Source: a virus
IMG/VR virus record: IMGVR_UViG_3300032116_001266
Location: 1-24,498 of that record
Direction: 5' to 3' (one strand)
Length of the DNA stretch: 24,498 bases
Made by a program: the position numbers and the translations under genes. Of this stretch, positions 1-24,498 are shown piece after piece (position 1 is the first letter of the stretch; each line of letters opens with the position of its first letter). Under the pieces are notes generated by a model, which worked only from the letters and a program-made list of their open reading frames with translations, ran no database searches and was not told the DNA's origin.

Positions 1-175
1 GGTTTGTCTGCGTAGTCGTGTCGTAGAACGACCCATGAGGCAACGGCGAGTTGACCTTGTTCGTCAGCGCGATGAAGAAGAGCCGCAGCACGTTGGCGAA
101 CTGGTCGTGGTACCGACCGTCATACTGGTTCGGCGCATTCGGCAAGTTCGGCGGGACGATGTTCAAAGCGGGCAT
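1..175 (-). CDS. Tail/virion protein, N-terminal part only (cut by left edge)
   Basis: An ATG at 175-173 opens a frame that stays open to the window edge, giving 58 complete codons. It starts MPALNIVPPNLPNAP and continues with NQYDGRYHDQF and a PHGSFYDTTTQT stretch. The start overlaps the TGA stop of the upstream nozzle-type gene as ATGA, so translational coupling is likely. This type of N-terminus (NLP..P..YD..Y..QF.NVLRL) is one I recognise from tail genes that follow the nozzle-type gene in uncultured podovirus-like phages. The function is not known to me; a tail or fibre-attachment structural role is inferred from position. The C-terminus lies outside the window. Confidence 0.72.
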   Translation of the reverse strand, partial: MPALNIVPPNLPNAPNQYDGRYHDQFANVLRLFFIALTNKVNSPLPHGSFYDTTTQTN

Positions 176-2466
176 CAGCGTCTCCCATCCGGACGGACAT
201 CGATACGCATTGAACCCATCTGCCACGCTACGCCAAGCGCCGTGGACTCGATCCGGAATGCCATCTGCCTACCCCGGATGCGGGTGTAGACCTGCCCGGT
301 GTATTGCTGGATCGGTATGGTCGTCGTGCGGGTCACCGTTGGCATATCGGCAGCGTCATAGTTGGACCCCGAGTTCTGCCGGGGCTTGACCGTCAAGACG
401 ACCTGCGGGTTGTTCGCCGTCGAACCGATGAAGTTCACGTCAGGCACGATACGCCAGACATACCCGAAAGTGTGTCCGTCTTGGATGTCGAAGTCCGACG
501 ATTCAGCATACGCCTCGATAGCGCGTGGCGTAGCGGTAGACAGATCGTCGTTGCCAAACTCATGCACCACGACCTGATTCGGGATGACAAAAGGTGCAGG
601 TGTGTATGCAGTATGAGACGCTGCCGTGGTTCCGTTGACCCCTCGGATACAGCCTGTCAGAGTGTTACTGTTCTTACCGCTATAGGTGATCTGCTCGGAA
701 TCGATGGTGATGGTCCCTGCATTCGGATATGTCGAAGCGTCCGTCAGCGAGATCGTGGCGATGCTGGAGTTGATGTCGGACGACAGATACGACGTCTGGA
801 TGCTGAACACCGCAATCGGGTAGTTCCGCTGGGTGTGGTCCGCCCACGCAGTACGCACAAGCGTGCCGTAGTACCACGTCTTTTCCAGATAATTGTAGAC
901 CACATAGCGGTCGTTTACGGTGCTTGTAGCAGACGGGTAGCACCACCAGATTTCGTTGAACCCCTCATTGGCACCCGCAACGACCTGACCCATCTGGTCG
1001 AAATTGATATCGCTGAAGATGTACTGACGCAGGGTGCAGGGCAGCGTCTCGACGCGGCCTGAATACACGAAGAACTTGTCCCGCCCCATCCAGTAGACGA
1101 CGTTGTTCACAGTCATCACGGCGTTCTGGGACGAGATGGTCACATCATGGTCAAGCGGATTGAACGACCAGACGAACGGCGGACCGACATACTGCATGGA
1201 GAAAAGCGCAGTATCGGTCCAGATGAGGATCTCCTGACGGGTGTTGGTAGCCGTCACGATGTAGGAACCGTGCGAGAGTTTGGTCTCACCGGACTGGTTC
1301 GTGGTCTCCGGCACCCACTCGTAGGCGTTGCCCTGATCTGCCCAACGGACGAGAAGCGGGTCGAATGCCGTGTTGAAGTTCGTAGGGTCGTAGGGCGTAG
1401 AGCCACAAGCGATGATGAAATCGTTGGTCGGAGAGTCGATGATGACGTTGACCTTGTTCGGGATGTGCTGCCCAGCAAAACTGAAATCGACCGGAGTGTT
1501 CGACAAGGATGAAGTGGTGGCGATGGAGATAGGCACCGAAGCGCTGCCGTCCCAAGCCGTGGTGACATACGCTCCTGCGGGGATCCCGGTACCCGTCACG
1601 ATTGCGCCCGTGTTGATGCCCGAAGTGTCCGATACCGTGAGGGTTGTCACGCCCGAGCCAGCGGTCGCCGTGGTGCCGAACTTGATGGCTGCATTGGCCT
1701 TCGCTTCAAGCGTAACAGCCTTGTTCCAGTTACCGACGTCCAGCGTCCAGAAATAGATCTCGCCGCCCCGCTCCGCGAAGATGAGGTCGTCGTTGTAGTT
1801 GAACATCGACCAGAGCCGCATATTCACGCCGACACCGGAGACAGAACCCCAGCCGCCAGCACCCCACGGCGGACCGCCCCAACCCACACCAGAACTGTAA
1901 AGCGCATTGTCTGCGTTGATGTCGAAGGAGGCGATCACAACTGAGCCACCGCCTGTGGTCGTTGCGTTGGCAGGGGTGGAAGTGTAGATGGTGAAACTGT
2001 TCGCGTCAGGTACGGTCTGGATCTCGTACGCACCGTTCAAGGTCAGTCCAGCCACCGCTGTCGCGCCAGAGAAAGTGACATAGGTACCGCGAGTAGCCCC
2101 GTGGTTCGACGCGGTGACCGTGACGATCTTGCTGCCATTGGTCGTGGCAAAGGGGGCAGCGCCCAGAGCCAGAGTGCTACCGAGCGGCGTGATGTCGTAG
2201 TAGATCCCGCCCATCTCGACGTAGAACTTCTGGTTCGTCCCCATGCCAAGCAGGTTCTGGCCGAGCGTGGTCACCCAGTTCCAGACGTTGCGGCACACAC
2301 CTTTGAAGGTGCTGCCCTCGGCATTCAGCCCCTGCCAGCCGCCGATCTTCTCAGCAAAACCTGAGCGCCACCGTACCTTGTCGCAGGCGTAGTACCCGCC
2401 TTCGTTGGCATACGATGTCGATTCCCGGTTTACACCGGGACGCAACTCAAGTTTTTGAAGGGGCAT
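175..2466 (-). CDS. Large tail protein, probable tail hub/nozzle (beta-propeller-like)
   Basis: This 763-residue protein begins MPLQKLELRPGVNRESTSY and belongs to a large, Trp/Gly-rich tail protein family recurring in aquatic short-tailed phages. Recognisable segments are VRWRSGFAEKIGGW (about 31-44), GWGGPPWGAGGWG (about 193-205), RQEILIWTDTALFSMQYVGPP (mid-protein), YWMGRDKFFVYSGRV and NEIWWCYPS. The repeated aromatic and Gly pattern fits a beta-propeller or beta-barrel forming the distal tail tube. Two low-complexity beta-type stretches (about 260-330 and 560-620, the latter with DSEQITYSG and GCIRGVNGTTAA) look like inserted domains. The start ATG at 2466 lies inside the end of the endolysin gene (20-nt overlap), with GGAG 9 nt upstream. 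A nozzle or hub function is inferred from size, composition and position; an enzymatic tailspike is less likely because no catalytic signature is visible. Confidence 0.8.
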   Translation of the reverse strand: MPLQKLELRPGVNRESTSYANEGGYYACDKVRWRSGFAEKIGGWQGLNAEGSTFKGVCRNVWNWVTTLGQNLLGMGTNQKFYVEMGGIYYDITPLGSTLALGAAPFATTNGSKIVTVTASNHGATRGTYVTFSGATAVAGLTLNGAYEIQTVPDANSFTIYTSTPANATTTGGGSVVIASFDINADNALYSSGVGWGGPPWGAGGWGSVSGVGVNMRLWSMFNYNDDLIFAERGGEIYFWTLDVGNWNKAVTLEAKANAAIKFGTTATAGSGVTTLTVSDTSGINTGAIVTGTGIPAGAYVTTAWDGSASVPISIATTSSLSNTPVDFSFAGQHIPNKVNVIIDSPTNDFIIACGSTPYDPTNFNTAFDPLLVRWADQGNAYEWVPETTNQSGETKLSHGSYIVTATNTRQEILIWTDTALFSMQYVGPPFVWSFNPLDHDVTISSQNAVMTVNNVVYWMGRDKFFVYSGRVETLPCTLRQYIFSDINFDQMGQVVAGANEGFNEIWWCYPSATSTVNDRYVVYNYLEKTWYYGTLVRTAWADHTQRNYPIAVFSIQTSYLSSDINSSIATISLTDASTYPNAGTITIDSEQITYSGKNSNTLTGCIRGVNGTTAASHTAYTPAPFVIPNQVVVHEFGNDDLSTATPRAIEAYAESSDFDIQDGHTFGYVWRIVPDVNFIGSTANNPQVVLTVKPRQNSGSNYDAADMPTVTRTTTIPIQQYTGQVYTRIRGRQMAFRIESTALGVAWQMGSMRIDVRPDGRR

Positions 2467-2830
2467 CCGTCACTCTCCGCCACTCAGGCTTGCCAATACC
2501 GCGAGAGAAGTGCGGAGTATCCACCAGACGGACTCCGTTGCCGCCCCATGAGTTCAAGGGATGGAGCGATTCCCAGTACGCCCCGAGGGGGGCGAGAACG
2601 CCCTTATCGTAGCACAACTTCCCGTCCTTGAAGAAGTTGAAGTCGATGGCGCGACGGGAGAGATGCAGGCTGTTCATGGTCCGGCTGCGACCCGCCTTGA
2701 TGTGGATCTGCTGCTGCTCCGGGGTCCGGTAAAGTTCTCCCCCTGTGACGAGGAAGCCCATCTCCCGCGCCTTCTGGATGAGAAGGGCGACATCTTGCAG
2801 AAAGTCTGCCTGTTCTTCGACGTTGCTCAC
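2447..2830 (-). CDS. Endolysin, M15-type metallopeptidase (peptidoglycan peptidase)
   Basis: This 127-residue single-domain enzyme is predicted to cut peptidoglycan cross-bridges or stem peptides at lysis. The zinc-site pattern of the M15/VanY-like family is visible: SLHLSRRAIDF with His56 and Asp63 as two ligands, and PHFSR with His107 as the third. GGELYRTPEQQ (about 30-40) matches the usual N-terminal family motif, and YWESLHPLNSWGGN (about 85-98) would carry the catalytic acid region, probably Glu87. No signal peptide is visible, so export should depend on a holin. The start is GTG at 2830, with AGGAG 8 nt upstream inside the holin-like gene, and it overlaps that gene's TGA as GTGA. The pairing with the membrane protein immediately upstream supports a lysis cassette. 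Confidence 0.9.
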   Translation of the reverse strand: MSNVEEQADFLQDVALLIQKAREMGFLVTGGELYRTPEQQQIHIKAGRSRTMNSLHLSRRAIDFNFFKDGKLCYDKGVLAPLGAYWESLHPLNSWGGNGVRLVDTPHFSRGIGKPEWRRVTDAPSKT

Positions 2831-3369
2831 TTCATCATCTCCTTGATCTGGTCGGACTTGTCCCGGCTACCCTGCGACGAGCCGAAGTAGTACGAGATGA
2901 TCTGGGTAGCGATGGCCGACAGGACGCCCAAGATGTAGATGAGAATGTCCTTGCGGGTCGGTTCCACAGGCTGATCATCGAACATCACGATGCCGAACAG
3001 ACCGAAGGTCATCAGGAGAAGGGACAGCGCGAGAACGGGGGTCACGATCTTGTTGAGCAAGGGGGCTTTCTCAGAAGTGGAGATCTGTACCTCCCGCTCC
3101 CGCGCTGAATTCACATCCTTCATGTACAACTCAAGTTCGGCCAAGCCCAACTTGTTCTCTTCGATCTTGAGTCGGAGCAGTTCCTCTTCATGCTCCATCT
3201 CTGCGGACTTCAACCGGATGATCTCGTCAGCCGTCATGTCCGGCTTAAGTTCGACACCCAGTTTCTTCTCTACATACCCCTTGCCCTTGGCAAGGACGGC
3301 GTTGGCCACCAGCCCCAGCCCATTGGCAAGGAGCGGCTTCAGAAGTTCAAGGACTGCTGCTTGGATCAT
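2827..3369 (-). CDS. Holin-like membrane protein of the lysis cassette
   Basis: The protein has 180 residues. The N-terminus (1-27) is hydrophobic or amphipathic, residues about 45-100 are highly charged and probably helical (EMEHEEELLRLKIEENK), and two strong transmembrane segments follow at about 108-130 (IVTPVLALSLLLMTFGLFG) and 141-162 (DILIYILGVLSAIATQIISYY). The tail is polar, starting FGSSQGSRDKSDQ. The YYFGSS.GS..K ending after the last helix is common in phage holins of the three-helix, GTA-holin-like type. The gene is directly upstream of the M15 endolysin and overlaps it by 4 nt. Its own ATG overlaps the TGA of the 57-residue gene upstream. A holin role is inferred from topology and context; a tail-associated membrane protein is the alternative. 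Confidence 0.72.
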   Translation of the reverse strand: MIQAAVLELLKPLLANGLGLVANAVLAKGKGYVEKKLGVELKPDMTADEIIRLKSAEMEHEEELLRLKIEENKLGLAELELYMKDVNSAREREVQISTSEKAPLLNKIVTPVLALSLLLMTFGLFGIVMFDDQPVEPTRKDILIYILGVLSAIATQIISYYFGSSQGSRDKSDQIKEMMK

Positions 3370-3539
3370 AGTGAGAATCCTACACTTTGTTCAGGAGGAC
3401 GGATGGTGTTGTTGAACGGCGGGATGACAACGCTCCAATAAGTATAAGTGCTTGGATTAAGTCCGTTAACAATTAAAATACTTTGCGACCGTGGCTCGGC
3501 AGGTGGCGTGGCAAGTTGAAAAGCAGGAATCATAGCCAT
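3366..3539 (-). CDS. Small 57-residue protein between fibre and lysis genes
   Basis: This is a short gene easily missed. The ATG at 3539 opens MAMIPAFQLATPPAEP and the frame ends NNTIRPPEQSVGFSL followed by TGA at 3366. A strong GGGAG ribosome binding site sits 6 nt upstream, formed by the last codons of the fibre-type gene. The stop overlaps the holin-like ATG as ATGA. It fills the only gap between the two genes in correct coupled register, which is good evidence that it is real. It is Pro-rich with alternating hydrophobic residues (ILIVNGLNPSTYTYWSVVIPPF), suggesting a compact beta structure. I know no function; a small fibre-tip or fibre-chaperone role is only a guess from its neighbours. 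Confidence 0.72.
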   Translation of the reverse strand: MAMIPAFQLATPPAEPRSQSILIVNGLNPSTYTYWSVVIPPFNNTIRPPEQSVGFSL

Positions 3540-3542
3540 GAT

Positions 3543-4436
3543 CTACTCCCAAAGAATGGCGAGTCTGTACGTACAAAGATTGTTAACTCCGTCATTTATT
3601 GCTCCGTAATAAGTGTCGTCAAGAATAAGATACCTACGTGGAGTTGTGCCTACAATAGTCGTTGTAAAAGTACTTAATGCTGGAGTTTCAGACCTTAATA
3701 CGCTGCATACTTGCGTCGTAGGATACACTCTTGGGAAAGCCCCCCAATGCGCAAAACATTGAGTATCCGTATCAACAACAGACGAAGTAATGTTCTGCGG
3801 TACTACACAAAACTGCCCGTCTACAATAGTGTTGCTAGCGACGTTAGTTTGGAAATTAAGGCAAGCAGCATTTGGAAAGCGTGAATTACCAGAAGTATTA
3901 GATACGCCTCCCCAATAAACTACTACACCTACATTGTTCGCGTTTCCGTTAGCATCTGTTGTTTTGGCTATCGCCATTCCAGCCCAAATACCGTCGTTTC
4001 TAGCATTTTTCCATCCAAAAAACGCAAAAAATGTAGGTGTTAATACCATGTATGAGAAAAAATTACCCATACTTGGACTGGTACCTCCAGTACCCCAAGT
4101 AGTTGCATCAGTTACAGTTGCTCCTGTAAGCGTTCCTGAACCGTTACTTCCTGAACCTACACTTAGCCGCAAAGCAAGCCCTAGTGCCGATACTGAAGTA
4201 CTACTACACCCATAGTCTATCCTTATAAAAACAGATGAATCTGAAAATCGCCAGATTTCATACCCCGCAAATAAACCCTGACCGGGCGATGTCACAGTAG
4301 TCCAGTTGATCTGCCCAGTATCGCTGGTTTGAATAAGACCAATTGATGCAAAACGTGAGGATAAATTGGACCCGTTAGCGCGAAAATCAGCGGTAGTAGT
4401 CGCGTTAAGAGATGACGACCAGACAAGAGTAGTCAT
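3543..4436 (-). CDS. Fibre-type virion protein, paralogue B of a tandem pair
   Basis: The 297-residue product starts MTTLVWSSSLNAT and is clearly homologous along its length to the next gene upstream. Shared blocks are LSSR.ASIGLI.TSDTGQINW (about 26-46), FAGYEIWRF, GSNGSGTLTGA, NITSS.V..DTQCFAHW, PRVYP and the C-terminal AIVGTTPR (IVGTTPR here) and LAxLWE. The centre diverges. Asn/Thr/Ser-rich beta-type composition and the position after a tail fibre suggest a receptor-binding or fibre-tip protein. The gene is much AT-richer than the capsid genes. It starts 2 nt after the upstream stop with GGGAG 6 nt before the ATG, and that site lies in the terminal Trp-Glu codons of the upstream paralogue. 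No fold or enzyme signature is recognised. Confidence 0.78.
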   Translation of the reverse strand: MTTLVWSSSLNATTTADFRANGSNLSSRFASIGLIQTSDTGQINWTTVTSPGQGLFAGYEIWRFSDSSVFIRIDYGCSSTSVSALGLALRLSVGSGSNGSGTLTGATVTDATTWGTGGTSPSMGNFFSYMVLTPTFFAFFGWKNARNDGIWAGMAIAKTTDANGNANNVGVVVYWGGVSNTSGNSRFPNAACLNFQTNVASNTIVDGQFCVVPQNITSSVVDTDTQCFAHWGAFPRVYPTTQVCSVLRSETPALSTFTTTIVGTTPRRYLILDDTYYGAINDGVNNLCTYRLAILWE

Positions 4437-4438
4437 GA

Positions 4439-5356
4439 TTACTCCCAGAGCATCGCTAATTTGTAGTTAAATATTCCGCTATTATTAAAGGTATTTATGA
4501 TCGCTCCGGCATTTGATAGATCTAAACCAAGATATGTTCTAGGAGTAGTGCCCACGATAGCGGTACTAAAAGTTGATCCAAAAGAGACTTCGTTTGTTAC
4601 AACGGTACACACGCCAATTACTGGATATACGCGCGGAGTCGCCATCCAATGAGCAAAACATTGCGTGTCAGAACCTACTAGTGACGATGTAATATTAAAA
4701 GGCACCATACAATAAGTACCGACTCTATATGGACTAACATTTGGGGAGTCTTGCAACTGCATCGCAGTATTTGTCGCAAGATTTAAAATCTGATTTGGAG
4801 CATATTCTGCAATACCTGACTGGGTATTCCAATACACTATAGCGCCGTTATTTGTAAAAACGCCATTCGCGTCTACAGTTTTGCACACCGAAAAAAATAC
4901 GTTTGACTTGTCTGGTGCCGCTGAATAATTGCTATAGCCTAAAAACCCAAAGTACCCACCTGTGTGGCACATATAAGAAGTTTTGGGCGTAGTTGCATTA
5001 CTCAAGGCTCTTGAAAGAGATGCAATAACTGTACTGGTTACTGCGCCAGTCAAAGTGCCGGAACCGTTGCTACCTTGTCCTACTGCAATACGTATAGCAG
5101 GAGTAGACTGGTTAGATCCTGAACCGGACCCATATTCCCATCTCATAAAAATAGTAGAGTCTGCAAACCGCCAGATTTCGTACCCGGCAAAATTTCCAGC
5201 AGCGGGACGAGTCACCGTAGTCCAATTGATCTGACCAGTATCGCTAGTTTTGATAAGCCCAATCGATGCTAAACGCGAGGACAGATCAGACCCCCACGCC
5301 CTAAATGAGGCGTCATCTATACTATTAATTACTTGGTTCCAAACGAGCGTTGTCAT
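4439..5356 (-). CDS. Fibre-type virion protein, paralogue A of a tandem pair
   Basis: The 305-residue product starts MTTLVWNQVINSIDD and is homologous to the following gene over most of its length. The N-terminal 50 residues, the FAGYEIWRFADS block, GSNGSGTLTGAV, NITSSLVGSDTQCFAHW and the end YKLAMLWE are shared. The middle (about 110-200) differs in sequence, as expected for a host-range or receptor-contacting region. Base composition is distinctly AT-rich: the line at 4441-4500 is about one-third G+C, against roughly 58% in a sampled line of the capsid gene. Its ATG overlaps the TGA of the tail fibre gene (ATGA) with AGGA 6 nt upstream. Function is inferred from neighbours; there is no recognisable catalytic or carbohydrate-binding motif. 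Confidence 0.78.
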   Translation of the reverse strand: MTTLVWNQVINSIDDASFRAWGSDLSSRLASIGLIKTSDTGQINWTTVTRPAAGNFAGYEIWRFADSTIFMRWEYGSGSGSNQSTPAIRIAVGQGSNGSGTLTGAVTSTVIASLSRALSNATTPKTSYMCHTGGYFGFLGYSNYSAAPDKSNVFFSVCKTVDANGVFTNNGAIVYWNTQSGIAEYAPNQILNLATNTAMQLQDSPNVSPYRVGTYCMVPFNITSSLVGSDTQCFAHWMATPRVYPVIGVCTVVTNEVSFGSTFSTAIVGTTPRTYLGLDLSNAGAIINTFNNSGIFNYKLAMLWE

Positions 5357-6288
5357 GGAATGTCCTGCAACGTGATGTAGATCGTGACTTTGGAGAACAC
5401 ACTTGACGATTGAAGACGGAAAGTCAGCAGATCGCCGGGATTGAACGTAGTAGAAGTCCAGCCCGTAAAGTCGGTACTGAAAAGGTTTGTACCATTCGTG
5501 ATCGTTGGTTTATTCGTGCCGCAGATACTGTTCAGCGAAGTCGGAATGGTAGGCTTCGCCGCTTTCCACAAGTCGATGACACAGGATCCCTGCGCGGCTT
5601 CAGTCAAAATGACGATTGAAGTGATCTGAGATTTGGAAGCGATCTCTACAGTTTGGCTAAGTGGAGCGACGATAGCCCCACCAAGCGTTGTAGCCCAACC
5701 TGCTCCGCGAGAAGCGCTGACAGTCTTGCTAACCGCGTTTTTGCTGCCATCAAGCATCAAGAACTGACCTGCCGTCAGCCCAGAAAACGTCGCCGTACCT
5801 GAGATGTCCACCGTATCAAGCGTGGTAGGTCCATTGACGTCCAAAGAGTCGGTTGTGACGCCCGCAATGGTGAGGTTCGGGAAGTAGTTGATGGCAGGGA
5901 CCGCATCCGTCCCGTTGCAAACCAGCAACATCTTTCGCCCGTTGGGGATGGAGACTCCGGTCTGTCCGGAGACCTTGACCGTGACCTGCCCTGCCGAGGT
6001 GTTGTTGTAGATGAAGTAGAGTTTCCGGTTCGCCGGGATGACGAGATTGGTGTTCGCCCCGCCTGTCCCGGTCAACTCAATGGTCATGTTGCGGGCTACT
6101 GCATTCGACCCGTTGGGCATCGCCAAGACCGTGTCGATCCCCGTAGTAACCGCTTGAGTGACGTATCCCGAGATGGCCTGCTCGATGAGCGTGCCAAGAT
6201 TCCGATTGGTCGTGTTACCCCACGAACCTGCCTGATCTTCGTTACCGATCAGTTCCAGCGCAAGATTTGATGAATATGTGCTTGCCAT
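5353..6288 (-). CDS. Tail fibre protein
   Basis: The 311-residue protein opens MASTYSSNLALELIGNED and continues QAGSWGNTTNRNLGTLIEQAI. The pattern L.GNEDQAG.WG.TTN.NLGTLLEQAI is one I recognise as the N-terminal virion-binding part of fibre proteins in many uncultured phages. The following block (about 65-130: NMTIELTGTGGANTNLVIP, YFIYNNTSAGQVTVKVSGQTG) is also conserved in that family. The C-terminal third (about 190-311) is Ser/Thr-rich and looks like the variable distal part. The ATG at 6288 is 11 nt after the upstream stop; a GAGG lies about 10 nt before it. It heads a run of three fibre-type genes, so it probably anchors or cooperates with the two paralogues that follow. Confidence 0.82.
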   Translation of the reverse strand: MASTYSSNLALELIGNEDQAGSWGNTTNRNLGTLIEQAISGYVTQAVTTGIDTVLAMPNGSNAVARNMTIELTGTGGANTNLVIPANRKLYFIYNNTSAGQVTVKVSGQTGVSIPNGRKMLLVCNGTDAVPAINYFPNLTIAGVTTDSLDVNGPTTLDTVDISGTATFSGLTAGQFLMLDGSKNAVSKTVSASRGAGWATTLGGAIVAPLSQTVEIASKSQITSIVILTEAAQGSCVIDLWKAAKPTIPTSLNSICGTNKPTITNGTNLFSTDFTGWTSTTFNPGDLLTFRLQSSSVFSKVTIYITLQDIP

Positions 6289-6299
6289 CGTCTACTGCC

Positions 6300-7016
6300 T
6301 CACGCTGCAATCTCTGTCCAGTTCGGGTTCTGCGTCGTAGGTATGTCGTTCCAATTCGGGGTCTGCGCCGTACCGATCCCTGTCCAGTTGGCGTTCTGGG
6401 TAGTGTTGATGATATCCCAAATGTCCACCCGGCTCACGTAGCCCGTAGCCTGCACACCCAGCGGGATGATGACCACCCCGAGGGACGCACCGACCGTACC
6501 GACCTGCCCCGTAGCGGAGACCCCGGTCACTTGGACCAGTACACGCTCGCCTACCTCGACAGTACCGACGTACCCCGTTACCTCCAGTCCGGTGACTTGG
6601 ATGATGTTCTCGGAGATGACCGTGATGGCCCCGAGCGCCGTAGTACCCACGACCCCGGTAGGCTGGACAACCGTCTCAGCCAGTACTGTGACGGTACCAA
6701 GAGCGGTCGTGCCCACAACCCCGGTAGGCTGCACCAGCGCCGCAGCGGCGACCGCTACCGTCCCGACTTCACCTGTAGCCGAGACTCCCGTAGGGGTGAC
6801 AAGCGCCACTCCGACGACCGTGACCGTGCCTACGGAGCCTGTAGCCGAGACCCCCGCGACCGCGAATACGCAGTCGGTGACAACTGTCTCGTTACCTATG
6901 ACGCCAGTTGCTGAGACCCCGGTGACAAGGACCGTGACCCCAGCAGCCGCTGAGATATCGAACGCCGAGGTTGAGAACGCCGACGTCGAGAATGACGCCG
7001 ACGAAAATGCGCTCAC
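6300..7016 (-). CDS. Repeat-containing structural protein (about 22-residue VTGVSATG.VGTV repeats)
   Basis: The 238-residue protein uses a GTG start at 7016 that overlaps the upstream TGA (GTGA). The N-terminus is Ser/Ala/Phe-rich (MSAFSSASFSTSAFSTSAF). From about residue 31 to 205 there are eight imperfect units of about 22 residues with a core such as PTGVSATGEVGTVAV; units four and five (QPTGVVGTTALG) are nearly identical. The C-terminus has three shorter units with an Asn-Trp core (QNANW, QTPNW, QNPNW). Such repeats predict a repetitive beta structure like a fibre shaft, and the next gene downstream is the tail fibre. Similar repeat proteins occur in other environmental phages. It has two Cys (VVTDCVFAV has one) and no signal peptide. 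Confidence 0.8.
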   Translation of the reverse strand: MSAFSSASFSTSAFSTSAFDISAAAGVTVLVTGVSATGVIGNETVVTDCVFAVAGVSATGSVGTVTVVGVALVTPTGVSATGEVGTVAVAAAALVQPTGVVGTTALGTVTVLAETVVQPTGVVGTTALGAITVISENIIQVTGLEVTGYVGTVEVGERVLVQVTGVSATGQVGTVGASLGVVIIPLGVQATGYVSRVDIWDIINTTQNANWTGIGTAQTPNWNDIPTTQNPNWTEIAA

Positions 7017-7372
7017 GGCGTTCCGCGCCAGAGATCTCCAGACGTGCCATCGCCATACACGGTGGCATTGTTCATCTTGGAGACGTTAACGCTCTCAATA
7101 GCCGCAACTACCTCCTCACGGACATCTGTCGGGTCAGCACCGCTGGCCGTGATGTGCAGAACGAAATCACCGAGGGTGTCGGTGTTGCCCGTAGTCAGAG
7201 CGATGCTGTACCAGCCATCACCGCGCTCAGTAACGGTTGGGCTGATGGATGCGAACGCCGCGCCGTTCTTCGAGAGCGTGATCGTGAGCGTGGCCCCGGT
7301 CTTGCCCGTGATGTGGTCAGACGAGTCCGTCATGAGGACCATCAGATTCCGCGTCGTATTCTGTTTAAGCAT
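7013..7372 (-). CDS. Small virion/fibre-associated beta-sandwich-like protein
   Basis: The 119-residue protein starts MLKQNTTRNLMVLMTDSSDH and carries TGKTGATLTITLSKNGAAF, ISPTVTERGDGWYSIAL and TLGDFVLHITASGADPTD. This arrangement, with alternating hydrophobic residues and the GDGW turn, is familiar from proteins or domains attached to fibres in phages of several morphologies and predicts an Ig-like beta sandwich. The end is NNATVYGDGTSGDLWRG. The start at 7372 has AGGTGAT about 5 nt upstream and follows the preceding stop by 3 nt. A structural or baseplate-accessory role is inferred. Confidence 0.75.
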   Translation of the reverse strand: MLKQNTTRNLMVLMTDSSDHITGKTGATLTITLSKNGAAFASISPTVTERGDGWYSIALTTGNTDTLGDFVLHITASGADPTDVREEVVAAIESVNVSKMNNATVYGDGTSGDLWRGTP

Positions 7373-7375
7373 AGA

Positions 7376-8629
7376 TCACCTGTTCACAACGCGAGAACGA
7401 GAATAGGTATTGCCGCTTGCAGCGGGCGGCGGGTAGTGCAGAAGGACGGCTTCGATGTCGTAGTTGACAAATGTCGAGGTGTTGCCGACAGCCTGCGTAC
7501 CGGCAGTATTCACAAAAGTGCCAGCGACAAGGCCAAGGCCGTCGCCGGGCTTGATGATGATGCCCTTGCCGGGTTCTGCATCGAACATCATGTCGTCATT
7601 GAGGGTGCCGACGCGAACACCGCCCGGAGTCTCGCCTATGGCGCGAAAGTTCTGCGTCATCGTGGCGCGGTTGAAGGTTCCGGCGTCGATCTGCGCTTTG
7701 TTCCATCCTTGTATGGCTGTTCCGGCACCACCGTAAAGACTGCCGTGCGTCGTGTAATAGTCGGCCTGCCACTCGCCCGCGATGCGCGGCTGGAAGGAGC
7801 CGGACACGATTTGCAGCGCAGACGGGACGCTCTTGCTGGTGTCGGGTCGGATGGGCGTCACCGTGTTGCCACCGAGGGCAATTCCCGCGATACGACAGAG
7901 TCGTAACTGTGGAAGCGTAATCGCCTCGCCGTCCATCGGCAGCACCCAGAGTTTCACCGCCAGCGTCACGCCCGAGCCGCTGCCGTTGAAGATGGCGAAA
8001 GTTGCTTCGTTTAGTCGGCGGTCTGTCGAAAGGTCGGTCGAGCGGCAGATGTAAGTCGCCCCGGTTGCCGTGTTCGTCACGACGGCAGCAGTCTGCATCG
8101 AATGCTGCGTACCGTACTCGTCTTGGAAGATGGCGAGGCCCTGCCCTTCGCGCAGGATGATCGGCTCGACATCCGCATTCTCGCCGCCACGCCAGATGTC
8201 AGCATAGTGGGACTTCTGGTGCGTCACCATCGAGCCGCCGTAGGTGCGAGACGAGAACTGCGTGTTCGCCACCGTGCTGGAGTACGCCGGGGCGTCCGCG
8301 ATGCGCCGGAAGATGTCGCTTGCAGTCACGCTGTCGGGGTCGTTGCGGACCAGTACCTGCGCCGGAAGCGCAGCGTCTGCCGTGTCCATGCGGATGGGCG
8401 TTATCGAATCGCCGCCCGACAGCGCGGTGATGCGACGGATGGACATGGCGGCAGAACGACCGACGCCCGCCGTCGTGTTCGACAGCGGCGCAGACGGCGA
8501 CACCCGCAGCGACACCAACTCGAAATACCGCCGATCATCCGTCGTCTCGTTGTTGAAGATGCCAAGCAAGCCATCTTCCAACGGGCGGACATCGACAGCA
8601 TCCAACTTGATGTACAGCGTCTCAGCCAT
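7376..8629 (-). CDS. Virion protein with two copies of the domain found in the neighbouring 173-residue protein
   Basis: The 417-residue product contains two tandem versions of a domain also present once in the gene at 9335-8814. Copy 1 runs from IFNNET (about 24) through IRRITALSGGDSITPIRMDT (64-83), DIFRR (105-109), DIWRG (144-148), VEP (154-156) and GQGLAIF (162-168). Copy 2 starts FAIFNGSGSG (about 211) and continues LCRIAGIALGGNTVTPIRPDT (244-264) and GDGLGLV (382-388). The C-terminus is NYDIEAVLLHYPPP plus a short polar tail. The ATG at 8629 overlaps the upstream 62-residue gene by 8 nt. A beta-rich external virion or tail component is inferred from composition and position; the exact role is unknown. 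Confidence 0.77.
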   Translation of the reverse strand: MAETLYIKLDAVDVRPLEDGLLGIFNNETTDDRRYFELVSLRVSPSAPLSNTTAGVGRSAAMSIRRITALSGGDSITPIRMDTADAALPAQVLVRNDPDSVTASDIFRRIADAPAYSSTVANTQFSSRTYGGSMVTHQKSHYADIWRGGENADVEPIILREGQGLAIFQDEYGTQHSMQTAAVVTNTATGATYICRSTDLSTDRRLNEATFAIFNGSGSGVTLAVKLWVLPMDGEAITLPQLRLCRIAGIALGGNTVTPIRPDTSKSVPSALQIVSGSFQPRIAGEWQADYYTTHGSLYGGAGTAIQGWNKAQIDAGTFNRATMTQNFRAIGETPGGVRVGTLNDDMMFDAEPGKGIIIKPGDGLGLVAGTFVNTAGTQAVGNTSTFVNYDIEAVLLHYPPPAASGNTYSRSRVVNR

Positions 8630-8810
8630 CGCTTTGCAACTCCTTCACGACCTCAAAGCGCGAGTACCTGTCTTTTGTCGAACAACTTGGGCAAGTGACG
8701 GGGGGCGAAGAGCCGCCTACCCCGCCGTTGAGGTCCTGCTCAACACGGTTTGCCAACTCCTCCGACACCTGCCATTCATGGCCGCAGGTGATATGCCGGA
8801 GTGTCGCCAT
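8622..8810 (-). CDS. Small zinc-ribbon-like protein
   Basis: The 62-residue protein starts MATLRHITCGHEWQV and ends FEVVKELQSDG. A CGHEW (Cys9, His11) and a CPSC knuckle (VTCPSCSTKD, about 38-47) could bind one zinc in a ribbon-like fold. It is squeezed between two virion genes that share a domain, with a 3-nt gap upstream and an 8-nt overlap downstream. It may be an assembly factor or a nucleic-acid-binding late protein. It lacks any recognised enzymatic motif and I do not recognise a family. Confidence 0.75.
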   Translation of the reverse strand: MATLRHITCGHEWQVSEELANRVEQDLNGGVGGSSPPVTCPSCSTKDRYSRFEVVKELQSDG

Positions 8811-8813
8811 GTA

Positions 8814-9335
8814 TTAAGTCGCCGCGTCGGTGAACTCGATTTCGAGGTCAGCCGTGCCAACCGCAGAGGTACCAGAGTGGAACAACTGGAAGCCCTGCGT
8901 AGCGCGGCAGGTGACAGGTTCGACGTTGGTGTCGCCGTAGCCCGCGTTCCAGATCTCCGCAAACGGCACCAGCGTCAGCCAGTTGGCCTGCGTGGTACCT
9001 GCAACGATAGGCTCCTCGTTCACGAACAGGAAGCGACGGAAGATATCCGTGCCAGTCGTCGTCTGGTTCGTTCCGCAGGTCGTGTTGGCGTCGAGGTTGC
9101 TGCTGTTCGTGTCGTGCTTGACCGGGGTGACCGCAGTACCAGCAGACGCTGCGGTGATTCGACGAACCTGCCCAGTCGTGATGACACCAGTTACCGCAGC
9201 GGTGCCGTTGTTGAACCAATACCCGCGATAGACGCGGATGATGCGCGCCGACGAGGTGCCATTGAACACGTTGAGCATATCCTTGCTGGACGCATAGGCG
9301 ATACCGCCGCCCGTTGCTCTAAATGTCGCTGCCAT
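8814..9335 (-). CDS. Virion protein, single-copy version of a repeated phage domain
   Basis: The 173-residue protein starts MAATFRATGGGIAYASSKD. Landmark segments are LNVFNGTSSA (21-30), VRRITAASAGTAVTPVKHDT (57-76), TGTDIFRRFLF (95-105), FAEIWNAGYGDTNVEP (125-140) and ATQGFQLFHSG (145-155). Each has a counterpart, in the same order, in the first half of the 417-residue neighbour, and the first two also in its second half. Ser/Thr/Gly/Asn-rich beta composition suggests a surface or tail component. A GGAG site lies 8 nt before the ATG. The specific role is not known. Confidence 0.77.
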   Translation of the reverse strand: MAATFRATGGGIAYASSKDMLNVFNGTSSARIIRVYRGYWFNNGTAAVTGVITTGQVRRITAASAGTAVTPVKHDTNSSNLDANTTCGTNQTTTGTDIFRRFLFVNEEPIVAGTTQANWLTLVPFAEIWNAGYGDTNVEPVTCRATQGFQLFHSGTSAVGTADLEIEFTDAAT

Positions 9336-9338
9336 GTC

Positions 9339-9644
9339 TTAAACTCCTAGAGTGATGATCTTTCCCGTACCCTGCGTGGTACGGAACACTTCGATTTCGC
9401 CGCTGCCGTCCATCTGCGACCCAGCAGCCCATTGCTGGACCTTGCCTTCGTTGAGCGCCTTCACGCTTGCATCGAGATCGTCCCGAGTATCTCCCGGCAT
9501 CAAACCCAGACGTCGCGCAGCCTGCACCTTGAGCATAAACTCGATGCACTTTTTGACCGCCCACTCGGGCATCGGGGTCTCGGTACGGAGAAGCCACGAC
9601 CCCAACGTCGGACGCCACTCCATCGCGGGCTGCTTGCGGAGCAT
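9339..9644 (-). CDS. Conserved-type small phage protein of unknown function
   Basis: The 101-residue protein starts MLRKQPAMEWRPTLGSWLL and contains PMPEWAVKKCIEFMLKVQAARRLGLMPGDTRDDLDASVKAL (split here only for description) followed by a polar, Gly-rich end. It looks like a small helical domain with a short beta tail. I chose the ATG at 9644, 1 nt after the stop of the upstream gene, because longer in-frame starts would lie deep inside that gene and give a Ser/Arg-rich out-of-frame-type N-terminus. The nearest ribosome-binding-like AGG is about 11 nt upstream, so coupling to the upstream gene is probable. No function is recognised; it sits among virion proteins. Confidence 0.7.
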   Translation of the reverse strand: MLRKQPAMEWRPTLGSWLLRTETPMPEWAVKKCIEFMLKVQAARRLGLMPGDTRDDLDASVKALNEGKVQQWAAGSQMDGSGEIEVFRTTQGTGKIITLGV

Positions 9645-9645
9645 C

Positions 9646-10095
9646 TCAGGCAATCCTGATGATGGCGTTGCTTGCGTCTGCCACCGGAAACTGGATGGTG
9701 AAGTTGCCGCCCGAAGACGACTTGTCGCTACCGAACGCCAGCACAGCCACCGCACGGTTCGACTGCGTGCTGTTGTAGATCAGCGCACCGTTCGCCGTGA
9801 TGGTCGAAGTGGACCAAGTGGTGTCGTTGAAGTCGAGGAACGCCGTCGTACCCGACGAGGTCGGGGCCACCGTGGTCAGGGTGTTACCACCCGCCGAGTA
9901 GCCGCCGCCAGTCGCCACTTCGTTGGTCGTGGAGTATGCCGTGGTCGAGGCGTCGAGTGTAGCCGACGAAGTGTAGAGGGCGATCTTGAAGGTGTCCGCT
10001 GCCGTGGTACCACGGGTGACGGAAGTGCCGAAGGCGTGGAATCCGTTGAGGATCTCGACCTTGAAAGAGGTCGCCATTGCTTGGGTGATAGGCAT
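9646..10095 (-). CDS. Phage virion protein (Thr/Ser-rich beta protein)
   Basis: The 149-residue protein starts MPITQAMATSFKVEILNGF. The blocks VTRGTTAADTFKIALYTSS, TNEVATGGGYSAGGNTL and NFTIQFPVADASNAIIRI are typical of a small conserved phage structural protein that recurs in environmental podovirus-like and siphovirus-like genomes. GGAGA lies 7 nt before the ATG at 10095, which overlaps the preceding TGA. An internal ATG at 10077 is possible but has poorer spacing. A role as a tail or head surface protein is inferred from composition and context. Confidence 0.78.
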   Translation of the reverse strand: MPITQAMATSFKVEILNGFHAFGTSVTRGTTAADTFKIALYTSSATLDASTTAYSTTNEVATGGGYSAGGNTLTTVAPTSSGTTAFLDFNDTTWSTSTITANGALIYNSTQSNRAVAVLAFGSDKSSSGGNFTIQFPVADASNAIIRIA

Positions 10096-10382
10096 CAGAG
10101 TTCTCCGATCAAATCTGCGATTTCAGGATACCCGGTCTCACGGAGACGGGCTTGGATGGTCATGCGCTCGTTGCGCTGGGCTTCATTGAGGTAGTGGACA
10201 AGCACCTTGCGGATGTTGTCCTTGAATGCGTGGGCCTGCGCGGAGACGAGCGGATGGCTCTTGTCCCCCACATAGATGATCTTGTCGAGGGCGCGGTCTG
10301 CGATCTCCTCAGCCGTGAACCCACGGTTCTCGGTCGTAAAGACCTTGACTACACCAAGCCCGCTGATCGATTCGATGCTCAT
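10095..10382 (-). CDS. Conserved small phage protein (MSIESISGLG type)
   Basis: The 95-residue protein starts MSIESISGLGVVKVFTTEN and continues RGFTAEEIADRALDKIIYVGD, then a helical region (QAHAFKDNIRKVLVHYLNEA) and RLRETGYPEIADLIGEL. I recognise this layout from a small protein that accompanies the adaptor gene in uncultured podovirus-like phages. No enzymatic function is known to me. The ATG overlaps the adaptor stop as ATGA and its own stop overlaps the next start, so it is tightly coupled inside the connector block. An accessory to tail attachment is a reasonable inference only. Confidence 0.78.
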   Translation of the reverse strand: MSIESISGLGVVKVFTTENRGFTAEEIADRALDKIIYVGDKSHPLVSAQAHAFKDNIRKVLVHYLNEAQRNERMTIQARLRETGYPEIADLIGEL

Positions 10383-11017
10383 GTGACAGGAGTCCTCACT
10401 TGGCCAGAACGGTAAGCATCCTGACGGTTGAGGCCGTCACCCAGACGCTTGAGTTGCGCGATACCCTCTTGGTACTTCGCCTCGTAGTTGTTGATCATGT
10501 CCCCCTCGCCTTTCAAGAAGGTATAGGCTTCGCGGAGACATCCGTACAGCAAGACCTGCTCAAAGTTGTCCCCCACCCAAGTATTACCTGCACTTACGAT
10601 GGACTGTGGGTAGTAGTAATAGTGCAGTTCTACCTGATAGTTCGCATCAGGAGTGGGGCCTAGCAGCATACTGCCGTCATCCCAGATGGCGTAGTACTTC
10701 GGCTTCCCCTGCGTGCCCGGAGGGGGGTACGCCGCACGGATGAAGTTCACGTCCTTGTTGAGCAGGTACTCGTACTCGTTGGTCACCGGGGCGATCACCG
10801 CAATGGAGAACGTGGACAGCCAGTCATTCGGAAGGGACAAGTACTTCTGCCCCGACGTCATGACACCTGTCACGTTCTTACGGAGCGCAGGGATCTGAAC
10901 GGAGTTGTAGATCCGCTCTTCTGCGATCTGCACGAAGTTCGGGATATTGGCTACAAAGGCTTGCTCTGTAGATTCGCAATAGTCCTGAATCGCGGTTGAA
11001 AGTTGGGTGTAGTTCAT
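10379..11017 (-). CDS. Head-tail adaptor-like protein (SU10-type adaptor family)
   Basis: The 212-residue protein starts MNYTQLSTAIQDYCESTEQ and shows FVANIPNFVQIAEERIYNSVQIP (about 20-42), RKNVTGVMTSGQKYLSLPNDW, YYAIWDDGSMLLGPTPDANY and VELHYYYYPQSIV. This is the pattern of the connector proteins known as phage adaptor or SU10-adaptor, which join the portal to the tail in short-tailed phages. The C-terminal helix (YEAKYQEGIAQLKRLGDGL) fits the family. The ATG at 11017 overlaps the upstream TAA by one base (TAATG); an earlier TTG exists two codons upstream but is less likely. Identification is from motif recognition. Confidence 0.82.
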   Translation of the reverse strand: MNYTQLSTAIQDYCESTEQAFVANIPNFVQIAEERIYNSVQIPALRKNVTGVMTSGQKYLSLPNDWLSTFSIAVIAPVTNEYEYLLNKDVNFIRAAYPPPGTQGKPKYYAIWDDGSMLLGPTPDANYQVELHYYYYPQSIVSAGNTWVGDNFEQVLLYGCLREAYTFLKGEGDMINNYEAKYQEGIAQLKRLGDGLNRQDAYRSGQVRTPVT

Positions 11018-11199
11018 TACCAACCAGCAGAGAGTTTACCGCGCCTGTTGAGGTTGATCTGCGAGACGAACTTCTTGCCCTTCGTGGCTGCACCAGCACC
11101 ACGCATGGTGGAATGCGTGATACCGACGTTGATGTCCTTTTCAGGGTAGCCGTTCTGGCCCGTGGACTCTTTGTTCGGCTTGATCTTGTCGTGCTTCAT
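11017..11199 (-). CDS. Basic microprotein, RGAGAATKGKKF type
   Basis: The 60-residue protein starts MKHDKIKPNKESTGQNGYPE and contains MRGAGAATKGKKFVSQINLN. It is Lys/Arg/Gly-rich with no membrane segment. The RGAGAATKG.KF motif is familiar from tiny proteins in environmental phages and resembles the C-terminal KGKT.G.FV ending of two neighbours (13168-12776 and 13353-13168). A GAGAGG site precedes the chosen ATG at 11199, which lies 1 nt after the upstream stop; the further GTG at 11214 is rejected because it lacks this site. A virion-internal or DNA-binding role is inferred from charge and location. Confidence 0.73.
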   Translation of the reverse strand: MKHDKIKPNKESTGQNGYPEKDINVGITHSTMRGAGAATKGKKFVSQINLNRRGKLSAGW

Positions 11200-11200
11200 A

Positions 11201-11359
11201 TCAGCCTCTCCCACGGGGCTTGCTGCGCTGGTTCATCACCCGCGCCATGTTGCGACCGTAGTTCTTCCGGTCAAGCGAGGTCGGACCGCCAGCCTTCATG
11301 CCGTGCATCCGCTTCTCGTGACCCTTCACAGCCTTGTCAGCAATCTGCTTCATCTTCAT
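11201..11359 (-). CDS. Basic microprotein, 52 residues (KGHEKRMHG / GRNMARVMNQR type)
   Basis: A short frame from the ATG at 11359 to TGA at 11201 encodes MKMKQIADKAVKGHEKRMHG, followed by MKAGGPTSLDRKNYGRNMAR and VMNQRSKPRGRG. AGGAG lies 7 nt upstream and overlaps the stop of the zinc-ribbon gene. The HEKRMHG and GRN.ARV.NQR segments match a recurring tiny phage protein in environmental genomes. About one-third of residues are Lys or Arg, giving a strongly basic product likely to bind DNA or acidic partners. The next gene starts 1 nt later. Confidence 0.78.
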   Translation of the reverse strand: MKMKQIADKAVKGHEKRMHGMKAGGPTSLDRKNYGRNMARVMNQRSKPRGRG

Positions 11360-11368
11360 ATGTTACTC

Positions 11369-11746
11369 CTAGTTCGTCACTACGGTGACGGTTCCTACCT
11401 GTCCACGGGCTACCAGATCATTGGGCGTCAGACCGTTGTCGTTCGCCCTCGCTCCACCAACGGGTGCCCAGCCCCATTGGATCATTCTACTACCACCTGC
11501 CCCGTCGTTACCCGGCGCGAAGTAACTCGTGTCCGGGCGGGGGTTCCTGAGTGCCTGCGGGTCATCCACCGGGTAGAGGCCCAGCGACAACTGCGGATGG
11601 TCCTGCTCCCAGCACGCCGAGCAGACCAAGATGTTCACGTTCTTGGTCTTGATGACGAGGGGCTTCAGTTCCCTAAGTTTGTACCTCCAGCCGCATCGGT
11701 CGCATTCCGCGATAGCGTGTTTGCCAGAGGCGTACCTGTTGCCCAC
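11369..11746 (-). CDS. Zinc-ribbon protein of the connector block
   Basis: The 125-residue protein starts with GTG at 11746 (GAGG about 6 nt before), MGNRYASGKHAIAECDRCGW. Two CxxC knuckles, ECDRCG (about 14-19) and VCSACWEQ (about 41-48), separated by a hydrophobic RYKLRELKPLVIKTKN segment, form a classical zinc-ribbon. After the ribbon comes HPQLSLGLYPVDDPQALRNP. This ribbon plus DPQALRNPRPD is a recurring small phage protein in environmental genomes. It begins 3 nt after the stop of the adaptor-like gene at 12469. Its biochemical role is not established; nucleic-acid or protein binding at the connector is plausible. Confidence 0.8.
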   Translation of the reverse strand: MGNRYASGKHAIAECDRCGWRYKLRELKPLVIKTKNVNILVCSACWEQDHPQLSLGLYPVDDPQALRNPRPDTSYFAPGNDGAGGSRMIQWGWAPVGGARANDNGLTPNDLVARGQVGTVTVVTN

Positions 11747-11749
11747 GGA

Positions 11750-12469
11750 TCACCTCAGAAACGACTGCCGGGGAACGAACCGGACCGGAGCCTTCTCGCG
11801 GTCCTCGTCCGAAGCCAGTTGCCAAGCCTCGTCGTACTGCGCCTTGAGCATCTGCATCCGCACTTCAGCGCCGGGGATCTTCATCGACAGGTAATACGCC
11901 AGCCCCGCCACCATGCAGGGGAGGAACCGGAAGGGGATGTCCTGCCCGTTCGCACCCGTGCCGGGATCGAACATCCTACGAAGTCGCGTATAGACAAGTG
12001 TGTAGGTTGTACTATTGTCGGGTTTCGGCCACACCGTAACCTGCGGATATACCACAGCGTCGTCCGCACCTGTTGCGCCCGTGCGACGATTGATCCAGAT
12101 CTGGATCGGCCTGCCCGTCGCGTTCTTGTTCGGGATAGACAGGTAGGTGCTGGACGAGATGCGCGAGATGTTGATGTCGATCTGGTTCTGGCCCGTGCCC
12201 GTACGGATGACGTGATCCAAGAGGTCCACCGTATCGACCGGGAGGTCGTAGGTGGCGAGTCCCGAAGTCAGAACCTGCGTCCCGCTGTCGAGCGTCCAGA
12301 GGTTGATGCCTCGGTTTGACCAGTCCATCAGGAGCAACGCAAGACTACGCCGTGCCGTACGGAAGTCATACCCAGTACGCATCTCAGCCCCGCACCGCTC
12401 GAAAGCCTCTTCGATGATGGTGCTGAGGTCGAGGTTGAACTCGGTCGTGGCTGTAGTCTTGTCAACCAT
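11750..12469 (-). CDS. Head-tail connector/tail-adaptor-like protein
   Basis: The 239-residue protein starts MVDKTTATTEFNLDLSTIIE and includes EEAFERCGAEMRTGYDFRTARRSLALLLMDWSNRGINLW in its first 60 residues, then VLTSGLATYDLPVDTVDLLDHVI. A helical N-terminus followed by LP.DTVD and a C-terminal FRFLPCMVAGLAYYLSMK is the arrangement I know from a conserved tail-adaptor protein family in uncultured podovirus-like phages. It is probably functionally analogous to gp4-like connectors. The ATG at 12469 overlaps the upstream TAA by one base. Two connector-type genes (this and 11017-10379) separated by basic microproteins would suit a portal-adaptor-nozzle tail machine. Confidence 0.78.
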   Translation of the reverse strand: MVDKTTATTEFNLDLSTIIEEAFERCGAEMRTGYDFRTARRSLALLLMDWSNRGINLWTLDSGTQVLTSGLATYDLPVDTVDLLDHVIRTGTGQNQIDINISRISSSTYLSIPNKNATGRPIQIWINRRTGATGADDAVVYPQVTVWPKPDNSTTYTLVYTRLRRMFDPGTGANGQDIPFRFLPCMVAGLAYYLSMKIPGAEVRMQMLKAQYDEAWQLASDEDREKAPVRFVPRQSFLR

Positions 12470-12648
12470 TACTTCTTACCCCTTGCCCGCTTGGTGTAGT
12501 TCCCGGCCTCGTTGACCTTGGACTCTCCACCCGCCTTGAACGTCTTGATGGGCCTGCCCGTACCGATGACAGGCTGAGAGTCCCCACGCCGCTTGGCACG
12601 AGGGACCTTGCTCGGAGCGATTGCACCCATGCCACGCGAGGGTTTCAT
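12469..12648 (-). CDS. Basic microprotein, 59 residues (RGMGAIAPSK type)
   Basis: This short frame runs from the ATG at 12648 to TAA at 12469. It encodes MKPSRGMGAIAPSKVPRAKR, then RGDSQPVIGTGRPIKTFKAG and GESKVNEAGNYTKRARGKK. The RGMGAI.PSK start and the SKVNEAGNYTK block both recur in tiny proteins of environmental phages, which supports a real gene. It overlaps the upstream gene as ATGA and the next gene as TAATG, so it is coupled at both ends. Very basic, Gly/Lys/Arg-rich, no hydrophobic core. DNA binding in the capsid or an assembly role is an inference. Confidence 0.78.
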   Translation of the reverse strand: MKPSRGMGAIAPSKVPRAKRRGDSQPVIGTGRPIKTFKAGGESKVNEAGNYTKRARGKK

Positions 12649-12779
12649 GCTGCCTTCTCCTCGACCTTCTGCGGTTCGGTCACGCGGACTCGGGCACCCC
12701 GGACGTACTTGAACTCGTCCTTCTTAGGTGCCTCCGTCCGCTTCTTGTTCTCGTCATACTGACGAGCCAAGTTCTTCAT
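12645..12779 (-). CDS. Charged microprotein, 44 residues
   Basis: A short frame starting at ATG 12779 encodes MKNLARQYDENKKRTEAPKK, then DEFKYVRGARVRVTEPQKVE and EKAA before TGA at 12645. It overlaps both neighbours as ATGA, and an AAGG-like site lies in the end of the upstream gene. It is almost entirely polar and mixed-charge, with one amphipathic segment (FKYVRGARVRV), and is likely disordered alone. No family is recognised. Its evidence is the coupled architecture and absence of any other frame in the interval. Confidence 0.68.
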   Translation of the reverse strand: MKNLARQYDENKKRTEAPKKDEFKYVRGARVRVTEPQKVEEKAA

Positions 12780-13168
12780 ACAAAGCGACCCTTGGTCTTG
12801 CCCTTGGTCTCGCAACCGCCACCACGGACAGAGCCGCCCTTGGCGAACTTCTTAGCGGGTGTCATGCGGTTCTGCCGCTCTTTCTCCATCTGCTGCTTGT
12901 TTTTTACAGGAGGACGAGCGGGAGGACGAGCGGGAGGACGAGCGGGAGGACGAGCGGGAGTCTTTTCCGCATCCCTAACAGGCAGGGGTAGGTTGCCCGG
13001 AGGTGCAAGATCGTCCATCGGATTATAGTTGGGATCTTCTTCAGGACGAAGTTTACGCTTAGGAGTAGAAGGAATAGTTCCACCTCCAGCAAACTTCTTC
13101 ATGCGAGGCATACCGCCTTTCATCTTGGGCTTGAACGAGTTTGGCCCAAAACTCTTGACCCGCTTCAT
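12776..13168 (-). CDS. Basic Pro-rich protein with PARPP tandem repeat and conserved C-terminal tag
   Basis: The 130-residue protein starts MKRVKSFGPNSFKPKMKGGM. The centre contains a four-fold ARPP repeat (about residues 71-87) encoded by a perfect 12-bp DNA repeat. The end is KKFAKGGSVRGGGCETKGKT followed by KGRFV, nearly the same as the end of the preceding gene. It has very high Lys/Arg/Pro, a single Cys in the tag and no hydrophobic segment, so it should be disordered and bind acidic partners such as DNA. TAATG overlap upstream and ATGA overlap downstream show coupling. Family not recognised beyond the shared tag; virion-internal role inferred. Confidence 0.75.
   Translation of the reverse strand: MKRVKSFGPNSFKPKMKGGMPRMKKFAGGGTIPSTPKRKLRPEEDPNYNPMDDLAPPGNLPLPVRDAEKTPARPPARPPARPPARPPVKNKQQMEKERQNRMTPAKKFAKGGSVRGGGCETKGKTKGRFV
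12909..12960. repeat. Perfect 12-bp tandem repeat, 4.3 copies
   Basis: The plus strand reads GGAGGACGAGCG four times in succession (12909-12920, 12921-12932, 12933-12944, 12945-12956) and then GGAG. The unit is four codons long, so gain or loss of copies would keep the reading frame of the basic protein at 13168-12776 and simply change the number of Ala-Arg-Pro-Pro units. No interruptions are visible among the four copies. Confidence 0.95.
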
Positions 13169-13353
13169 TAGACAAACTTCCCGCGAGTCTTACCCTTGCT
13201 CTCGATGCCGCCGCCACGGGCGTAGCAAGCACCGCCGCTGCGCATCTTCTTGACGCCCGCCTCGGCCTTTTCGTGCTTGATCATCGACTTGGGAGCGCCC
13301 TTCTTCTTCATGAAGGCCAACTCCTTCTTCATCATCGCCTTGGATTCTTTCAT
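13168..13353 (-). CDS. Basic microprotein with GGG.ESKGKTRGKFV C-terminal tag
   Basis: The 61-residue protein starts MKESKAMMKKELAFMKKKGA, continues PKSMIKHEKAEAGVKK and ends GGACYARGGGIESKGKTRGK plus FV. The N-terminal half is a predicted Lys-rich helix with many Met; the C-terminal half is Gly-rich with one Cys. The tag is nearly identical to the end of the next gene downstream, indicating paralogy or shared selection. I chose the ATG at 13353 (AGGAG 9 nt upstream) over a GTG two codons earlier. Its TAA overlaps the next ATG. Function unknown; DNA condensation or capsid interaction is inferred from charge. Confidence 0.77.
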   Translation of the reverse strand: MKESKAMMKKELAFMKKKGAPKSMIKHEKAEAGVKKMRSGGACYARGGGIESKGKTRGKFV

Positions 13354-13355
13354 GG

Positions 13356-13499
13356 TCACTTACTCCTGAATTTGCGGCCTTTGTCGGCCTTGAGATATTC
13401 CTTGCCTACTTTCTGGGGGACCCCGACACGCTTGGCGGCTTTCGGATTGTTCGCCACCATCGCCATCAGGTTGTGCTGCGCTTTGGACTTACTTGGCAC
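13356..13499 (-). CDS. Basic microprotein, 47 residues (MPSKSKAQH type), GTG start
   Basis: A short frame from GTG at 13499 to TGA at 13356 encodes MPSKSKAQHNLMAMVANNPK, then AAKRVGVPQKVGKEYLKADK and GRKFRSK. The SKAQH...A.NP..AK.VGVPQ.VGKE...ADKGRKF pattern is recurrent in tiny environmental-phage proteins, so the GTG start is preferred over internal ATGs that would remove the conserved SKAQH. GGAAGG lies just before it, and it overlaps the end of the membrane-protein gene by 11 nt. A small helical, DNA-binding-like fold is plausible; function unknown. Confidence 0.78.
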   Translation of the reverse strand: MPSKSKAQHNLMAMVANNPKAAKRVGVPQKVGKEYLKADKGRKFRSK

Positions 13500-13680
13500 G
13501 GTCCTTCCACTTCTTGATGAGGCCCTGCACGGTTGGAGATTCGTAGATACGAAGCCCGGTCCATACGATTGTGAACACCGCTGCGACTGAGGGAAGCACG
13601 TCTACCAAGGCTCCTACCACGGTAAGGACTGAAAGGGCATCGCCCACGTTTTTCAGATGCTCTGCTGTTTCGTGTTTCAT
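13489..13680 (-). CDS. Small single-span membrane protein, possible second holin
   Basis: The 63-residue protein starts MKHETAEHLKNVGDALSVLT and continues with a strongly hydrophobic region (VVGALVDVLPSVAAVFTIVW, about 21-40+) and a basic C-terminus (YESPTVQGLIKKWKDRAK). An N-terminal amphipathic helix, one or two membrane segments and a Lys-rich end is the classic layout of a small holin. It is far from the endolysin gene, so it could alternatively be an antiholin, an accessory or a virion membrane-contact protein. The ATG at 13680 is 1 nt after the upstream stop with GGA about 10 nt before. An upstream in-frame GTG at 13746 is rejected because it lies inside the other gene. Confidence 0.72.
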   Translation of the reverse strand: MKHETAEHLKNVGDALSVLTVVGALVDVLPSVAAVFTIVWTGLRIYESPTVQGLIKKWKDRAK

Positions 13681-13681
13681 G

Positions 13682-13936
13682 TCAGCAGTTCCATGCACGA
13701 AGCGACTTGTTGATCCGGCTGTTCGGGTCGTTGGCGGTCTTTGCACTCGTCAATTTCCGCTTCATCCCTTTCATCCGGGCACAGAATGAGTCCCTACGCG
13801 AGCCTCCTTCTGGCTGGGGTCGCTTCAACCCCGGCTTGCCGGGATTGGCCTTGTTGTAAGACGCCCTGCCTTTGGCGTTCAAGCCTCCAGCAGGGTTCTT
13901 TCCTTCGGCACGCTGCCACGCGGGTGACTTAGCCAT
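13682..13936 (-). CDS. Basic Cys-containing small protein (DUF6321-like)
   Basis: The 84-residue protein starts MAKSPAWQRAEGKNPAGGLN and continues AKGRASYNKANPG, then RRDSFCARMKGMKRKLTSAK, ending NKSLRAWNC. The SPAWQR.EGKNP.GGLN.KGR.SYN and R.SFCARM.GMK..L...........SLR.W.C motifs match what I know as the phage protein family DUF6321. It is highly basic with a terminal Cys and no catalytic motif. It overlaps the upstream gene by 8 nt. Its function in the family is not established; it may bind DNA or protect it. Confidence 0.82.
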   Translation of the reverse strand: MAKSPAWQRAEGKNPAGGLNAKGRASYNKANPGKPGLKRPQPEGGSRRDSFCARMKGMKRKLTSAKTANDPNSRINKSLRAWNC

Positions 13937-14213
13937 AGAAGATGGTTACCTTTGCAGCGGTGGGAAGTGTAACGTGGATCCCGTTGTAGAACAGGATCCC
14001 TTCTCCGGGGATGAGGTTGGAGAAAGGATTGTTCGTGTTGGCGGGAACGTTGAACTGGAGCCGGACAGGTCCAGAAGCGTCACCATCACGGAAAATGAAA
14101 TCTCCAGCGGTACCGCCTGAAAGACCTTGGTAGCCCTTCAGACGGTATCGGCCAGACACCATCGATCCCGTAGCCTCCGTATGGATGGCTAGGACGTCTG
14201 TTTGAGTGGACAT
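13929..14213 (-). CDS. Small virion-type beta protein
   Basis: The 94-residue protein starts MSTQTDVLAIHTEATGSMVS and includes GRYRLKGYQGLSGGTAGDFIF, VRLQFNVPANTNNPFSNLIPG and ILFYNGIHVTLPTAAKVTIFYG. Alternating hydrophobic residues and the closing VTIFYG are typical of a compact beta-sandwich capsid or tail accessory. An excellent GGAGG site lies 6 nt before the ATG at 14213, and the gene starts 15 nt after the preceding stop. I recognise this type from phage genomes but not a named family. Confidence 0.76.
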   Translation of the reverse strand: MSTQTDVLAIHTEATGSMVSGRYRLKGYQGLSGGTAGDFIFRDGDASGPVRLQFNVPANTNNPFSNLIPGEGILFYNGIHVTLPTAAKVTIFYG

Positions 14214-14228
14214 CTTAAACCTCCGTTA

Positions 14229-14708
14229 TCAGACGGAAGCCGGGACCTGCGAACCATCCGGGGCACGCTGGACGTAGAGGACCGTGATGATCGCACGACC
14301 AACACCAGCCGCCGCGCCGACCGCGTAGCGCGACCAGAGCGGGGTATCCGCCGTGGTCGAAGTCTGCCACGCCAACTGGGTCGTAGCGGTAGCGGTGCCA
14401 CGGAAGCGCCCACCAGCGGTGGTCACCACAGCAGCCATCAACTGAGCGCCGCCCGAAGCATTGCCGACCGAGATGGTCGAAGTCGAGGAGCCGCCCGGAA
14501 CAACGACCTGATCCACGACGATGTCCACGATCTGGGCACCCTGCGGGAGGTTGCCGAACTGGACGTCCACGTTACCGACACCAGCGGTGACGACGCCCGT
14601 GTCATAGGACTGAGAGAGGACAAAGAGACCCGTATTGCGGCCAGCGGCCACGGTGCCGTCCTTGATGGTGCCCGAGCGAAGCGGGCCAGAGTAAGTCGAG
14701 AAAGACAT
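14229..14708 (-). CDS. Structural protein following the capsid gene
   Basis: The 159-residue protein starts MSFSTYSGPLRSGTIKDGTV. The region LFVLSQSYDTGVVTAGVGN, QIVDIVVDQVVVPGGSSTST and RAIITVLYVQRAPDGSQVP suggests a beta-rich virion protein, possibly a capsid decoration or head-completion factor. The ATG at 14708 is preferred over an upstream in-frame start because an AGGAG lies 7-8 nt before it and the upstream extension lies in a structured leader. This is the first gene after the capsid terminator-like hairpin, so its expression may be set separately from the capsid gene. Confidence 0.78.
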   Translation of the reverse strand: MSFSTYSGPLRSGTIKDGTVAAGRNTGLFVLSQSYDTGVVTAGVGNVDVQFGNLPQGAQIVDIVVDQVVVPGGSSTSTISVGNASGGAQLMAAVVTTAGGRFRGTATATTQLAWQTSTTADTPLWSRYAVGAAAGVGRAIITVLYVQRAPDGSQVPASV

Positions 14709-14721
14709 GATAAGACTCCTT

Positions 14722-14775
14722 TTGCACAAGTCGCCGTACTGTCTGTGCAACGTCTCCTAGGCGAGTCAGTACGGC
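14722..14775 (-). promoter_or_regulatory. Interleaved inverted repeats in the leader of the post-capsid gene
   Basis: In transcript order the segment holds GCCGTACTG (14775-14767), TTGCACA (14750-14744), CAGTACGGC (14741-14733) and TGTGCAA (14728-14722). The first and third pair perfectly (9 bp) and the second and fourth pair perfectly (7 bp). The pairings cross, so they are either mutually exclusive hairpins or a pseudoknot. The last arm touches the AAGGAG ribosome binding site of the gene starting at 14708, which suggests control of its translation. This is seen directly; the function is inferred. Confidence 0.6.
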
Positions 14776-14801
14776 TGGGTTTTCCTAGATCAAACAGGAA
14801 A

Positions 14802-14829
14802 GAAGGAGGGGGCCGAAGCCCCCTCCTTC
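14802..14829 (-). terminator. Strong hairpin after the major capsid gene (terminator or attenuator)
   Basis: GAAGGAGGGGGC (14802-14813) pairs perfectly over 12 bp with 14818-14829, leaving a CGAA tetraloop on the plus strand. In the minus-strand transcript it begins 6 nt after the capsid stop, and is followed by TTTCCTGTTTG, a weak U-rich tract. It is probably a partial terminator or RNA-stabilising 3-prime end that raises capsid mRNA over downstream genes. The U tract is interrupted, so complete termination is not assured. Confidence 0.7.
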
Positions 14830-14835
14830 ACATCA

Positions 14836-15747
14836 TCAAGTCGAACCCGGCGAACCGAAGATCGCAAGAGGATCCGACCAACCGAACGAGTAACGCTCAC
14901 GAGCCTTGTAGCGGACATTGCCCGTGTCGAAATCACCGTCCATCGAGGTCGCCAGCGGGGTACGCACGAAGTGCTTCAGGCCATTCGGCACGTCCGTCAT
15001 CAGGAACCAAGCGTTGGTGTCCGTGAGGAAGTGGTTGACCTTGTAGCCCTCGGGGATCGAACCCATCGCCTTCAGCGCGTTGATGTCGTTATCGGTCGTG
15101 CCGACACGGAGTTCCGTATCGAGCAGCCGCTTGGCGACAAACATGAGCGCCGGGGGGACGATGAGTTTCCGAGGCTTCGCAGCGATGAGCAGGCCACGCT
15201 CGTCGGTCCAACCAGCGATCTGGATGACAGCCGACTCAAGCGAGGTCTCGTTCAGGTCAGCAGCCACCGCAGGACGGTTGCTGTTGGTACCGCCCGAAAC
15301 GAGCGGATGCGCGGTCGAGATGAGCGGCACGCCGTCGCCACCCGTGTAAGCGGGCGAGAAAGCGTTGTTCAGGGTCGACGCAGCCTTGACCTGCTTCGTG
15401 TACGCCATCGCACGAGCCTGCGCCTTGGTGTAGCGCTTGCTCAGAGAGTCGTAGAGGTTGTCCTCGACGGCCTCTTCCGTGATGGCGAAACCAAGAGCGA
15501 TGGTCTCGTGGTTGTAACGAGCGGTCCACGCTTCCTGCGCATTGTCGTACGCAATAGCCTGACCTTCGTTCTTCACCGGGGCGGCGCTGAAGCCGGAGAG
15601 TTTCGTCTCCTCTTCAAAGGAACGCTCGGAGGTCTCGGTCTCGTAGATCTCCTTGTGTTCCTCGCCATAGCGACTGTACTCCATGCCGAACAGAGCGTTC
15701 AGGCCGGGGAGCAGTTCCTTCAGAAGTTGTGCGCGTGAAATAGCCAT
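14836..15747 (-). CDS. Major capsid protein
   Basis: The 303-residue protein starts MAISRAQLLKELLPGLNALF. Motifs are FEEETKLSGFSAAPVKNEG (about 44-62), YNHETIALGFAITEEAVEDN (about 78-97), STAHPLVSGGTN, TDERGLLIAAKPRKLIVPP, LRVGTTDNDINALKAMGSIPEGY, NHFLTDTNAWFLMTDVPNGLK and RYKARERYSFGWSDPLAIFGS. This is the recognised HK97-like/Mu-gpT-type major head subunit pattern in uncultured podovirus-like phages. The product self-assembles into the icosahedral shell around the scaffold-like protein at 18037. AGGAG lies about 9 nt before the ATG, and translation ends at two consecutive in-frame TGA codons. A terminator-like hairpin follows, in keeping with the high expression expected of a capsid gene. 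Confidence 0.92.
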   Translation of the reverse strand: MAISRAQLLKELLPGLNALFGMEYSRYGEEHKEIYETETSERSFEEETKLSGFSAAPVKNEGQAIAYDNAQEAWTARYNHETIALGFAITEEAVEDNLYDSLSKRYTKAQARAMAYTKQVKAASTLNNAFSPAYTGGDGVPLISTAHPLVSGGTNSNRPAVAADLNETSLESAVIQIAGWTDERGLLIAAKPRKLIVPPALMFVAKRLLDTELRVGTTDNDINALKAMGSIPEGYKVNHFLTDTNAWFLMTDVPNGLKHFVRTPLATSMDGDFDTGNVRYKARERYSFGWSDPLAIFGSPGST

Positions 15748-15760
15748 GTCTTACTGCTCC

Positions 15761-16612
15761 TTAAGCCGTGGTGCTGCTGTAGTAGCCGTGCGTCAGCAGG
15801 TTGATCTTCACCAGAACTTCATTGTACACGGTGAAGAGGATGCTGGACGCTGCCGGGATAGCGGTGACGCCACCCGGAACGGCAACCGCCGAGTTGATCG
15901 TGACCGAGGTCGCACCAGCCGAGGCCGCAGTCGTGACGAACGACGAGGTCTCGATGATCTGACCATTGGACGCAAGATACGCCACGCTCGTGCCAGCCGG
16001 GATAGCACCCGAGAGACCCGAACCAGTCAGCGTGATCGTGGTGCCCGACGACGAACCCGTGCCCGTGACCTGATACGCAGTCTCTTCCACCAGACCGACA
16101 CAACGGACGGGCAGGATCGAAGTGACCGGGGTAGCAGTCGGGGCAAGGACGGCGTTGGCCGAGTTGCCCGTGGCAAGGCTCGACGCGACAGCCGCGTTAT
16201 CGATCATCGACAGGTTGGTACCGACGAGGGCCTTGGCACCGGAAGCGAGAACGGTCGTGGCCGAGCAGACCACCGCCTTGAAGACGGTATCCGGATCGTC
16301 ACAAACGTACGCCACGGCGTCACCCGCGAGGGTTCCGGTGGGCCAGAACTGGGAGAACGTCTTCTGCTTGGTCACCGGGTTGGTGAACGAACAGCCGAGG
16401 AACACGCCAGTCACAGCGTTGGAGGAGGTGGTCGCCGCGACAGCCGCACGGGTCACAAACCCGCGAGACAACACGACGAAGTCACCGTTGAAGATGTTCG
16501 TAGCGTAGCCGTACTGGATGGGATACATCCGAGTGCTACCCGAGAACACCTGTCCGCCGATCAGGTTGATCGGCTTAAGCCCGTAAGGGGCATCGACAGA
16601 CGGATAAGCCAT
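15761..16612 (-). CDS. Probable capsid decoration or head-accessory protein
   Basis: The 283-residue protein starts MAYPSVDAPYGLKPINLIGG. Segments YATNIFNGDFVVLSRGFV, NAVTGVFLGCSFTNPVTKQK and DAVAYVCDDPDTVFKAVV are those of a conserved phage virion protein that sits next to the capsid gene in related environmental genomes. The C-terminal third (about 180-255) is Thr/Ser/Gly-rich and looks like an inserted beta domain. AGGAG lies 6 nt before the ATG and the capsid gene starts 13 nt after its stop, so both are probably made in similar, high amounts. Decoration versus minor capsid role cannot be decided from sequence alone. Confidence 0.76.
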   Translation of the reverse strand: MAYPSVDAPYGLKPINLIGGQVFSGSTRMYPIQYGYATNIFNGDFVVLSRGFVTRAAVAATTSSNAVTGVFLGCSFTNPVTKQKTFSQFWPTGTLAGDAVAYVCDDPDTVFKAVVCSATTVLASGAKALVGTNLSMIDNAAVASSLATGNSANAVLAPTATPVTSILPVRCVGLVEETAYQVTGTGSSSGTTITLTGSGLSGAIPAGTSVAYLASNGQIIETSSFVTTAASAGATSVTINSAVAVPGGVTAIPAASSILFTVYNEVLVKINLLTHGYYSSTTA

Positions 16613-16629
16613 GTAGGACTCCTAAAAAG

Positions 16630-17079
16630 TTATTTGCCTTTGCCGAATTCGACGGTCGAGCGCCTTTCCTTGAAAAGCGGCATACGCTCGTCGTTCAGCC
16701 TCATGTAGTTGCTGTCCACGGACTCGATCTGCGACCGATTCTGCTTGGCGTAGTATTCGTCACGCTGCTTCATCAGTTCAGCCGGAGCCTTGCACAGCAA
16801 CAGCCCGCCGACTTCCACATTCCCCTTGAACTTGGAATTGGGGTCGGCCTGATACATAAGTTCAGGATGGTCTTCGGCCTTCACAGGCTCCCAACCCTCA
16901 CGGAACTTACCGGACGCATTCGTGGGGTCCAACTGCCCCATCATGGAGGTCCTGATCCATCTGAACACCCAACCGTCCTGCGGCGTGGGTTCAGGCAGAG
17001 TCTGGGGCGGTGCCCAAGACTGCTTACGCTGCGTTGATTCTCGGTTTTCAAGTTCACGAGCCAAACGATTCTCAGCCAT
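16630..17079 (-). CDS. Conserved-type protein of the capsid block, function unknown
   Basis: The 149-residue protein starts MAENRLARELENRESTQRKQ and contains DGWVFRWIRTSMMGQLDP, FREGWEPVKAEDHPEL and GGLLLCKAPAELMKQRDEYYAKQ. The compact WVFRWIR...G..D..N....REGWEPV...DHPE pattern is familiar from a protein found between portal and capsid genes in environmental phages. The ATG at 17079 has GGAG 7 nt upstream and overlaps the scaffold-like gene by 8 nt; the farther ATG at 17121 is rejected as deep in that gene. Its small size and position suggest an assembly or accessory role, not established. Confidence 0.78.
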   Translation of the reverse strand: MAENRLARELENRESTQRKQSWAPPQTLPEPTPQDGWVFRWIRTSMMGQLDPTNASGKFREGWEPVKAEDHPELMYQADPNSKFKGNVEVGGLLLCKAPAELMKQRDEYYAKQNRSQIESVDSNYMRLNDERMPLFKERRSTVEFGKGK

Positions 17080-18037
17080 TGAAATTCTCCAGTTTGAAAA
17101 GTTCTTTTGCGTACTGTTCATTGCTCAAGCCAAGTCTCTTGGCAAGTGCAACTTGAGTCGGAGTCAGGCGGACCTGACGCGGCGCGGATCCCCGCGTTAC
17201 CGGAGCCACTACATTGGCTGGCTTTGTGCGTGGAGAAGGCTTCTCGTCCCTTTCCATCGTTTGCTCGGCATTACCCTCAAAATTTTCAGGGAATCGCCTA
17301 CGCATCGTCCTGTCGATCTCTTTGTAGTAATCGTCACTACGCGGATCGATTCCAGATCGGACCAGTTTTTCGTGCAGGCCGAGTGCGAGGGCGGTCATCT
17401 CCTCGTCTTCACCAAACCACGAGTTCTTTGCCTTCCAAGCCTCTGCTTTTGGGTCAGCGGCTGGAGCGGCCTGTGGCGGTGCCGTCACCTGTTGAGACTG
17501 TTGTACTCCTTCTTCCGACTCCTGTAAAGAGGGTCGGAAGCGTTCGTAATCCTTCAATTTCAGTTTGGCGTCGGTCAGGGCTTCCTGAGCCTCCGCGATC
17601 TTTTCCCCGTCACCCGACTCGTAAGCCTGCTTCAGGCGCTCCTTGGCCGTGGCAAGTTCCCCGGTAGCCGCCTTGGTGACCTCTTGGATGTAGGCCCTTT
17701 CGCCCACCCCAAGGCGCTGCTTGAGACGGCGGTTCTCTTCAAACTGGGTCTGGGCAAATCGGAGGGCCTCGTCCTTCTCGCGGGCAACGCGCTCCTTTTC
17801 ACGGCGCTCGTCGTGCCAGACCTTCTTCATCTGGCCGAGGCGCTTCTTGACCTTCTCGGAGTACTCCTCAAGGTCATCCTTATCCAGTTCGTCCACGATC
17901 TCCTTCGGGAGCGGCTTACGGCCACGGTCCTCTGGCGGAGTATCGTCTTCGATCTTGATCTCCAATTCAGGCGTATCTGCCTGATTCTTATTGGTATTTT
18001 CGATCTCGTCCGGGAACTTAAACTCTTCCTGCTGCAT
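17072..18037 (-). CDS. Scaffolding-like protein
   Basis: The 321-residue protein starts MQQEEFKFPDEIENTNKNQA. It is very charged: an acidic N-terminus (LEIKIEDDTPPED), a long coiled-coil region (about 55-170, with KRLGQMKKVWHDERREKERV and RLKQAYESGDGEKIAEAQEAL), a Gln/Pro linker, then SWFGEDEEMTALALGLHEKL and a basic C-terminus (APRQVRLTPTQVALAKRLGL). An extended coiled coil with a terminal basic capsid-binding helix, located between portal and capsid genes, is the usual profile of an internal scaffold. AGGAG lies 6-7 nt before the ATG. There is no protease motif. The assignment is by analogy, not by a sequence family. Confidence 0.74.
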   Translation of the reverse strand: MQQEEFKFPDEIENTNKNQADTPELEIKIEDDTPPEDRGRKPLPKEIVDELDKDDLEEYSEKVKKRLGQMKKVWHDERREKERVAREKDEALRFAQTQFEENRRLKQRLGVGERAYIQEVTKAATGELATAKERLKQAYESGDGEKIAEAQEALTDAKLKLKDYERFRPSLQESEEGVQQSQQVTAPPQAAPAADPKAEAWKAKNSWFGEDEEMTALALGLHEKLVRSGIDPRSDDYYKEIDRTMRRRFPENFEGNAEQTMERDEKPSPRTKPANVVAPVTRGSAPRQVRLTPTQVALAKRLGLSNEQYAKELFKLENFNG

Positions 18038-18047
18038 GGTCTACTCC

Positions 18048-18425
18048 TTATGCGCGGCGGATGCCACGGGGGTCATCAACAACGGCTTCAACCCTGTCAT
18101 CGGTGATGATGCGGAACTCCCGACCGTGGATGACCACGCGGGTACCTGCGTACGGACGGGTAAGGACAAAATCGCCTTCCTTACACCACGGTCCGGTCGG
18201 AAAGCGGGACTCATCCTTGTAGCAGAGGTTTCCCATCTTGACGACGAACAGGACGACAGTCGTCTGCTCCTCGACCTTCTTGGTGTCCTCAGCCTTGATG
18301 AGGCCGCTTTCGTACTCTTCCTCGACATGAGGTACCGCACACAAGATGTGGTACCCCTTCGGCTCTGGCAGGAGTTTGGCTTTCGCCGCCTCTGCCTGCG
18401 TCTTCTCTACATCGATATTACTCAT
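18048..18425 (-). CDS. GroES-like co-chaperonin
   Basis: The 125-residue protein starts MSNIDVEKTQAEAAKAKLLP. The core is PEPKGYHILCAVPHVEEEYESG, then VVLFVVKMGNLCYKDESRFPTGPWCKEGDFVLTRPYAGT in two segments, and VVIHGREFRIITDDRVEAVV. This fits the Cpn10/GroES beta-barrel with a GDFV..R.Y.GT strand pair and a hydrophobic mobile-loop region around LIKAEDTKK. It probably helps the host chaperonin fold the capsid or portal proteins made from the adjacent genes. The ATG at 18425 is 8 nt inside the preceding gene and has GGAG 7 nt before it; a TTG at 18449 is rejected for lack of a site. It is somewhat longer than bacterial GroES because of the N-terminal extension. Confidence 0.85.
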   Translation of the reverse strand: MSNIDVEKTQAEAAKAKLLPEPKGYHILCAVPHVEEEYESGLIKAEDTKKVEEQTTVVLFVVKMGNLCYKDESRFPTGPWCKEGDFVLTRPYAGTRVVIHGREFRIITDDRVEAVVDDPRGIRRA

Positions 18426-18612
18426 CTTCGCGCTCCAAGCGTTTTGCAAGGTCTTTCACATGGTTCTTTGCGAGTTCAAGACCCTGTAACGCCCCGCAAA
18501 GACGTTTGTACTCGGCCTCGTCCAACTTGCCTTGGACCAAAGCCTCGATGATCAACGTGCGCTCTTCCTCGTACTTGCTGACCAAGTACTCCAGAGCGTT
18601 GGAATAACTCAT
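18418..18612 (-). CDS. Small helical protein coupled to the portal gene
   Basis: The 64-residue protein starts MSYSNALEYLVSKYEEERTL and continues IIEALVQGKLDEAEYKRLCG and ALQGLELAKNHVKDLAKRLE. It is a predicted helical hairpin or short coiled coil. It overlaps the portal stop as ATGA and the GroES-like start by 8 nt, so is produced with both. I recognise the EYKRLCG.LQGL pattern from similar-sized proteins beside portal genes, function not known. A portal-assembly helper or internal head protein is possible. Confidence 0.78.
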   Translation of the reverse strand: MSYSNALEYLVSKYEEERTLIIEALVQGKLDEAEYKRLCGALQGLELAKNHVKDLAKRLEREDE

Positions 18613-21149
18613 TCTTCACCTTTCTTGGGTTGCGCCCGATTACGGGCGGATTCGCGCTGGATCTCAGCGGCTTCTTTCGCTTTGCCGATCTCGACGCCGA
18701 GGCGTACCCCTTCACGTCTCTGCTCGGCCTTATGCTCCTCGATGTTTACACCAAGTTTTGCGCCTTCCAACTGCTGCTGCCCAGAGATCTCCGAACGACG
18801 CAGGTCGAGTTCATCTGCCTTGGCAGCGGCGTCCATGATGTCCTTCTGCTGCTTGCGCTGCTGCTCCATCATCTTGATCTGACCGTCGATCTGAGCCTGC
18901 TGCGCCTTCGTCTGCGCCACAAGTTGCTTGATCTGGAGGTCCATCTGCTGCATCTGGATGAGCGGATCCTGCTGCTGCTGCTGCGCCTGCTGCATCTGCG
19001 CTTCGGCCTGATCCTTCTGGAGGACGCGGGCTGCGGCCATCGCAGCAAGTTGCGACAACTGGGCCTCAAACTCAGGCGGCAGGTTGTACTCGTCGCTGTC
19101 GTCCTGCGGCAAGGGGGGCAGGGCTGTACCCAATTGCTTCTCAATCTCGCGGCGGTACTGATACGCCATATGCTCCATAACGTGCGCTTGGATAGCCGCC
19201 TGCATCGCTTGCGCCTGCGGACTCTGCCCGATCATTCCAGCGATCTTCGGGTCCTGCATCAGCGCCATGTGGACTTGGATGTGAGCCTCGTGGTCCTGAT
19301 ACATGAAGACCTTGGTCGGCTTGCCCGTCATCAGGTCCATGTTCTCGGTGATGGGATCACGCGGCTTGGCATCCGAGGGAAGCGGGATGATCTTCTCAGC
19401 GTTCTTGACGCCCAGCGTCTCGATCATCTGCCTGTGCAGGTGGGGCAGGTCATAGATGTTCGGTGCGGTCTGCGAAAGTTGCAGCACGGCCTGATACTGC
19501 ACGATCTTCTGCGACATGGTCGCAGCGTTCGGATCCGACACCGGGATGACATCGACGCTGTCGTAGTCGGACTTCTTGGCGCTCGGCTTGCCGACCTCCG
19601 GCTCGTACGAGTACTCGTCCGGGGTGTTGTCACGGATGATGCCCGCGAGGAGTTTGAACTCCTGCTTCATCGTGTAGTAGATACGGGCCTGCACCGCCGT
19701 CATGACCTTGAGGACACGCTCAAGGATGGCAAGCGTCGTACCGACCGGGGCCTGCGAGGACATATCGGAGACCTTCAGGTCTGACACCGCAGCGAAGCGG
19801 CGACCGTCCTCGATGACCTTGTCCATCAGGAGGGAGAGGGTCTGGCTCGGCTCCTTGTACGGGAGCGGCATGATGTTGTCGCGGATGGTGCCCGAGGCGA
19901 CGTCTACGTCTATGTACTCTCCGGGGGGGACGGGCGTGTTGTCTCCCTTGATACGCAAGCCGCGAGTTTTGAAGCCACCCGGAAGATTGCTGAGAGTTCC
20001 CGCATCGACAAGTTGGCGCAGGAGAGAAGTAGCGGTCTTGGAATGCCCGCCGATGAGGTGGATAAGTCCGAAGTAGTAGAAGCCGAAGCCGGGGACGTAT
20101 CCATAGTGGACGAAGTGCTGTCGCTTCTGCTTGAGGTCGTCATCTTCGCGCCAATTCCGTCGTATCGCCAGCACCGTCCCGGTGCCCTTCTCGATGGTGA
20201 CCACGTACGGCAGCGCGATCCCGGTCTCGTTGTTGTCGTCGTCCACATCCGGGTAACCCGGCAGGTCGATGTTGACGTGCATCTCCAGCAGGAGGTAGCG
20301 GTTGTCCGCTGTCGCTGAGAAGCCTTGGTCGGTCGCTTTCTGCTTCTCGACCTCGTCCATCTGTGGGATGGGATCCGGCAGGTCGATGTCGCGGTAGAAC
20401 CCTGCGTGCTGAAGTTTCAGCAGATCGTTCTTGGTCTTGCGCATCCGGTGCGTGACGCGCTCCGCTGTTTCGATGTTGGACGCACCATATGGCACGACGA
20501 TGTCCTCTGCCGGGACATAGACCGCCGACTGCCTGTCGAGCGAAGGATCAAAGTAGACCTTCTTGAAGGCGTTGCCCGCCAAGGCGAGACTGAGCAGCAT
20601 CCGCTCGTGTTCCGGGCGGTACTCCTTCATGACCTCGGTCAACTGGTAATTCATGTCATCCGCGACACGGATGGCGGCTTCCTTCTTCTCGGTAGTCTCC
20701 TTACCGACGATCTTGGTCTTGACGGGACCCGCCGCAGGGAAGGTCTCCATGATGGTCTCGGACTGGAACTTGACCGCGCTCTCCATGAGGAGCGGGTGGG
20801 TCACGCCACACGCACCCGGCCACGGCTCGGTCCGGTCGTCATACTTGAGGCCGAGGATCTTGAGACCCTTCGTATAGGTGTCGAGCCACTCCTTGCGGTC
20901 GGAACAGTCGGTCTCGTAGTCGCGGATGAGTTCGGAGGCCATCTTCGCCAACTCGCCCTCGTCCATGTAATCCGCGAGGTTGGCGTCGAACTTGTCCGCA
21001 CGCGGCTCCGACTTGATGAGGTCGATGACGGCTCCGTCCATACCGATGGACACCGCTTCCGGATCCTCAATCGTGATCTCAAGGGCTGGCTCATCAGATA
21101 GTGAGCCAAGACCAACCGGGGCTTCGTAGAGGGATTTATCGACAGCCAT
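18609..21149 (-). CDS. Portal protein
   Basis: The 846-residue protein starts MAVDKSLYEAPVGLGSLSDE and forms the dodecameric DNA channel of the capsid vertex. Motifs include EWLDTYTKGLKILGLKYDDR (about 87-106), PGACGVTHPLLMESAVKFQS, MLLSLALAGNAFKKVYFDPS, DIVVPYGASNIETAERVTHR and HYGYVPGFGFYYFGLIHLIG. These match the portal of uncultured podovirus-like phages. The C-terminal part (about 670-846) is Gln-rich, Lys/Glu-rich coiled coil (QAQQQQQDPLIQMQQMDLQI) that could form the long helical barrel pointing into the capsid, as in P22-like portals. It begins 10 nt after the terminase stop with GGAG 7 nt before the ATG. The large size agrees with a podovirus-type portal. Confidence 0.9.
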   Translation of the reverse strand: MAVDKSLYEAPVGLGSLSDEPALEITIEDPEAVSIGMDGAVIDLIKSEPRADKFDANLADYMDEGELAKMASELIRDYETDCSDRKEWLDTYTKGLKILGLKYDDRTEPWPGACGVTHPLLMESAVKFQSETIMETFPAAGPVKTKIVGKETTEKKEAAIRVADDMNYQLTEVMKEYRPEHERMLLSLALAGNAFKKVYFDPSLDRQSAVYVPAEDIVVPYGASNIETAERVTHRMRKTKNDLLKLQHAGFYRDIDLPDPIPQMDEVEKQKATDQGFSATADNRYLLLEMHVNIDLPGYPDVDDDNNETGIALPYVVTIEKGTGTVLAIRRNWREDDDLKQKRQHFVHYGYVPGFGFYYFGLIHLIGGHSKTATSLLRQLVDAGTLSNLPGGFKTRGLRIKGDNTPVPPGEYIDVDVASGTIRDNIMPLPYKEPSQTLSLLMDKVIEDGRRFAAVSDLKVSDMSSQAPVGTTLAILERVLKVMTAVQARIYYTMKQEFKLLAGIIRDNTPDEYSYEPEVGKPSAKKSDYDSVDVIPVSDPNAATMSQKIVQYQAVLQLSQTAPNIYDLPHLHRQMIETLGVKNAEKIIPLPSDAKPRDPITENMDLMTGKPTKVFMYQDHEAHIQVHMALMQDPKIAGMIGQSPQAQAMQAAIQAHVMEHMAYQYRREIEKQLGTALPPLPQDDSDEYNLPPEFEAQLSQLAAMAAARVLQKDQAEAQMQQAQQQQQDPLIQMQQMDLQIKQLVAQTKAQQAQIDGQIKMMEQQRKQQKDIMDAAAKADELDLRRSEISGQQQLEGAKLGVNIEEHKAEQRREGVRLGVEIGKAKEAAEIQRESARNRAQPKKGEE

Positions 21150-21159
21150 CTAGATTCTC

Positions 21160-22677
21160 CTAGTAGTACCCTTCGCGCCTGTGACTCTTGAACCACTTCG
21201 TCGGTTCTGGCTCGTCCGATGCAAGTCTGATGAACCCGCCTTTGCGGTACCGTAAAAGAGCCTGCGTCATGGAGTCTACCAAGTCATCATGCTCACCGGA
21301 GGGAAAACTTGCCACTTCCTCGACCAGTTCCTCCGCCCAACGGGTCTCAGGGACCCATACCCGACCTGAAGCGAAGATGTCTGCAACAGCGTTCAGGCGG
21401 GCGATCTTGTCGTTGCCTTTGCTAGGCGTGAACTCCTGAACCGGGATACCCATCGCCCTGAGTTCAAATATCAGCGGACTGCCCGCCGCTTTGGCCTCCA
21501 CTATGAGGCTGTCTGGCTCCCAGTACTTGTACTCGTTGAACGCCTCCTGCTTCAGTTCAGGAAACTCCATACGTTTCTTGAAAGCATTTAAAAGTATGAT
21601 GTTTGACTGCTCTTTCCCGGTTTCATCGGGTTGGGTAAAGATGCCCCACGTTGTGCAGGCTGAATAGTCGGCCCGTTCCGTCTTAAGAAACGCCGTATCC
21701 CACGACTGGATGATGTATTCGCAGAACGGTGGGCCGTCTTTTTCCCAAACTCGCCACCATTCCCGTTTGATGATGGCTGAAACATCCGAAGTTGGTTGCT
21801 GCTGGTACTGGGCCATCCACTTTCCGACAGGGAGTTCCTGTCGAAGGGCTTCCAACTCCTGCAGTTTCCAGAACTCGGGCCAAAGTGCCTTGCCAGACGG
21901 CAAAATAGCGGGAAACTCGATGACTTCCCACTCTTCACCATCCCGTTGCGCCGCTGCTTTGACCACTTGACCGGTCAGATCCTTCTTGGACCACCGGGTC
22001 ATGACGATGACGATGGCTCCTCCCGGCTGAAGACGCTGACGAGGGCCTGATGTGTACCATTCGTAGGTCTTGTCGTAGACCTCCGGGTTGGTTTCGGCCA
22101 GCGTAGCCTCCTGTTCCGAGTGCGGGTCATCGATGATGAGCAGATCCGCGCCCTTACCGGTCACAGCACCGCCCACACCGATGGCGAAGTACTCGCCTGC
22201 ATAGTTGGTAGCCCATCTTCCGGCTGCTTTTGAGTCCGCTTGAAGGGCTACTTGGGGAAAGATGTCCTTGTAACGGTCGGAATCGACCAAGTTACGCACT
22301 TTTCGACCAAACCCCACCGCCAACTCGGCTGTATGAGAGGTTTGGATGATCTTTTTGCCCGGAAAACGCCCTAAAAACCAACTTGGAAGGAGGTAAGAAG
22401 CGAATTCTGACTTGGTATGACGCGGTGGCATGTTGATGATGAGCCGCTTTACCTTACCTTCCGCCACTTTTTGGAAGGCTTCGGCCATCTTTTCGTGATG
22501 TTTTCCGTGGATGAACCCCGGCCATACGTATTTTACGTATGCCATGAACTCGCTTTTGGCTTTTTCACGGGATCCAACCTTGCGCGCTTCAGCCAGCAAC
22601 TGCCCGACCTTCTGCTGCGCCTCTGGCGGCAGGTTCGGAAGCCGCGTCTCGACTTCACGAAGCAGTGTTGCGTCCAT
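21160..22677 (-). CDS. terL: Terminase large subunit (packaging ATPase and nuclease)
   Basis: The 505-residue protein starts MDATLLREVETRLPNLPPEA. The ATPase domain shows a Walker-A-like NMPPRHTKSE (82-91) with Thr where many relatives have Gly, Walker B LLIIDDP (169-175) and VMTRW (225-229). The nuclease domain has QSWDTAF (324-330), IVEAKAAGSP (392-401) and HDDLVDS (463-469), giving the acidic metal-binding set. It translocates DNA into the prohead through the portal encoded immediately downstream and cuts concatemers. The ATG overlaps the small-subunit gene by 23 nt; a weak GAGTTAGG site lies before it. Length is normal for the family. Confidence 0.94.
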   Translation of the reverse strand: MDATLLREVETRLPNLPPEAQQKVGQLLAEARKVGSREKAKSEFMAYVKYVWPGFIHGKHHEKMAEAFQKVAEGKVKRLIINMPPRHTKSEFASYLLPSWFLGRFPGKKIIQTSHTAELAVGFGRKVRNLVDSDRYKDIFPQVALQADSKAAGRWATNYAGEYFAIGVGGAVTGKGADLLIIDDPHSEQEATLAETNPEVYDKTYEWYTSGPRQRLQPGGAIVIVMTRWSKKDLTGQVVKAAAQRDGEEWEVIEFPAILPSGKALWPEFWKLQELEALRQELPVGKWMAQYQQQPTSDVSAIIKREWWRVWEKDGPPFCEYIIQSWDTAFLKTERADYSACTTWGIFTQPDETGKEQSNIILLNAFKKRMEFPELKQEAFNEYKYWEPDSLIVEAKAAGSPLIFELRAMGIPVQEFTPSKGNDKIARLNAVADIFASGRVWVPETRWAEELVEEVASFPSGEHDDLVDSMTQALLRYRKGGFIRLASDEPEPTKWFKSHRREGYY

Positions 22678-23233
22678 TACCTAACTCGGAATCGAGGTCG
22701 ATATCAGCAAGGCTGACGGATTTTGTAGCAGGTACGACGCTGTACTCGACATCGTACAGTTCCAACGTCTTGCGCAGTTCCGTTTCGATGTCTTTCACGG
22801 TGCGATGTGTGACGTTGATATCTACACGGTCGGAGAAGAGTCCCACACCGGACACCTTACCAAGAAGTTCAAGAGCCTTGAGGCGTGTCTTGGGGTCTGG
22901 GTCTGAAGAATCGAGGATCAACTTGTTGGTGACATAAGCACGAAGGCGACGATGTACGTCAAAGACCTCTCTGTCGTACTCAGAAAGGATGGTGTTGAGG
23001 TGCTTTATGGTCCCCGGAGTGAGGTCTTTGGGTTGCGGCATCTCTTCGGACGCCAAGATCTCATGAGAAACCTTGCGGTCTTCGTCCGACACATCGACCT
23101 TGACGCCCTGCGACTCAAGTTCATTCAGGGTAGCAAGCATCGCCCGCGCTTTTGCACGGAAGTCCTGAAGTTCTTCCGGAGTTGTATCGAAGGGGAACGG
23201 GATCCCCAACTCTGGCGTGGCTACAACCGGCAT
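22655..23233 (-). CDS. terS: Terminase small subunit
   Basis: The protein has 192 residues from the ATG at 23233, starting MPVVATPELGIPFPFDTTPE. It is a helical protein: LQDFRAKARAMLATLNELES, then DREVFDVHRRLRAYVTNKLI and RLKALELLGKVSGVGLFSD, with a C-terminal INVTHRTVKDIETELRKTLELY. The ELLGKVSGVGLFSDR segment and the location directly upstream of the large subunit support the assignment; it should recognise the packaging site and load the motor. No ribosome binding site precedes the ATG, and a promoter-like sequence ends 8 nt before it, so the mRNA may be leaderless. A TTG at 23251 would add six residues but is less likely. Confidence 0.82.
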   Translation of the reverse strand: MPVVATPELGIPFPFDTTPEELQDFRAKARAMLATLNELESQGVKVDVSDEDRKVSHEILASEEMPQPKDLTPGTIKHLNTILSEYDREVFDVHRRLRAYVTNKLILDSSDPDPKTRLKALELLGKVSGVGLFSDRVDINVTHRTVKDIETELRKTLELYDVEYSVVPATKSVSLADIDLDSELGNGRNTAS

Positions 23234-23241
23234 GGGGCCGG

Positions 23242-23270
23242 AATGTATCAATAAGTACTTGAAATGTAAA
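23242..23270 (-). promoter_or_regulatory. Promoter-like sequence for the minus-strand late operon
   Basis: On the minus strand TTTACA (23270-23265, five of six matches to TTGACA) and TACATT (23247-23242, four of six to TATAAT) are separated by exactly 17 bp. It is the only good match I see close to the head of the 39-gene minus-strand run. Transcription would begin within one or two bases of the terminase small subunit ATG. A phage-encoded sigma factor or polymerase could use a different site. Confidence 0.45.
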
Positions 23271-23453
23271 TGGTGTGCAGGCCCTACCTGCCGGGGATCA
23301 CGTGGGTCGAGGAAAGAGGAGGAGATTCATTTCGACCTTGTCCACTGGACTTCCATTCCCGAAACCAGCAACGGGCTATCCAGACGCTGCAGGCGCACCC
23401 TGCCAGACACCGTATGTAGGTATACCCCATTTGGAGGGACCCAACAAGACAAC

Positions 23454-23485
23454 CGGGGGTGTTTTTATATACAGGGGGGTGGGGG
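23454..23485 (+). other. G-rich tract, possible quadruplex
   Basis: The plus strand contains GGGGG at 23454-23458 and then, after an AT-rich gap, GGGGGGTGGGGG at 23474-23485. Together there are enough G tracts for a quadruplex, although one loop is about 15 nt. A second G-rich block (GGGGGG, GGGG and GGGGG at 23589-23613) follows about 100 bp later. The formation of a quadruplex is only a possibility inferred from sequence. Confidence 0.4.
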
Positions 23486-23642
23486 TCAACTTAGGAAAAT
23501 TTGTGAATACGTGATTGGATTTAAAAGTGATGATGGGATGTGCAGATCATAGAGTAGCCGACACACGCTGGGACTCCAAACTCCACGCGGGGGGCCGGGG
23601 TGCGGTGGGGGTCGCCCCGGTCGATGTCGAAAGTGCTTGCAT

Positions 23643-23670
23643 CTGACACTTGTTTATGGTCTACTATTAG
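23643..23670 (+). promoter_or_regulatory. Promoter-like sequence for the plus-strand gene
   Basis: CTGACA (23643-23648, five of six matches to TTGACA) is followed after 16 bp by TATTAG (23665-23670, four of six to TATAAT). The presumed start near 23677 would give a leader of about 100 nt containing the palindrome. CTACT-ATT-AGTAG (23661-23673) forms a small dyad across the -10 region. This is a reasonable but unproven sigma-70-type promoter for the early module. Confidence 0.42.
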
Positions 23671-23713
23671 TAGGGTAGTCCCTCGCGGCTTCCCGTGCTG
23701 CTTGTCAATCCAC

Positions 23714-23756
23714 GCCGAGGCTAACCGATAACACGTGTTATCGGTGAGGCCGAGGC
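23714..23756 (+). promoter_or_regulatory. Perfect 22-bp palindrome bracketed by GCCGAGGC direct repeats (operator or leader hairpin)
   Basis: The half-site ACCGATAACAC (23724-23734) is followed by its exact reverse complement (23735-23745). The 8-bp GCCGAGGC lies 2 bp before it (23714-23721) and, in the same orientation, 3 bp after it (23749-23756). It sits between the promoter-like sequence and the ribosome binding site of the plus-strand gene. A dimeric repressor operator is the leading interpretation; a leader hairpin (9-bp stem, ACGT loop) or a replication-initiator site are alternatives. Confidence 0.75.
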
Positions 23757-23777
23757 ACAACCGAGAGGAACCAGTCT

Positions 23778-24498
23778 ATGCGTTTCAATGATTCCACACG
23801 CGCCGCTGTGCGCGAGGCCCTGACCGGGGCCGACACGGTAGCCAAGGCCGAGGCCGAGGTGACCGGGCGATGGGTCAAGGCCGCCGAGGCCCTCGCCGCT
23901 GACGGTATCGCTTCTCTCGCCGCGTTCAGCGAGGCGAAGGAGGCTATTCGGGCCGAACTGGTAATCCCGGCCCTGCGTATCTCCGAGGTGCCAGACGCGC
24001 CTAGCGTCTGGCGCAAGGGGTCGGAATTGCCCAAGGCCAACAGCGACGACGAGGCTATGGAGGTAGCCAAGGCACGCGCCCGCGCCAAGGCCGAGGGGGA
24101 GGATGAGGCCGAGGCAGTCGCGGCGTTCAAGGCCGAACGGGCCGCGCTACGGGATGCCTATCAGACGGTACGCACTACGGCGAATACGATGGTATCGCGC
24201 CTGAAGGAGTACTTGCCTGAGGTACGCGCCAAGGCCGAGGCCAAGGCCAAGGCAGACGCCGAGGCCGAGGCCAAGGCCAAGGCCGAGGTGGCCGGGATGA
24301 CGGTCGCACAACGTGCCGAGGCCGGGAAAGCGGATGCCGTCCACAAGGCAACCGAGGCCGTGGCAAAGGTGCTGACGCGGCTGCAAAAGGCCGGGGCGGG
24401 GGCGGCAGCGTATCCCCACCTTGAGGCCGCGCTAGCCGCGCTCGTCGTGAAACCTTCCATCGTGGAAGGTACGGCAACCGGGCCGAGCCACGGCGCGG
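23778..24498 (+). CDS. Ala/Lys/Glu-rich coiled-coil protein, first plus-strand gene (cut by right edge)
   Basis: The ATG at 23778 follows GAGAGGAA at a 7-nt distance and opens a frame that remains open through 240 codons to the window edge. It starts MRFNDSTRAAVREALTGADT. The N-terminal 80 residues contain a small helical region (RWVKAAEALAADGIASLAAF) and SEVPDAPSVWRKGSELPK. The central part is long helical AKAE-type sequence (VRAKAEAKAKADAEAEAKAK, about 152-171) followed by TVAQRAEAGKADAVHKATEA. It is the only plus-strand gene in the window and much more GC-rich than the late genes, with strong use of GCC, GAG and AAG. Probably an early protein; I do not recognise a family. A DNA-binding or structural coiled-coil role is conjecture. 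Confidence 0.78.
   Translation, partial: MRFNDSTRAAVREALTGADTVAKAEAEVTGRWVKAAEALAADGIASLAAFSEAKEAIRAELVIPALRISEVPDAPSVWRKGSELPKANSDDEAMEVAKARARAKAEGEDEAEAVAAFKAERAALRDAYQTVRTTANTMVSRLKEYLPEVRAKAEAKAKADAEAEAKAKAEVAGMTVAQRAEAGKADAVHKATEAVAKVLTRLQKAGAGAAAYPHLEAALAALVVKPSIVEGTATGPSHGA

Follow-up and report, generated by a model that had tools for sequence, protein, structure and literature searches.

Internal proteins of bacteriophage T4 are packaged in the head and then injected, and the cargo-loading peptide of encapsulins fits into a pocket that the shell protein has on its inner side. The T4 internal proteins IPI–III are small, unrelated proteins from variable loci that share a conserved terminal capsid targeting sequence, the CTS (PMC3012670, PMC12373910); this sequence is N-terminal, about 10 residues long and cut off by the head protease (PMC7697877). 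Encapsulin cargo-loading peptides are short and C-terminal, and are found on diverse cargo encoded beside an HK97-type shell protein (PMC7355545).

The peptide described here, which we call the tag, lies in a 24.5-kb phage record from IMG/VR (the window, that is, the whole 24,498-nucleotide stretch analysed) and has features of both systems. Like the CTS, it is a single conserved peptide that one phage carries on several proteins without other homology; unlike the N-terminal CTS of about 10 residues, it is C-terminal and 16–25 residues long. Like the encapsulin peptides, to which we liken it by arrangement and not by peptide sequence, it is short, C-terminal and present on several types of putative cargo, and the interval that encodes it adjoins an HK97-type shell gene, here that of a phage capsid; unlike them, it is glycine-rich and strongly basic, and the shell is a phage capsid with a portal and scaffold. 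We place the tag in neither family, because it sits at the opposite terminus from the CTS and because its receptor is as yet a candidate. No protease family was recognised among the searched head-gene products of the window; the capsid protein weakly matches ‘head and protease’ PHROGs.

The window carries a podovirus-type head operon on its minus strand, in the order terminase, portal, GroES-like co-chaperonin, scaffold-position protein, major capsid protein, cement-position protein, a cluster of microproteins and two SU10-type adaptors; the terminase, portal, scaffold and cement positions were assigned via homology to annotated relatives, with 17,072–18,037 as the scaffold candidate. Matches to Mu-gpT as well as to Phage_capsid_4 lie behind the HK97-type shell assignment. 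Judged by the portal, the nearest cultured relatives, at about 40% identity, are Pelagibacter phages HTVC027P and HTVC023P, phage 023Pt_psg01, DSL-LC04, Planktothrix phage Pag-Yong1 (which agrees with Synechococcus phage MinM2 in sequence length and in its genes) and Roseobacter phage CRP-901. The GroES-like gene (18,048–18,449) lies between the portal and scaffold positions, the same place that it takes in cultured relatives.

Table 1. Features of the tag interval and its borders in the window.
Feature	Position	Strand	Remarks
Major capsid protein	14836..15747	-	Phage_capsid_4, E=7.7e-13; PHROG major head protein; one border of the tag interval
DUF6321 protein (PF19846)	13682..13936	-	67.9 bits against a curated cut-off of 28.5; untagged in the window
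PSKSKAQ protein	13356..13499	-	Untagged in the window; elsewhere fused to a 61-aa-type body plus tag
61-aa tagged protein (MKESKAMMKKE..)	13168..13353	-	Length with ATG as the start (63 aa with a GTG upstream); stop and 130-aa start codon overlap (TAATG)
Tag core RGGGIESKGKTRGKFV of the 61-aa protein	13171..13218	-	C-terminus of the protein
130-aa tagged protein, ending RGGGCETKGKTKGRFV	12776..13168	-	Swappable body is residues 2–105, about 12854–13165
25-residue tag KKFAKGGSVRGGGCETKGKTKGRFV of the 130-aa protein	12779..12853	-	16-residue core at 12779–12826; DNA identity with L002 resumes at its first codon; from profile and consensus
Small gene, untagged	12645..12779	-	ATG overlaps stop of the 130-aa gene (ATGA); start inside tag DNA
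59-aa untagged neighbour	12469..12648	-	
SU10-type adaptor	11750..12469	-	PF24175, E=1.5e-7, above the family cut-off; position conserved; other border of the tag interval
RGAGAATKGKKFV in the 60-aa protein (11017–11199)	11065..11103	-	Related second motif class, not the tag

The original prediction held that the 61- and 130-residue proteins have almost identical endings although the rest differs, and both parts were borne out: the common 16-residue ending is RGGG[IC]E[ST]KGKT[RK]G[KR]FV, a degenerate DNA pattern for the tag and the stop has exactly two matches in the window and none in 100 dinucleotide shuffles, and the two bodies fall into separate blastp clusters. The 60-residue protein had been named as a third relative. 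It does contain the related RGAGAATKGKKFV, but 15 more residues (SQINLNRRGKLSAGW) follow, so the stretch is not terminal, and the protein does not carry the same tag: it has no match of at least 8 bits on the tag profile, against at least 25 bits for every accepted tag. Its RGAGAATKGKKFV instead resembles a second C-terminal motif class (RGxGAATKGxxF/Y) of related phages. In the fuller form RG[MATG]G[AK]A[TS][KR]G.x[FY], this class occurs in other proteins of L240, L249, L254, L274, L278, L284, L289, L297 and L304; in the window it is internal to the 60-residue protein. The body of the 130-residue protein has a tandem ARPP repeat (ARPPARPPARPPARPP) at 12,908–12,961.

Beyond the window, the tag DNA pattern matched at least 120 stretches of viral contigs, and in bacterial and archaeal genomes totalling 257 Gb only six contigs, at least four of which (L202, L203, L205 and L206) have phage neighbours of the head operon. 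Across 203 distinct tails, the consensus reads R[AG][DG]G[CI][AE]x[RK]GKT[RK]G[RK][MF][VI]-stop, with a KGGxV..SSAS stretch before it, the residues fixed in the search pattern being conserved there by construction. Because the training contigs had been selected by the tag, we tested the tag profile on independently picked loci, relatives by the adaptor; it gave 184 matches of at least 25 bits, none between 8 and 25 bits, and none in shuffled proteins. These matches were exactly C-terminal in 124 cases, extended by a short tail, usually [KR]M..GG.C, in 56, and further in for 4, which are extra tandem copies; all tags apart from these four end the protein or lie within about 10 residues of its end. 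Two tandem copies near the C-terminus, with a [KR]M..GG linker, occur in L032/L033 (a 295-aa ORF), L079 (2,064–2,612) and L072 (1,589–1,870).

We found no description of the tag, which appears to be undescribed and to resemble known targeting peptides in its working. None of the searched family libraries describes it, and its strings had no biological match in a literature search beyond whose reach lay most subscription journals and preprints. PDB sequence searches with the tag profile, the capsid protein and the adaptor gave no matches. Likewise, tblastn with the 61- and 130-residue proteins and the bare tag against phage records returned none, probably owing to the low-complexity filter, and is not evidence of absence.

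That the conserved tag sits on unrelated bodies, as originally proposed, is clear from several directions. The 323 distinct tagged IMG/VR proteins with a start, one to five tagged genes per phage, fall into 125 body clusters, a figure better taken to mean ‘dozens to about a hundred’ in view of the permissive blastp cut-off, the mechanically picked start codons and the short, biased sequences. Locus L002 matches the window with 99.2% and 99.6% DNA identity on the two flanks, yet the entire body of its counterpart of the 130-residue gene is replaced by 514 unrelated bases, with identity stopping just past the start codon and returning within the opening codon of the 25-residue tag. Two recognisable bodies exist with and without the tag: DUF6321 proteins in 17 distinct tagged versus 93 untagged forms, and PSKSKAQ proteins in 41 versus 45, some of the latter ‘untagged’ entries having near-tags missed by the strict expression. 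Together with the tagged bodies at adaptor-selected loci (below), these results exclude a tag restricted to full-length homologues of one family. We regard the tag as almost certainly a genuine modular peptide signal.

The bodies are small, with a median of 126 aa including the tag (longest member per cluster). Searches of 144 tagged proteins against Pfam, PHROGs and NCBIfam recognised DUF6321 and the ‘virion structural protein’ PHROGs of PSKSKAQ type, and beyond these only a scatter of weak matches. The untagged 47-residue PSKSKAQ protein of the window is 67% identical to PHIKZ165.1 of phiKZ, and the domain also occurs in jumbo-phage proteins annotated as structural, such as those of 121Q, which the window protein resembles. 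An F..AF body box, as a strict pattern, was present in one tagged protein only. Membrane insertion was rejected as a general feature; a clearly hydrophobic segment is present in only 11 of 124 bodies.

The location of the tags is strikingly constant. In 19 whole records (39–66 kb) every tag falls within a single cluster on one strand, with one to five per phage, and a reversed-pattern control had no matches. The cluster lies between the capsid gene and the adaptor in every locus that covers both borders, with an occasional tag just beyond the adaptor (L221), and every adaptor-selected locus spanning DUF6321 to the adaptor (52/52) has one to four tags. Within this fixed interval the bodies turn over much faster than their surroundings: locus pairs, which are not independent of each other, have 31% of tagged bodies in common at an adaptor identity of at least 97%, 8% at 90–97% and 5% below, whereas their flanking genes remain at 71–93% on average. 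Tag presence tracks the capsid clade: 15 of the 17 loci whose capsid is at least 81% identical to that of the window have the tag, as do 8 of 40 at 72–81% and 0 of 47 below 69%, a pattern that plain common descent would also give. Part of the 72–81% group has tag variants missed by the expression, for example GDGACMKGHTKGRMV in two L246 proteins and GDGCCMKGKTKGRMV in L285.

The head-operon location, the interchangeable bodies and the disordered basic tail make a docking or packaging signal, as first suggested, the best-supported reading of the tag. In AlphaFold models of two different bodies, both of low confidence overall (mean pLDDT 64–67), the tag is predicted to be disordered (pLDDT about 35–49), as would be expected of a linear docking motif; a Foldseek search with the low-confidence model of the PSKSKAQ/61-aa-type protein gave no match below E=1. 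The anatomy matches that of the T4 internal proteins (PMC3012670, PMC12373910, PMC7697877) and of encapsulin cargo (PMC7355545), which leads us to propose a C-terminal procapsid loading signal. The tag would be a modular, unstructured, basic docking peptide that brings small late proteins, in a set that varies, to one common viral receptor during head assembly; this receptor is most likely the major capsid protein or the scaffold on the inner face of the procapsid, and the tagged proteins would be packaged and perhaps delivered into the host along with the DNA. Recombination would exchange the bodies but leave three elements in place: start codon, tag and the ribosome-binding site within the tag. 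We put the probability that the tag loads variable small proteins into the virion head at roughly 50%; the receptor, the loading into virions, the ejection and any counter-defence role of the bodies are what we infer.

The far border of the interval is the SU10-type adaptor gene and the second motif class lies beside the two adaptor genes of the window, so that the tag could dock its proteins to the portal and adaptor neck, or to the tail, and not to the head interior. We think this unlikely, since the interval begins just as regularly at the capsid gene and the number of tagged genes varies from one to five, unlike fixed neck components. Nor does a role in the infected cell outside the virion, with the tag bound to nucleic acid or to a host factor, for instance a chaperone or the ribosome, seem at all likely to us: a tag net charge of mostly +4 to +6 and mostly basic bodies (85%) would suit such binding, and a GroES-like protein is encoded in the head operon, but this role would leave unexplained why whole records hold tags solely in the head-gene interval and why the uncharged D, G, T and C-terminal V are exactly conserved.

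Conservation could also lie in the DNA, as a recombination handle combined with translational coupling, the peptide having no role of its own. Terminal tags do overlap or abut the next start codon, which lies at –5 to +25 of the stop in 230 of 233 cases and overlaps in 151, and the codon for Gly(–4) is GGA or GGG in about 60% of them, against 3–14% for the other two fixed glycines; from this excess and the adjoining starts, we take the last codons of the tag to be a Shine–Dalgarno-like site of the next gene. Such dual coding is found in the window at 12,776–12,781 and 13,166–13,170, and also in loci L002–L233. The body swap in L002 stops at the tag, and some phages have DNA-identical tags. Against this reading, 119 tag peptides are encoded by 301 DNA versions with third bases varying freely; among unlike tags of one locus, 55% of the third bases of fixed residues differ. 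Moreover, 65 subterminal tags provide an internal control: they keep the residues and have GGC or GGT in 65 of 65, so the peptide is conserved where the role in DNA is absent. The codon evidence thus indicates that selection acts on the tag peptide; a purely DNA-level cassette is rejected by the free third bases and the subterminal tags, which lack this codon bias, and we consider this reading very unlikely. The least probable reading, in which all tagged proteins descend as paralogues from one old family and kept the tail while their bodies diverged past recognition, would suit the speed at which short, compositionally biased bodies lose detectable similarity and the chaining of 142 of 320 bodies in the largest cluster, but is rejected on the one-step swap between 99%-identical phages and the existence of DUF6321 and PSKSKAQ bodies without the tag as well as with it.

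The procapsid-loading reading can be extended into a fuller picture, in which a large clade of aquatic podoviruses would use the tag peptide to ship small, rapidly exchanged, injected effectors (for example, anti-defence proteins) into the capsid; the tag DNA would at the same time signal translation of the following cargo gene, so that cassettes could be swapped in one step. We advance this combination tentatively and think it less likely than not. If the tag does load virions, its sequence would be a handle on hundreds of cargo proteins that otherwise escape annotation, and that are candidate injected effectors, in uncultured phages of high abundance; the T4 targeting peptide led to internal proteins in much the same way. 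Under the same condition, the tag would also be a peptide ready for use in loading podovirus capsids with foreign proteins.

The tag is also present in an isolated phage. UMO75986.1, of Planktothrix phage Pag-Yong1 and Synechococcus phage MinM2, is encoded in the same interval, annotated as a hypothetical protein and ends in GGMIGRDGCAKRGRTKGRFI; compared with the tags of the window, GRT replaces GKT, and the Pag-Yong1/MinM2 stretch examined has one tagged gene.
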